Shown piece by piece: positions 1 through 53,248 of a stretch of DNA of 53,248 nucleotides. Every line of letters begins with the position of its first letter. Within the stretch, counting starts at the first letter, position 1. The notes under the pieces are model-generated. The model did no database searches, was not told the origin of the DNA, and saw only the letters and a list, made by a program, of their open reading frames with translations. The translations under genes were made by a program, and so were the position numbers. This DNA is from Gemmatimonadetes bacterium bin94 (GTDB taxonomy: Bacteria > Gemmatimonadota > Gemmatimonadetes > Longimicrobiales > Gaopeijiaceae): NCBI GenBank assembly GCA_002238865.1, contig MPNE01000004.1:147501-200748 (forward strand), given 5' to 3'.

Positions 1-1
1 C

Positions 2-1222
2 GGTGCCGTGACCGACACGGTCGTGGATCATGAGAACCGGCGGGTCCATCTCACGCTTCCGGACGGCACCGTGCGATCCGCGAAGGTGCATGGTGACCAG
101 GGGTGCGTGGCACTGCCGGTCGGCGAGTCGGAGCCCTACTACGAGGCCGTCGCGGTAACGCCGAACCTGCCCGACCCCGAGACCACCCCGTGGCCCATGG
201 GCGACATGCTCTCCGATGACCCGTTCCCCGAGGACGTGGACATGGACAAGGTCGCCGACGCGGTCGCCGCCGCCTTCGATCCGCCGGACGCGCTCACCGC
301 GGCGTTCGTGGTAACGCACCGGGGGCGCCTTCTGGGCGAAGGCTACCGGGAAGGAATCAGCCACGATACACCGCTCGAGAGCTGGTCCATGGGCAAGAGC
401 CTCACGGGCACCCTCATGGGCGTGCTCATCCACAAGGGAGTCTATGACCTGTGGCAGTCGGCGCCGGTTCCGGAGTGGCAAGGCGAAGGCGATCCGCGCC
501 AGGCGATCCGCATCGGCGACATCATGCGGATGTCTTCGGGACTTCGCTTCCGCGCTCCCCAGGATCCGGACTTCGATCCGGAGGTCGGGTACGCGGACCA
601 TATCTATGTCTATACCGGGACGGTAAACTCGTTCGAGTGGGCCGCCGGCAAGGACCAGCAATGGGAGCCGAACACCGTCGGCCGCTACCGCAACTCGGAC
701 CCTGTGACCACCAACTACCTGGTGCGTCTCGGGGTCGAGCAGGGTCTCGGCGAGAACTACCATCAGTTCCCGCAGCGGCACCTCTTCGACAAGCTGGGCA
801 TCCGCAACCTCATCCCCGAAACCGACCCGTACGGCAACTTCCTGCTGCAGGGATACGAGTTCGGCAGCGGCCGGGATTGGGCGAGGCTCGGAAACCTTTA
901 TCTGACGGACGGCGTCGTGAACGGCGAACGCCTCCTGCCCGAGGGCTACGTGGACCATGTTTCCACCCTGGCTCCCGCGTGGGAAGCCGACGGACGCCAC
1001 CAATACGGCGGAGGTTTCTTCTGGGTCAACCAGGCGGGGCAATACCCCGTACCCTCGACCGCGTTCTTCATGGCCGGTGCCGGGGGACAGACCACCCTGA
1101 TCATTCCGTCTCACGACATGGTAGTCGCGCGCCTCGGTCACTACAGCGGGAGCGGCCCTGGACGCCAGGCCCTGAACCGGGCTCTCGAACTCCTCATGGA
1201 GGCGGTTCCGGAGCGCCGATAA
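2..1222 (+). CDS. Serine hydrolase of the beta-lactamase class C family, 5'-truncated by the window edge
   Basis: Penicillin-binding-protein/class C beta-lactamase fold enzyme, probably an esterase or peptidase rather than a true lactamase. The SxxK nucleophile motif reads SMGK, S127/K130 counting from the GTG at position 8. A YxN motif (YRN) lies about 100 residues later. The usual C-terminal HTG/KTG motif appears as GAGGQ in the stretch MAGAGGQTTLIIP. The frame stays open to the left edge, and the first residues already look like a pre-catalytic beta domain (LPDGTVRSAKVHGDQGCV). The real start is therefore probably upstream and the GTG at 8 is not trusted. Substrate unknown. The gene ends 19 nt before a tRNA on the other strand. 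Confidence 0.85.
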   Translation, partial: GAVTDTVVDHENRRVHLTLPDGTVRSAKVHGDQGCVALPVGESEPYYEAVAVTPNLPDPETTPWPMGDMLSDDPFPEDVDMDKVADAVAAAFDPPDALTAAFVVTHRGRLLGEGYREGISHDTPLESWSMGKSLTGTLMGVLIHKGVYDLWQSAPVPEWQGEGDPRQAIRIGDIMRMSSGLRFRAPQDPDFDPEVGYADHIYVYTGTVNSFEWAAGKDQQWEPNTVGRYRNSDPVTTNYLVRLGVEQGLGENYHQFPQRHLFDKLGIRNLIPETDPYGNFLLQGYEFGSGRDWARLGNLYLTDGVVNGERLLPEGYVDHVSTLAPAWEADGRHQYGGGFFWVNQAGQYPVPSTAFFMAGAGGQTTLIIPSHDMVVARLGHYSGSGPGRQALNRALELLMEAVPERR

Positions 1223-1241
1223 TCGGTCCGGCACAACCGAA

Positions 1242-1315
1242 TACGCCCGCCAGGACTCGAACCTGGGACCCTCGGCTTAGAAGGCCGATGCTCTATCCAG
1301 CTGAGCTACGGGCGC
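1242..1315 (-). tRNA. tRNA-Arg (anticodon UCU)
   Basis: Folds by eye into a complete 74-nt cloverleaf on the minus strand. The acceptor GCGCCCG pairs with CGGGCGU (one G-U). The D stem is GCTC/GAGC. The anticodon stem TCGGC/GCCGA encloses loop CTTCTAA, with TCT at positions 34-36. The T arm is CCAGG-TTCGAGT-CCTGG. The discriminator is A and CCA is not encoded. UCU reads AGA/AGG arginine codons. Confidence 0.95.
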
Positions 1316-1465
1316 TGGGAGAAGCGGCGCTGCCGCTACACGGGGAAGCTAACCGCGGCTCGGGGTCCGCTCCAGTGGCCGGAGGCGGTCCTGGTGCTGG
1401 TGGCCGGGGCCGCCGGACACCAGATTTGGCAGCATGCACTTCACACGGATTCTGAAAGCGGCGAA

Positions 1466-1663
1466 ATGAGCAAGCCAAGTTCCCAGTGGGAAGACACAGC
1501 GTTCTTCATCGGAACCCTTCTCCTGGTCGCGGGCGGCGGGCTCGTCATTCAGGCTGGCCTGGATCTGCCTCCCATGTATGCGAGGCTGGTATGGGGTGGC
1601 GTGGGCCTGGTCTGGGGAACCGTTCTGATCCGGGTGTGGATCCTGCGGGAAGGCGACCGATAG
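1466..1663 (+). CDS. Small two-helix membrane protein, hypothetical
   Basis: A 65-residue protein from the ATG at 1466. Two hydrophobic stretches (about residues 12-30, FFIGTLLLVAGGGLVIQAG, and 40-58, ARLVWGGVGLVWGTVLIRVW) predict a helical hairpin, followed by a charged REGDR tail. A longer in-frame version begins at 1394, but its extra residues look like shadow coding. A weak purine-rich stretch (GAAAGCGGCGAA) precedes the ATG. It lies between tRNA-Arg and ku with no operon partner. No family was recognised; the case rests on the well-formed hydrophobic pattern. Confidence 0.5.
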   Translation: MSKPSSQWEDTAFFIGTLLLVAGGGLVIQAGLDLPPMYARLVWGGVGLVWGTVLIRVWILREGDR

Positions 1664-1697
1664 CGGGGTCCGGCAATCGGCTTGCGGCCCGGTGCCC

Positions 1698-2516
1698 CTA
1701 CCCTCCCGCGGCGGCGGCCCTCGGCGTGTCCTTCCCTTCTTCCACTCCTGAACCCAGACTGGCCTTCAGCGCCTCCATCAGGTCGATGATCTTGGTCTCG
1801 GGCTCGTCCTGGGGTGCGAGGGTGATCTGCTCGCCCTCGATCTTCCTGTCGATCAGTGCCTGAACCCGTTCCCTCACCTCGTCACGATACCGGGCGGGGT
1901 CGAACGCCTCGCTGGCGGCCTGCTCGATGAACTGCTTCGCCAGTGCCAGCTCGGCCTCGCTCACCTCCCCGTCTTCCATCGGCACTTCGTCGAACGATCG
2001 CACCTCGTCGGGGTAGTAGAGCTGCTCCAGAATGAGACCGTCCCGCATCGGGCGAATCATCACCAGCCGCTGTTTCCCGCGCGCGGAGTGTCGTGCGATG
2101 GCCACCCGGTCCATCTCCGTGAGCGCTGCGGACAGCAGCCTGTAGGCTCGGGCGCCGCCCCTCGCCGGACCCAGGTAGTACGCACGCTCCAGGTAGACGC
2201 GGTCGATGTCCGCGGCGGGGACGAACTCGGTGATCTCGATCATCTCGGTCGACTGGGCTTCGATCGCCTTCAGCTCGTCGGGCTCAAAGGTGACATATTG
2301 GTTCTTGGCGAACTCGTAGCCCTTTACCAGGTTGTCGCGCTCGACCGGGTCCCCGCTCTGTCCGTCCACGTACTTGTACTTGACGCGCGATCCGGTGTCG
2401 CGGTTGATCCAGTTGAAGCGCACCTTGGCGGAGGACTGCCCGGTCGAGTAGAGCTTGACCGGCAGCGAGACCAGACCGAAGGAGACGGTCGACGTGGAGA
2501 TCGGGCGTGCACTCAT
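1698..2516 (-). CDS. ku: Ku-family DNA end-binding protein
   Basis: 272-residue bacterial Ku. The homodimer threads onto double-strand DNA ends and recruits LigD for non-homologous end joining. The N-terminus ISTSTVSFGLVSLPVKLYS is the characteristic first strand of bacterial Ku. The core continues through KGYEFAKNQYVTFEPDEL, the YYLGP segment and AIARHSARGKQRLVMIRP. The C-terminal 70 residues carry the LigD-interaction region (LAKQFIEQAASEAFDPARYRDEV type) and a short charged/alanine tail. Length is typical. The gene is divergent from ligD with only 26 nt between the two ATGs. No Shine-Dalgarno precedes the ATG, and a -10-like TATACG ends 8 nt upstream of it, so the mRNA may be nearly leaderless. 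Confidence 0.95.
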   Translation of the reverse strand: MSARPISTSTVSFGLVSLPVKLYSTGQSSAKVRFNWINRDTGSRVKYKYVDGQSGDPVERDNLVKGYEFAKNQYVTFEPDELKAIEAQSTEMIEITEFVPAADIDRVYLERAYYLGPARGGARAYRLLSAALTEMDRVAIARHSARGKQRLVMIRPMRDGLILEQLYYPDEVRSFDEVPMEDGEVSEAELALAKQFIEQAASEAFDPARYRDEVRERVQALIDRKIEGEQITLAPQDEPETKIIDLMEALKASLGSGVEEGKDTPRAAAAGG

Positions 2517-2552
2517 GCCGATAACGTATAGACATCGGGCTCATGGGATCAA
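2517..2552. promoter_or_regulatory. Interlocked divergent promoters of ku and ligD
   Basis: The 26-nt gap holds a single AT-rich island, ATAACGTATAGAC (2521-2533). Toward ligD, TATAGA (2527-2532) ends 10 nt before the ATG. Toward ku, TATACG (2530-2525, minus) or TACGTT (2528-2523) ends 6-8 nt before the ATG. A possible ku -35, TTGATC (2552-2547, minus), lies inside ligD codons 2-4. Neither gene has a Shine-Dalgarno. The hexamers are visible in the sequence; use as overlapping, mutually exclusive promoters is inferred. Confidence 0.5.
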
Positions 2553-5080
2553 CAGGATCTGACGACGGACGCGCCGAAGCCGGCGGCAAGCTGGGCTCGT
2601 ATCGCGCGAAGCGCTCGGCGTCGGGGACAAGCGAGCCATTCGGTGGGGCGAGAGCCGGCGGGGGCAGTCTCTTCGTGATCCACAAGCATCACGCGTCCTC
2701 TCTCCACTGGGATCTCCGCCTGGAAATGGACGGCGTTCTGGTCTCGTGGGCCGTACCGAAGGGCCCCTCGCCGAACCAGGCGGACAAGCGCCTCGCCGTA
2801 CACGTCGAGGACCACCCGCTGGAGTACGCCGACTTCGAGGGTGTGATCCCCGCCGACAACTACGGCGCCGGCCCGTCCATCGTGTGGGACCGGGGGTTGT
2901 GGACGGCGGTGGAGGACGCCGTTGAAGGCATGCGGAAGGGGAAACTGCTCTTCGACCTCAGCGGGTACAAGCTGCGAGGGCGCTGGACGCTGGTGCGAAC
3001 GAAGGGGGGCGCCGACAATCACTGGCTCCTGATCAAGGAGAGCGACGCGTACGAGGATCCGGAGGGGGGCACCGGGGACTACCCCGACGACTCGATTCTC
3101 TCGGGGTTGACGGTGGAGGAACTGGGGACCGGGGGCGACTTCGGCGCACGCATCCGGGAGCGCTGCGCCCGTGCCGGAGCCGTTCTGGCGTCCGTTGCCG
3201 CGAGCGGGGTGACGGTGATGAATCCGGAGCCCCGCGAAGAAGCGTTCTCGTCACCCGGATGGGTGTTCGAGCTGAAATACGATGGATACCGACTGCTGGG
3301 AGAGGTGGCAGGCGGGACGGCGACGCTGATCTCGAGGAACGGCAATGACCTCACCCGGGTTTTCCCCGAGGTCGCGCTGGCGCTGTCCAGGCTCCCCTAC
3401 TCGTCGTTGGTGCTCGACGCCGAGGTGGTCGTGAACGACGCCAGCGGACTCCCGAGTTTCCAGTTGATCCAGAAGCGCGGCCGCCTGCAGCGCGCGTCCG
3501 ACATCGAGCGAGCGGCGGTTACGCTCCCCGCCACCTGCTATGCGTTCGATCTGCTCGCCTTCGAGGGCTACGATCTTCGGGGGCTGCCGCTCCTGGAACG
3601 CAAGGCCGTACTGCGCGACGTCCTTCCTTCCACCGGTCCGTTGCGCTACTCCGACCACATCCCCGAGAAGGGCGAAGAGATGTTTCGGCAGGTCGCCGGG
3701 CTGGGGCTGGAGGGGGTCGTGGCCAAGCGCGCGGACTCGGCCTACATCGGGGGCCGGACCCGTTCATGGCTGAAGGTTCGTGTCACGCACACCTCGGACT
3801 TCGTGGTCCACGGCTTCACGGAGCCGGAGTCGGGAAGGACCGGGTTCGGTACGCTTCACCTGGCCAGCTGGGACGGACGCGGTTTCGTCTATGCCGGCCG
3901 CGTGGGGACGGGATTCCCGGTTCGGTTGCTCAATGAGCTGGGCGAGCTGCTGCGAGGCCTTCCGGCGGCTCCGCCACCGTCGGGAGCGGAAGCGGCCGGA
4001 AGCGGAAGGCATCACTGGGTGGTCCCGGAGCTGGTCGCCGAGGTGCGGTACAAGGAACTCACCGGGTCAGGCGTCCTGCGCCACCCCTCGTTCCTGCGGC
4101 TGCGTGATGACAAGCCTCCCGAAGATTGCGTCATGAGCGACGCGGGACGGGCCCTCGCCGAGCCTGACGGCGTGGTGGAGGCGGCTCCACAGCGGGTCGT
4201 CCATTTCACCAACCTCGACAAGCCGTTCTGGCCCGAGGACGGATACGCAAAGGGCGACCTGGTCGACTACTACCGAGCGGTTGCACCCTGGATTCTGCCG
4301 TACCTCGCCGACCGCCCGGTCGTGTTGACCCGCTTCCCGGACGGCATTCACGGCAAGTCGTTTTTCCAGAAGAACGCCCCCGAGTTCGCCCCGGCGTGGA
4401 TCCGCCGGGTCCGCCTCTACAGCGAAGGCTCGGAACGCGAACTGGACTACTTCGTTGCCGACGACCTCGAAACGCTGCTGTACGTCGCCAACAGTGCCAG
4501 CATCCCTCTCCACATCTGGCAAAGCCGGGTCGCCGACATCTCCCGCCCCGACTTCACCGTCCTCGATCTCGACCCCAAGGAAGCACCCTTTGCCGACGTC
4601 GTCAGGATCGCCCTCTTTCTGAAGGAACTGTGCGAGGAGATCGGACTGCCCTCGTTCGTAAAGACAAGCGGCTCGACCGGACTCCACGTGCTGATTCCGC
4701 TCGGACGGCAGGTGACCTACGAGCAGTCCCGCTCGATCTCGCAGCTGCTGGCGCTTATGGCCGTGAAGGAGCTGGCGGACATCGCGACCGTCGCCCGGGT
4801 GCCTTCCCGGCGCGAGGGCAAGGTCTACGTCGACTTCCTCCAGAACGGTCACGGCCGCCTGATCGTGGCCCCCTACTGCGTCCGCCCCAAACCCGGTGCT
4901 CCCGTGTCGGCTCCCCTTGACTGGGCGGAAGTGGACGGAAGCCTCGCAATCTCCGACCACACGATCGGCACGGTGCCCGAACGCATGGCCCATCGGGAGG
5001 ATCCGATGCGGGACGTGCTCGGCATCAGACCCGACCTGGGACGCAGTCTCGACCGGCTGCAGCGCCTGTTCGGCAGATAG
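2543..5080 (+). CDS. ligD: Multifunctional NHEJ DNA ligase D (phosphoesterase-ligase-polymerase)
   Basis: 845-residue enzyme that trims, fills and seals DNA ends bridged by Ku. Residues about 35-175 form the 3'-phosphoesterase, with H49, H55 and D57 in HHASSLHWDLRLE and H91 in VEDHPLEY. Residues about 225-530 are the ATP-dependent ligase, with K245 of ELKYDGYR as the adenylated lysine followed by the OB fold. Residues about 550-845 are the archaeo-eukaryotic primase-like polymerase, with D675 and D677 in LDLDPKEAPF as metal ligands. The order PE-LIG-POL matches the Pseudomonas type rather than the mycobacterial POL-PE-LIG. All three active sites look intact. It is convergent with the M3 peptidase gene, leaving 24 nt between stops. 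Confidence 0.97.
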   Translation: MGSTGSDDGRAEAGGKLGSYRAKRSASGTSEPFGGARAGGGSLFVIHKHHASSLHWDLRLEMDGVLVSWAVPKGPSPNQADKRLAVHVEDHPLEYADFEGVIPADNYGAGPSIVWDRGLWTAVEDAVEGMRKGKLLFDLSGYKLRGRWTLVRTKGGADNHWLLIKESDAYEDPEGGTGDYPDDSILSGLTVEELGTGGDFGARIRERCARAGAVLASVAASGVTVMNPEPREEAFSSPGWVFELKYDGYRLLGEVAGGTATLISRNGNDLTRVFPEVALALSRLPYSSLVLDAEVVVNDASGLPSFQLIQKRGRLQRASDIERAAVTLPATCYAFDLLAFEGYDLRGLPLLERKAVLRDVLPSTGPLRYSDHIPEKGEEMFRQVAGLGLEGVVAKRADSAYIGGRTRSWLKVRVTHTSDFVVHGFTEPESGRTGFGTLHLASWDGRGFVYAGRVGTGFPVRLLNELGELLRGLPAAPPPSGAEAAGSGRHHWVVPELVAEVRYKELTGSGVLRHPSFLRLRDDKPPEDCVMSDAGRALAEPDGVVEAAPQRVVHFTNLDKPFWPEDGYAKGDLVDYYRAVAPWILPYLADRPVVLTRFPDGIHGKSFFQKNAPEFAPAWIRRVRLYSEGSERELDYFVADDLETLLYVANSASIPLHIWQSRVADISRPDFTVLDLDPKEAPFADVVRIALFLKELCEEIGLPSFVKTSGSTGLHVLIPLGRQVTYEQSRSISQLLALMAVKELADIATVARVPSRREGKVYVDFLQNGHGRLIVAPYCVRPKPGAPVSAPLDWAEVDGSLAISDHTIGTVPERMAHREDPMRDVLGIRPDLGRSLDRLQRLFGR

Positions 5081-5104
5081 CGTGGCGCCGGAGACGCCTC
5101 TTCG

Positions 5105-7120
5105 TCAGATGTTCCCGAGATTCCGCCGGATCAACGCGGCCGGATCCGGGTCGCGTCCCAGGAATTCCCGGAACAGCTCCTCGGGGTCGCGGCTGTCTCC
5201 CTGCGAGAGAACGCTTTCCCTGAAGGCGCGTCCGACCTCGGGATTCAGGACCCCTTCCCGTTTGAAGCGGGAGAACGCGTCCGCCTCCAGCATCTCGGAC
5301 CAGATGTAGGAGTAGTAGGCCGAAGCATAGCCGCCGGCGAAAAGGTGGGAGAACGATGGCAGGATGTGCCGCTCGACGAAACCTCGCGAAGGCACGAAGG
5401 ATCTGAGCAGGTCGGCGGCGTAGTCCATGACCGGCCCGTCCCCCCGGTAGCTGCGGTGAAGCTCCAGGTCCAGGTTCGCGAAGGAGAGCTGCCGCATCTG
5501 GACCCAGCCCCCCATGAAGCGCCGTGCCGCAATGAGACGCTCCAGCATCGCATCCGGGAGTGTCTCGCCGGTTTCATGGTGGCGGGCGAAGAGGTCGAGC
5601 GCTTCGCTCTCCCACGTCCAGTTTTCCATGATCTGGGAGGGGACTTCGACCCAGTCCCAGGCAACGTTGACGCCACCCCGGGAGGGTATCTCGACCCGCG
5701 AGCTGGTGTGGTGCAGCAAGTGGCCGAACTCGTGGAAGAGCGTCTGCACCTCCCGGTGGGTCAGGAGAGCCGGACGGGTTCTGGTGGGCGGGGTGAAGTT
5801 CCCGCCGATGAAGGCAAGGTGAGGGCGAAACCCGTCGGCCGAGGGGCCCCCCGAAACGAGGTTGTCCATCCAGGCGCCCTGGCGCTTCGTTTCCCGGGGA
5901 AACCAGTCCGTGTAGAATGAGCCGAGATGGAGTCCGGCGGCGTCCCGCACCTCGAAGAAGGACACGTCGGGGTGCCAGACGGCGGGATTGTCGACCTGTC
6001 GCACCGACAGCCCGAAGATGCGCTCGGCGATGTGGAAGAGGCCGGTTTGCACTTCGTCGAGCGGAAACCATGGCCGGAGCATCTCGTCGTCGACCTGAAA
6101 ACGGTCCTTGCGGATCTTCTCCATCAGGTAGGAGACGTCCCAGGGCTCCAGGGCATCGAGGCCCAGCTGCCCGGCGTGTGCCTCAAGTTCGGCCGTGTCG
6201 CGCTCGTGGAAGGGGCGGGTGCCGGCAATGAGTTCGTCCAGGAAGCCCCGCACCCGCCCGCCAGAGCCCGCCATCAGGGTTTCCAGGCGGTAGTCCGGGA
6301 AATCGGGGTAGCCGAGGATCGTCGCGAGCTCTCGGCGGAGTTCCAGGATGCGCTCGACCAGAGGCCTGTTGTCGCGTTCGCCTCCAGCGCAGCGGTCCAG
6401 ATACGCGGCGTGGATCTCGCGGCGAAGGGCGCGATCGTCTGCGTGTTGGAGCACCGACTGCACACTCGGCATGTCCAGGGTGAGGAGCCAGCCGTCCTCG
6501 CCGCGGTCGGCTGCGAGCTGGGCGGCGCGTTCCAGTGCCGTCGCGGGAAGCCCTGCCAGGGTCTCTTCCCGCGACACCACACGGGCGTAGGCCGCGGTGG
6601 TCTCGAGGAGGTTCTCTTCGAATTGCCGGCTCAACTCGGAGAGTTCGAGGCGCAACGTCTCCAGCGTCTGTTTCTCGGCCGGGCCAAGCTCCGCTCCCGC
6701 GCGCCGGAAGTCCCGCAACGTCTTCTCAAGGTGGCGCTTTCGCAGTCCGGCGAGGGCCTCGCCCCGGGGCGAGGCCGCAAAGTCGCGCAGGCGTCGAAAC
6801 AGGCCCTCGTGGTGGTGGACGCGGCTCGCAAAGCGGGTGACCTCGGGCAGCGCGGCCGCGTAGGCATCCCGCAGCTCGGGGGTTGCGTGCACGTTGTTCA
6901 GGTGGGAGACGGGGGACCAGGTGCGCTCCAGATCGTCGGTGACGTCGTCCAGTGCCCCCACCACCTCGGCGTAGGATCCGCCGGTCCCCGCGCCAAGCGC
7001 CTCGATGCGCTCGCCGGCCCGCTTGAGGACGTGGCTGACCGCGGGCTCCACATCGCGCGGGGCAATCCGGTCAAAGGGAACCGGGAAGCCGCGCTCGAGG
7101 AGCGGATTGGTGCCGCTCAT
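5105..7120 (-). CDS. M3-family zinc oligopeptidase (oligopeptidase A / Dcp type)
   Basis: 671-residue cytosolic metallopeptidase of the thimet oligopeptidase family, which cleaves short peptides. The zinc site is HEFGH (H463, E464, H467). The third ligand glutamate lies about 28 residues on in DWVEVPSQIMENW, which is also diagnostic of M3. No signal peptide: the N-terminus MSGTNPLLERGFPVPFDRI is the usual start of OpdA/Dcp-like proteins, so the ATG at 7120 is chosen although the frame is open further upstream. That ATG overlaps the stop of the alpha/beta hydrolase gene by 4 nt (ATGA), implying translational coupling. Length is typical of the family. Confidence 0.93.
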   Translation of the reverse strand: MSGTNPLLERGFPVPFDRIAPRDVEPAVSHVLKRAGERIEALGAGTGGSYAEVVGALDDVTDDLERTWSPVSHLNNVHATPELRDAYAAALPEVTRFASRVHHHEGLFRRLRDFAASPRGEALAGLRKRHLEKTLRDFRRAGAELGPAEKQTLETLRLELSELSRQFEENLLETTAAYARVVSREETLAGLPATALERAAQLAADRGEDGWLLTLDMPSVQSVLQHADDRALRREIHAAYLDRCAGGERDNRPLVERILELRRELATILGYPDFPDYRLETLMAGSGGRVRGFLDELIAGTRPFHERDTAELEAHAGQLGLDALEPWDVSYLMEKIRKDRFQVDDEMLRPWFPLDEVQTGLFHIAERIFGLSVRQVDNPAVWHPDVSFFEVRDAAGLHLGSFYTDWFPRETKRQGAWMDNLVSGGPSADGFRPHLAFIGGNFTPPTRTRPALLTHREVQTLFHEFGHLLHHTSSRVEIPSRGGVNVAWDWVEVPSQIMENWTWESEALDLFARHHETGETLPDAMLERLIAARRFMGGWVQMRQLSFANLDLELHRSYRGDGPVMDYAADLLRSFVPSRGFVERHILPSFSHLFAGGYASAYYSYIWSEMLEADAFSRFKREGVLNPEVGRAFRESVLSQGDSRDPEELFREFLGRDPDPAALIRRNLGNI

Positions 7121-7857
7121 GCGCGCTTGGCCCGCTGCGACAGCACCCCGTCCACCCAGCGTCGAGTGACGCCGGCGACCTCTGCCAGCACGTCGTCCTG
7201 CGTGCGTCCCGAGCGCTTGAGCATGCCGAGGGAGTGGTCGCCGCCCTCGACAACGTGCAGCGTGGCTCTCGGCCCCACATTCTGCAGGAGCGGGCGGAGC
7301 AACTCCAGGTCGGCCAGGCGGTCGCGGGTGCCCTGATGGAAGAGCATGGGGCACGGAACCCGCGCCAGGTGCTCTCCCCTCACGCTCTCGCGGCGTCCCG
7401 GCGCGTGGAGGGGGAAGCCGAAAAGGACGAGGCCCGAAACGGTTTCGGTGCCGCCGGGGCCCGCATCGAGGTGGTCGGCTACCAGTGTGGAGGTCATCCG
7501 GCCGCCCATGGACTTGCCGCCGGCAAACACAGGCACTCCCCCGGCGCACTCACGCCCCGAGACCAGGGCGGAAGCCACCACAGCCAACAGGCGGCGCAGG
7601 TGGTCCGGGCGCCGGCGCCCCGCCTCCATATAGGCGAAGTTGTAGCGCAGGGTCGACATCCCCTCCTGCTGGAGCGCGGCCGCCAGCGCCTCCATGAACG
7701 GATGCGTCATCGGAGCCCCTGCGCCGTGCCCGAGTACGAGCAGGCAGGACGCGGAAGCCGCCTCGGTGAGCAGGCCCGATACGGCCGGGTGGCCCGCGCC
7801 TTCGATCACGACCCGGCGCGGTGAAGGCGCATCCATGCCGTTGGCGGGCGTCACCAT
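7117..7857 (-). CDS. Alpha/beta-hydrolase of the KANSL3/TEX30-like family
   Basis: 246 residues from the ATG at 7857 (an alternative ATG lies at 7836). The oxyanion segment is LVLGHGAGAPM. The nucleophile elbow is GGKSMGGR (S116). An acid Asp candidate is in HQGTRDRLADLELL and the His in VVEGGDHSLGM, giving a complete Ser-Asp-His triad. The GHGAG...GKSMGGR combination fits the small hydrolase family often labelled 'alpha/beta family hydrolase' or dienelactone-hydrolase-like, whose substrates are unknown. It lies downstream of gamma-glutamyltransferase 1 (76-nt gap) and overlaps the M3 peptidase gene by 4 nt. No signal peptide. Confidence 0.85.
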   Translation of the reverse strand: MVTPANGMDAPSPRRVVIEGAGHPAVSGLLTEAASASCLLVLGHGAGAPMTHPFMEALAAALQQEGMSTLRYNFAYMEAGRRRPDHLRRLLAVVASALVSGRECAGGVPVFAGGKSMGGRMTSTLVADHLDAGPGGTETVSGLVLFGFPLHAPGRRESVRGEHLARVPCPMLFHQGTRDRLADLELLRPLLQNVGPRATLHVVEGGDHSLGMLKRSGRTQDDVLAEVAGVTRRWVDGVLSQRAKRA

Positions 7858-7933
7858 CGTGCGGCCCCTCCGGCGCCGTGCCCATTCCAGCCGGCGCCCC
7901 AGCCGTGAGGGCGCGGACGGTGGGCGCCGTCGG

Positions 7934-9787
7934 TCACCACGCGATGCCGTAGTCCTCGCCGTGGTTGCTGGACCCGCCCCACATCGTCCCCGTCGCCGCG
8001 TCGAAGAAGATGGCATTGATGGGTCCCGACGTACGCGAAGCGAAGGTGGGCTCGTACCCCATCTCCTCCAGTTCGGCGCGGACCCATGCAGGCACTCCGT
8101 CGTTGAGCAGGATGCGGCCCGGCTGCGACTCATGCGCGCCGAACGAACTCCGCATCTGGTAGCTGTTGAAGTTGGCCGCCTCCGCCGCCTGCTGAACGTT
8201 CATGCCGAACTCGACGACGTTCAGGAAGAACTGGAGGAGGTTCTGGTCCTGTCCATCACCACCTTGCACGGCGAAGCTGAGGAACGGCCGTCCATCCTTC
8301 AGGGCCAGCGACGGCGTCAACGTAGCTCGCGGCCGTTTCCCGGGCTCCACCACGTTGTACGGGCCCGTCCGTTCATCGAGCACGAAACTCTGCATGCGCT
8401 GGCTCATGCCAACCCCGGTACGGCCGGCTATGACCGCGGGGATCCAGCCGCCGGAGGGTGTCACGGACACCACCCATCCATCGGCATCCGCAGCCTGTAT
8501 GGATGTCGTCCCGGCGTAGAAGGCTTCCTCGAAGTCCATTTCGGACACCTGGGGCGTCGTAGCCGGGGTGGTGTTCCACGATTCGATGAGGTGGAGGAAC
8601 GGGTTCGTCCCGCTCTGGAACGGATACGGATCTCCAGGCAGCACCGCGGGGTCGTTTCGCTGCCAGTCGATACCGGCCGCGCGCGTCCTGGCGTATTCCT
8701 TCGAGAGCAGGCCCTCGACGGGTTCGGCGGGCGGATAGTAGGGATCGCCGTAGTAGAAGTCCCGATCGGCGAAGGCCAGGTTCATGGCCTGGTAGAGGGC
8801 ATGGATGTAGCGCGTCGAGTTGTAGCCCATGGCACCGACGTCCAGCCCTTCCAGGATGTTCAGAGCCTGCAGGAGAACAGGGCCCTGCACCCAGGTGGTG
8901 AGCTTGTAGACATCGATTCCCTTGTACGATGCCATGACCGGCTCCTCCAGGTACACCTGCCAGTTGGCGAGGTCCTCGACGGTGTGGAGCCCGCCCTGTT
9001 CCCGGGATCCGCGAACGAACTCCTCGGCGATGTCCCCCCGGTAGAAGCGATCGTACGCCGCCATGATGGCGTCGCGCCGTGACGCTCCCGCGGCCAGCGC
9101 TTCCGCCTCGGCCTCGATCAGCTTCTCCAGCGTGCGCGCCAGGTCGTCCTGCACGAAGATCTCGCCGGCTTCGGGCGCGGCTCGCTCTTCACCGTAGTGC
9201 GGGAGGAACACCTCCCTGGAGTACGGCCATTCGGCCATTCGGTCTTTCTCGCGCTCGATCGAGTTGGCCGTCTGCGCTTCGATCGGATAGCCGCGTGCCA
9301 TGTCGATCGCCGGCTCCAGGACCTCGGCGAGGCTGAGGCGGCCGTACTCTGCAAGCATGACCATGAGCCCGCCCGGGGTGCCCGGAGTCACCGCCGCGAG
9401 CGGGCCGTACGCCGGCGGGATCGCCATGCCCTGTTCATGGAAGAATTCCGGTGTGGCACCGGAGGGCGCGGCCCCCAGCGCATTGACTCCGACGACCTTG
9501 CCGGTCTCCGGGTTGTAGATCAGGGCCTGGGTTTCGCCGCCCCAGCCCAGCACATCCCACATGGTTGACGTGGCTCCCAGCATGGCGGCGGCCGCGTCAA
9601 CCGCGTTGCCGCCCCTGATGAACATCATTGCCCCTGCCGTGGCGCCGAGCGGCTTGCCGGTGATGGCGACCCACTCCTTGCCGTGAAGAACGGGCTTCTG
9701 GGTCCTCTGGGCCTCCGCAAGGAAGGGCGAGGCCGCCAGGGCAACGAAGAACAGCGTGCTCGACCGGATCGACCAATGGGACTTCAT
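7934..9787 (-). CDS. Gamma-glutamyltransferase family protein 1 (Ntn hydrolase)
   Basis: 617-residue secreted Ntn hydrolase; a signal peptide ends near AEA-Q27. Family marks are FIRGGNAVDAAAAML near the N-terminus and the PSGGW loop. The predicted autoprocessing threonine is T427 in AGTTSIQAADADGWVVSV. Classical enzymes have TTH at this point whereas this one has TTS, so the subfamily may use gamma-glutamyl or related acyl substrates differently. A good Shine-Dalgarno (AGGAGG) sits 6 nt before the ATG. It heads a minus-strand group with the alpha/beta hydrolase and M3 peptidase. Likely role: periplasmic breakdown of glutathione or gamma-glutamyl peptides. Confidence 0.88.
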   Translation of the reverse strand: MKSHWSIRSSTLFFVALAASPFLAEAQRTQKPVLHGKEWVAITGKPLGATAGAMMFIRGGNAVDAAAAMLGATSTMWDVLGWGGETQALIYNPETGKVVGVNALGAAPSGATPEFFHEQGMAIPPAYGPLAAVTPGTPGGLMVMLAEYGRLSLAEVLEPAIDMARGYPIEAQTANSIEREKDRMAEWPYSREVFLPHYGEERAAPEAGEIFVQDDLARTLEKLIEAEAEALAAGASRRDAIMAAYDRFYRGDIAEEFVRGSREQGGLHTVEDLANWQVYLEEPVMASYKGIDVYKLTTWVQGPVLLQALNILEGLDVGAMGYNSTRYIHALYQAMNLAFADRDFYYGDPYYPPAEPVEGLLSKEYARTRAAGIDWQRNDPAVLPGDPYPFQSGTNPFLHLIESWNTTPATTPQVSEMDFEEAFYAGTTSIQAADADGWVVSVTPSGGWIPAVIAGRTGVGMSQRMQSFVLDERTGPYNVVEPGKRPRATLTPSLALKDGRPFLSFAVQGGDGQDQNLLQFFLNVVEFGMNVQQAAEAANFNSYQMRSSFGAHESQPGRILLNDGVPAWVRAELEEMGYEPTFASRTSGPINAIFFDAATGTMWGGSSNHGEDYGIAW

Positions 9788-9884
9788 TCAACTCCTCCTG
9801 GGTTTCGGGGTCCGCCGTGGCGTGGCCTCCCCGCGGCACCGGGACCGTAGCCTACCAACGGGAGGCGCGGTGCGCCAGTCGCGG

Positions 9885-9913
9885 TTGACGGAGCGCGACC
9901 GGTTGGACAGGGT
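9885..9913 (+). promoter_or_regulatory. Candidate sigma-70 promoter of glnS
   Basis: TTGACG (9885-9890), 17-nt spacer, CAGGGT (9908-9913). The -35 is good, the -10 weak. It would give a leader of about 45 nt before the strong Shine-Dalgarno of glnS. Confidence 0.3.
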
Positions 9914-9966
9914 TGAAGCGCGGCGCCGGGACGGGCCCGACTGCGCCGTGCGATGGAGGGGGTGGA

Positions 9967-12273
9967 ATGGACTTCATAAGAGCCAGGATTTCGAGGGACC
10001 TGAAGACGGGAAAGTACGGGGGCCGTGTCGTTACCCGCTTCCCTCCCGAACCGAACGGGTTTCTGCACATCGGTCACGCCAAGGCGATCTGCCTGAACTT
10101 CGGGATTGCCGCTGAGCACCCCGGGGGCCGATGCCACCTCCGCCTCGACGACACCAACCCCGACACGGAGAAGGCCGAGTACGTCGAGGCGATGAAGCGC
10201 GATATCCGGTGGCTCGGTTTCAACTGGGGCGAGCACCTGTACCACGCGTCCGACTACTTCGAGGAGCTTTACCGCTATGCGATGGTCCTGATCGACAAGG
10301 GCCTCGCGTACGTGGATTCGTCGTCGGAGGAGGAGATCCGCGAGCGGCGCGGCAGTGTTACCCGCCCCGGGGTGAACAGCCCGTTCAGGGATCGGTCGCG
10401 CGACGAGAACCGGGAACTCTTCGTGCGTATGCGGGCGGGTGACTTCCCCGATGGCAGCCACGTGCTCCGTGCGCGGATCGACATGGCGCACCCCAACATG
10501 GTCATGCGCGACCCGCTTCTGTACAGGATCCGCCACGCCCGTCACTACCGCCAAAGGGACACGTGGCCGATCTACCCCATGTACGACTTCGCCCACTGCC
10601 TCTCCGATTCGCTGGAGCGGGTCACACATTCGCTGTGCACCCTGGAGTTCGAGAACAACCGGGAGATCTACGACTGGCTGCTCGAACACACGGATTCACC
10701 CGCCCCGAGGCCCGAGCAGACCGAATTCGCGCCGCTGATCCTGGACTACGTGGTGACCAGCAAGCGAAAACTGCGTCCGATGGTTGAAGAGGGGCTCGTG
10801 CACGGCTGGGACGACCCGCGCATGTCCACGCTTGCGGGGCTGAGGCGGAGGGGAGTCACGCCCGAGGCAATCCGTACGCTCTGCGAGATGGTGGGCGTAG
10901 CCAGGGCACATTCCCGCGTGGACATCGCCAAGCTCGAATTCGCGTTGCGCGACGACCTCAACCACAAGGCGCCCCGAGCCTTTTGCGTCCTGGATCCTCT
11001 CCGGGTGGTGCTGACCAACTATCCGGAAGCACGGGAAGAGGTCTTCAGGGCTCCGCGTCTGCCGGGCAACGCCGGTGAGTCCGGTACCCGGGAGCTCCCC
11101 TTCGGCCGGACTCTGTTGATCGACAGGGAGGACTTCCGGGAAGACCCGCCAACGGGATTCCGGCGGCTGTCGCCCGGCGCCGAGGTACGGTTGAAGTACG
11201 CCTACGTGATCCGCTGCGACAAGGTCCTGAAGGACACAGCGGGCCGCGTGGTCGAGCTGCGGTGCGCGATCGACCCCGATACCAGGGGAGGCGTAGCCCC
11301 GGTCGGTCGCCGCGTGCGGGGTGCGATCCACTGGCTGAAGGCGGGCAGTGCGATCCCGGCGGAAGTACGGCTCTTCGATCGGATGTTCAACGTGCCGGAA
11401 CCACCGGACGACGATCTCGCCGCGGCTCTGAACCCGGACTCGGAACGGATCGTGACCGGCGCGCTTGTGGAACCGGGGCTTGTGGGAACGCCCCCGGCGA
11501 CGCACTACCAGTTCGAACGTCTGGGATATTTCTTCTCCGATCCCGAAGACTCGCGCGACGGAAGCCTGGTTTTCAATCGCACCGTCACGCTGCGAGCGAG
11601 CTGGGAAGGGCGGGCACAACGCGCGACGTCGGCCGGCGAAGAACCGGTGAGCCCGGCGAATCGTGCCGCCCACGCGGAGCGAGGCAAGACGCGCGCGGGC
11701 CCCTCGTCACCCTCCGCATCCCTCCGCACGGCGAAGCAGCGCCTCGATTTCGGGCACTTGGCGCGGCTCGGCGTCTCGGAGGCCGCCGCCGTGAGCCTGG
11801 TGCGATCACCGCGCTACCTCAGCGTGTTCCATTTGGCCCGGGCGAGCTACGCGGAGGGTGCCGATTCGATCGCGAGCTGGCTTGTGAACGAAGTCACAAG
11901 GCTGCTCGGGAGTGACGATCGAGCCGAGCTGGAACGCCTTGAGCCGGCGGCTCTCGCAGACCTGGTCCGAGCCGTGGACACGGGCAGGATGTCGCACCGG
12001 CGGGGCCGCACGGTCGTGGCCGAGCTGCTCGCCCGGGGTGGTGGCTTCGAGGAAGCGTGCTCGGGGCTTGACCTGGAAGAGATCGACGACGAGGCCGTGC
12101 TGCGCGCGATCCTGGAAGAGGTTGTCCTCGACTACCCGGACAAGGCGGCCGCGTACCGGAGCGGGGAACGCCGCCTGCTGGGCCTGTTCGTCGGCGAAGT
12201 GATGAAGCGCAGCCAGGGGAAGGCGGATCCCCGCGAGGCCAGCCGGCTGGCTCGCGCCATGTTGGAAGGGTAG
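9967..12273 (+). CDS. glnS: Glutaminyl-tRNA synthetase with C-terminal YqeY/GatB-tail extension
   Basis: 768-residue class I synthetase charging tRNA-Gln. The HIGH motif is H34-H37 in PPEPNGFLHIGHAKA. The KMSKS-equivalent is VVTSKRK around 262-268. The anticodon-binding beta barrels follow to about residue 545. A low-complexity Ala/Ser/Pro linker (about 550-590) leads to an all-helical tail of about 175 residues (LARLGVSEAAAVSLVRSPRYL to the end) resembling the YqeY/GatB C-terminal domain. Such a tail is known on Deinococcus GlnRS; most bacterial GlnRS end at about 550 residues. The ATG at 9967 is chosen for GGAGGGGGTGGA just before it, over an upstream in-frame ATG at 9913. The DUF819 gene starts 4 nt after the stop. 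Confidence 0.95.
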   Translation: MDFIRARISRDLKTGKYGGRVVTRFPPEPNGFLHIGHAKAICLNFGIAAEHPGGRCHLRLDDTNPDTEKAEYVEAMKRDIRWLGFNWGEHLYHASDYFEELYRYAMVLIDKGLAYVDSSSEEEIRERRGSVTRPGVNSPFRDRSRDENRELFVRMRAGDFPDGSHVLRARIDMAHPNMVMRDPLLYRIRHARHYRQRDTWPIYPMYDFAHCLSDSLERVTHSLCTLEFENNREIYDWLLEHTDSPAPRPEQTEFAPLILDYVVTSKRKLRPMVEEGLVHGWDDPRMSTLAGLRRRGVTPEAIRTLCEMVGVARAHSRVDIAKLEFALRDDLNHKAPRAFCVLDPLRVVLTNYPEAREEVFRAPRLPGNAGESGTRELPFGRTLLIDREDFREDPPTGFRRLSPGAEVRLKYAYVIRCDKVLKDTAGRVVELRCAIDPDTRGGVAPVGRRVRGAIHWLKAGSAIPAEVRLFDRMFNVPEPPDDDLAAALNPDSERIVTGALVEPGLVGTPPATHYQFERLGYFFSDPEDSRDGSLVFNRTVTLRASWEGRAQRATSAGEEPVSPANRAAHAERGKTRAGPSSPSASLRTAKQRLDFGHLARLGVSEAAAVSLVRSPRYLSVFHLARASYAEGADSIASWLVNEVTRLLGSDDRAELERLEPAALADLVRAVDTGRMSHRRGRTVVAELLARGGGFEEACSGLDLEEIDDEAVLRAILEEVVLDYPDKAAAYRSGERRLLGLFVGEVMKRSQGKADPREASRLARAMLEG

Positions 12274-12277
12274 TCCG

Positions 12278-13414
12278 GTGATGGCGCCGGACAGCGTTCT
12301 GGCCGTTACCGGCACCCTCTTTGCCGTGGTGACCGCCGCCCTGTACCTGGAGGGCAGATTTGCGTGGGCGCGCACGCTCTCGGCCGCGTTGCTGGCGCTC
12401 CTTGGGGGGCTCCTCCTCTCCAACACGGGCATCCTTCCGTTCACGTCTCCCGCCTACGACTTCGTAAACGACCACTTCATTTTGGTCGCCATACCACTTC
12501 TCCTCTTCAAGGCGGACATGAGGGTGATCTTCCGGCAGGGAGGCCGGGTCCTGGTGGCGTTTCTGATCTCCGCGACCGGGATCATCGCGGGAGCGGGGCT
12601 CGCCTTCGCGCTGATCGAGGTACCCGAGTCCGCCAAGTATGCCGGGATGCTGGTCGGGGGTTACACCGGAGGCGGCCTCAACTTCGTGGCCGTGTCTCAA
12701 GCAGTGGAGATTGACCCCGCGCTTGGAGCGGCCGCACTGGCCGCCGAGAGTCTGGCGGGCATCTCCTACCTCTTCCTGCTCGCGCTGCTGCCCACCTTTG
12801 CCGCGATTCGCCGGTGGCTCCCCCTGCGTGGCCCCGAAACGGAAGCCATCAAGGCGACCCACGCTCCCGAAGAGATTCCGGCTTCGTCGTCGCGCTCACT
12901 CCCGATCCTGCACATCGCCGCAGGTATCGGCATGAGCCTGCTGGTGTGCGCGGCGGGCGTCGGGCTCGCTTCTGCCCTGGGCCAGCCCCGCTTTGCCATT
13001 CTGGCCGTGACCGCCATCGCCGTGCTGGTCGCCAACGCCGCTCCCCGCCGGATGGCCGCGCTCAAGGGCGATCAGGAACTCGGGATGCTGCTGCTGTACG
13101 TCTTCTTCGTGGTCTACGCGGCCGCGGCCGACCTGCGTGTGCTCCTCGGAGCCGCCGCGATGATGCTCACCTACGCGTGCGTTGTAATCCTGGTTCAGGT
13201 CGCGGTCTCGGCCGCGGGCGCCAGGATCTTCCGCTTCAGCTACGCCGAAATCCTCATCGCCTCCAACGCCTGCGTCCTGGGGCCACCTACAGCGGCGGCT
13301 CTCGCTGCCGGACGAGGTTGGCACGGGCTGGTGACGCCCGGCATCCTGACGGGCGTCTTCGGTTACGTCGTCGGGAACTTCCTGGGCTTCAGCGTCTTCG
13401 CGTGGCTCGGTTGA
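12278..13414 (+). CDS. DUF819-family integral membrane protein (YjcL-like permease)
   Basis: 378 residues, about ten predicted transmembrane helices arranged as two similar halves. Family-like features are GILPFTSPAYDFVNDHFILV near the first helices and MLVGGYTGGGLNFVAVSQA with its glycine-rich break. The second half carries GPPTAAALAAGRGWHGLVTPGIL. The family resembles elevator-type carriers; its substrate is not established. The start is the GTG at 12278 or the ATG at 12281, both served by GGAAGGG at the end of glnS, so it is probably co-transcribed with glnS. It converges on gamma-glutamyltransferase 2. Confidence 0.85.
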   Translation: MMAPDSVLAVTGTLFAVVTAALYLEGRFAWARTLSAALLALLGGLLLSNTGILPFTSPAYDFVNDHFILVAIPLLLFKADMRVIFRQGGRVLVAFLISATGIIAGAGLAFALIEVPESAKYAGMLVGGYTGGGLNFVAVSQAVEIDPALGAAALAAESLAGISYLFLLALLPTFAAIRRWLPLRGPETEAIKATHAPEEIPASSSRSLPILHIAAGIGMSLLVCAAGVGLASALGQPRFAILAVTAIAVLVANAAPRRMAALKGDQELGMLLLYVFFVVYAAAADLRVLLGAAAMMLTYACVVILVQVAVSAAGARIFRFSYAEILIASNACVLGPPTAAALAAGRGWHGLVTPGILTGVFGYVVGNFLGFSVFAWLG

Positions 13415-13455
13415 GCCCGCGGAAGCCGATCTCCACCCGGCGAACCCCCTCCCGT

Positions 13456-15183
13456 TCAGTACCCGGCCGCGGCCCCGTCCGTGTCGCGGGGATCCGGCAC
13501 TCCCACCAGGTCGCCCGAGTCCGGATCGACGAAGATGCAATGCGCGATCCCCTGCCCACGCCCCCAGCTTATCACGTGACCCATCGCCTCGAGCACGGCC
13601 GCGTCGTCCGCGCTCATGTACCCATCCTCCAGACGGGCCACGTCGGGCAGCCATTGATGATGCAGGCGCTTCGAGGCAACCACCTCTTCCGGGGACTGTC
13701 CGAAGTCGACCAGGTTCACGACGAGGTGGAGCACGGTATTGATGATCGTGCGCCCTCCCGGGCTGCCGATGACCGCCACCAGTTCGCCGTCGCGCGCAAC
13801 GATCGTGGGCGTCATCGATGAAAGCATGCGCTGCTCGGGACGCGCAAGGTTCGGCTCCGTTCCGATGAGTCCGCGCTCGTTGGTGAGTCCCGGCCGGCCG
13901 TTGAAGTCGCCCATCTCGTTGTTGAGGAGGAAGCCGGCTCCCGGAACCGTGATATACGATCCGTAGCCTCCCTCCAGGGTGTACGTGACGGAAACCGCCA
14001 TCCCGTCCCCGTCCACCACCGAGTAGTGCGTGGTCTCGGTACTCTCCCAGCCGGGCATTCCGTCCACGTCGCCCGGGTCGGAAACACTCGCCGCGCCGGC
14101 CTGAATCGTGCCCCGTATCTCATCCGCGTACGCCTTGCTGGTAAGCCGCCCGACCGGAACCTCGACAAAATCGGGATCCGCCAGCAACAGTGCACGGTCC
14201 CGGAACCCGCGCCGCATCGCTTCGATGAGAAGGTGTGCGGTCTCCGGGTTGCCGGGGCCCGTGGCGGCGACGTCAAAACCCTCCAGTACGTTCAACATCT
14301 CGACCAGGGCGGTCCCGCCCGAAGATGGCGGCGCCATGCTGATGATCTCGTATCCGCGATACGTCCCCCGTACCGGCTCACGCTCCCGAGCTTCGTACCT
14401 GGCGAGGTCCTCCTCGGTGATCCAGCCTCCCCCCCTTGCCATTTCCTCGGCCAGGAGGCGGGCGGTGACACCCGAGTAGAAGCCGTCTCTGCCCTGATCC
14501 CGGATCCTTTCCAGAGTGGCCGCCAGGTCGGCCTGCACGAGAGTCTCGCCCGCCTGGTATGGCACACCGTCTCTGGAGAACTGCGCGTGCGTCGCCGGAT
14601 AGTCCTGAAACGCCTCCAGCCGTCCGGCCAGCGAACGGGCCAGACGCTCGCTCACCTCGAACCCGTCGCGGGCCAGCCCCACAGCCGGGTCGACCAGCTC
14701 TCCCCACGATGCCGCGCCGTACGTCTCGTGTGCCAGTGCGAAGCCCGCCACCGTCCCGGGCACGCCCACCGCCAGATGGCTTCGGTGATGTATCCGGGAG
14801 GAGTACTCCCCGTCCTCGCCCACGAACATCTCCGGGTGCGCGGCGAGGGGCGCCTTCTCGCGAAAGTCGAAGACGGTGGAGGTGCCGTCCGGAAAGCGGA
14901 TCACCATGAAGCCGCCCCCTCCGATGTTCCCCGCCGTGGGATGCGTCACGGCCAGCGCAAGCCCCGTAGCGATCGCTGCGTCGACGGCGTTGCCCCCGGC
15001 CCTCAGCACCTCGGCACCCGCCTGGCTGGCGTCGGGATAGGCCGAGACGACCATCCCCGTACCGGAGTTGACTGTCCCTCTGGCAAGAGAGACCTCGGGA
15101 GAATCGACTGCGGCCGGTCCGCAGGCGACGGCCACGCATGCGGCAGTCGCCGCGACGAGGAAGGACGACAGTCGATTGGTCAT
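13456..15183 (-). CDS. ggt: Gamma-glutamyltransferase 2, lipoprotein-like
   Basis: 575-residue canonical gamma-glutamyltransferase. It has GGNAVDAAIATGLALAVTHP, the GNIGGGGFM segment, and the processing/nucleophile threonine T384 in TETTHYSVVD, followed by GGYGSYI and GAGFLLNNEM (lid and substrate loops). The N-terminus has a hydrophobic run ending in VAVAC (C21), consistent with a lipoprotein signal. The start at 15183 is preferred over an ATG five codons upstream because GGAG lies 9 nt before it and the signal sequence is then compact. It is only distantly similar to gamma-glutamyltransferase 1. Likely periplasmic hydrolysis of glutathione and gamma-glutamyl peptides. It lies 54 nt after the RND permease gene on the same strand, possibly only by read-through. 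Confidence 0.93.
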   Translation of the reverse strand: MTNRLSSFLVAATAACVAVACGPAAVDSPEVSLARGTVNSGTGMVVSAYPDASQAGAEVLRAGGNAVDAAIATGLALAVTHPTAGNIGGGGFMVIRFPDGTSTVFDFREKAPLAAHPEMFVGEDGEYSSRIHHRSHLAVGVPGTVAGFALAHETYGAASWGELVDPAVGLARDGFEVSERLARSLAGRLEAFQDYPATHAQFSRDGVPYQAGETLVQADLAATLERIRDQGRDGFYSGVTARLLAEEMARGGGWITEEDLARYEAREREPVRGTYRGYEIISMAPPSSGGTALVEMLNVLEGFDVAATGPGNPETAHLLIEAMRRGFRDRALLLADPDFVEVPVGRLTSKAYADEIRGTIQAGAASVSDPGDVDGMPGWESTETTHYSVVDGDGMAVSVTYTLEGGYGSYITVPGAGFLLNNEMGDFNGRPGLTNERGLIGTEPNLARPEQRMLSSMTPTIVARDGELVAVIGSPGGRTIINTVLHLVVNLVDFGQSPEEVVASKRLHHQWLPDVARLEDGYMSADDAAVLEAMGHVISWGRGQGIAHCIFVDPDSGDLVGVPDPRDTDGAAAGY

Positions 15184-15237
15184 CTTCGGGTTCTCCATTG
15201 TCCGGTGGCAGGGCGAGCCTGAACTGCCCCCCCAAGG

Positions 15238-18200
15238 TCAGCTCCGTACGGCGGCGGCAACTTCCGGATCGCGTTCCGAGCCGGGAATCAGGGGTGGTAC
15301 CAGAATGACTGCACCGGCGTCGGCACGCGAATCGACCGCGCCCGCGCCGTCGCGCCGGAACAGCTTGGCGAAGTCGTCGACAAGGCTGTACATGACCGGA
15401 ACCAGAATCAGGGTCAGAAAGGTCGCGAATATGATCCCGACGATCACCGCTACCGCCATCGGTCCCCACCAGGCCGCCTGTTCCCCGCCCCAGAACAACT
15501 CGGGAGACAGACTGGAGAAGAGCCCGAAGAAGTCGAAGTTGAGCCCGATTGCCAGCGGCACCAGACCCAGAGCGGTCGTGAGCGCGGTGAGCAGCACCGG
15601 CCGCAGCCTCGTCCTGCCACCCTGCACGATGGCCTCCCGCCTGTCCATGCCGTCACGGTCCCTCAGAACATCGATGTAGTCGATCAGCACGATGGCGTTG
15701 TTCACCACGATGCCGGCGAGCGAGATCACCCCGACGCCGGTCATGATGATGACGAAGGGCATCTGGAAGGCGAGGAGCCCGATCAGAACTCCAATCGTGG
15801 ACATGACCACCGATGACAGGATGATCACCGGTTTCACAACCGAGTTGAACTGTGAAACCAGAATCAGGGCGATCAACATCAGGGCCGCCATGAACGCGGT
15901 CACCAGGAATTGCATGGCCTCCTGCTGATCTTCCTGCTCTCCGGTGAAGGCCATGAGATACCCCGGAGGGAGCGCGCCGGCAAAGTCCTCAAGCACCGCC
16001 TCCACTTCGCTGCGGACACTGTTGCTGTTATACCCTGCGGCGACCTCTGCGCTGACCGTGGCCACCCGGTCCATGTTCTTCCGCCGTATCGCGCTGTACC
16101 CCCTTCCGACCGTCCAGTCGGCAACCGAAAGGAGCGGGATCTGTTTCCCGTCCGCAAAGGCGGTCAGGCCGTCCAGGGAGGTCAGTTCGCTCCTGTCCTC
16201 CTCGCGCAGCCGCACGATGATGTCGTATTCGTCGTTGCCCGTTCGGTACTTGGCGGCCTCGAGGCCGTTGATCGCCCCGCGCACCACGAATCCCACGTCG
16301 TTCGTGGAGAGGCCGTACAGGCTGGCCTTCTCGCGGTCCACCTCGACGCGCAGTTCCGGCCGGGCGTCGTCCATGTCGCTCTCCAGCCCCACCAGCCGGG
16401 AATAGACCGGAGCGCCTTCGATCACGTTGATCGCCTCTTTCGCGAGTTCTTCGAGCCTCTCCGGATCCTCCCCGCTGATCTCGATGTTTACGGGCGGGCC
16501 GGAGGGCGGTCCTTCCGTCACCTTGTCCACACGCACTTCCGCACCCGCCAGATCCCTGCCGACCCGGTCCTGCATGTCAGCGAGCGTGTTGAAAACGTCG
16601 AACCGGCGGTCCTGATAGTCGGTCATCCCGAGCGTGATGCGACCGGCTTCGGGGCCCGAGGGTCCGCCGCCGTCCATGAAGCCACCGCCCCCTCCCGCCG
16701 ATCCCACCGTGGTGACGACGGTCTCGGCGTCGGCGACCCCGCCGATCCCCGTGAGTTCCGCCTTGAGTCGGCTCGCGTATCCGTTCGTCACCGCCGCCGA
16801 GGTTCCCACGGGACCTTCAATGGCGACGTAGACGGTGCTCGGAGGGATGTCCTCCGGAAAATACTCCACCGGGGCGGCAAACCTGCCATACACCAGGATT
16901 GTCGCAATCAGCGCTGAGACCGAACCGGTGAGCACCAGCGCCCTGTGGTTGAGCGCCCACCGCAGGCGGCGCTCGTACCAGCGCACGAGGCGGGGAAATC
17001 CACCCGCCATGAAGGCCTTGCCCATGCGGTCGAGAATCCGGACATGCAGCAGCCACAATCCCGTGCTCGTCACGACGAATAGAAGTGCGGTGAGCGGATT
17101 GACCAGTGCCACCAGCAGTAGCGCCAGCACGGCGAGCGCCAGAAGGAGCACCCGCGCATTGCGGTTCATCATACGCGGACGAGAGCTCTCAGGACGGAGG
17201 AAGAGCGAACAGAGGGTGGGAACGATGATCAGCGCCACGAAGAGCGAACTGGACAGCGTCACGATGAGCGTCAGCGGCAGGAACTGCATGAACTGACCGG
17301 CCATACCGGGCCAGAACAGAAGCGGCGTAAAGGCAGCCAGCGTGGTCGCGGTTGCGGCCAGCACGGGTACCGCCACCTCTCCGGTCGCTTTCTTCGCCGC
17401 CGCTCTGCGGTCCCATCCCTCCTCGATGAAGCGGTGGATGTTCTCCACAATCACGATGGCGTTGTCGACCAGCATCCCCAATGCGAGGATGAGCGAGAAT
17501 AGCACGACCATGTTCATCGTGATTCCCAGGAACCACAGGACCACGAAGGACAGAAACATGGATGTGGGAATGGAGATCGCGACGAAGATCGAGGTGCGCA
17601 GGCCAAGGACGAAGAGCAGAATCCCGACGATCAGCACGAGTCCGGATATGATGTTGTTCTGCAGGCTGCTGACCATGTCCCCGATGTCGGCAGACATGTC
17701 GGAGGTTATCGAAACCACCGTCGACGGAGGGAAGAGGGGGCGCATGGCCTCGATTTCGGCCCGCACCGCTTCCGCGGTCGCGATGATGTTCTCGCCCGAC
17801 CGCTTGACGACGTCAAGCGTGACCACGGGCTCGTCACCCAGGCGTGCAAATGTCTCGGGCTCGGCGAACCCGAACTCCACTTCCGCCACGTCACGAACGT
17901 AGATCGGGCGTCCGCCAACCGTCGTCACAACGAGGCTTCCGACCACGTCCGGGTCGTCGAATTCCCCGTCGACCCGCACCAGGTATTTCATCCCGTTGAC
18001 GTCGATCGTCCCGCCCGGGACATTCACGTTCTCCTGGCGAATCGCACTGATCACGTCATCGAAGGAGACGTTGTAGTGCTGAAGTCTGGCCAGGTTCACA
18101 TCAACCTTCACTTCACGTTCCAGGCCGCCTCTCAGGCCCACCCGCAGCACCGCCGGGATCGACTCGATGCGTTCCTGGAGTTCTTCGCCCAGTTCCTTCA

Positions 18201-18711
18201 GCCGTACCAGCCCGTACCCGCCCGAAAGGTTCACCTGCATGACGGGCGCGTCGCTCATCGAAATCTCGGTGATGAACGGGTCTTCTGCATCGGAGGGCAG
18301 ATCCGGGCGGACCAGGTCCACCTTCTCCCTCATCTTCTGCAGCGCCTCGTCCATGTTGGTCGACGTCTCGAATTCGGCCGTCACCGACGAATAGCCCTCG
18401 ACGGAGGTGGAGGTGAGCTCCTTGATGTCGGAGATCGTGTTGAGTTCCTCCTCGATCTTGCGGGTGACCAGGCTCTCGATGTCGGCCGGCGATACCCCCG
18501 GATACATGGTGTTGACCATGACCACAGGTATTTCCGTCTCGGGAAACGACTCCTTGGGAATCGCCCGGTAGGACACCAGCCCCGCGATCGTGATGAACAC
18601 GAAGAGCACGACGACCGAAATCGTGTTATTGACGGCCAGAGAGGTGAGCGCGAACTCCTTGAAGGACTTCCGGTGCGACGGTGCGCCCGTCTTGTCGTGG
18701 TTGTCTGTCAT
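15238..18711 (-). CDS. RND efflux transporter permease subunit (AcrB/HAE1-like)
   Basis: 1157-residue inner-membrane proton/drug antiporter with the usual 12-helix, two-periplasmic-loop layout. TM1 is at about 28-48 (NNTISVVVLFVFITIAG), then the porter domain (PGVSPADIESLVTRKIEEEL). The TM4 relay is GMLVDNAIVIVEN, so the first of the two relay acids is kept and the second is Asn. The second half contains GIVVNNAIVLIDYID. It is somewhat longer than AcrB (1049), partly through an insert near residues 500-555 with extra hydrophobic segments. GGAGGGG lies 11 nt before the ATG. It begins 5 nt after the adaptor stop, completing a TolC-adaptor-permease operon. Confidence 0.95.
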   Translation of the reverse strand: MTDNHDKTGAPSHRKSFKEFALTSLAVNNTISVVVLFVFITIAGLVSYRAIPKESFPETEIPVVMVNTMYPGVSPADIESLVTRKIEEELNTISDIKELTSTSVEGYSSVTAEFETSTNMDEALQKMREKVDLVRPDLPSDAEDPFITEISMSDAPVMQVNLSGGYGLVRLKELGEELQERIESIPAVLRVGLRGGLEREVKVDVNLARLQHYNVSFDDVISAIRQENVNVPGGTIDVNGMKYLVRVDGEFDDPDVVGSLVVTTVGGRPIYVRDVAEVEFGFAEPETFARLGDEPVVTLDVVKRSGENIIATAEAVRAEIEAMRPLFPPSTVVSITSDMSADIGDMVSSLQNNIISGLVLIVGILLFVLGLRTSIFVAISIPTSMFLSFVVLWFLGITMNMVVLFSLILALGMLVDNAIVIVENIHRFIEEGWDRRAAAKKATGEVAVPVLAATATTLAAFTPLLFWPGMAGQFMQFLPLTLIVTLSSSLFVALIIVPTLCSLFLRPESSRPRMMNRNARVLLLALAVLALLLVALVNPLTALLFVVTSTGLWLLHVRILDRMGKAFMAGGFPRLVRWYERRLRWALNHRALVLTGSVSALIATILVYGRFAAPVEYFPEDIPPSTVYVAIEGPVGTSAAVTNGYASRLKAELTGIGGVADAETVVTTVGSAGGGGGFMDGGGPSGPEAGRITLGMTDYQDRRFDVFNTLADMQDRVGRDLAGAEVRVDKVTEGPPSGPPVNIEISGEDPERLEELAKEAINVIEGAPVYSRLVGLESDMDDARPELRVEVDREKASLYGLSTNDVGFVVRGAINGLEAAKYRTGNDEYDIIVRLREEDRSELTSLDGLTAFADGKQIPLLSVADWTVGRGYSAIRRKNMDRVATVSAEVAAGYNSNSVRSEVEAVLEDFAGALPPGYLMAFTGEQEDQQEAMQFLVTAFMAALMLIALILVSQFNSVVKPVIILSSVVMSTIGVLIGLLAFQMPFVIIMTGVGVISLAGIVVNNAIVLIDYIDVLRDRDGMDRREAIVQGGRTRLRPVLLTALTTALGLVPLAIGLNFDFFGLFSSLSPELFWGGEQAAWWGPMAVAVIVGIIFATFLTLILVPVMYSLVDDFAKLFRRDGAGAVDSRADAGAVILVPPLIPGSERDPEVAAAVRS

Positions 18712-18716
18712 CGGTG

Positions 18717-19847
18717 CTACCCCTCCCCCCCCGCCCCTCCCGGGACGATCCGTACCCTGTCGCCGGCGGTCAGGCCCTGCTGGCCCACCACCACCACCCG
18801 GTCTCCCGCCTCCAGCCCCTCGTCAATAACGGCTTCGTTGCCCTGGCTTGCCGATATGCGGACCCGTCGGGCCACCGCGACCGCCTCTTCACCGCTCCCC
18901 TCCACGACGAACACCACGTGCCCTTCCTCCATCGCCACGAGAGCCTGCCGCGGCACCACGATGGCGCCGGACAGCTCCTCCTGCACAATCGCAACGCTCG
19001 CGACCATCTCGGGCTTGATCCGGCGCCCCGGATTGGGAAGTGTCAGCTCGACCGGAAAGGTCCGGCTGTCGGGATCGACCGCGGCTCCCACGTAGGTAAT
19101 CGAGGCTCCGAGGATCTCGTCTGCCACAACGTCGAACACAACGGACACCGATGCTCCGACCGAGAGGTCGAGCGCGTACCGTTCCGGGACGCCCGCCAGG
19201 ATCTTGACGGAATCCGTCTGGACAATCCTGGCGACCGGGGTCCCGGGCGACACCATGGAGCCCAATTCCACGATGCGGGCGTCCAGAGTCCCGCTGATCG
19301 GCGCCGTGATGGTGGTGCGGGCAAGTCGTTCCTGCAGGGCGGCGAGGCTGCCGCGGTTCTGTTCCGCCACGTACTTCGCTTCGAGGTAGCTGACCTCGGA
19401 ACCGATGCCATCCTCCTCGTACAGCTTCTTCCTGCGCTCCCACAACTCGTCGGCCAGCTCGGCCTGCGCGGCGGCCGTCCGCACCTGTGCTTGCAGAATC
19501 GCGTCGTCGAGCCTAAGGATGGCCTGCCCCATCCTGATCGGCTGTCCCTTGTCCCGTACGATCCGGCGGACGACCCCCTGTTCCTGGGCGGAGACCACCA
19601 CGTCTCGCATTGCCCGGGCAACGCCGGTCACGCGGATGATCCGGTTGAACCCCCTCGGTTCGACCGCCTCGACTTCCACATTGACGACCCGCGCATAGCT
19701 GGCATTCTCGGCCTGATCCTGTGCCGAGCCCTCACCTTGCGCACCCCCGCATGCTGCTACGGCAATCAAGACTCCGGTAGCGGCGAGCAATCCGCACGCA
19801 CCTGACCCGCGGCCTCGTCTCCGTATCGCTGCATTGTCGGCCATCAT
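18717..19847 (-). CDS. RND efflux periplasmic adaptor, lipoprotein
   Basis: 376-residue membrane-fusion protein (MFP/HlyD family) joining permease and outer-membrane channel. A lipoprotein signal ends at VAAC (C33). A barrel-sandwich strand (VSAQEQGVVRRIVRDKGQPI) is followed by the coiled-coil hairpin (about 120-190, rich in Ala/Glu/Arg), lipoyl return (TITAPISGTLDARIVELG), and beta-barrel and membrane-proximal domains ending in the typical LEAGDRVVVVGQQGL. The ATG overlaps the TolC-like stop by 4 nt. Confidence 0.94.
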   Translation of the reverse strand: MMADNAAIRRRGRGSGACGLLAATGVLIAVAACGGAQGEGSAQDQAENASYARVVNVEVEAVEPRGFNRIIRVTGVARAMRDVVVSAQEQGVVRRIVRDKGQPIRMGQAILRLDDAILQAQVRTAAAQAELADELWERRKKLYEEDGIGSEVSYLEAKYVAEQNRGSLAALQERLARTTITAPISGTLDARIVELGSMVSPGTPVARIVQTDSVKILAGVPERYALDLSVGASVSVVFDVVADEILGASITYVGAAVDPDSRTFPVELTLPNPGRRIKPEMVASVAIVQEELSGAIVVPRQALVAMEEGHVVFVVEGSGEEAVAVARRVRISASQGNEAVIDEGLEAGDRVVVVGQQGLTAGDRVRIVPGGAGGEG

Positions 19848-21382
19848 CGTACGCGACCCCCATCTTCCCCTTGCATGTCCATGTCCACGAGCGGCACCTG
19901 CCCGGCTGCCTCGTCGAGACGAGCCCTGGTTGCAAGGTAGTCGTACACCGCCTGCGCGTAGTTGAACTCGCTCTGCCTCAGTGCGACCTCGGCGTCCGTA
20001 AGCTCCAGCTGGCTCCCCAGCCCCTCCCGGTACTGGGCGCTCGCGATCTCATACCCGCGTTGCGCCTGTGACACCGCCAGCAGCTGTCCACCGGCGCGTG
20101 CCCGCGCTTCTCTCGCTTCATCCATGAAGTTGCGGAGCTGCACCTCCGCCTGGTCGGCGGCGAACCTGGTCTGCACCTCGGCCTGTCGCAACGCGGCGTG
20201 CCTCTGGTCGATGCGGGCGTCGCGGCCGAATCCGGAGAACAGGGGGAAGGTGACCCTGAGTCCGACCTGCTTCGACGAACCTCGCTGCGCCTTGGTGCCG
20301 AAGAAGTCGGGTGGGCCGTTCTGCTGCGCCGCCAGTCCGTACGTCCCGAAGGCGAGAACCTTGGGCAGGTACTCCACCTGTTCCAGACGCAGCTCGGTCT
20401 TGCGAAGCTGCTCGGTCATCTCCAATTGCCTGATGTCCGAGCGCTGCGCCGCTCCGCGTCTGACAGCGCTTGCGACGTCGGCTCCCTCCTCGACCGGCAC
20501 ACCGGTGAAGGACAGGATGTCACGGTTGGCCGAGGAGTTGGCATCGATGTCGACGAGGTCGATCTGTGCGAGCGAGCCCGCGACCTCCAGCCCCGCTTCC
20601 GGATCCGTCCCGAGTTCGATCGCCAGTGTGCGCCGCGCAGCTGCCCTGCGGTTCACCGCCCGCCCGAGGTTGGGCTCCAGGTTGGCAACTTCCACTTCCA
20701 GCCGAAGCACATCGTAGGCTGCAGCCAGCCCCGCTTCGTGCATGGCCCTGGTTTCTTTCAGCGACTGGCGAACCCGCCGCAGCGAGTTTTCGGTCAGCCG
20801 CACCTCCTCCTGGGCCAGAAGGAGATCGTAGAACCCCAACCGGACACGGGTGACAACCTGCTGCGTGCGCCCGCGAAGCGCCTCACGCTGCAGGTTCTGA
20901 AACCGGGCCGCCGCTCCCAGGCCGACAAATGCTCTGGGGTCGACGAGCGTCTGTTCTGCATTCACGGAGAGGCTCCAGATGTTGTCGGCCCCGAATTGCA
21001 CCGGGATGAACTCGCCTTCGGCCGCTGTGGGATCGAAGATCTGTGCCGGCAGAAAACTCACCTGGGGAGCCACGTTCCGCGTGAAGGAGCTCGAGAGATC
21101 CACACTCGGATACACGTTGCTCCAGGCCTCGGACACCTGCTCTCTCGCGACGGCCAGCTGAAACTCGGCGTCCAACACATCCCGGTTGCGCTCCAGCGCG
21201 GTCCTGACGACGGTCGTCAAGAGGGCGCGTCCTTCACCGGGCACCCTCTCCTGTCCCTCGGCCCCGGGGGCCCAGACGAGCCCGGCGGCCAGAACTGTCA
21301 GAGCCGGGAGCCGGAACACTCCGGTGGACTCGTTGCCCTTGCGCCGGCTTCCAGGCCGGCGGTGTCTTCCTGTTCTATCCAT
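19844..21382 (-). CDS. TolC-family outer membrane efflux channel
   Basis: 512-residue outer-membrane factor with a signal peptide (about residues 24-44, ending near AEG-QE). Two OEP repeats are visible: LLTTVVRTALERNRDVLDAE at the first helix and the second repeat after residue 300. Both have long amphipathic helices and the alternating-strand segment SVDLSSSFTRN. It is first in the efflux operon. The start has only a weak Shine-Dalgarno (AGGTGAC), and an in-frame upstream start is not evident. Confidence 0.93.
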   Translation of the reverse strand: MDRTGRHRRPGSRRKGNESTGVFRLPALTVLAAGLVWAPGAEGQERVPGEGRALLTTVVRTALERNRDVLDAEFQLAVAREQVSEAWSNVYPSVDLSSSFTRNVAPQVSFLPAQIFDPTAAEGEFIPVQFGADNIWSLSVNAEQTLVDPRAFVGLGAAARFQNLQREALRGRTQQVVTRVRLGFYDLLLAQEEVRLTENSLRRVRQSLKETRAMHEAGLAAAYDVLRLEVEVANLEPNLGRAVNRRAAARRTLAIELGTDPEAGLEVAGSLAQIDLVDIDANSSANRDILSFTGVPVEEGADVASAVRRGAAQRSDIRQLEMTEQLRKTELRLEQVEYLPKVLAFGTYGLAAQQNGPPDFFGTKAQRGSSKQVGLRVTFPLFSGFGRDARIDQRHAALRQAEVQTRFAADQAEVQLRNFMDEAREARARAGGQLLAVSQAQRGYEIASAQYREGLGSQLELTDAEVALRQSEFNYAQAVYDYLATRARLDEAAGQVPLVDMDMQGEDGGRVR

Positions 21383-21499
21383 GTCACCTGTTCATTCGCT
21401 GTTGGTACTCTTGCGGATTCGTTTATGTCAGGGTTGGCTCCGCTTGTGCCAATACCGGGACACCCACCGACATACGCGCGTTGCGATTGCCGGGTGTCC

Positions 21500-21528
21500 T
21501 TGACTGGATCTGTGCGGGCACATAGGGT
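21500..21528 (+). promoter_or_regulatory. Candidate promoter of the cold-shock gene
   Basis: TTGACT (21500-21505), 17-nt spacer, TAGGGT (21523-21528). It implies a leader of about 100 nt before the cold-shock ATG. Long leaders are typical of temperature-responsive csp mRNAs; thermosensing here is inference only. Confidence 0.45.
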
Positions 21529-21635
21529 CATCAATATGTGATCGGCGTTGCGGCAACGGACTTGTGTCCTCGCATCGTCGGACGGCCACGCAACTGACGG
21601 GGTCGGCGGTACGTACAGTTCACCAGGAGTAGAGG

Positions 21636-21854
21636 ATGCGGACCACGGGAACCGTAAAGTGGTTCAATGACGCGAAGGGATTCGGATTCATCAGCCCGGA
21701 GGCCGGCGAGAGGGACTGTTTTGTCCACTATTCGGCGATCTCGGGCGACGGCTTCCGGAGCCTTACTGAAGGCGACCAGGTCGAGTTCGACATGGTTAGC
21801 GGTCCAAAGGGACCGGCTGCGGAGAATGTGACCCGCGTCGGAGCGATGTCCTAG
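21636..21854 (+). CDS. Cold-shock domain protein (CspA family)
   Basis: 72-residue single cold-shock domain that binds single-stranded RNA/DNA. RNP1 is KGFGFI (14-19) and RNP2 is CFVHY (28-32), where most family members have VFVHF, so Cys replaces the first hydrophobic residue. [12 protein letters not shown] and the QVEFD strand are typical. AGGAGTAGAGG immediately precedes the ATG. It is divergent from the RND operon and followed by a strong hairpin terminator. Confidence 0.96.
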
Positions 21855-21895
21855 ACACGAAGACTCCGAGCCACGAGGTTCGCGCCAATCACGAC

Positions 21896-21923
21896 GAGGC
21901 CGGCGGGGAAGCCCGCCGGCCTC
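21896..21923. terminator. Bidirectional hairpin terminator
   Basis: Perfect 12-bp stem GAGGCCGGCGGG / CCCGCCGGCCTC with GAAG loop, followed on the plus side by GTTTG. It lies between the convergent cold-shock gene and the 165-residue protein gene, so it can serve both. The U tract is short. Confidence 0.7.
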
Positions 21924-21936
21924 GTTTGCCGTGCGG

Positions 21937-22434
21937 CTAGGCCGGAAAGAGTGCGGCATGCCACCTTTCCCGCGCGGGACCCTCCCAGCGACCCGCGCGC
22001 AGCTCCGACAGCACCGTGATCGAGTTGTCGAAGACGACCGAACCGGGCGTGACCCTGCCCATTCGGGCGAGCGCGCGGAACCGTGGACGCGACGCCTTCC
22101 GGATGAATCCGGCCTCGTCCCTGTACCACACGGCCTCATTGCCCAGGAAGCGGACCCCCAGCCGCCCCTCCAGCGCTCCCAGCACCTTGACGAGCGCGTC
22201 GATCGAGCAACCCGAGGGAGGTGCGGCCTCCAGGTCTACGCCTACGATGAGAAAGCGCTTGTAGCGCCACGAACGGGCTGCCCGAAGAGGCACCCCGTGA
22301 GCGGTCCACCCGTCGAGGAAGTTGTCGACCGAGCCGAGAAGATCGTCCTCTTCGGCACGGTCCAATTCGCGTTCCGCGCTGAAGATCCAGATCCTGGCAC
22401 TGCCGGCGAACTGTTCGAGTCCGGCTATTCTCAT
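21937..22434 (-). CDS. Small conserved protein of the family misnamed 'ABC transporter ATPase'
   Basis: 165 residues from the ATG at 22434, whose ATGA overlaps the upstream permease stop. Recognised by GWTAHGVPL, the FLIVGVDLEA strand, GCSIDAL and SVVFDNSIT. The same order occurs in short Bacteroidetes proteins carrying the legacy label ABC transporter ATPase. There is no Walker A, Walker B or ABC signature, so the label is not supported and the function is unknown. No signal peptide or membrane segment. The tight overlap with the AI-2E-family permease gene suggests joint expression, perhaps as a cytosolic partner. Confidence 0.75.
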   Translation of the reverse strand: MRIAGLEQFAGSARIWIFSAERELDRAEEDDLLGSVDNFLDGWTAHGVPLRAARSWRYKRFLIVGVDLEAAPPSGCSIDALVKVLGALEGRLGVRFLGNEAVWYRDEAGFIRKASRPRFRALARMGRVTPGSVVFDNSITVLSELRAGRWEGPARERWHAALFPA

Positions 22435-23540
22435 GGCGTCGCTCCCGCACTTGCAGCCGCCTCGTCGGAAACATTCTTGTCGAGGAGCACGGCCACCCAC
22501 TTCAGGTCCTTCGTGTTTTCCAGCATGATCTTCACCACCATGGTAAGCGGAACCGAAAGAAGCGCCCCCATCGGTCCCCACAGCCAGCCCCAGAACACGA
22601 GGGAAAGGACCACGATCACGGTCGAAATGCCGAGGCGGCGCCCCATCAGGGTGGGCTCCAGCCAGTTCCCGAAGATGATGTTCACGGCCAGGTATCCGAC
22701 CCCGACGATCGCCGCATGCTGGACATCGATCCCCACGAACGTCGCCGTATCGGGGTCGACCTGGACCAGCGCGAGCACGAGGGCGGGCACCGAGGCGATG
22801 ACGGACCCGATCGTAGGCACGTAGTTGAGCAGAAAGGCGATCAACCCCAGGAGGATCGGCAAGTCCAGCCCCAGGGCCCACGTCCACAACCCCAGAAGCA
22901 CCCCCGTCGCCAGGCTTACCAGCGTCTTGATCACCAGATAGCCCTGCACTTCTTCAACGATCTTCCCCATGCGCTGGTCCGAGGCGATGCCGTCGCCCGC
23001 GATTGCCCGAAGCTTGCGCGGGAGCACGGCCGCTTCGCTCAGACTGAAAGCCAGGATCAGGAAGACCAGGAAGGTGCTCGACAGGAAGGAAAGGGCCCAG
23101 GTCGTCGCCCCGGTGGCAAGTAGCGCGAGGTTGGAGAGGCTGAGCAGCTCCCGAAAGTTGTCCGAGAGTTCTCCCTCCTGAACCAGCGGAATGCGTGATT
23201 CAATCTGGCTCAACCAGCCATCGAGCGGCCCTTGCAACGCCTCGATTTGCGTTGCGACACGTGACTGCAGTTCGGGGAGTTGGAGACTGGCCACCACGAT
23301 AAGCAGGGCGAAGACGCTGGCCACGGCGAGCACGGTCACGACGATGGCCCCCATGACCGGAACCCTCTTGCTCTCCAGCCAGAAGACGATGGGCATGCAG
23401 ATTACCGCCAAGAAGGCGGCCACGGCGATCGGCAGCAGCACGGGCTGGGCAAACTGCAGGCCCTGGATCAGGATAACCCCTACCGCAAGCGTGAAGAGGA
23501 ACCGCAGACCCGGGTTTTGATCCAGTTGGTCGAAGACCAT
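22431..23540 (-). CDS. AI-2E / PerM family membrane transporter
   Basis: 369-residue polytopic protein, about eight transmembrane helices. An N-terminal pair ([17 protein letters not shown] and [18 protein letters not shown]) is followed by two more helices and a long periplasmic segment (about 85-140). The C-terminal group includes [21 protein letters not shown] and the family-typical [16 protein letters not shown]. Members include TqsA-type AI-2 exporters and sodium/proton antiporters, so the substrate cannot be assigned. It is divergent from the GGQ factor gene and shares the AT-rich TAATATCTATGAG region. Confidence 0.9.
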
Positions 23541-23544
23541 CGCG

Positions 23545-23572
23545 TTACGTTCGAGAAGATGCCTCGTAATAT
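23545..23572 (+). promoter_or_regulatory. Candidate promoter giving a near-leaderless GGQ-factor mRNA
   Basis: TTACGT (23545-23550), 16-nt spacer, TAATAT (23567-23572), which ends 10 nt before the ATG at 23583. No Shine-Dalgarno lies between. The -10 is downstream of the alternative ATG at 23559, which favours the 23583 start. Confidence 0.4.
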
Positions 23573-23582
23573 CTATGAGTCT

Positions 23583-23987
23583 ATGAGCAAGCAGCCGTCT
23601 CGCAAAGGGGCCGACGCTCCTTCGCCCGTCGAGGAAGCGCCCCGGACCTCGCGCTCAGGGGGAGGCCTTCTGGCCGAATGCCGTGTCGACACCTTCCGTG
23701 CGGGCGGCAAGGGCGGACAGCACCAGAACAAGGTGGAGTCGGGGGTTCGGCTCACCCACCTGCCGACGGGCATCGTGGTGACATCGCGGAAGCACCGTTC
23801 CCAACACCGCAACCGGGAGGACGCCCTCCAGAGGCTGGAACGGAAGCTCGCTGACCGAAGTCGCGTACGGCAGCCGCGCATCCGCACGCGCGTGCCGGCC
23901 AGGGAGAAGAGAAAGCGCCGGGAACGAAAGGCGAAGCGGTCGCAACTGAAGCGGCTGAGGAAGAAACCGGATCAAGAGACTCCCTGA
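23583..23987 (+). CDS. Peptide chain release factor-like protein (GGQ domain only)
   Basis: 134-residue protein with only the class I release-factor catalytic domain. GGQ is at 44-46 in [19 protein letters not shown], followed by [12 protein letters not shown] and a very basic Arg/Lys C-terminus (about 100-130). It lacks the codon-recognition domains of RF1/RF2 (over 350 residues), so it may hydrolyse peptidyl-tRNA on stalled ribosomes like ArfB/YaeJ; the basic tail would then enter the mRNA channel. Other members of this orphan family are uncharacterised. Starts at 23559 or further upstream are possible. Confidence 0.85.
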
Positions 23988-24019
23988 GCCACCACGTCAT
24001 GGCGCCCCACGGCTCCGGG

Positions 24020-24835
24020 TCAGCAGACGATGGGGATCAGAGGCCGCGGCCGGGTTACGGTCCCCTCGACGTACGTGTTGGTGTAGATCCTGATCTGGCC
24101 GCACCCGCGGATCACTTCCACCCTGTAGACCGCGGTGGTGGGCAGGCTGGCAAGCTCCGGTACGCCGCCAAAGGCGGGAGCGTCGTCGATGAAGATCCTC
24201 GGACGTTGGGGCGTCGCTCCCCGGCCGCGCATGCAATCGCGTCGCTGGGCGAAGATTCCCGTCGCCGAATTGTCTTCGAAACAGGGAACGAATTCGAATC
24301 CCGGCTGGCTGTCCAGGTATTGGGCCACGCTCAGGTCGGGCGCGAACTTGAGCTCGACTTCGCTGTAGGTGTTGGTCAGGTACGGGAGTTCTCGGAGGCG
24401 TGTCACCAGGCGGTCCACGTACACTTCGATCCCCTCCAGCACCACCGGCTTCGGGATCACCGCCACCTCGACGAACTGACCTTCCCTGATGTCGAGCACC
24501 TGGATCAGGTCCGCGTATCCGATCCTCGACACCAAAACCTGGCTCGGCCCGGGCGGCACTTCCGCGATGCTGAAGCGCCCCGACTCGTCCGTTGCACCCT
24601 GGATCAGCGATCCGTCGGGGCGCCGCGTCCCTTCCAGACGTACGACGGCGCCCTCGACCGGCTCTCCCCAGTAGGTGTCGATGACCTGGCCCTGAAAGGT
24701 GACGGGCGCGAGCGACCCCTGCTGAGCGGCGGCTCCGGTTCCGGCGCCTCCGATCAGAAACGCCAGCGTCACCACCGAAAGCAGACGGCGGAGGAGCGAA
24801 TCGCCCGGAGCGAACGGAGGGTGCATGACGGCCAC
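24020..24835 (-). CDS. Secreted CarboxypepD-regulatory/plug-like protein without a beta barrel (A)
   Basis: 271 residues from GTG at 24835, 5 nt after the peroxiredoxin stop (ATG at 24826 is the alternative). The signal peptide is LLRRLLSVVTLAFLIGGAG, ending near AAA-QQ. Residues about 47-120 are a CarboxypepD regulatory-like domain (GQVIDTYWGEPVEGAVVRLEG, ATDESGRFSI). The remainder resembles a TonB-receptor plug (FIDDAPAFGG, YRVEVIRGCGQIRIYT) but ends where a barrel would begin. Cysteines at PCFED, RDCMR, RGCGQ and the final residue could form disulfides. No function established; similar short proteins seem common in Gemmatimonadota-like genomes. Confidence 0.75.
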   Translation of the reverse strand: MAVMHPPFAPGDSLLRRLLSVVTLAFLIGGAGTGAAAQQGSLAPVTFQGQVIDTYWGEPVEGAVVRLEGTRRPDGSLIQGATDESGRFSIAEVPPGPSQVLVSRIGYADLIQVLDIREGQFVEVAVIPKPVVLEGIEVYVDRLVTRLRELPYLTNTYSEVELKFAPDLSVAQYLDSQPGFEFVPCFEDNSATGIFAQRRDCMRGRGATPQRPRIFIDDAPAFGGVPELASLPTTAVYRVEVIRGCGQIRIYTNTYVEGTVTRPRPLIPIVC

Positions 24836-24840
24836 GGCGG

Positions 24841-25314
24841 TCAGCTCACGCTGCGGACCGCATCGACGATGTCGTCAAAGGGTGGGAGAGTACCCGGATC
24901 GTCACTCACCCAGGCGTAGCCGATCCGCCCCTCCCGGTCGACCACGAAAGCCGAGCGCTTGGCGACCCCGTGAAGACCGAAGAAGTCCTCTTCCAGAACC
25001 CCGTAGGCGGACGCCGCTCGCTTGTTGAAGTCGGACAGGATGGGGAAAGGCACACCCATGTCCTCGCGCCACTTCCGGTTCACGAAGGGGGAATCGATGC
25101 TGATTCCGTAGACGCGCGCACCCAGCGACCCCCACACATCCCAATTCTCACCGACGTGGCACAGTTCCTTCGTACAGACCCCACTGAACGCCAGCGGCAC
25201 GAACAGCACCACGACAGGCTCACCCCGATGTCCCAACAAGGTGACGGGCTCTTCACCGAAGGCCTCGATCAGGGAAAAATCCGGCGCTGCGTTGCCGATC
25301 CCGAGTCCGCTCAC
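24841..25314 (-). CDS. Peroxiredoxin (AhpC/TSA-BCP class)
   Basis: 157-residue thiol peroxidase. PLAFSGVCTKELC carries the peroxidatic C47 and a second C52, the C-x4-C spacing of atypical 2-Cys BCP-type enzymes. APDFSL and YGISIDSPFVNRKW are family features, with an Arg/Trp-containing active-site frame. The GTG at 25314 is chosen because AAGGAG lies 6 nt upstream; a longer frame to 25377 lacks a ribosome-binding site. No signal peptide, so cytosolic. It is sandwiched between two exported plug-like proteins (60 nt and 5 nt gaps), an odd partnership. Confidence 0.93.
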   Translation of the reverse strand: MSGLGIGNAAPDFSLIEAFGEEPVTLLGHRGEPVVVLFVPLAFSGVCTKELCHVGENWDVWGSLGARVYGISIDSPFVNRKWREDMGVPFPILSDFNKRAASAYGVLEEDFFGLHGVAKRSAFVVDREGRIGYAWVSDDPGTLPPFDDIVDAVRSVS

Positions 25315-25373
25315 AAAGTGCTCCTTTTTTCTTGGCAATTGTTGTCCAGGCGACCTGAATGGTCCCCGCAAGG

Positions 25374-26417
25374 TCAACCGGCATCCGACGCCGATCCCGC
25401 CCGGCTCTTCTGTCTCGTCCAGATGAGCACTGCCCCGCAGCCATCCCGATGAATCCCCTGGTACTCCACCGGCGTTCGCGGGCCCCAGTACACTTCCGCC
25501 AACTCGACCCAGTCGGGCGGGATCTGATCGATGTCGACCGAGCCCTCGATGTCCACGCCCATCGGTATCCCGTCCACATACACGGCAAGCGCACAGTTCC
25601 GGGGCGCGACGAGCACGGATCGGGACGTCGACTCGCGAGAGATCCGGATTCCCGGGACGTGCGCGAAGGCGTCCGAAATCCGTATGGAGCCGCGTTCCTG
25701 GATCGTCTCGCGGGTCAGCAGGCGCATCACGACGCCCTGGTCCATCCGGCGGTACACCCCGTGACTCTCGAGGAACCGGGACCGGACTTCCACCTTGAGA
25801 GGGCGCAGCGGCACGGCTTCCACCGTCAACGCGACCTCGACGGCTGTCGTCCGGTCGGGGTGCAGCGAAACCGGCTCATTCCGGTCGGCATAACCGATCA
25901 TCTCCACGGCAACCTGGGTCAGCTGCAACCTGAGGTCGCGGAATTCGGCGCGTCCCTCGCTGTCGGTCACGCTCCTCCTGCCGTCGCGGAGCGACACGGT
26001 GGCCCCCTCGACCGGGATGCCACCCTGCGAATCCACGACCCGCACCAACAGGCGGGATGGAGCGGTCGGATCATCGATCTCCGCTCTGCTCATCTTCAAG
26101 GTGAAGTGACCCGGTCGAATGACGCTGAAGTCTCCGCGGATGGTGGAATAGCCACCTCTGCGCACGGTGAGCGTGTAGTCGCCGACGGCCGCGTCGAAGG
26201 TCACCCTTCCATCGACCCCCGTCACGTGGCGGCTGGGCACTCCCGACAGTTCGATGACCGCCCCCAGCAGGTTCGTGTTCGTGTCCAGGTCCTGTATTCG
26301 GGCGGTAATGCGGACGCGCCTGTCTTCCTGCCCCCCCACGGCTCCGTGGGCACCGAGAAACGGGCCGGCCAGCACGAGAAGAGCGGCGGCGCAGGGCATG
26401 CAGACCCTCCGTTTCAT
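25374..26417 (-). CDS. Secreted CarboxypepD-regulatory/plug-like protein without a beta barrel (B)
   Basis: 347 residues from the ATG at 26417, giving the signal peptide MKRRVCMPCAAALLVLAG. Other starts are 26444, and an ATG at 26399 with a better Shine-Dalgarno (CGGAGGG). Two CarboxypepD-like modules (about 35-110, TARIQDLDTNTNLLGAVIEL; and 115-205, LLVRVVDSQGGIPVEGATV) precede a plug-like domain. That domain has IRISDAFAHVPGIRI, the Cys-containing PRNCALAVYVDGIPM and HRDGCGAVLIWT. The paired Cys and the xDGxP / GCGxxxIxT pattern are shared with protein A. It stops without a receptor barrel. First gene of the three-gene minus-strand operon. Confidence 0.75.
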   Translation of the reverse strand: MKRRVCMPCAAALLVLAGPFLGAHGAVGGQEDRRVRITARIQDLDTNTNLLGAVIELSGVPSRHVTGVDGRVTFDAAVGDYTLTVRRGGYSTIRGDFSVIRPGHFTLKMSRAEIDDPTAPSRLLVRVVDSQGGIPVEGATVSLRDGRRSVTDSEGRAEFRDLRLQLTQVAVEMIGYADRNEPVSLHPDRTTAVEVALTVEAVPLRPLKVEVRSRFLESHGVYRRMDQGVVMRLLTRETIQERGSIRISDAFAHVPGIRISRESTSRSVLVAPRNCALAVYVDGIPMGVDIEGSVDIDQIPPDWVELAEVYWGPRTPVEYQGIHRDGCGAVLIWTRQKSRAGSASDAG

Positions 26418-26607
26418 CCCCGGGCGGACAATCACGATCCGCATCTCCCCAAAAGGGCGTCAGGCATCGGACTCACTCTCGATTGCGTACGACATTCCGT
26501 AGGAATATAGTGCCGCCACCCGGCTGAGCGCACAAGCAACGAGCGCCCCACGGCCTTCGACGGGCGACCACGGGCCGTCCCTGACTGGCGTAGACGGGCC
26601 ACTCCTC

Positions 26608-26613
26608 TATATT
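26608..26613 (+). promoter_or_regulatory. Candidate -10 element (TATATT) of the DUF1592 operon
   Basis: TATATT ends 8 nt before the ATG at 26622. There is no Shine-Dalgarno in the gap (TTGGATGC) and no clear -35. Transcription would start within a few nt of the ATG, so the operon's first gene may be translated from a leaderless mRNA. Confidence 0.4.
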
Positions 26614-26621
26614 TTGGATGC

Positions 26622-29081
26622 ATGACTAAATACACTGCCGTCCTGCTCACAGCGGGAGCGATCGGCCTTGGCCTGGCCGGCACTGCCGTTCAGTCCCCTC
26701 GCATCTCTTCCGGCGAGGCGGCGGACGGACCGCGTGATGCAGCGCCCGTTGTCTCGGGAGCCAACGAGGTCGTCGAGCAGTTTTGCACGCGATGTCACAA
26801 TGCGCGCTCGCGCCGCGGCGACCTGGTGCTCGAAGGCTTCGACATCGCCGACGCGATCAACCATCGTCCCACCATCGAGAAGATGATCCGCAAGTTGCGG
26901 GCCGGCATGATGCCGCCGATGGGCGCGCGCCGTCCCGATGCAGAGGTCCTCGGGTCGATGGCCACCGAACTTGAAACGGCCATGGACGGGATCGCGGCCA
27001 CAAGTCCGAACCCGGGCAAACGGACCTTCCAGCGCCTCAACCGGGCCGAATATTCACAGGCAGTCGAGGATCTCCTGGGACTCCAAATCGACGTGGGGAC
27101 GTTTCTCCCCCTTGACACCAAGAGCGCCAACTTCGACAACATCGCGGATGTGCAGATGCCGTCGGCAACCGTGATGGAAGGATATCTGCGTGCCGCCGGG
27201 CAGATCAGCAGGCTTGCCCTCGGCGACCCCGAGGCCGAGGTCTCGTCGACGATCTACCGGATCCCGAGGGTCGCTTCCCAGAAGGATCTGGTGGAAGGGG
27301 CACCGATCGGGACCCGGGGAGGGCTGTCGGTCGCCCATAACTTCCCCGCCGACGGCAAATACGTCTTCCACATCATGCCCTACGCCGCCGTCGAAGGAGA
27401 GGTCTTCGGCCGCACGTTCGGCACCGAGCAGATCGAGGTCTCGATCGACGGGGCACGTGTGGCGCTGCTGACCATCGATCGATGGATGTCGGAATCCGAG
27501 CCCACGGGACTCAACATCCGCACCGACTCCATCTACGTTACGGCCGGACAGAAGCGTGTTTCGGTCGCGTTCGTCCGCCAGTTCGAAGGCGTCGTGGACG
27601 ATCTCATTCGTCCCATCGACCACACTCTCGCAGACGGGCAGATCGGCATCGGCCTCGGTGTCACGACCCAGCAGCACCTTCAGCGGCTCACCGTCCTCGG
27701 CCCATTCGACGTCACCGGGGTCTCGGACACCCCGGCGCGGCGAACTGTCTTCACCTGCCGTCCCACCGTTCCCGAAGAGGCCCTGCCCTGCGCACGCCGG
27801 ATCATCGAGAGGTTGGCCACCAGGGCATACCGGCGACCCGCCCTCGACCGGGACATCGAGGGTCTCCTTCCCTTCTACGAGCAGGGCGCGGCGGACGGCG
27901 GCTTCGAGAAGGGCATCCGGACGGCCCTGCAGGCGATCCTTGCGAGCCCCCATTTCATTTTCCGGCTCGAGCGGCTGCCATCGGATCTCGAACCCGGCGG
28001 TGTCTACCGCATCGCCGACGTAGACCTCGCGTCCCGGTTGTCCTTCTTTCTCTGGGGGGCGCCGCCCGACGATGAACTGCTGGAGGTTGCGCGCTCGGGT
28101 TCCCTGTCCGCCCCGGACGAACTGGAGCGGCAGGCGCGCAGAATGCTGGCGGACCCGCGCGCGGAAGCGCTGGCGACACGGTTCGGGGCCCAGTGGCTTC
28201 GCCTTCAGGACCTCGAGAAGATCCACCCGGACGCGTTGACCTACCCCTACTTCGACCAGACCCTGGCCGACGCGATGCACCGGGAGACGGAGCTCTTCTT
28301 CACCAACCTGGTGCAGGAAGACCGCTCGGTCCTGGATCTGCTGACCGCCGACTACACCTTCGTCAACGAGCGCCTTGCACGACACTACGGAATCACGGGA
28401 GTCACGGGACCCGAGTTCAAAAGGGTCGACTATCCCACCGGCCATCGGCGCGGGCTGCTGGGGCACGGAAGCGTCCTCACGCTGACCTCCCACCCTGACC
28501 GCACCTCCCCGGTGCTGCGGGGCAAGTGGGTGCTCGAGGTGCTGCTCGGAGCGCCGCCACCCCCGCCTCCGCCTGACATTCCCGCCTTCGAGGAAACCGC
28601 CGCGGCCGAAGAGGGACGCTTCCTGACCGTCCGGGAACGGATGGAGGAACACCGGGCGAACCCGGCGTGCAGTTCCTGTCACAACGTGATCGACCCGCTG
28701 GGACTGGCACTGGAGAATTTCGACGTGACGGGGGCGTGGCGGATCCGCGACGGGGGCAACCCGGTCGACCCGGTCGGCGTCATGTACAACGGCCGGGAAC
28801 TCGCCAGCCCCGCCGATCTCAGGTCGGCGCTGCTCGATATGCCGGAGGTGGTTCTGCTCACCTTTGCGGAAAACCTGATGGCCTACGCGCTCGGCCGCAG
28901 GGTCGAATACTACGATATGCCAACGATCAGGGACATCACGCGCGGCGCGGCCGCAGACGACTACAGCATGTCCGCCTTCGTGCTCGGTGTCATCGGCAGC
29001 CCACCCTTCCGCACCGCCCTGGCGGGCGCCGTCGCCGACGACGATCCGGCCGCGGACCCACCACTACCGAAACGCGACTGA
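26622..29081 (+). CDS. Secreted DUF1587/1595/1592/1588/1585 protein with two CxxCH haem-binding motifs
   Basis: 819 residues; signal-like N-terminus (YTAVLLTAGAIGLGLAG). The first haem-c motif is CTRCH (C55, C58, H59), planctomycete cytochrome style. Then in order: DUF1587 (about 125-190, RTFQRLNRAEYSQAVEDLLGL), a beta-rich jelly-roll-like region (about 200-365), DUF1595 (about 390-430, ATRAYRRPALDRDIEGLLPF) and DUF1592 (ILASPHFIFRLE onward). DUF1588 follows (about 585-685, GHGSVLTLTSHPDRTSPVLRG), ending in the second motif CSSCH (C683, C686, H687), then DUF1585 (about 720-775). Families with this layout are periplasmic and functionally undescribed. It leads a four-gene operon. Confidence 0.92.
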   Translation: MTKYTAVLLTAGAIGLGLAGTAVQSPRISSGEAADGPRDAAPVVSGANEVVEQFCTRCHNARSRRGDLVLEGFDIADAINHRPTIEKMIRKLRAGMMPPMGARRPDAEVLGSMATELETAMDGIAATSPNPGKRTFQRLNRAEYSQAVEDLLGLQIDVGTFLPLDTKSANFDNIADVQMPSATVMEGYLRAAGQISRLALGDPEAEVSSTIYRIPRVASQKDLVEGAPIGTRGGLSVAHNFPADGKYVFHIMPYAAVEGEVFGRTFGTEQIEVSIDGARVALLTIDRWMSESEPTGLNIRTDSIYVTAGQKRVSVAFVRQFEGVVDDLIRPIDHTLADGQIGIGLGVTTQQHLQRLTVLGPFDVTGVSDTPARRTVFTCRPTVPEEALPCARRIIERLATRAYRRPALDRDIEGLLPFYEQGAADGGFEKGIRTALQAILASPHFIFRLERLPSDLEPGGVYRIADVDLASRLSFFLWGAPPDDELLEVARSGSLSAPDELERQARRMLADPRAEALATRFGAQWLRLQDLEKIHPDALTYPYFDQTLADAMHRETELFFTNLVQEDRSVLDLLTADYTFVNERLARHYGITGVTGPEFKRVDYPTGHRRGLLGHGSVLTLTSHPDRTSPVLRGKWVLEVLLGAPPPPPPPDIPAFEETAAAEEGRFLTVRERMEEHRANPACSSCHNVIDPLGLALENFDVTGAWRIRDGGNPVDPVGVMYNGRELASPADLRSALLDMPEVVLLTFAENLMAYALGRRVEYYDMPTIRDITRGAAADDYSMSAFVLGVIGSPPFRTALAGAVADDDPAADPPLPKRD

Positions 29082-29112
29082 AACCAAGCAACCAAAGAGC
29101 GAGGTCCGACCG

Positions 29113-30501
29113 ATGCAATACCTCAGCGGCAAACACATTTCGCGGCGCACGATGCTCAAGGGAGCCGGCGCGGCGATCGGCCTGCCCCTTCTGGACGCGA
29201 TGATCCCCGCCGGCCGTTTGTGGGCGTCGACAGAAGCCGGGAAAGCCGCCGACCGCACCCGCCTCGTCTGTATCGAGCAGGTGCATGGTGCCGCGGGATG
29301 CAACGACTGGGGTGCCAGCCAGAACCTCTGGTCCCCGGCCGAGACCGGCCGCGACTTCGACTTGTCGCCCAGCAGTCTCAAGCCGCTCGAACCCTTCCGG
29401 AAGTACCTGACCATCGTCAGCGACACCGACGCCCGGATGGCCGACGCCTATGCTCCCAGCGAGATCGGCGGCGACCACTTCCGTACCAGCGCGGTGTTCC
29501 TCACCCAGGCCCACCCGAAGCAGACCGAGGGCTCGGATGTTCAGGTCGGAACCTCCTTCGACCAGCTTTACGTGCAGCGCTTCGGCCAGGACACGCCGAT
29601 CCCCTCGCTGCAGCTGTCGATCGAAAATGTCGACCAGGCCGGGGGCTGCGCTTACGGGTACGCCTGTGTCTACACCGACACGATCAGTTGGTCATCGCCC
29701 AGTCAGCCACTTCCCATGATCCGCGATCCGAGAGCCGTCTTCGAGCAGCTCTTCGGCGCCGGGGGCACGCCCGAACAGCGTGCCGAGCGGCTGACCACCG
29801 ACCGGAGCATTCTGGACTGGGTCATGGGCGAGATGTCGGCCGTCCGGCGCCAGCTTGATCCGGTGGACGTTCACCGGCTCGACCAGTACGCCCACAATAT
29901 CCGCGAACTCGAGCAGCGCATTCAGAGGATCGAGGCCCAGAACACGAGCGGCGAAGAGCGCCAGATTCCGGAAGCGCCCATCGGCGTCCCCGACTCGTTC
30001 GAGGAGCACGTCAAGCTGATGTTCGACCTGCAGGTGCTCGCGTTCCGCTCGGACACCACCCGCGTGTTCTCGCTGAAGCTGGGACGCGACGCGTCGCCGC
30101 GGGTCTACCCGGAGTCGGGTGTGGACACGCCTTTCCACGCCTCCTCTCACCACGGAGGCCGGGAGGACAGAGTCAAGCAGTTCGCCAGGATCAACGAGTA
30201 CCACGTGTCGATGGTTCCCTACTTCCTCGAGCAGCTGCAGCAGGTGAACGAGGGCGATGGCACCCTTCTCGACAAGACGATGCTCATGTACGGCTCGGCG
30301 ATGGCGGACAGCAACCTGCACAACCACGCGCGCTGTCCGCTGTTCCTTGCGGGAGGCGCTGGCGGAATCCTGGAGGGGGAGCAGCACATCCGCGCGCGCC
30401 CCGGCACACCCATGGCGAACGTCATGCTGAGCCTGCTCCACAAGCTGGGCGCGGACGACATCGAGGCGTTCGGAAACAGCACGGGCCACTTCGCGATCTA
30501 G
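29113..30501 (+). CDS. Tat-exported DUF1552 protein
   Basis: 462 residues from the ATG at 29113 (GAGG 8 nt upstream); the frame is open further upstream but lacks signals. The N-terminus has a twin-arginine motif (SRRTMLK, R11-R12) followed by a hydrophobic segment, so the protein is probably exported folded and may carry a cofactor or metals. The DUF1552 body includes VCIEQVHGAAGC, the FRTSAVFLTQAHP segment, TTRVFSLKLGRD, ASSHHGG and MYGSAMADSNLHNH. Several conserved His/Asp resemble a metal-binding alkaline-phosphatase/sulfatase-like fold such as DUF1501 proteins (inference). It follows the DUF1592 gene by 31 nt, the typical pairing. Confidence 0.92.
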   Translation: MQYLSGKHISRRTMLKGAGAAIGLPLLDAMIPAGRLWASTEAGKAADRTRLVCIEQVHGAAGCNDWGASQNLWSPAETGRDFDLSPSSLKPLEPFRKYLTIVSDTDARMADAYAPSEIGGDHFRTSAVFLTQAHPKQTEGSDVQVGTSFDQLYVQRFGQDTPIPSLQLSIENVDQAGGCAYGYACVYTDTISWSSPSQPLPMIRDPRAVFEQLFGAGGTPEQRAERLTTDRSILDWVMGEMSAVRRQLDPVDVHRLDQYAHNIRELEQRIQRIEAQNTSGEERQIPEAPIGVPDSFEEHVKLMFDLQVLAFRSDTTRVFSLKLGRDASPRVYPESGVDTPFHASSHHGGREDRVKQFARINEYHVSMVPYFLEQLQQVNEGDGTLLDKTMLMYGSAMADSNLHNHARCPLFLAGGAGGILEGEQHIRARPGTPMANVMLSLLHKLGADDIEAFGNSTGHFAI

Positions 30502-30513
30502 TACGGGGGCGAC

Positions 30514-32376
30514 ATGAAAGCAGGCCGAAGGCTGGACAGATCATCCGCGGCGTTCGCGATCGCGCTGGTGTTGGCGGGCGCCTCGCTCGGGGCGGCCCGC
30601 GCCGACCTGGCCGTTGCCAATGCCGATGCTCCCGTGGCCGATGCCGCCGAGCGCAGCGACCTCGAGGCGGTACGGACGCTGCTTCGCCAGGGCGAGGACG
30701 CGAACACTGCGCAGAGCGACGGCATGACGGCGCTTCACTGGGCCGCCAGCAACAACGACATCGAGATCGCCCGCACCCTGCTCTATGCGGGCGCGACCGT
30801 CCGGGCCACCACCCGGCTTGGCGGGTACACGCCTCTGCACCTGGCAAGCCGCGCGGGCCACCCCGAGGTTGCGGGCGCGCTGCTGGAGGCGGGAGCCGAT
30901 CCCGACGTGTTCACGACGACCGGAGTCACGGCCATGCACTTCGCAGCGGACGCCGACGCGCCCGGGGTCGTGACGACGCTCGTCAAGCACGATGCCGACG
31001 TCAACGCGCGGGACGGCTTCTCCCGCCGCACTCCCCTGATGTTCGCTGCGGTGCGTGGTGCCGACGCGGCCCTCCAGGCCCTGTTGGACGCCGGCGCCGA
31101 GCCGGGTCTGGTTACGGACACAAAGGACTACGAGGCGCTGGACCAGAGCCTCCGGGCCGAACAGCGGCAGCGTGCGCGAGTCCGTGCCGCCGCAGAGGAG
31201 CCCGAGGAGGAGGAGGAAGAGCCCGAAGCGCCTACCCAGGGAAGCCAACCTGCTCCCGGACAGCCCCGCACCCCGGCCCAACCGGCCCCCGCGGGCGCGA
31301 CGCCGGCCGATCCGGCAGCCAAGCCCGACCCGGAGCCTCCGGTCAGGGCGCTCAGTTCGGCCCAGCAGATCGGGAAGCAGGGAGGCTTTTCGGCGCTCCA
31401 CTACGCCGTTCGCGAGGGGCACCGGTCCACGGCCTCACTGCTGCTTGACGGCGGCGCGGACATCAACCAGCCGACGGCCGGGGACGAAACCTCGCCGATG
31501 CTCGTTGCGATCATCAACGGCAACTACGACCTGGCCCGGGACCTTCTGGAGCGCGGCGCCGACCCGAATCAGCTCAGCGACGACGGAGCAGGTCCGCTTT
31601 TCGCGACGCTGAACATCGAGTGGTCGCTCCGCACCTGGTATCCGCAACCGCAGGCATTTCGCCAGCAGGAGACGAGCTACCTGGAGTTGATGCGCCTACT
31701 GCTCGACGCAGGTGCCGATCCGAACCAGCAGACCACCACGCACATCTGGTACGCGGCGTACAACGCGGGCCGCATGGGTGTTGATTTCACCGGCGCCACC
31801 CCCTTCTGGCGGGCGGCCTACGCCGTCGACGTGACCGCGATGCGCCTGCTGGTCGAGTACGGGGCCGATCCGAACATCTGGACGACAAAGCTGCCGGACC
31901 GGCGGCGCTTCTTCGACCCCAACTTCCCGGACACGCAGCCGGATGAGGAACCTGCCGATCCTTCCGGCCTGCCTCCCGTTCCCGTTGGAGGCCCGGCGAT
32001 TCACGCCCTGCACGCGGCGGCGGGCGTCGGCTTCGGCACGTCGCGGGTCGCCCAGCAGCACCGGAGCGTCCCGGACGGATGGCTGCCCGCGATCCGCTAT
32101 CTGGTGGACGAACTCGGGGTCGACCCCAACCTCCGCGACAAGGACGGATTCAACGCGATCCACCACGCCGCGGCCCGGGGCGACAACGAGACGATTCTTT
32201 TCCTGATCAACCGGGGTGCCGAGATCGGGGCGATCAGCCGACGAGGCCAGACTACCGCGGACCTGGCAAACAGCCCAGAACAGCGGGCCCAGCCACACCC
32301 GGCCACGGTAGCCTTGCTGGAGAAGCTCGGATCGCACAACAGCCACCAGTGCCGGTCCTGTGGGGGCAGCCGTTGA
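30514..32376 (+). CDS. Secreted ankyrin-repeat protein with C-terminal CxxC
   Basis: 620 residues. The signal peptide (about 1-31) ends near ARA-DL. A first ankyrin block (about 45-220) has repeats such as GMTALHWAASNNDIEIARTL and GYTPLHLASRAGHPEVAGAL. An acidic, Pro/Ala-rich linker (about 228-275) follows. A second block (about 288-600) includes GFSALHYAVREGHRSTASLL. The last residues are QCRSCGGSR, with C613 and C616. Ankyrins are protein-binding scaffolds; a periplasmic one beside DUF1592/DUF1552 proteins probably organises that complex (inference). GGGGG lies 4 nt before the ATG; the gene starts 12 nt after the DUF1552 stop. Confidence 0.9.
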   Translation: MKAGRRLDRSSAAFAIALVLAGASLGAARADLAVANADAPVADAAERSDLEAVRTLLRQGEDANTAQSDGMTALHWAASNNDIEIARTLLYAGATVRATTRLGGYTPLHLASRAGHPEVAGALLEAGADPDVFTTTGVTAMHFAADADAPGVVTTLVKHDADVNARDGFSRRTPLMFAAVRGADAALQALLDAGAEPGLVTDTKDYEALDQSLRAEQRQRARVRAAAEEPEEEEEEPEAPTQGSQPAPGQPRTPAQPAPAGATPADPAAKPDPEPPVRALSSAQQIGKQGGFSALHYAVREGHRSTASLLLDGGADINQPTAGDETSPMLVAIINGNYDLARDLLERGADPNQLSDDGAGPLFATLNIEWSLRTWYPQPQAFRQQETSYLELMRLLLDAGADPNQQTTTHIWYAAYNAGRMGVDFTGATPFWRAAYAVDVTAMRLLVEYGADPNIWTTKLPDRRRFFDPNFPDTQPDEEPADPSGLPPVPVGGPAIHALHAAAGVGFGTSRVAQQHRSVPDGWLPAIRYLVDELGVDPNLRDKDGFNAIHHAAARGDNETILFLINRGAEIGAISRRGQTTADLANSPEQRAQPHPATVALLEKLGSHNSHQCRSCGGSR

Positions 32377-32939
32377 TGGCACGCCGCACATCGATGGAAC
32401 AGCATGGGGCACGCCGCTCGATGGCAGCTCTGGGGGCGTCGGTCACAGCCGCGGCGCTGCTGGTCGCGTTGCCCGCTTCCGCCCAGGACACGGAGTGGAA
32501 CCGTTACACCCTGGAGGGCCTCGCCGGGGTGTACGTTCGTGCGGAAGCCAACCTGGGGTGCGAGGGCGCCGGAGTCTCGGCGGAAGCGGTCCGCATGGAC
32601 GCCGCGGCCGTGCTCGAGGCGGCGGAGGTTCCCCTTCTCACCGAACGCGAAATGCTTGCGAGCCCGGGGCTCCCCGAGCTCAGGGTCTCGCTCGAATGCG
32701 GCGGGGGGGTCGCGGGGGTGGTGGCGTACTCGGTGTCTGTCCGTGTACAGCAGGCCACGCAGATGATCCGCGACACCCAGATTACGTTGTCGGAGGCGGT
32801 GACCTGGTGGACGAGCATGGTGGGCGTGGCCGAGGCGGCTTCGACGGGGGATGCCCTGGGAGCGGCTCTGGAGGCCGGGCTGGCCGAGTTCACCGAAGCA
32901 TTCGCCGCTGCGAACGCGGAGGAGGAGGGATCGGGGTAG
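32376..32939 (+). CDS. Small secreted protein of unknown function
   Basis: 187 residues. The ATG shares one base with the ankyrin stop (TGATG), with GGGGG upstream, so translation is coupled. The signal peptide covers about residues 14-38, ending ASA-QD. The mature part has two Cys (NLGCEGAG and SLECGGGV), a beta-like YSVSVRVQQATQMIRDTQ segment and an acidic/Ala-rich C-terminal helix. No named family recognised. Position suggests a fourth component of the DUF1592/DUF1552 export operon. Confidence 0.75.
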   Translation: MARRTSMEQHGARRSMAALGASVTAAALLVALPASAQDTEWNRYTLEGLAGVYVRAEANLGCEGAGVSAEAVRMDAAAVLEAAEVPLLTEREMLASPGLPELRVSLECGGGVAGVVAYSVSVRVQQATQMIRDTQITLSEAVTWWTSMVGVAEAASTGDALGAALEAGLAEFTEAFAAANAEEEGSG

Positions 32940-32943
32940 CGCG

Positions 32944-32969
32944 TTGCCGGGTGCCACGCGACCCGGCAA
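32944..32969. terminator. Hairpin between convergent genes
   Basis: Perfect 9-bp inverted repeat TTGCCGGGT / ACCCGGCAA with an 8-nt loop, 4 nt after the four-gene operon and facing the end of recQ. There is no long U tract, so factor-independent strength is uncertain. Confidence 0.55.
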
Positions 32970-33070
32970 TCTGGCGCCGCCCCTATGGAGTCAGCGGTTG
33001 CCGAGGGATGAACCCGTCTCGGCCGATGCGCCGGGTGCGTGGCCTCACCGACCGGGACAACGCTTGCAGC

Positions 33071-34882
33071 TCACTCCTCTTTTGCCGTGATGACCGCCAG
33101 GAAGTGCTCGCCGTAGCGGCGGAGCTTCGTCTCCCCCACCCCGCCGAGGCGGGAGAATTCGTCGAGGGTGCGCGGGCGCAGCTCCACCATGGCGCGCAGC
33201 GTCGAATCGTGGAAGATCACGTAGGGCGGCACCTTCTGGGCCTTGGCCAACTCGGTGCGGCAAGTACGCAGATCTTCCCATAGGGCCTCGTCCCAGGTGG
33301 CGGGATCGGGAGGTGGCACCGCTTCCTTCGGCTTTCTCTTCGCCCCGGTACGCCCGGGCCGCAGGTCTCGCCGCATGCGCACCTCGGTTTCGCCGCGCAG
33401 CACGGGCCAGCTGCCTTCGGTGAGCCGCAGCGATCCATATCCATCCAGGTCGACGCTGAGCAGGCCGCGGGCCACCAGTTGCCGAAAGACCGAGCGCCAG
33501 CTGTACGGATCCAGATCGGCGCCGACGCCGTGGGTCGGAAGCCGCTCGTGGCCGAAACGCTGGATGCGCTCGTTCTCCAGGCCCCGGAGCACGTCGATCA
33601 GGTACCCTGCCCCGAACATCTGGCCCGTGCGGTAGACGCACGAGAGAGCCTTCTGTGACGCCTCCGTCGCGTTCCACTCCGCCACCGGGGCCAGGCAGTT
33701 GTCGCAGTTGCCGCACGGCTCGGGCAGGCTCTCGCCGAAATAGTTCAGCAGCGTCTGCCGCCGGCACGCGGTCAGCTCGCAGTAGCCGAGCATGGCGTCG
33801 AGCTTGCGGATTTCCAGCCGCTTGCGCATCTCGCCCGCGTCCGAGCCCTCCACCATCTGGCGCAGCGCGACCACCTCCTGCAGTCCGTAGACCATCCAGG
33901 CGTCGGCCGGCAACCCGTCGCGCCCCGCCCGTCCCGTCTCCTGGTAGTAGGCTTCGATGCTCTTGGGCAGATCGAGGTGGGCGACGAAGCGCACGTCGGG
34001 TTTGTCGATCCCCATGCCGAATGCAATGGTGGCCACGATCACGACGCCCTCTTCGCGCTGAAACCGGTCCTGATTGCGGCGCCTGGTGAACGCATCGAGG
34101 CCCGCGTGGTACGGCAGCGCGTCCACCCCGATGCCCCGCAGCCACTCCGCAGTGTCGTCGACCCTGCGCCGCGACAGGCAGTATACGATTCCCGCGTCGC
34201 CCTGATGGTGCTCATCGAGAAAGCGGCGAAGCTGTTGCCTGGCTCGGTTCTTGGGCACCACCGCGTACCGGATGTTGGGCCGATCGAAGCCGCTGACGAA
34301 CATCGGCGCGTCCGCCAACCCAAGCCGCTGCACGATCTCGCGGCGTGTCGGCTTGTCGGCAGTTGCGGTAAGCGCGATCCGGGGAACCTCGGGGAAGCGC
34401 TCGCGCAGGATGGAAAGCTGCAGGTACTCGGGGCGGAAGTCGTGCCCCCACTGGGACACGCAGTGCGCTTCGTCGATGGCGAAGAGGGCCAGCTCGGTAC
34501 GGGAGAGCAGCTCCTGGGTGCGATCACCCATGAGGCGCTCGGGAGCGACGTAGAGCAGATCGATCAGCCCGTTCTCCACCGCGGCCTCGACCTCGGACAC
34601 CTCACGGTAGGACAGGGTCGAATTGAGGGATGCCGCCCGCACCCCCGTCTGGCGAAGCGCCTCCACCTGATCCCTCATGAGTGCGATGAGGGGCGAGACG
34701 ACCACGCCGACACCACTGCGCACGATGGCGGGAATCTGGTAGCAGAGCGACTTGCCCCCGCCGGTCGGCATGAGCACCAGGCTGTCGCCCCCGGCCACGG
34801 TGTGCTCGATGATGGCTTCCTGCTGGCCCAGAAACTCCCCGAATCCGAAGACGCGGTGGAGGATCTCGTGGACGCCGGTCAT
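33071..34882 (-). CDS. recQ: ATP-dependent DNA helicase RecQ
   Basis: 603-residue 3'-5' superfamily 2 helicase. Walker A is [12 protein letters not shown], the DEAH box is [19 protein letters not shown], and motif VI is [10 protein letters not shown]. The RecQ zinc-binding cysteines lie in [20 protein letters not shown], followed by DNC, with winged helix after. An HRDC domain occupies the last 80 residues ([19 protein letters not shown]). The ATG at 34882 matches the usual RecQ N-terminus ([14 protein letters not shown]); the frame runs on upstream only as shadow. It starts 23 nt after the DUF5916 gene on the same strand and has no clear Shine-Dalgarno. Confidence 0.96.
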
Positions 34883-34905
34883 GTGCGGGGAGGGGCTACG
34901 GACCA

Positions 34906-37200
34906 CTATCCCCCGAACATGTTCACCTGACGGGTGAACTTCAGGTACAGCGAACGCCCCAGCGGCCCCGTCAGGCTCTCGAGCCCCTGCACCTCGTTGT
35001 AGACGATGAAAAGGCCCGTGCCGGCGGTGTTCAGCCAGCCGAAACGCACGTTGGCGGACCAGGTGTCGATCTGGTCGGAGTACTGGACCAGCGACTGAAG
35101 GTAGATCCGCGGTGTGAAGAAATAGCCCAGATTGATCCCGGCCAGGGTGGTGGTGAAGTCGCCCTGGGGCAGGCTTACGTCGTTGTACACGACCCGCAGC
35201 GTGGCGCTGGAGCGGTCGCCCCGACGGATGGTCAGGTCGGCGTTGCTGGTCCGCTTGCTTCCGGAAAGGAAGTTGCCCCAGTTCCAGCGCGTGTTGAGCG
35301 ACAGGGTCCGGGACTGGTCCGTGAAGAACACGACCGCCGACTCCCACCCCGAGTAGACACCGGTGGGAACCACGACATCGGTGCCCGGGATCGCGAACGA
35401 CTCGTAGAGGCCTTCCGTGACGTAGTTGGCCCCGCTGTGGAATTCCATCCCCGACGGCCACTGCCAGTGGCTGTCGACGTGCCAGCGCGACGATTCGTTG
35501 AAGTTGCTCTCGACGCCCCTGCGGACGCTGCGGTAGGTGTAGTACGAGACGTGAGGCCGGATCTCCCGAAAGATGCTCTCCGGCCGATAGTTCCAGAGCC
35601 AGAACACCTGAAGGTAGCGGTGGCCGTTGCGGGGCACGAAGCCCACTTCCGGATTGAAGTTCTCGCCGATTTCACGGACCGTGACGTTGCCCCGGAAGCT
35701 TCGACTGCTCCACGCCGCGGTCACGTCCCAGGCCTGGTCGGCGCCCTCCAGCTCGGGGGTGTCCGTGCGGGCGACGAAGGAAGTCAGCGTCAGCTGGTCC
35801 CCGATCCCCAGGCGGCCGTCCACTGCGTAGGTGCGGTTGTAGTCTCCGCCGATGTTGCTCCCCTTGTTCACGAAGAGCGCGCCCACGCGGGCGCGGTTCG
35901 GCAGCTCCTTGGCGATGCGAGCCGCCGAATACGCGTTCTCGGGGTCCGTTGCCTCCACTCCGCCCGTCCGGATATGGAGGAGACCCACGTTGAGTCCCGC
36001 CATCCGCCCGGACAGCCTGCCTCCGCCCTTGATCGGCACGGGCTGTCCCCCCGAGATGCCGATGCGCCGGCTGAAGAAGAGATCGGCACCTCCCGCCCCT
36101 ACGGTGAAGAAGCCCGCGTTCTCCAGGAAGAAGGGACGCTTTTCCGGAAAAAGGAGCGAGAAGCGGGTCAGGTTGACCTGCTGGTCGTCCACCTCGACCT
36201 GTGCAAAGTCGGTGTTGACCGTCATGTCGAGGGTCATCCCCTGGGTGACCTGTACCTTGGCCTCTCCGCCGAAGTCCGCCTGCTGGCCGAAAGACGTCTG
36301 GCCCTCGTCGGTGTAGTCCCGCTCGGCCGCCCCGAGCACGTAGGGCGTCACGGTGGCGGCCCGCCGGAAGGGGGGCACCACGCCGGCGAGCTGCCCGGCG
36401 AAATCGAGCCGGTAGAGGCCGAACTCGCGCGGCACGGCGGCCCAGAAGTCCTCTTCGTTCAGGCGCCGTATGCGGCGCGAAACGTTGAACCCCCAGGTGT
36501 CGGTCTCCGATCCGTAGCGCAGCGTGCTGAACGGGATGCGAAACTCGGCGTACCAGCCGTCCCCGTCGCGGGAAGTGGCGACGGTCCAGCTGCCGTCCCA
36601 GTTCTTGTTGAAGCCGCCGCCGGCCCCGGCCTGGAAACGCTGCCGGTTGTTGAAGCCCCCGCCCAGGAAGAAGCCGCCGCCGCTGCCCTGGGCCGCGACC
36701 TGGCCATCGTACTCGATACCGGCCGGGGTGGTGCCGAAGACGAAGCCGTTCTGCTGGTCGTTGTAGGTGTCGAAGACCATGATCACCGCGTCGGCGTCGG
36801 TGACCTCGTAGTCCCGGATGGACTCGCCGGTGACGATCGCATCCGGCTGCGAGTCGTAGGCCCAGACCGCGACATACACGGCGTCCTGGTCGAAGAGGAT
36901 GCGGAGTTCGGTGGGTTCGGAGGCGGGTTCGCCGTCCGCGGGTTCACGCTGGGTGAAGTCGGTGAGCGGGGCCGCGGCGAGCCATGCCTGCTCGTCCGGG
37001 ATGCCGTCGATGATCGGAGGGACATCGGTAGGAGTGGCGATCGCCGTGCCGGGTGTTCCGCTCCCGGTCGCGGGGCCGCCGTTGCCTTCAACCGGGGCTT
37101 CCTGGGCCGCCACACGGGAGAGCGGAACTGAAAAAAATGCCGCGAACACCACTGCGGCAAGGAGGTTGGGTCCGCAGGCGCGGACTGAGGATAGGGTCAT
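34906..37200 (-). CDS. DUF5916 outer-membrane-like protein with N-terminal CBM9-like domain
   Basis: 764 residues; signal peptide about 1-33 ending VAA-QE. Residues about 55-210 are a CBM9-like beta sandwich ([33 protein letters not shown]). The rest is DUF5916, marked by [26 protein letters not shown] and many alternating-hydrophobic strands ending in an aromatic residue region, consistent with an outer-membrane beta barrel. The start at 37200 gives a compact signal peptide; a TTG at 37239 is less likely. TATAGT at 37251-37246 (minus) may be its -10. Role unknown, perhaps binding or uptake of polymers. Confidence 0.88.
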
Positions 37201-37288
37201 GTCGGCTCGTCGTCGCTGGTCGGATCGGGAGACTGGCAAACTCCAACTATAACGACAGCGTCCGGCAGCGTCTTGTTGAACGGCGTGG

Positions 37289-40198
37289 TCAGCCGGATGG
37301 ACGGCCGGACCGGTCCAGCGAGACCGCGGGCCCGAGTCCGAGGGACTCCAGCCGCGCCATTTGTGTCGCCGCGTCGCCCACGACCAGCCAGACCATCCCG
37401 CCTCCGGTCAGGTGACGTCCCGCAAGCTCCCGGATCCGGGCGACCGTCATCTCGCGAACCGTCTGTTCCTGCTCCAGCACGTAGTCCGGCGCGAAGTCGT
37501 AGTCGCTGACGTCTCGGATGACGCCCAGCTTCGCCCCCAGCGTTTCGAAGGCGCGGGCGTTGGCGCGGAGAAGGAATCCCCGGGTGGCCTCCAGGTCGGC
37601 TTCGTCGAAGCCGGGGCCGTACCCTTCGAGCATCTCCTTGATGATCTGCAAGGACTCCAGCGTGACGTTGGAGCGCACCGAGGTGCCGATCGCGAACGGT
37701 CCCGGATGGTGGCTTCCCTGGAAGCGCGAACCGACGCCGTAGGTGTACCCCTTGCCCTCGCGCAGCACCTGGGTGAGATCCGACGCGAAGCCGCCGCCGC
37801 CGAGGCGGAAGTTCATGACCGTGGCCGGGTGAAAGTCCTCGTCGGTCCGGGCCAGAGCCAGGCGGCCGACGTTGATGACCGACTGGGCCGCGCCGGGGAC
37901 GTCGATGAAGTAGAGCCCCGCGCGATCCTCGTCCCACTGCGGCGCGGGCGGAAGCGACGGCGCGGGCTGGTCCGGCCATCGTGCGGCGAGTCCCGCGAGC
38001 GGGGCCACCGCTTCGGATGGCGTGACCGCGCCCGCGACGTGGAAGGCCGCCGCGCCGGGGACGAGCGCGGAGGCGTGATAGGCACCGAGATCGTCCAGGG
38101 TGATCGCCGCGACGCCGTCGAGCGTGCCGGACAGGTCCTCGGCGAGGACGTGGCGGCCGTACAGGAGGCGGTTGAAGGCCCGGGACGCGACCGCAGCCGG
38201 GTTCGCGCCCTGCCGGCGGATGCCGTTCAGCACACGCTGCCGCGCGAGCTCGAAACGGTCCGCGTCGAAGCGGGGCTCCAGGAGGACCTCCTCCACAAGC
38301 GCGATGGTTGCGTCGTAGTTCCGGGCCAGCACACTCCCGGAGATGGTGAAGTTGCGCGCCCCGGCCGACACATTCAACGATGCGCCGAGAAGGTCGATCG
38401 CCTGCTCCAGTTCTTGCGGCGTGCGCCGTGCCGTTCCCTCCAGCATCGTCTCCGCCAGCAGGTTGGCTGCCCCCGTTCGCTCGGGCTCCTCCAGGAGGAG
38501 GCCGCCGTGGAAGCGCAGTTCGAACTGGACGATGGGGGTCTCCCTGTCCTCGATCCCCAGGACACGCAGGCCGTTGTCGAGCCTGTCACGCCAAACATCC
38601 GGGGCCCGCAGGCTGGGAGGCGGCCCGAAGGGAGGCTCCACGGAACGGTCGAACGACCCGCCAGGGGTGCGCTCATCACCGCGCACAACCGTGAATTCTC
38701 CTTCGGCACCCTGTACGATCGGCTCCTCCACGACTTCCGCGCGCTCCGATCCGGCCAGTGCCAGCTCGGCCTCCCCCCTGGGAACGAAACTCGCTGCAAC
38801 GTACGGCCGACCGGCCAGGTAGGTGCGATAGACCCGCATGAGGTCCTCCGAGGTCACCGCCAGCGTGCGTTCGAGATCCTCCGTGACGTAGCCCGGATCG
38901 TCCGCAAAGATGGCGTAGCGAGCCAGCTGGAACGCCTTGCCGATGGTGCTCGCAAGCCCGCGGTGGAAGCCCGTCTCGGTACCAGCCTTGACCCGCTGCA
39001 ATTCGGCCTCGTCGACGCCCTCCTCCTCGAAGCGCCGGAAGCCCTCGAGTATCGCAGCCTGCACATCGTCCAGATCCGTCCCCGCGAACGCTCCAACCTG
39101 CAGGCTGAAGCTTCCCGCCAACTCCTGCGAACCGTTGAAGGCGGAGACAGCCGGAGCCAGCTTTTCCTCTTCGACCAGCACCTGGTGCAACGGCGTCGAC
39201 CTGCCGTCGGTGAGGACCGCAGCGAGGACGCTCAGGGCGTAGCTGTCGGGGTGGAAGAGCGGCACCGTTGGCCATGCCATGGTCAGGCGGGGCAGCCGCG
39301 CGAAGTTGTCCTCGTGCATCAGCAGTCGGCTCTCGGCCAGCTCCACCGGCGGTGGGTCGGCCGACGCGGGCGTGTCGCCGCGCGGGATCTCGCCGAAGTA
39401 CTTCTCGATCCACGCCCGAGTCTGGTCCACGTCTATGTCGCCGGCCACCACCAGCGTCGCGTTGTCCGGTCCGTACCAGCGCGAGTGGAACTCCCTGGCG
39501 TCTGCGAGGGTCGCCGCGTCGAGGTCCTGCAGAGAGCCGATGACCTGCCAGCGGTAGGGGTGCCCCTCCGGGTACAGCGCCCTGTCGACCACGTAGCTCG
39601 TGTGTCCGTACGGACGGTTGTCCACGCTCTGGCGCTTCTCGTTCTTGACGACCTGCTTCTCCTTGGCCACGACCGATTCGGTCACCGTGTTGATGAAGAA
39701 GCCCAGCTTGTCCGCCTCGGCCCAGAGCGCCTTCTCCAGCCCGTCGACGGGCACGACCTCGAAGTAATTGGTGCGGTCGCGGGAGGTCGACCCGTTCGTG
39801 GAGCTTCCGATCCGGGTCATCAGGCGGTCGAGTCCTCCGGAGCCCAGGTTCTCCGAGTCCAGGAAGAAAAGGTGTTCGAAGAGGTGGGCGAAGCCGGTGC
39901 GCCCCTCGATCTCGCGCGCCGAGCCGACATGGAAGGTCATCGCCACCGCAGCCAATGGATCGGAGTCGTCGACGTGAAGGACCACATCGAGGCCGTTCGA
40001 CAGCTGATACCGCTCGAAATCGATCGAGAAAGCGTCGGCGTCGGGGGTGGTCGGATAGCACGCGCCGACCGCAATCAACAGGGCGAGAATCGCTGACAGC
40101 CTGAAGCGGGCGCCTGCGTCCCCGCCGGAAGCGGAGGGACGCCCCGCATGCAAGGTTGAGACCCCGGGTGAGCGCCTGCTTCTGGTCGAGCCCTTCAT
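37289..40198 (-). CDS. M16-family zinc peptidase, two-domain lipoprotein
   Basis: 969 residues from the ATG at 40198 (GGAGAG 6 nt upstream). The lipoprotein signal ends at VGAC (C47). The first M16 domain has the inverted zinc motif HLFEH (H105, E108, H109) and downstream glutamates in KEKQVVKNEKRQ. The second domain (about 545-960) lacks the motif, as in pitrilysin-like partners: RTGAANLLAETMLEGT occupies its place. It includes the typical FRLGGGGFASDLTQVLREG Arg/Tyr substrate-binding region. It probably degrades small proteins or peptides in the periplasm. Confidence 0.94.
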   Translation of the reverse strand: MKGSTRSRRSPGVSTLHAGRPSASGGDAGARFRLSAILALLIAVGACYPTTPDADAFSIDFERYQLSNGLDVVLHVDDSDPLAAVAMTFHVGSAREIEGRTGFAHLFEHLFFLDSENLGSGGLDRLMTRIGSSTNGSTSRDRTNYFEVVPVDGLEKALWAEADKLGFFINTVTESVVAKEKQVVKNEKRQSVDNRPYGHTSYVVDRALYPEGHPYRWQVIGSLQDLDAATLADAREFHSRWYGPDNATLVVAGDIDVDQTRAWIEKYFGEIPRGDTPASADPPPVELAESRLLMHEDNFARLPRLTMAWPTVPLFHPDSYALSVLAAVLTDGRSTPLHQVLVEEEKLAPAVSAFNGSQELAGSFSLQVGAFAGTDLDDVQAAILEGFRRFEEEGVDEAELQRVKAGTETGFHRGLASTIGKAFQLARYAIFADDPGYVTEDLERTLAVTSEDLMRVYRTYLAGRPYVAASFVPRGEAELALAGSERAEVVEEPIVQGAEGEFTVVRGDERTPGGSFDRSVEPPFGPPPSLRAPDVWRDRLDNGLRVLGIEDRETPIVQFELRFHGGLLLEEPERTGAANLLAETMLEGTARRTPQELEQAIDLLGASLNVSAGARNFTISGSVLARNYDATIALVEEVLLEPRFDADRFELARQRVLNGIRRQGANPAAVASRAFNRLLYGRHVLAEDLSGTLDGVAAITLDDLGAYHASALVPGAAAFHVAGAVTPSEAVAPLAGLAARWPDQPAPSLPPAPQWDEDRAGLYFIDVPGAAQSVINVGRLALARTDEDFHPATVMNFRLGGGGFASDLTQVLREGKGYTYGVGSRFQGSHHPGPFAIGTSVRSNVTLESLQIIKEMLEGYGPGFDEADLEATRGFLLRANARAFETLGAKLGVIRDVSDYDFAPDYVLEQEQTVREMTVARIRELAGRHLTGGGMVWLVVGDAATQMARLESLGLGPAVSLDRSGRPSG

Positions 40199-40279
40199 GG
40201 TGTCTCTCCGATCCGCCCGGTGTTCTCCGGGTCCCTGGCAACTGAACAATCCTTTTGCGTCTGCCTATGGCCACACAGC

Positions 40280-40308
40280 AGTATCGGTTTCAGGGGGAGC
40301 TTTGACAA
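40280..40308 (-). promoter_or_regulatory. Sigma-70-like promoter of the M16 gene
   Basis: On the minus strand TTGTCA (40308-40303), 17-nt spacer, GATACT (40285-40280). It gives a leader of about 75 nt before the ATG at 40198. It separates the M16 gene from the FG-GAP gene upstream. Confidence 0.5.
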
Positions 40309-40414
40309 CAGGAGGGAGCGATGCATCCGCCCGGTCTGCCTTCCAGACGCGAGAGGTCGGGTGGAGTCCGAAGCAATGGGCCGCTCAACCGGACGCCCAC
40401 GCCCGCGAGAAGCG

Positions 40415-41662
40415 TCAGCGCCGCAGGAGGAGCCGGTCCGCTGTCCCGCGGCTGGCGAGGTAGAAATCCGCCCGGCCATCGCCATCGAAGTCGGCGAACT
40501 CCAGGTCGAAGCCCGTGCCTGTGACGCTCGATCCGAAGACCTCCTCCGAGGCCTCCGTGAAGACGCCGCTGCCGTCGTTGAGGTAGGCGCGGTACCGGCT
40601 CTCGGCGATGCGCCCCACGCCGAGATCGACATCGGCGTTGGCGGTGACCACGTCCAGATCCCCGTCGCCGTCCACGTCCACCAGGTCGCCGTCGAAGGAA
40701 GAGATTCGCGCCGCGGGCAGCCGCGACTCGCTCTGGTCGGTGAAGAAGCCCGTGCCGTCGTTGATCAGAAGGCGGTTGCGCGGATCCGCTCCGCTCACGA
40801 AGGCGGAGACGTTGGCGAAGAGGAGGTCGAGGTCCCCGTCGCCGTCCACGTCGCCGAAATCCGCTTCCCGGGTCTCCTCGCCTCCTGCCCGCAGGGGGAT
40901 TCTCACCAGGCCGTCGTCGCCGAAGTGCCCCGTCCCGTCATTGATGTACAGAACGTTGGCGCCCTCGTTCGCCACGATCAGATCCGGATCGCCGTCGCCG
41001 TCCACGTCACCGAGTTCGAGATCCTGGGTAACGTCGCGCGAGGGCGGCAGGCGGTCCGCGGTCTCATCCACGAAGCTGCCCGCGCCGTCGTTGATGAGGG
41101 CTGCGTCCTGACCGTTGTTGGCCAGCAGGATGTCGGGGAACCCGTCACCGTTCAGGTCGGCCAAGACCACTCCGTTTGTCGTGCCCTCGACCGGGAGTCG
41201 GCTGCCCTCGTCGGTGAAGCGGCCCGTGCCGTCGTTGAAGTAGAGTTCGTTGGTGCGATCGTCCTCGGTGACGACGACGATATCGAGGTCGCCGTCGCCG
41301 TCGAAGTCGGCGACGCCCACGTCCTCGGAATCGCGGCTTGCCGCCGGCAGCCGGCTGCTGGCGTCGCTGAAGCGGCCGGTCCCGTCGTTGAGCAGCAGGA
41401 TGTTCGGACGGAATTCGTGCGCGACAACGATGTCCCGATCCCCGTCCCCGTCGAAGTCGCCGACACCCGCATCCATGCTGAAGCCGCCGAGGACACCGGC
41501 GGGGAGGTGGGACGCGGTCACGTCGTCATACAGGGCCGGAGCCGGTTCCACCCCGGGCGGGTCAGGCTCATGCGCCCCCGTCGGATCACCGCTCCCGCAA
41601 TTGGCCGCGATCACGGCGAAGCCTGCCGTGGCCACGAGGCAGGCATACGGCAACATCCTCAT
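40415..41662 (-). CDS. Secreted FG-GAP/VCBS-repeat protein
   Basis: 415 residues with a hydrophobic signal (ACLVATAGFAVIAANC). The AANC lipobox is imperfect, so lipidation is uncertain. Seven calcium-loop repeats follow, of the type DxDGDGDxD: DFDGDGDRD, DFDGDGDLD, DLNGDGFPD, DVDGDGDPD, two of DVDGDGDLD and DFDGDGRAD. They are spaced 45-60 residues apart with NDGTGxF between, predicting an integrin-like beta propeller. It sits 25 nt after the BNR-repeat gene, likely co-transcribed. No catalytic domain. Confidence 0.9.
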   Translation of the reverse strand: MRMLPYACLVATAGFAVIAANCGSGDPTGAHEPDPPGVEPAPALYDDVTASHLPAGVLGGFSMDAGVGDFDGDGDRDIVVAHEFRPNILLLNDGTGRFSDASSRLPAASRDSEDVGVADFDGDGDLDIVVVTEDDRTNELYFNDGTGRFTDEGSRLPVEGTTNGVVLADLNGDGFPDILLANNGQDAALINDGAGSFVDETADRLPPSRDVTQDLELGDVDGDGDPDLIVANEGANVLYINDGTGHFGDDGLVRIPLRAGGEETREADFGDVDGDGDLDLLFANVSAFVSGADPRNRLLINDGTGFFTDQSESRLPAARISSFDGDLVDVDGDGDLDVVTANADVDLGVGRIAESRYRAYLNDGSGVFTEASEEVFGSSVTGTGFDLEFADFDGDGRADFYLASRGTADRLLLRR

Positions 41663-41687
41663 GGACCGTCACCGCTCACCGGCTGGC

Positions 41688-44600
41688 TCACTCCGAGATC
41701 ACCCCCAGCCCAAGCGCCTGAATCCGGCGGTTGAAGGCGGCGAGGTCGGCATCCAGCACCGCGTTCAGCGCTTCCTCGATGCGGAGCAATCGCTCCTTGA
41801 GGATGACATGCACCTCGCCCTGCTGGTCGGTGGGGCGGAAGTCCCCGGTCGACACCGTCGAGAACAGGTACCCCAACCGTTCGATCACCCGCACCGGATA
41901 CCGGATCGCGTCCTGCCCCGTCCCCGTGGCCCGCATCTGGAAGAGACCCTGTTCGGCTTCGATCAGGCGCTGGTTCAGGGAATCGGCCGCGGCCACCAGC
42001 TCCGCCTGATCGCCCCGATCCTGCAGCACAGCGCGCGTATCGAGGAGTTGCCGCCGCACCCACTCCACCCGGTTGATCAGCTCCCCGGCAGCCTCGATGT
42101 CGGTCCGGATCTCGGCCAGCGCGGCCATCTGGACCTCGATGTCCGCGACCGTACCCTCCGAGTGGGGGTCCTTGCGCACCTCCAGGCCCTGCGAGACGGT
42201 CACGCCGCCCGCCTTGAGCGTGACCGTGTAGTCACCCGGCGGTTGCAGGATCGTCGCGAGCCCCGATCCGCCGAGGGGGCCACCCGGCAAGGGGCGCCAT
42301 CGTTCGTCGCCCAGTGACATGTCGTCCGCGAACAGCGGCCTGGTGCGCAGGCGCACCGGCTCGATCGGGTCGTTCATCAGGTCCCACCAGACGCGGTTGA
42401 CGCCCGCGCTCGCAGTGCCCTTCAGGGTGCGCACAACCTCGCCGGCGGCGTTCGCGATCTCGATTGCCACGCTGTCGTCGACCGCCTCGGACAGCCAGTA
42501 GCTGATCGACGCGCCGTACGGCGGGTTCTCGCCGTCGGACTGGTCGTCGAACATCGTGAAGGGCTCGGAGACGGGACGGAAGCGGTAGGCCGGGCGCGGA
42601 GCGAAGAGGTGGGCGGCGGCCGCGGCTACCTCGGGGGTGAGCTGCTGCAGCGGCGTCACGTCGTCGAGGACCCAGAAGCCGCGCCCGTAGGTCCCCACCA
42701 CCAGGTCGTTGAAGTGCTCCTGGACCACCAGCCCGTACATGGGTGCGTGCGGCAGGTTGGTGTGGAACTTCTGCCAGCGGTCACCGTCGTCGAAGGAGAC
42801 GTACACCGACGCCTCGGTGCCCAGATACAGGAGGCCGGGACGGACCGGATCCTCGTGGATCGCACGGGTGTAGCTGAGCACCCCGTCGTCGATTCCGTCG
42901 GTGATCCCGGTCCAGCTCCCGCCGTAGTCGTCGGTCCTGTACGCGCGTGCCTCGAAGTCGCCCACCTGGTGGTGTTCGATCACCATGTACGCCTTTCCCG
43001 GCGTGTGGCGTGACGCGTCGATCCCCCGCACCACCCCGTCAGGCGGCAGGTTCGGGATGTTGCCGGTCACATTCGTCCAGCTGGCCCCGCCGTCGCGGCT
43101 GACGTGCATGAGCCCGTCGTTTGTCCCCGCCCAGAGAACGCCCGGTTCCAGCGGAGACTCGTCGAAGGCGTAGATCACGCAGCAGTACTCCACCCCGATG
43201 TTGTCCGGCGTCAGACCGCCGCTGATCCCCATGCGGCTGCGGTTGTTGGTACTGAGGTCAGGGCTGATCACCTCCCAGCTCTGCCCGCGGTTGGTGGTGC
43301 GGTGGACGTGCTGGCTCGTCACATAGATGGTGTTGTTGTCGTGCGGCGAGATGAGCAGCGGGAAGGTCCACTGGAAGCGGTAGCGGAGCGAATCGGCCGA
43401 GTGGCCGGTGGTGGACTCGGGCCACACTTCGACTTCCCGGTACTGGCGTGTCCGGGCGTCCCAGCGCGATACGATGCCGCCCCCTGCCCCGACCCCGGAG
43501 GCGCTGGACCACACGATGTTCGGATCGGTGGGATCAGGAGTTGCAAACCCGGACTCTCCACCGCCCACAGAGTGCCACAGACCGCGCGGAATTCCGACCC
43601 CGAAGAGCCCGCCCCCCATGCGGCTGTTGCTCGGGCCCCGGGTGGAGGGGCCGTCCTGCCGGTTGCCCATGACGTTGTAGGGGACCGCGTTGTCCACCGT
43701 GACGTGATACATCTGCGCGATGGGCAGCTGTGCGCGGAACCAGGTCCGGCCGCGATTGCCCGAGATCGCGAGGCCCCCGTCGCCGCTTACGATCTGGCGA
43801 TCGCCGTCCAGGGGGTCGATCCACATGTCGTGATGGTCCCACACCGGTCCCTGCAGGAACGGAGCCGCCGAAGAGGTGACGCCGCCGTCGAGAGTGGTGC
43901 TGTAGGCCGCCGCCAGGAAGTACGCCTCGTCCGGGTCGTCCGGGTTGACTTCGCAGCGGGTGTAGTAGGCCGTGCGCCCGGCCAGATCGCGGTCATGGCT
44001 GACCAGCGCCCAGTTGTGGCCGCCGTCGTCGGAGCGCCAGAGTTCGCCGCCGTCGGTATCGCCCCCTTCCCAGGGAACGCCGTCGCCGGTCTCGATGAGG
44101 GCGTAGACGCGGCGCGAGTCCGCGCGGCTCATGCACAGCGCGATCTTGCCGATTTCGCGCGTGGGGAGGCCGTTGCCGCTCAGCCGCGTCCAGGTCGTGC
44201 CGCCGTCGCGGGACACATGGATGGCGCTGCCGGGTCCGCCGGAGGTGCGCGTCCAGGTCCGGATCGCGATCTGCCACGTCCCCGCGAAGAGGATGCGCGG
44301 GTTGTTCGGGTCCATGACGAGGTCGCTCGCCCCCGTCTCCTCGTCCACGAAAAGCACATGCTCCCAGGTCGCGCCGCCGTCCATGGTGCGGTAGATGCCC
44401 CGTTCGGGCTGGGGCGCGTAGCCGTGCCCGATGGCCGCCGCGTAGACGATGTCCGGGTTCGTGGGGTGGATGATGATGCGACTGATGCGACCCGTGCCCT
44501 CCAGGCCCATGTGCGTCCAGCTGTCGCCCGCGTCGGTGGACTTCCACACCCCGTTGCCGATCGACACGTTGGAGCGAATGAAGGGCTCGCCGGTCCCCGC

Positions 44601-44933
44601 CCAGACGACGTTCGGGTCGGAAGGGGCGACCTCGACCTCGCCCACGGAGTGCACCGGCTGGTCGTCGAAGACCGGACGCCAGTTCACCCCTCCGTCCTCG
44701 GTCTTCCACAGGCCGCCGGAAGCCGCGCCCGCGTAGTAGGTGAATCGGTCGCCGGGAACCCCCGCCACCGAAGTGATGCGGTTTCCGAGCGGACCGATGT
44801 GACGGTACTTCATGGCGGCGAGGGCGCTGGTCGGGACCTGTTGGGCGACGCCGGGCGGCGGATGCGCGGCGACGGTCACGACGGACACCGCGAGGGACAC
44901 GGCCGAGGCGAAACAAAGAACCGGGGAACGCAT
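41688..44933 (-). CDS. VPS10/sortilin-like BNR-repeat secreted protein
   Basis: 1081 residues; signal peptide about 1-31 ending VAQ-Q. The first 700 residues carry many BNR/Asp-box type repeats (GGLWKTEDGGVNW, GVWKSTDAGDSW, GIYRTMDGGATW, ELWRSDDGGHNW) of a seven-bladed propeller or double propeller like xyloglucanase/sortilin. The C-terminal 300 residues include a beta segment (GDYTVTLKAGGVTVSQGLEV) and a helical tail. Such proteins are usually labelled glycosyl hydrolases, but no catalytic acids can be assigned here. AAGGAG lies 9 nt before the ATG at 44933; frames further upstream are shadow. Confidence 0.9.
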   Translation of the reverse strand: MRSPVLCFASAVSLAVSVVTVAAHPPPGVAQQVPTSALAAMKYRHIGPLGNRITSVAGVPGDRFTYYAGAASGGLWKTEDGGVNWRPVFDDQPVHSVGEVEVAPSDPNVVWAGTGEPFIRSNVSIGNGVWKSTDAGDSWTHMGLEGTGRISRIIIHPTNPDIVYAAAIGHGYAPQPERGIYRTMDGGATWEHVLFVDEETGASDLVMDPNNPRILFAGTWQIAIRTWTRTSGGPGSAIHVSRDGGTTWTRLSGNGLPTREIGKIALCMSRADSRRVYALIETGDGVPWEGGDTDGGELWRSDDGGHNWALVSHDRDLAGRTAYYTRCEVNPDDPDEAYFLAAAYSTTLDGGVTSSAAPFLQGPVWDHHDMWIDPLDGDRQIVSGDGGLAISGNRGRTWFRAQLPIAQMYHVTVDNAVPYNVMGNRQDGPSTRGPSNSRMGGGLFGVGIPRGLWHSVGGGESGFATPDPTDPNIVWSSASGVGAGGGIVSRWDARTRQYREVEVWPESTTGHSADSLRYRFQWTFPLLISPHDNNTIYVTSQHVHRTTNRGQSWEVISPDLSTNNRSRMGISGGLTPDNIGVEYCCVIYAFDESPLEPGVLWAGTNDGLMHVSRDGGASWTNVTGNIPNLPPDGVVRGIDASRHTPGKAYMVIEHHQVGDFEARAYRTDDYGGSWTGITDGIDDGVLSYTRAIHEDPVRPGLLYLGTEASVYVSFDDGDRWQKFHTNLPHAPMYGLVVQEHFNDLVVGTYGRGFWVLDDVTPLQQLTPEVAAAAAHLFAPRPAYRFRPVSEPFTMFDDQSDGENPPYGASISYWLSEAVDDSVAIEIANAAGEVVRTLKGTASAGVNRVWWDLMNDPIEPVRLRTRPLFADDMSLGDERWRPLPGGPLGGSGLATILQPPGDYTVTLKAGGVTVSQGLEVRKDPHSEGTVADIEVQMAALAEIRTDIEAAGELINRVEWVRRQLLDTRAVLQDRGDQAELVAAADSLNQRLIEAEQGLFQMRATGTGQDAIRYPVRVIERLGYLFSTVSTGDFRPTDQQGEVHVILKERLLRIEEALNAVLDADLAAFNRRIQALGLGVISE

Positions 44934-45011
44934 TACGCACTTCTCCTTAATGGGGCGCACACTGCGTGCGGGGAGCCCGCACGCCACGGGAAGAATAGTG
45001 CGAAGACCGGT

Positions 45012-45049
45012 CGCCCGCAGTGACTCTCCCTTGGGCGTCACTGCGGGCG
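45012..45049. terminator. Long hairpin between the lipoprotein and BNR genes
   Basis: Perfect 13-bp arms CGCCCGCAGTGAC / GTCACTGCGGGCG with a 12-nt loop, 26 nt after the lipoprotein stop on the minus strand. No clear U tract follows. It probably ends the receptor operon; an attenuator or RNA-stability role for the BNR gene is possible. Confidence 0.6.
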
Positions 45050-45075
45050 GCCCGGCTATCCGACGACCGGCAGGG

Positions 45076-45543
45076 TCAACGAATGTGCGCCGGCGCGGGC
45101 TGGGTGACGAAGTCGGGGTGTCCCGCACCGACCGCACCGTGCATGAGGCTGAAAGTGACCCCCGTCTCACCCGCCATTTCGCCGTGCAGGTGCCCGCCGA
45201 ACTCGCCCGGCGTGTCCTGTCCGAACTCGGCGATCGACTCGTCCTGCACCTGGACATCCAGGTACAGGTCGTCGTCGATGGGGATCGGGTCTCCTTCATG
45301 GTCGACGAACCGGACGGTGATATGTGGAGTCTCCTGTCCGACTTCGCCCTCCAATTCGCCGGTCCACGTCTGTGTCTCTCCGTCATAGGTAGCGAACACG
45401 TTGCCACCCATGACCAGGTGCACTCCCTCGGGCTCGGCGTGTGCGTCGTCCACTTCGGTCATCGTCTCGGTGCAGGCCCCGAGGAGCAGTGCGAAGGCGG
45501 CGAGAACGAAAAGCGGTGAGTTTTTGTAGCTCCGTCCATTCAT
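45076..45543 (-). CDS. His-rich lipoprotein downstream of a TonB-dependent receptor
   Basis: 155 residues from the ATG at 45543 (AGGAG upstream). The lipoprotein signal ends at LGAC (C24). The mature region is acidic and beta-rich (ITVRFVDHEGDPIPIDDD) with clustered histidines toward the end: GGHLHGEM, LMHGAVGAGH and APAHIR. It starts 49 nt after the receptor gene, and no named domain was recognised. The histidines suggest metal binding and a periplasmic or surface handoff role with the receptor (inference). Followed by a 13-bp hairpin. Confidence 0.8.
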   Translation of the reverse strand: MNGRSYKNSPLFVLAAFALLLGACTETMTEVDDAHAEPEGVHLVMGGNVFATYDGETQTWTGELEGEVGQETPHITVRFVDHEGDPIPIDDDLYLDVQVQDESIAEFGQDTPGEFGGHLHGEMAGETGVTFSLMHGAVGAGHPDFVTQPAPAHIR

Positions 45544-45592
45544 TTGTTTTCTCCTGTGTTCGTTTATTGGAGTCGCGTGCCCGGGCATTTCC

Positions 45593-47827
45593 CTAGAACA
45601 CGACGCGGTATGTCATACTCAGACCCCTCCCGGCCTCGGGCATGATCTCCTTGACCCGGGAGAGGTGGTTGCGGTATTCGGTGTCCGTGGCGTTGTCGAG
45701 GCCTACGGTAATGACGTTCAAGCGGCCTCCCAGCGTGAGACGAGCGCCCGCCGAAAGGTTGAGCACGGCGTACCCGTCGGTCGGCGTTTCGAATTCACCG
45801 ATCCGATCCTGGCGGGCCGCCACTTCGGCCTCCGTGCGGATAAACCACGTGGGCCGCTCCCATTTCAGAGCCGTGTGCCCCTTGAGCGGAGGAACAAGCG
45901 GGAGGGGTCGTTCGGTGTCCTTGAGGCTCCCTCTCACCGAGGACGCCACCACCTCGAGGGCCAGGCCCCGCCCAACGTCCACGTCCACCGTGGCTTCGAA
46001 GCCGCTGAACAGGGCATCGTTGCCCCGGTACTGGTAGATGGGAAGAAGCACGCGGCTGAGCCGACCCGTGTCCTCCCCGTAGACGTAGTCCCTGATATCG
46101 TTGTAGAAGCCGGTCACTTCGCCCCTCAGCCGGTCCGACTCGAAGCGGAGGAAGACGTCGAGCCCCCTCCCGATCTCGCCTTCCAGAGAAGGGTTTCCGA
46201 CTTCGAAGGAGTAAGCCGCCAGGTGCGGCCCCTCCGAGTAGAGTTCATTGATGTCCGGCGCCCGGTAGGCGTGGACGAAGCTGGCGCCGAGCGTCAGCCC
46301 TGAAAAGGCTCTGTACAGTACGCCCAGCGATCCCGAAAGAGAGTGGAAGCCACGGTCCCGGATATCGCCGATGGCCGAATCCCGCTCGTCCTGCAGCGGA
46401 TCGGCGCCCGTCCAGTCGTACCGCAATCCCCACTCGATCTGGGTGGAGCCGAGATCTACCTCTTCCATGAAGTACAGCGAAGCTCTGCCACGACGCGTGT
46501 CCGGTGTGTACAGACCACCGCCGTACTCGAAATTCTCCCAGGACAGACGGGCTCCAAGCGCGCCCGCCGAGAAGGGTCCCCACCTCCCGTGCCGGCCAAG
46601 AATGTCGCCACTGGCGGCTTGCAGAACGTAGAGAGTGCCCAGAATGTCAGGCGGCTCGATCTCCCTGTGCTCATACCATGTATGGGTCGCATCGACGCGG
46701 ATATCCCGGAAGAACCCGGCAGGCTTCTCGACTACGGCTCGGAATTTCGAGGCGACGCGCTGCATCTCGATGCGCACCCCGTCCTCGTGCCCCCCGACGA
46801 AGCCGCCGGGTATGCCGTAGTCGTTCCGATACCCTCGAAAGGACGCCCCCAGATGACCCCAGTCGGCCACGTAGGCCGACCCCGCTCCGCCGCTCCACAG
46901 TTCACCGTCGGTGTTGAACAGGGTACCCACGGGCGTCTTCAGATCTCCCCCCGTCCGCGTGGCCACTTCCACGCGCAGCGGCACCTGCGCCGCCACCGGG
47001 AACACCGCCGTCGCGCTGCCACCGAACGAACCCGTCACGGTCTGGCTCTGCAGGGTCGCCGATCCCGTCACATGGTGCGGCACCGCCGACGGGATCTCGT
47101 CGCGGATGACATTGATGACGCCTCCCAGCGCGTTGCCCCCGTAGAGCAGCGCTCCCGGACCCCGCACCACCTCTATCCGCCGTGCGGACGCGGGGTCGAG
47201 CCCCGTCGTGTGATCGGTTCCCGAATTGGAGGCATCTCCCACCCGCGTCCCGTCTTCCAGCACGAGCACCCGGTCGCCACTCAGCCCACGTACCACCGGT
47301 TGCGAGACCGTCGGGCCCATGCTTGTGACGGCCATCCCCGGCATCGAAGCCAGGGTCGCCGCGATCGTCCCTTCCATTCGGCGCTGCAATTCATCACCGG
47401 CCATGACGCTCACCGGGCGCAGTGCTTCCGCGGCGCCCCGTTCGCTCAGCGTCGACGTGACCACCATGCCCTGAAGCGCGATCGGCGACGTGATCATTGC
47501 GATGACCACCACCGCGGACTCGTCGCCCACCGCGACTTCGGTGGTGGAGCTCCGGTAGCCGAGCCGTTCGACCCGCAGGGAGTAGCTCCCCGCGGCGATC
47601 CCGGTCAGGTGGAAGGTTCCGTCACCGTGGGTCACCGCCATCGTTCCCGTGCCAACCACCGACACCAACGCTCCGGCAAGAGGGTTGCCGCTCTCCGCGT
47701 CGCGCACCACGCCCTCGATTTCGCCTTCGTGCTCCGGCACCTGCGCAGACGCGGGCGCCGACAACACGGAGAGCCCGGCGACCGCCGTGACGATGCCGGT
47801 GCGGAAGAACGCAAGCAGGGTTTTCAA
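45593..47827 (-). CDS. TonB-dependent outer-membrane receptor, ZnuD-like
   Basis: 744 residues with a signal peptide (1-29, ending ASA-Q). Residues about 34-112 are a CarboxypepD-regulatory domain (EGVVRDAESGNPLAGALVSV). About 120-235 is the plug (GMVVTSTLSE, PVVRGLSGDRVLVLEDGTRV, RIEVVRGPGALLYGGNALGG). The rest is a 22-strand barrel ending in the aromatic terminal YRVVF. The plug's LEDGTRVGDASNSGTDHTTG and the overall length resemble zinc receptors such as ZnuD; iron or copper complexes cannot be excluded. No Shine-Dalgarno is visible. It lies between a small Cys/His secreted protein and a His-rich lipoprotein. Confidence 0.9.
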   Translation of the reverse strand: MKTLLAFFRTGIVTAVAGLSVLSAPASAQVPEHEGEIEGVVRDAESGNPLAGALVSVVGTGTMAVTHGDGTFHLTGIAAGSYSLRVERLGYRSSTTEVAVGDESAVVVIAMITSPIALQGMVVTSTLSERGAAEALRPVSVMAGDELQRRMEGTIAATLASMPGMAVTSMGPTVSQPVVRGLSGDRVLVLEDGTRVGDASNSGTDHTTGLDPASARRIEVVRGPGALLYGGNALGGVINVIRDEIPSAVPHHVTGSATLQSQTVTGSFGGSATAVFPVAAQVPLRVEVATRTGGDLKTPVGTLFNTDGELWSGGAGSAYVADWGHLGASFRGYRNDYGIPGGFVGGHEDGVRIEMQRVASKFRAVVEKPAGFFRDIRVDATHTWYEHREIEPPDILGTLYVLQAASGDILGRHGRWGPFSAGALGARLSWENFEYGGGLYTPDTRRGRASLYFMEEVDLGSTQIEWGLRYDWTGADPLQDERDSAIGDIRDRGFHSLSGSLGVLYRAFSGLTLGASFVHAYRAPDINELYSEGPHLAAYSFEVGNPSLEGEIGRGLDVFLRFESDRLRGEVTGFYNDIRDYVYGEDTGRLSRVLLPIYQYRGNDALFSGFEATVDVDVGRGLALEVVASSVRGSLKDTERPLPLVPPLKGHTALKWERPTWFIRTEAEVAARQDRIGEFETPTDGYAVLNLSAGARLTLGGRLNVITVGLDNATDTEYRNHLSRVKEIMPEAGRGLSMTYRVVF

Positions 47828-47938
47828 GAGATGCCGTTTCGCTTAAGGACGCCGATACACGGGTACGCGCCACACGGAGTTCAGGGCGACGACCCGGAGA
47901 GGAACAACGGGAGCGGGGCGGGAGCGCCCCTGGAGGCG

Positions 47939-48301
47939 TCAAGCGGCGGGCGGAGCCCTGGGGATGACCGACCCGACCAGGATCGGTGCCGTGGGAATGC
48001 AGTCGGCCGCGCGATCCGGCTCGGACAGACGGAGGGGAGGCGCGCCTATCCGGGGAGCCGTGATCCCGCCCGAGACTCCGGCGTTCGAGAGCGACCGAAC
48101 CACCTGGCAGAAAAAGTGCCCGTGATTGACGGCGCAGTCCGCATTCCGGGGCGACTCGACATGAACCGGTGACCCGAACCGCTCGATATCCAGGATGGCG
48201 TCGGCGGGACTGAAGACGGCCGACAACCCGATCTGGAGCGTGGCAATGCACAAGATGCCCGCCCGGCGCAGGTCCCATCTGGTCGATCGCCGGAAGAACA
48301 A
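47939..48301 (-). CDS. Small secreted Cys/His-motif protein upstream of the receptor
   Basis: About 120 residues from a TTG at 48301, chosen because AAGGTGG lies 6 nt upstream; the frame extends to a TTG at 48352. The N-terminus is basic, then hydrophobic (GILCIATLQIGLSAVF), ending near ADA, a plausible signal peptide. The mature part has H47, E49, C56, H60, H62 and C65 in HVESPRNADCAVNHGHFFC, a compact metal-ligand pattern. A Pro-rich tail follows. It precedes the ZnuD-like receptor by 111 nt. I recall similar short proteins before receptors in other genomes, but this is memory, not a search. Real gene likely, function unknown. Confidence 0.6.
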   Translation of the reverse strand: MFFRRSTRWDLRRAGILCIATLQIGLSAVFSPADAILDIERFGSPVHVESPRNADCAVNHGHFFCQVVRSLSNAGVSGGITAPRIGAPPLRLSEPDRAADCIPTAPILVGSVIPRAPPAA

Positions 48302-48336
48302 GTGCCGCCACCTTGACAAGGGTTGTGGAACCACCG

Positions 48337-48350
48337 GATTTCGGGAAATC
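48337..48350. promoter_or_regulatory. Palindrome upstream of the receptor operon
   Basis: GATTTC-GG-GAAATC, perfect 6-bp arms, about 36 bp upstream of the TTG start at 48301. A second palindrome, CCTTG-A-CAAGG (48311-48321), lies closer. Either could be an operator; no match to a Fur or Zur consensus was evident. Confidence 0.3.
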
Positions 48351-48407
48351 AAGCCCGCGAGCCCTGGACTGTCAAGGGCCTGCGGGGCACAAAGCTCTCC
48401 CGCTGAA

Positions 48408-48481
48408 TGGGCCCAGAGGGACTTGAACCCCCGACCGTCGGATTATGAGTCCGCTGCTCTAACCGCCTGAGCTATGGGCCC
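48408..48481 (-). tRNA. tRNA with CAU anticodon, probably tRNA-Ile2 (lysidine-modified)
   Basis: 74-nt cloverleaf on the minus strand. The acceptor GGGCCCA pairs with TGGGCCC, the D stem is GCTC/GAGC, the anticodon loop is CTCATAA and the T loop TTCAAGT. The anticodon stem has a mismatched first pair (G-A). The discriminator is A; CCA is not encoded. CAU could mean elongator Met. The G/C acceptor and the TTCAAGT T loop, as in ileX-type genes, favour Ile2. The identity needs a covariance model. Confidence 0.8.
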
Positions 48482-48528
48482 GGGTAACGTTAACCGATTA
48501 CCGGTGCCGGAGGCCATGGGTGTCCGGG

Positions 48529-49164
48529 CTACGTCGTCCCGAAGAGCCGATCACCCGCGTCACCCAAGCCGGGAAGGATGTAGCCGACCTCGTTGAGACA
48601 CCGGTCCAGAGCGGCCGTGTAGACGTGTACGTCGGGGTGGTCCTCGGCCAGCCGCCGGGCACCCTCGGGAGATGCGACCACGCACATGAGCCGGATATCT
48701 CCGGCGCCCCGAGCCTTCAGTTCGGCGATCGATGCGGTCGCGGTCCCCCCGGTGCCGAGCATCGGGTCGACAACGAGGCAGATTCGCCGCTGGAGGTCTG
48801 GCGGCAGCTTCGCGTAGTAGCGCACCGGCTGGAGGGTCTCTTCGTTGCGGTAGAACCCCAGGTGACCCACCCGTGCTCCGGGAATGAGGCGGGTAACACC
48901 CTCGACCATGCCCAGGCCCGCGCGCAGAATGGGCACGATCACCAGCCGATCTTCCCGGATACGAAGGTCGCGCATCGACTCGAGCGGGGTCTCGAACGCT
49001 ACCTCCTCCCCGGCCAGGTCGCGCGTGACCTCGACGGTCATGAGCAGGGCGATTTCCGCCATGAGCCCGCGAAACTCCTTGTGTCCGGTGCGGCTGTCCC
49101 GCAGGAGAGAGAGTTTGTGGCGGAGCAGAGCGTGCTCGATCACCGTCAGCGTCGATTCAGGCAT
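48529..49164 (-). CDS. upp: Uracil phosphoribosyltransferase
   Basis: 211 residues; converts uracil and PRPP to UMP in pyrimidine salvage. The PRPP-binding loop is VVDPMLGTGGTA, the uracil site YILPGLGDAGDRLFG at the C-terminus, and ILRAGLGM in the middle. The ATG at 49164 matches the usual N-terminus (TVIEHALLRHKLSLLRD) with GAGG nearby. It overlaps the rluB stop by 8 nt and is the last gene of the site-2 protease operon. Confidence 0.96.
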   Translation of the reverse strand: MPESTLTVIEHALLRHKLSLLRDSRTGHKEFRGLMAEIALLMTVEVTRDLAGEEVAFETPLESMRDLRIREDRLVIVPILRAGLGMVEGVTRLIPGARVGHLGFYRNEETLQPVRYYAKLPPDLQRRICLVVDPMLGTGGTATASIAELKARGAGDIRLMCVVASPEGARRLAEDHPDVHVYTAALDRCLNEVGYILPGLGDAGDRLFGTT

Positions 49165-49975
49165 GCGATCCTCGGGGAGTACGTTGTGGACGAACGCGCC
49201 CCGGTCCCCTCCGCCGCCGCGGACCGCGGCCGACCAGTGCCTTTGCCTCGGCGAGCTCTTCGGCACGCGCGGGCCGCCAACCCCCCGGCTTCAGATTCCC
49301 CAGTCGAAAGGGGCCGAAGCGGACGCGGGCCAGAGACCGCGCCGGGTGTCCGACGGCCTTCAGCAGGCGTCTGACCTCTCGCTTGCGCCCTTCAGTGAGC
49401 ACGAGCGTCAATCCCCACTCGTCTTCGTCGAGCGCTACTCTGCGAACCCGCTTCGGGCGCGCAAATCCATCTTCGAGTTCGATCCCGGTCTTCAGTGCCT
49501 TCACTCCGCGGGCGGTCACCTGCCCCGCTACCCGGGCCAGGTATTCGCGCTCGATCCGCGCGCGCGGGTGGGCCAGAGCAGCGGCCAGGTCACCCTCATT
49601 GGTCAGAAGCAGCAAACCGGAGGTGTCCCGGTCGAGGCGTCCGACGTACCGGAGCCCCTTTGCCCAAACGGGAAGCAGGTCGTAGATGGTGTTCCCCCCG
49701 TGGGGGTCCGTGCGCGTGCAAAGCACACCGGTCGGTTTGTGGAAGACAATCCACCGCCGCGGCGCAGGGACCACCTCCCGGCCGTCCAGCGAAACCGTGT
49801 CGACCCCGGGCGTCACCCGCACCCCCACTTCCGTCACTGGCCTGCCGTTGATTGCAATCCGACCCTCGCGCATCATGACCTCGGCTTGCCGGCGGGACGC
49901 GGCCCCGGCCTGGGAAAGGTACTTCTGTACCCGCATGGGCTCCCGCGGGGCTGCCCTGCCTCGCCGCGCGTTCAT
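49157..49975 (-). CDS. rluB: 23S rRNA pseudouridine synthase, RluB/RsuA family
   Basis: 272 residues. An S4 RNA-binding domain is at about 14-65 (VQKYLSQAGAASRRQAEVMM). The catalytic domain has the Asp in GRLDRDTSGLLLLT and KPTGVLCT in the first strand. The C-terminal GRKREVRRLLKAVGHP is typical. A basic, Arg-rich tail (GRGPRRRRGPGRVRP) is extra and may aid rRNA contact. Linkage with scpA/scpB is the common arrangement and favours RluB over RsuA. The ATG overlaps the scpB stop by 4 nt. Confidence 0.93.
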   Translation of the reverse strand: MNARRGRAAPREPMRVQKYLSQAGAASRRQAEVMMREGRIAINGRPVTEVGVRVTPGVDTVSLDGREVVPAPRRWIVFHKPTGVLCTRTDPHGGNTIYDLLPVWAKGLRYVGRLDRDTSGLLLLTNEGDLAAALAHPRARIEREYLARVAGQVTARGVKALKTGIELEDGFARPKRVRRVALDEDEWGLTLVLTEGRKREVRRLLKAVGHPARSLARVRFGPFRLGNLKPGGWRPARAEELAEAKALVGRGPRRRRGPGRVRPQRTPRGSHA

Positions 49976-50658
49976 TCCTCGCTGCCCCCTCCCTCTCCGT
50001 CGCTCCCCACCTCCGAGCCGGCATGGGCAAGCACGGCCGCGACCGCCTCGTCCGGACTCAGGGGTTCATCCGACACTTCCGGAGACCCGGCTTCCGGAGC
50101 TTCGTCATCCTTCGCGCGTTCCTCCGGAGGTGCACGCTCCCGCAGCACGACGGGCAGCTCTTCGGGCCTGGGCAGGTGCTCCATCGACGGGAATCCAAAG
50201 TGTTCCATGAAGCGCTCGGTGGTTGCGTAGAGAACCGGCCGTCCGACCCCTTCTCCGCGTCCGGCCGCGCGGATGAGCTCGCGATCCAGAAGAGTCCGGA
50301 TCACTCCGGTCGAGTTGACTCCACGGATGTACTCGATCTCGATCCGGCTGATCGGCTGCCGGTACGCCACGATGGCCAGCGCCTCCAACGCCGGGCCCGA
50401 GAGCCTGGACTGCTTCGGAACCGTATCGAAGCGTTCCAGATAGGGCGCGAATTCGGGCCGGGTCATGAGTTGCACCCCGTCCGCCACCTCGCGAAGCTCG
50501 AAAGCTCGCCCGGAATCGTCGTACTCCGCCGTCAGAACGGCCAGGGCCGCTTCAACCCTGTCCTCGTCGAGGGCCTCGTCGGCGCGGGCAATCTCGCCCG
50601 GCGACAGCGGCGCGTCGCTCGCGAAGAGGATCGCCTCGACGATCCCGGCGTCGTTCAC
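49972..50658 (-). CDS. scpB: Segregation and condensation protein B
   Basis: 228 residues from a GTG at 50658, with GGAGG 6 nt before it and a 4-nt GTGA overlap with scpA. Two winged-helix domains: IVEAILFASDAPLSPGEIA and VPKQSRLSGPALEALAIVAY, then YRQPISRIEIEYIRGV. It dimerises and binds the ScpA kleisin of the SMC complex. After about residue 178 the protein ends in an acidic, low-complexity tail. Confidence 0.95.
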   Translation of the reverse strand: MNDAGIVEAILFASDAPLSPGEIARADEALDEDRVEAALAVLTAEYDDSGRAFELREVADGVQLMTRPEFAPYLERFDTVPKQSRLSGPALEALAIVAYRQPISRIEIEYIRGVNSTGVIRTLLDRELIRAAGRGEGVGRPVLYATTERFMEHFGFPSMEHLPRPEELPVVLRERAPPEERAKDDEAPEAGSPEVSDEPLSPDEAVAAVLAHAGSEVGSDGEGGGSEE

Positions 50659-51449
50659 GTTGCTTCCTCCCCGGCGCCGGCATACGAATATTCGGGCTCG
50701 TCCGCCGACAACATGCTCTCGTCCCCGCTCCCTCCTGCTCCCCTGCCCGGATAGATCCAGAGCGGGGAAAAATGCTGACGCTGCCGCAGCGACACCACGC
50801 GCCTTCGTCCGAGTTCGAGCCCGGCGAGCAACGTCATGACACCGTGGATCCGGTCCCGCCAGGGCGCCACCAGACTGGCAAACTCGATTCGCCGCACCTT
50901 CCTCACGGCCTGGACGATGAGATCGACCTTTTCCGTCATCGCGACGGCCCGGCGTGTCACCCGGTGCTCGGCCTCGCCCTCCGTCGGCGGCTCGATTCGC
51001 GTGGCCGCGGCGAGAAGATCGTCCCAGGTAACGTGAAGCGGCGCCTCGGCAAGGTGTGGCCGGCGGCGAGGCTCGGTGTAGCCCTTGCCAAAGCGGCGGC
51101 CCCGATCGTTTTCGGCACTGCGGAGCCGGTGAGCGACCTCGTGGATCATCTCGTACTCGAGCAGCCGGCGGACGAGTTCGGCCCGAGGATCGTGGTCCTC
51201 TTCGCCGGAGGGGCTCGGGAGCAGCATCCTGGCCTTGATGCGCACCAGTGCGGCCGCCATCTCCAGAAACTCGCCCGCCTCGTCCACGCCCGGGTCTCCC
51301 ATCCCCTGAATGGCGGCCAGAAACTGCCTCGTGATCAAGGAAATGGGGATGTCGAAGATGTCGATGTCCTGCGTGCGAATGAGGTGCAGAAGGAGATCGA
51401 GAGGACCGTGGAAACGCTCGGTCTCGACGACGAGGAAGCCGTCGTTCAT
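50655..51449 (-). CDS. scpA: Segregation and condensation protein A (kleisin)
   Basis: 264 residues from the ATG at 51449, which overlaps the site-2 protease stop by 4 nt. The N-terminal HGPLDLLLHLIRTQDIDIFD is the kleisin signature that binds the SMC neck. It continues with FLEMAAALVRIKARMLLP, and a winged helix near the C-terminus contacts the other SMC head. No smc gene is in the window. A Gly/Ala/Glu-rich tail is unusual in sequence but not in length. Confidence 0.94.
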   Translation of the reverse strand: MNDGFLVVETERFHGPLDLLLHLIRTQDIDIFDIPISLITRQFLAAIQGMGDPGVDEAGEFLEMAAALVRIKARMLLPSPSGEEDHDPRAELVRRLLEYEMIHEVAHRLRSAENDRGRRFGKGYTEPRRRPHLAEAPLHVTWDDLLAAATRIEPPTEGEAEHRVTRRAVAMTEKVDLIVQAVRKVRRIEFASLVAPWRDRIHGVMTLLAGLELGRRRVVSLRQRQHFSPLWIYPGRGAGGSGDESMLSADEPEYSYAGAGEEAT

Positions 51450-52096
51450 GAGCCCAGCGTGGCTCCCAGAATCCACTGGAAGGCCAGAAACACCGGCGAC
51501 AACAGGACACCGAATGCCCCCGGAAATGCGACAACGGTCAGGAAGAGCAATGTGACGCCGTAGCGCCCCATCGCGCGGTACCTGGCGCCAACCGCTGGTG
51601 GCAACAGGTGGTACAGCACGTGGGAACCGTCCAGCGGTGGGATCGGGATGAGGTTGAAATAGGCTAGAATAAGGTTTATGAAAACACCATAAGTCAACAT
51701 TGTGCCGATGCTTGTGCCAATTATGCCACTCGCAAGCGACAGCCCCTGCAGGGCCGTCAATGCGAATAGCCCCAGGGTGCACAGGACCACGAGCCCCAGA
51801 TTGGATACGATGCCGGCGAGCGACACGCGGATGTCTCCGGCACGGTAGTCCCGGTAGTTGCGGGGGTTCACGGGAACGGGTTTTGCCCAGCCGAACAGGA
51901 AGTTGCCGGGGAGAAAATGCAACAACAGCGGAACGATGAGCGACCCCATGGGATCGAGATGAGGGATCGGGTTGAAGGTGATCCTGCCAAGGTCGCGTGC
52001 GGTGGGGTCCCCTTCCCGGAGGGCCTGCCACGCGTGGGCCACCTCGTGGACAACGACGGAAAAGAGCAGAACCGGGAGAATCAGTACGATTTCCAT
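51446..52096 (-). CDS. Site-2 protease family (M50) membrane metalloprotease
   Basis: 216-residue intramembrane zinc protease of the short YwhC type. HEVAH in the first helix (LLFSVVVHEVAHAWQALREG) supplies two ligands; the third ligand Asp lies in NLIPIPPLDGSHV. About six transmembrane helices, no PDZ domain. It cleaves within membranes, usually regulatory proteins, but the substrate is unknown. It heads the scpA-scpB-rluB-upp operon. No Shine-Dalgarno; TAGACT ends 6 nt before the ATG. Confidence 0.92.
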   Translation of the reverse strand: MEIVLILPVLLFSVVVHEVAHAWQALREGDPTARDLGRITFNPIPHLDPMGSLIVPLLLHFLPGNFLFGWAKPVPVNPRNYRDYRAGDIRVSLAGIVSNLGLVVLCTLGLFALTALQGLSLASGIIGTSIGTMLTYGVFINLILAYFNLIPIPPLDGSHVLYHLLPPAVGARYRAMGRYGVTLLFLTVVAFPGAFGVLLSPVFLAFQWILGATLGS

Positions 52097-52102
52097 ACGG
52101 GA

Positions 52103-52108
52103 AGTCTA
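52103..52108 (-). promoter_or_regulatory. Candidate -10 (TAGACT) of the site-2 protease operon
   Basis: On the minus strand TAGACT ends 6 nt before the ATG at 52096, with ACTTCCCGT between and no Shine-Dalgarno. Transcription would begin at or beside the A of ATG. No clear -35. Confidence 0.4.
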
Positions 52109-52189
52109 GCAGTCCGGGGAAAAATGCGCACGAGAGCCCGGCGGCCCTCCGCACGGGGCCGGCAAACCCTGGCCCAGGGCCCCGAGCCG

Positions 52190-52218
52190 TTGATCGCGCG
52201 GTCCCTTGGTTCTACCTT
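52190..52218 (+). promoter_or_regulatory. Candidate sigma-70 promoter of rpsT
   Basis: TTGATC (52190-52195), 17-nt spacer, TACCTT (52213-52218). It predicts a leader of about 55 nt before the rpsT ATG, which has GGAAG about 10 nt upstream. Confidence 0.5.
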
Positions 52219-52279
52219 TCGTGCCGGCCCATCGGAGGTCGGACACGACGAATACCGAGACTTTGGAAGTCGAACCAGT

Positions 52280-52534
52280 ATGCCGAACATCAAGAGCGCC
52301 AGGAAGCGGATGGTACTGAGCCGGGAGGCGCGGAGCCGGAACCGTGAAACCCGGTCGCGCATCCGCACCGCGATCCGCCGGGTCCAGGAAGCCGGCTCGG
52401 AAGAGCAGGCCGACGAACTCAGGCGCGTTGCCGTTGCTCTCGTCGACCGGGCAGCCACACGCCGGGTTATCCACCCGAACAAGGCCGGCCACATCAAGTC
52501 CCGGCTTGACAGGCTGGTCAGAGCCCACTCGTAG
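52280..52534 (+). CDS. rpsT: 30S ribosomal protein S20
   Basis: 84 residues. The N-terminal MPNIKSARKRMVLSREAR is the S20 signature. Very basic helical protein binding 16S rRNA; the C-terminal RVIHPNKAGHIKSRLDRLV matches S20. Length typical (about 87). The ATG at 52280 matches the family N-terminus. Monocistronic between divergent and convergent minus-strand genes. Confidence 0.96.
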   Translation: MPNIKSARKRMVLSREARSRNRETRSRIRTAIRRVQEAGSEEQADELRRVAVALVDRAATRRVIHPNKAGHIKSRLDRLVRAHS

Positions 52535-52565
52535 CCGCGGCGAAGGGTAAGCCCGCACCCCCCTG

Positions 52566-53248
52566 CTACCCGGCGCCGATCCTCCACGCGGTCCGCCCCC
52601 CCACCAGGGTCCGGACGACGCGCCCTGTAACATTCCGGCCCGCGAAGGGTGTGCTTCGTCCCTTCGACAGGAAATCGGCCGGATCGATCGTCCACTGCAT
52701 CGAGGGATCGATCAGGACGATGTCCGCCCCGGCCCCCGGCTCCAGTGTGCCGGCCGCCAACCCCAGCGCCCGGGCCGGACCCGCCGTCATGCGCTCGACA
52801 AGCACGGGGAGGGTCAGATCCCCTTCCAGGACGAGACGGCTGTGCAGGATGGCGAAAGCGGTCTCGAATCCCACGACGCCGAAGGGCGCATCGTCGAAGG
52901 CCTGCTCCTTTTCGTCGTAGTGACGGGGAGCGTGGTCGGTGGCGATGCAGTCGATCGTGCCGTCGGCGAGCGCCGCGCGCAGCTGCTCCACGTCACGCCG
53001 GGTGCGCAGCGGCGGATCCACCTTGTATTCGGTGCCGTACCCGGCGAGCCGCTCGTGCGTGAGCATGAGGTGGTGAGGGGTGGCTTCCGCCGTGACGCGC
53101 TCCCCCCCGCCCGCCTCCCCGCCCCGCCGCCTCCGCCCGCCGGACCAGAGCCGCCGCCGCCCCGGTCGAAACACGCTGAAGGTGAAGCCGCCCACCCGTC
53201 GCCGCCGCCAGAGACAGGTCCCGGGCGACGCCGATCTCTTCCGCGATG
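52566..53248 (-). CDS. pyrC: Dihydroorotase, 5' end beyond window, with apparent +1 frameshift
   Basis: Third enzyme of de novo UMP synthesis. The window holds the C-terminal part. In the upstream frame, IAEEIGVARDLSLAAATGG then RLHLQRVSTG is read from the right edge. In the downstream frame, VTAEATPHHLMLTHERL, then ATDHAPRHYDEKEQ (zinc/catalytic Asp region) and FAGRNVTGRVVRTLVGGR follow. The two frames join at a run of seven G (53102-53108, minus); dropping one G restores a continuous protein through EAAGRGGGRGERVTAEA. Without it the upstream frame stops at 52995-52993. The apparent start at 53195 is an artefact. Most likely a homopolymer sequencing error. Confidence 0.85.
   Translation of the reverse strand, partial: SRKRSASPGTCLWRRRRVGGFTFSVFRPGRRRLWSGGRRRRGGEAGGGERVTAEATPHHLMLTHERLAGYGTEYKVDPPLRTRRDVEQLRAALADGTIDCIATDHAPRHYDEKEQAFDDAPFGVVGFETAFAILHSRLVLEGDLTLPVLVERMTAGPARALGLAAGTLEPGAGADIVLIDPSMQWTIDPADFLSKGRSTPFAGRNVTGRVVRTLVGGRTAWRIGAG

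Follow-up and report, generated by a model that had tools for sequence, protein, structure and literature searches.

An exported gene unit of Gemmatimonadota that joins a predicted di-haem cytochrome to a DUF1552 protein of predicted alkaline phosphatase-superfamily fold and an ankyrin protein

Described systems related to the locus

The closest described relative of the locus analyzed here is the PSCyt3 (DUF1588/DUF1592) system of Verrucomicrobia. According to the main text of its published account, verrucomicrobial PSCyt3 genes usually adjoin one unknown gene family, PSCyt proteins can carry CBMs, and PSCyt genes are found near sulfatases (PMC5615132). The two systems have in common the multi-domain cytochrome architecture, a constant neighbour, which in Verrucomicrobia is probably DUF1552, and a link with CBMs and sulfatases; the verrucomicrobial one belongs to another phylum, and the main text of that account gives no ankyrin gene, no fourth gene and no fold for the partner (PMC5615132). 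The earlier note on this DNA presented the locus as the best candidate for an undescribed system in the window. Part of this is already known, the DUF1592–DUF1552 pair having in all probability been noted in Verrucomicrobia (PMC5615132). The ankyrin third gene and the alkaline phosphatase-superfamily fold of DUF1552 were found nowhere in the literature searched. In 5.39 million open-access papers, neither an ankyrin partner, nor the small fourth gene, nor a function of DUF1552 was found.

A parallel arrangement is the pairing of PSCyt2 (DUF1549/DUF1553) with DUF1501, in which a cytochrome-domain protein likewise accompanies a Tat-exported protein. Comparison of the DUF1552 and DUF1501 profiles gives a weak match over the C-terminal motif (probability 50), while the two pairs otherwise consist of different protein families; a single weak DUF1501 fragment match was the only one in the sample of the window's genus. 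DUF1592 and DUF1552 genes also occur in Acidobacteria and Myxococcota. Some genomes contain a dozen copies of PSCyt/PSD and DUF1552 genes, yet no function is assigned to these families.

The gene unit and its setting

The window, that is, the whole stretch of 53,248 nucleotides analyzed, belongs to a Gemmatimonadota assembly of 4.42 Mb. The closest relatives of this genome are MAGs that carry the label Gemmatimonadetes or Longimicrobiales, several of them probably sponge-associated to judge from the names of their MAG series. Four genes with ATG starts follow one another on the plus strand: g1 (26622..29081, 819 aa) encodes an exported PSCyt3/DUF1592-family protein predicted to be a di-haem c-type cytochrome, g2 (29113..30501, 462 aa) a Tat-exported DUF1552/HXXSHH protein with a predicted alkaline phosphatase-superfamily fold, g3 (30514..32376, 620 aa) an exported ankyrin-repeat protein, and g4 (32376..32939, 187 aa) a small exported protein that matches no Pfam or NCBIfam family. 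Re-reading of the open reading frames returned exactly the strand and the gaps first reported, namely 31 nt between g1 and g2, 12 nt between g2 and g3, and -1 nt between g3 and g4, g4 starting on the last base of the g3 stop codon. The first gene is also present as described, with its start shifted from 26608 to the ATG located 14 bases downstream. Each of the four products has an export signal, as had been claimed, that of g2 being a twin-arginine signal and those of g1, g3 and g4 Sec-like leader peptides judged by eye. Cytochrome c assembly (Cytochrom_C_asm) genes and a TatC gene are present in the same genome.

The unit stands apart from its neighbours: the minus-strand gene upstream (25374-26444) is divergent, and recQ, downstream (33071-34891), is convergent. 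The same succession of four genes is found in loci that lack recQ and the upstream gene as immediate neighbours, and the operon is more than a chance arrangement, because gene order is kept across genomes while flanking genes change. Promoter and terminator scans gave nothing above chance. Two short genes on the minus strand (24020-24835 and 25374-26444) encode CarboxypepD_reg and TonB plug domains without a beta-barrel, and such plug-only exported proteins are unusual.

Recurrence and joint divergence of the first three genes

The neighbourhood survey comprised 139 distinct DUF1552 genes, with surroundings taken from relatives and from three plasmid records, and its denominators count the DUF1552 genes with enough flanking sequence to look. 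A DUF1592 gene lies upstream of DUF1552 in 125/128 cases, and in 123/130 the gene downstream encodes a related exported ankyrin protein. This survey had been set in the earlier note as the test on which the linkage would fall; it left the ankyrin gene recurrently tied to DUF1552 and bore out a recurrent exported unit. Two of the seven ankyrin misses are the Planctomyces SH-PL62 and Sphingobium records, in which no ankyrin gene stands beside DUF1552, so the ankyrin gene is not essential everywhere.

The ankyrin protein accompanies DUF1552 in 67 of 96 genomes of the window's family, and neither occurs in another 27; in one of the two discordant genomes, a shorter ankyrin type occupies the expected place (L130). 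Positive genomes have from 1 to 13 DUF1552 copies, and triads are sometimes in tandem. The triad is also found in other families and in one other family of the same order (L215-L234), and on a plasmid of Novosphingobium sp. KACC 22771 (L235), where gene order and domain set are the same but the ankyrin protein is of the shorter type, without C-terminal CxxC, and g4 is missing. The Novosphingobium record, which comes from a soil alphaproteobacterium, is the one case of the triad met outside the phylum and offers a possible experimental host.

Pairwise distances among 57 complete triads are strongly correlated (0.93 for g1-g2, 0.94 for g2-g3 and 0.95 for g1-g3; 0 of 999 permutations as high), a correlation to which whole-genome shared ancestry adds, though many of the triads are paralogues from the same genome. 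Given this parallel divergence, the three genes duplicate and diverge as one unit.

Variants of the arrangement are also encountered. A DUF1592–DUF1552 pair without its own ankyrin gene directly precedes a complete triad in one locus (L123:613-8504), and in another (L131:1922-7283) a short-type ankyrin gene is divergent and placed upstream of the DUF1592–DUF1552 pair instead of downstream. On one contig (L119 and L120, G045 contig 38), SusC/SusD-like genes and a gene for an S9 peptidase lie among a cluster of triads, which hints at the uptake of large substrates.

The predicted cytochrome and its beta-sandwich

Protein g1 comprises PSD3/DUF1587, PSD5/DUF1595, PSD4/DUF1592, PSCyt3/DUF1588 and PSD2/DUF1585, in that order and all over the Pfam cut-off. 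Its AF2 model (pLDDT 75, pTM 0.78) shows an N-terminal helical domain, a beta-sandwich (residues 206-366) and a helical remainder. There are exactly two CxxCH motifs, both kept in 70/70 relatives, which together with the equally conserved M97-P98 confirms the c-type cytochrome motifs announced for the first protein. The first motif, CTRCH (26784..26798, plus strand; residues 55-59), is located in the N-terminal helical domain, which is putatively cytochrome c-like and whose matches to Cytochrome_CBB3 (E 1.8e-4) and to PSCyt1 (E 0.0018) stay below the cut-off; C55, C58, H59, M97 and P98 are invariant in these relatives, and M97-P98 is a candidate for the distal haem ligand. The second motif, CSSCH (28668..28682, plus strand; residues 683-687), is located in PSCyt3, where C683, C686, H687 and H677 are found in 70/70 relatives and M766 in 62/70, either M766 or H677 being the candidate distal ligand.

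The beta-sandwich (27237..27719, plus strand) reaches no Pfam family cut-off and has a CBM6/CBM35/CBM36-like fold in the model. A fold search with residues 203-365 aligned it to CBM36 and CBM6 chains with Z up to 10.2 over 103-106 residues and rmsd 2.6-2.8 (VIA-align). Since some unrelated non-glycan beta-sandwich chains also score about Z 8 against this domain, glycan binding by g1 is proposed as a hypothesis only. Searches of PDB sequences with g1, g2 and g4 produced nothing credible.

A variant in Sphingobium herbicidovorans bears on the role of g1. There, the genes that come after the one for the DUF1592 protein encode DUF1552, cytochrome c' and a b561-type cytochrome b (cytochrome b561), and the DUF1592 homologue has neither the N-terminal cytochrome domain nor room for the beta-sandwich. 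This operon is the best evidence, at the level of a hint, that electrons matter to the system, and with the haem motifs it makes electron transfer by g1 likely.

The DUF1552 protein and its predicted fold

Protein g2 is a member of PF07586 (DUF1552, now named HXXSHH; E 3e-86, 290 bits against a cut-off of 30). It starts with the Tat signal SRRTMLKGAGAAIGLPLLDAM, the twin arginine of which (R11-R12; 29143..29148, plus strand) is invariant in 84/84 relatives and kept in virus-borne ones. The AF2 model (pLDDT 75, pTM 0.83) has active-site loops with pLDDT < 50. All 50 VIA-align rows are alkaline phosphatase-superfamily chains (Z 14.0-15.6 over 237-281 residues), and Foldseek finds the same superfamily with an E of 2.8e-5; the matches include choline sulfatase, ENPPs, YejM, LtaS-type and EptC enzymes. 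The modelled g2 therefore has the alkaline phosphatase-superfamily fold, an assignment of fold and not of function. Known members of this superfamily are hydrolases and transferases. With the sulfatases, the ENPPs, YejM/PbgA, LtaS and EptC, g2 shares this predicted fold, but sequence identity to the fold matches is about 10%, the CxPSR formylglycine motif, which true sulfatases from the window's genus do have, is absent, and g2 has an HxxSHH motif of its own and is exported alongside a cytochrome.

The HxxSHH motif (H342, S345, H346, H347; 30136..30153, plus strand) is conserved in at least 162 of 164 DUF1552 sequences, in which H122, H299, H403, H425, C179 and C185 are almost invariant as well. 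From this conservation, HxxSHH together with H122, H299, H403 and H425 is a probable metal site. Assignment of g2 to sulfatase family S1 was rejected, as the CxPSR motif is missing and the profile match to sulfatases is insignificant. Because this motif is absent and no nucleophile is identified, g2 could also be a non-catalytic relative of the alkaline phosphatase-superfamily fold.

The fold has consequences for the mechanism put forward in the earlier note, in which g2 would itself be a redox metalloenzyme and g1 would pass electrons directly to or from it. Its constant pairing with the di-haem-motif protein, the cytochromes b561 and c' of the Sphingobium operon and the many invariant histidines of g2 agree with such a role. 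However, the fold matches are confined to a superfamily of hydrolases and transferases, g2 contains no redox cofactor motif, and DUF1552 is carried by viruses in the absence of g1; this explanation is accordingly judged unlikely. What was said of a periplasmic redox complex stands as regards the recurrent unit, the haem motifs of g1 and the ankyrin linkage, and loses ground on g2 as the electron partner, for which there is no direct support.

DUF1552 genes on virus contigs

Stand-alone DUF1552 genes are found on eleven uncultivated IMG/VR virus contigs (L292-L301 and L312). No DUF1592 or ankyrin relative lies near DUF1552 in the ten virus loci examined, and neither g1 nor g3 retrieved a relative from the virus-contig collection. 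Nearly all virus copies retain the Tat arginines and the histidines of HxxSHH, that of L298 having T in place of S. Clear phage genes lie near DUF1552 on at least two contigs, one of which (L297) encodes a T4-type major head protein and a head maturation protease. The virus-type DUF1552 is absent from INPHARED phage records and from PHROGs, and it is a candidate auxiliary gene. Loci L190 and L208 of the neighbourhood survey likewise have DUF1552 without g1 and g3 partners, and from all these solitary copies it follows that DUF1552 does not need g1 or g3 and can be useful alone.

In another virus locus (L299:2340-13056), DUF1552 is flanked by tail-fibre genes on one side and by minor tail protein genes on the other, a placement that suggests a target on the host surface. 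Two further contigs have particular neighbours: a DUF1501 gene (PF07394, E 4e-104) directly precedes DUF1552 in L301:5501-8284, where a DNA ligase is encoded on the same contig, and in L292:5188-8431, on a low-GC virus contig, an IscA-like Fe-S biosynthesis gene separates two DUF1552 genes.

The stand-alone virus genes, including the one among tail genes, and the presence of the envelope-modifying YejM, LtaS-type and EptC enzymes among the fold relatives would fit a g2 acting autonomously as an exported hydrolase or transferase on envelope polymers, with g1 and g3 co-inherited for a parallel or structural task and little electron transfer. Such autonomy is difficult to reconcile with three bacterial genes that are almost always linked and diverge in parallel, and is regarded as rather doubtful.

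Proposed mechanism

The preferred reading, to which a probability of about 40% is given, is a haem-linked, glycan-directed and metal-dependent hydrolase or transferase complex assisted by an ankyrin helper, rather than a simple electron chain, a scheme weakened by the g2 fold and the stand-alone virus copies. The operon would give rise to a physical complex in the periplasm or envelope, with haem bound in g1 and metal in g2. Protein g1 would dock on a glycan or glycoconjugate through its inserted CBM-like beta-sandwich and exchange electrons with the respiratory chain. Protein g2 would fold in the cytoplasm, be exported by Tat and, as a metal-dependent enzyme, act on an ester of that substrate (sulfate, phosphate or similar), either by hydrolysis or by transfer, a reaction that may be coupled to the electron flow. 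Protein g3 would hold or assemble the g1-g2 pair and perhaps aid cofactor loading through its conserved C-terminal CxxC.

A bolder version, offered with considerable reserve, is that of a widespread and hitherto undescribed exported machine. Its enzyme, of alkaline phosphatase fold, would act in concert with a di-haem cytochrome that docks on sugars and with an ankyrin helper, and would couple glycan-ester cleavage to oxidation by the respiratory chain; viruses would carry relatives of this catalytic subunit as well. The fold class of g2 and the possible glycan-binding domain of g1 lend themselves to concrete tests, namely of metal, ester substrates, haem and glycan binding.

The ankyrin protein

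In g3, Pfam Ank families score over the cut-off (191 bits against 21). In the long ankyrin type, the relatives conserve a C-terminal CxxC (C613 and C616 in 75/75; 32350..32361, plus strand), preceded by H611 in 70/75; the motif does not have the histidine of a haem motif, and it is absent from the short ankyrin type. Protein g3 may be a scaffold, an assembly factor or a cofactor helper.

A precedent for the last of these roles is Cj1386, an ankyrin protein that delivers haem to catalase in Campylobacter (PMC11442138). The likeness is one of role, and Cj1386 is cytoplasmic with catalase as its partner (PMC11442138), whereas g3 is exported. That g3 would be chiefly a haem or cofactor handling helper of this kind is consistent with this precedent (PMC11442138), with the position of the ankyrin gene next to that of a predicted haem protein, and with the invariant CxxC of the long type and H611 beside it. 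But Cj1386 loads non-covalent haem, while the loading of covalent c-type haem falls to a cytochrome c assembly system, for which this genome has the genes, and the shorter ankyrin type dispenses with the CxxC; this role is improbable.

A further proposal makes of g3 a symbiont effector aimed at a sponge host. The group of the window genome includes many host-associated MAGs, and these MAG series have a probable link with sponges. The triad is nevertheless shared by non-host genomes, namely a groundwater MAG (L188), bacterium HR33 (L180) and a soil Novosphingobium, and the ankyrin protein diverges in step with g1 and g2. An effector function is rejected as a general role on account of these non-host genomes, and is very improbable for g3 itself. 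Matches of g3 to Dot/Icm effectors in NCBIfam score well under the cut-off and stem from ankyrin repeats as such, so this assignment was also discarded.

A lineage-specific fourth gene

The linkage of extra genes seen in the window differs between the two concerned: that of the ankyrin gene is widespread, whereas g4 is confined to a single orthologous group of a single family. Relatives of g4 are found in 41/96 genomes of the family (in two of them only weakly), as a single copy save for one fragmented case, and g4 is found in 31/200 genomes across the phylum, all belonging to the window's family. In 42/43 fetched cases it follows g3. In the g2 tree, the loci that carry g4 group together in a single, well supported set. 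It comprises 37 rows, of which 32 have g4, four are unknown in this respect and one has a broken g4. Comparison of g4 and its 37 relatives with Pfam and NCBIfam gave only chance-level matches. The protein has two invariant cysteines, C62 and C108, and would represent a lineage-specific extra subunit of the proposed complex. In a close relative (L173:10189-10810), g4 is split into two reading frames by a frameshift located either in the gene or in the assembly.
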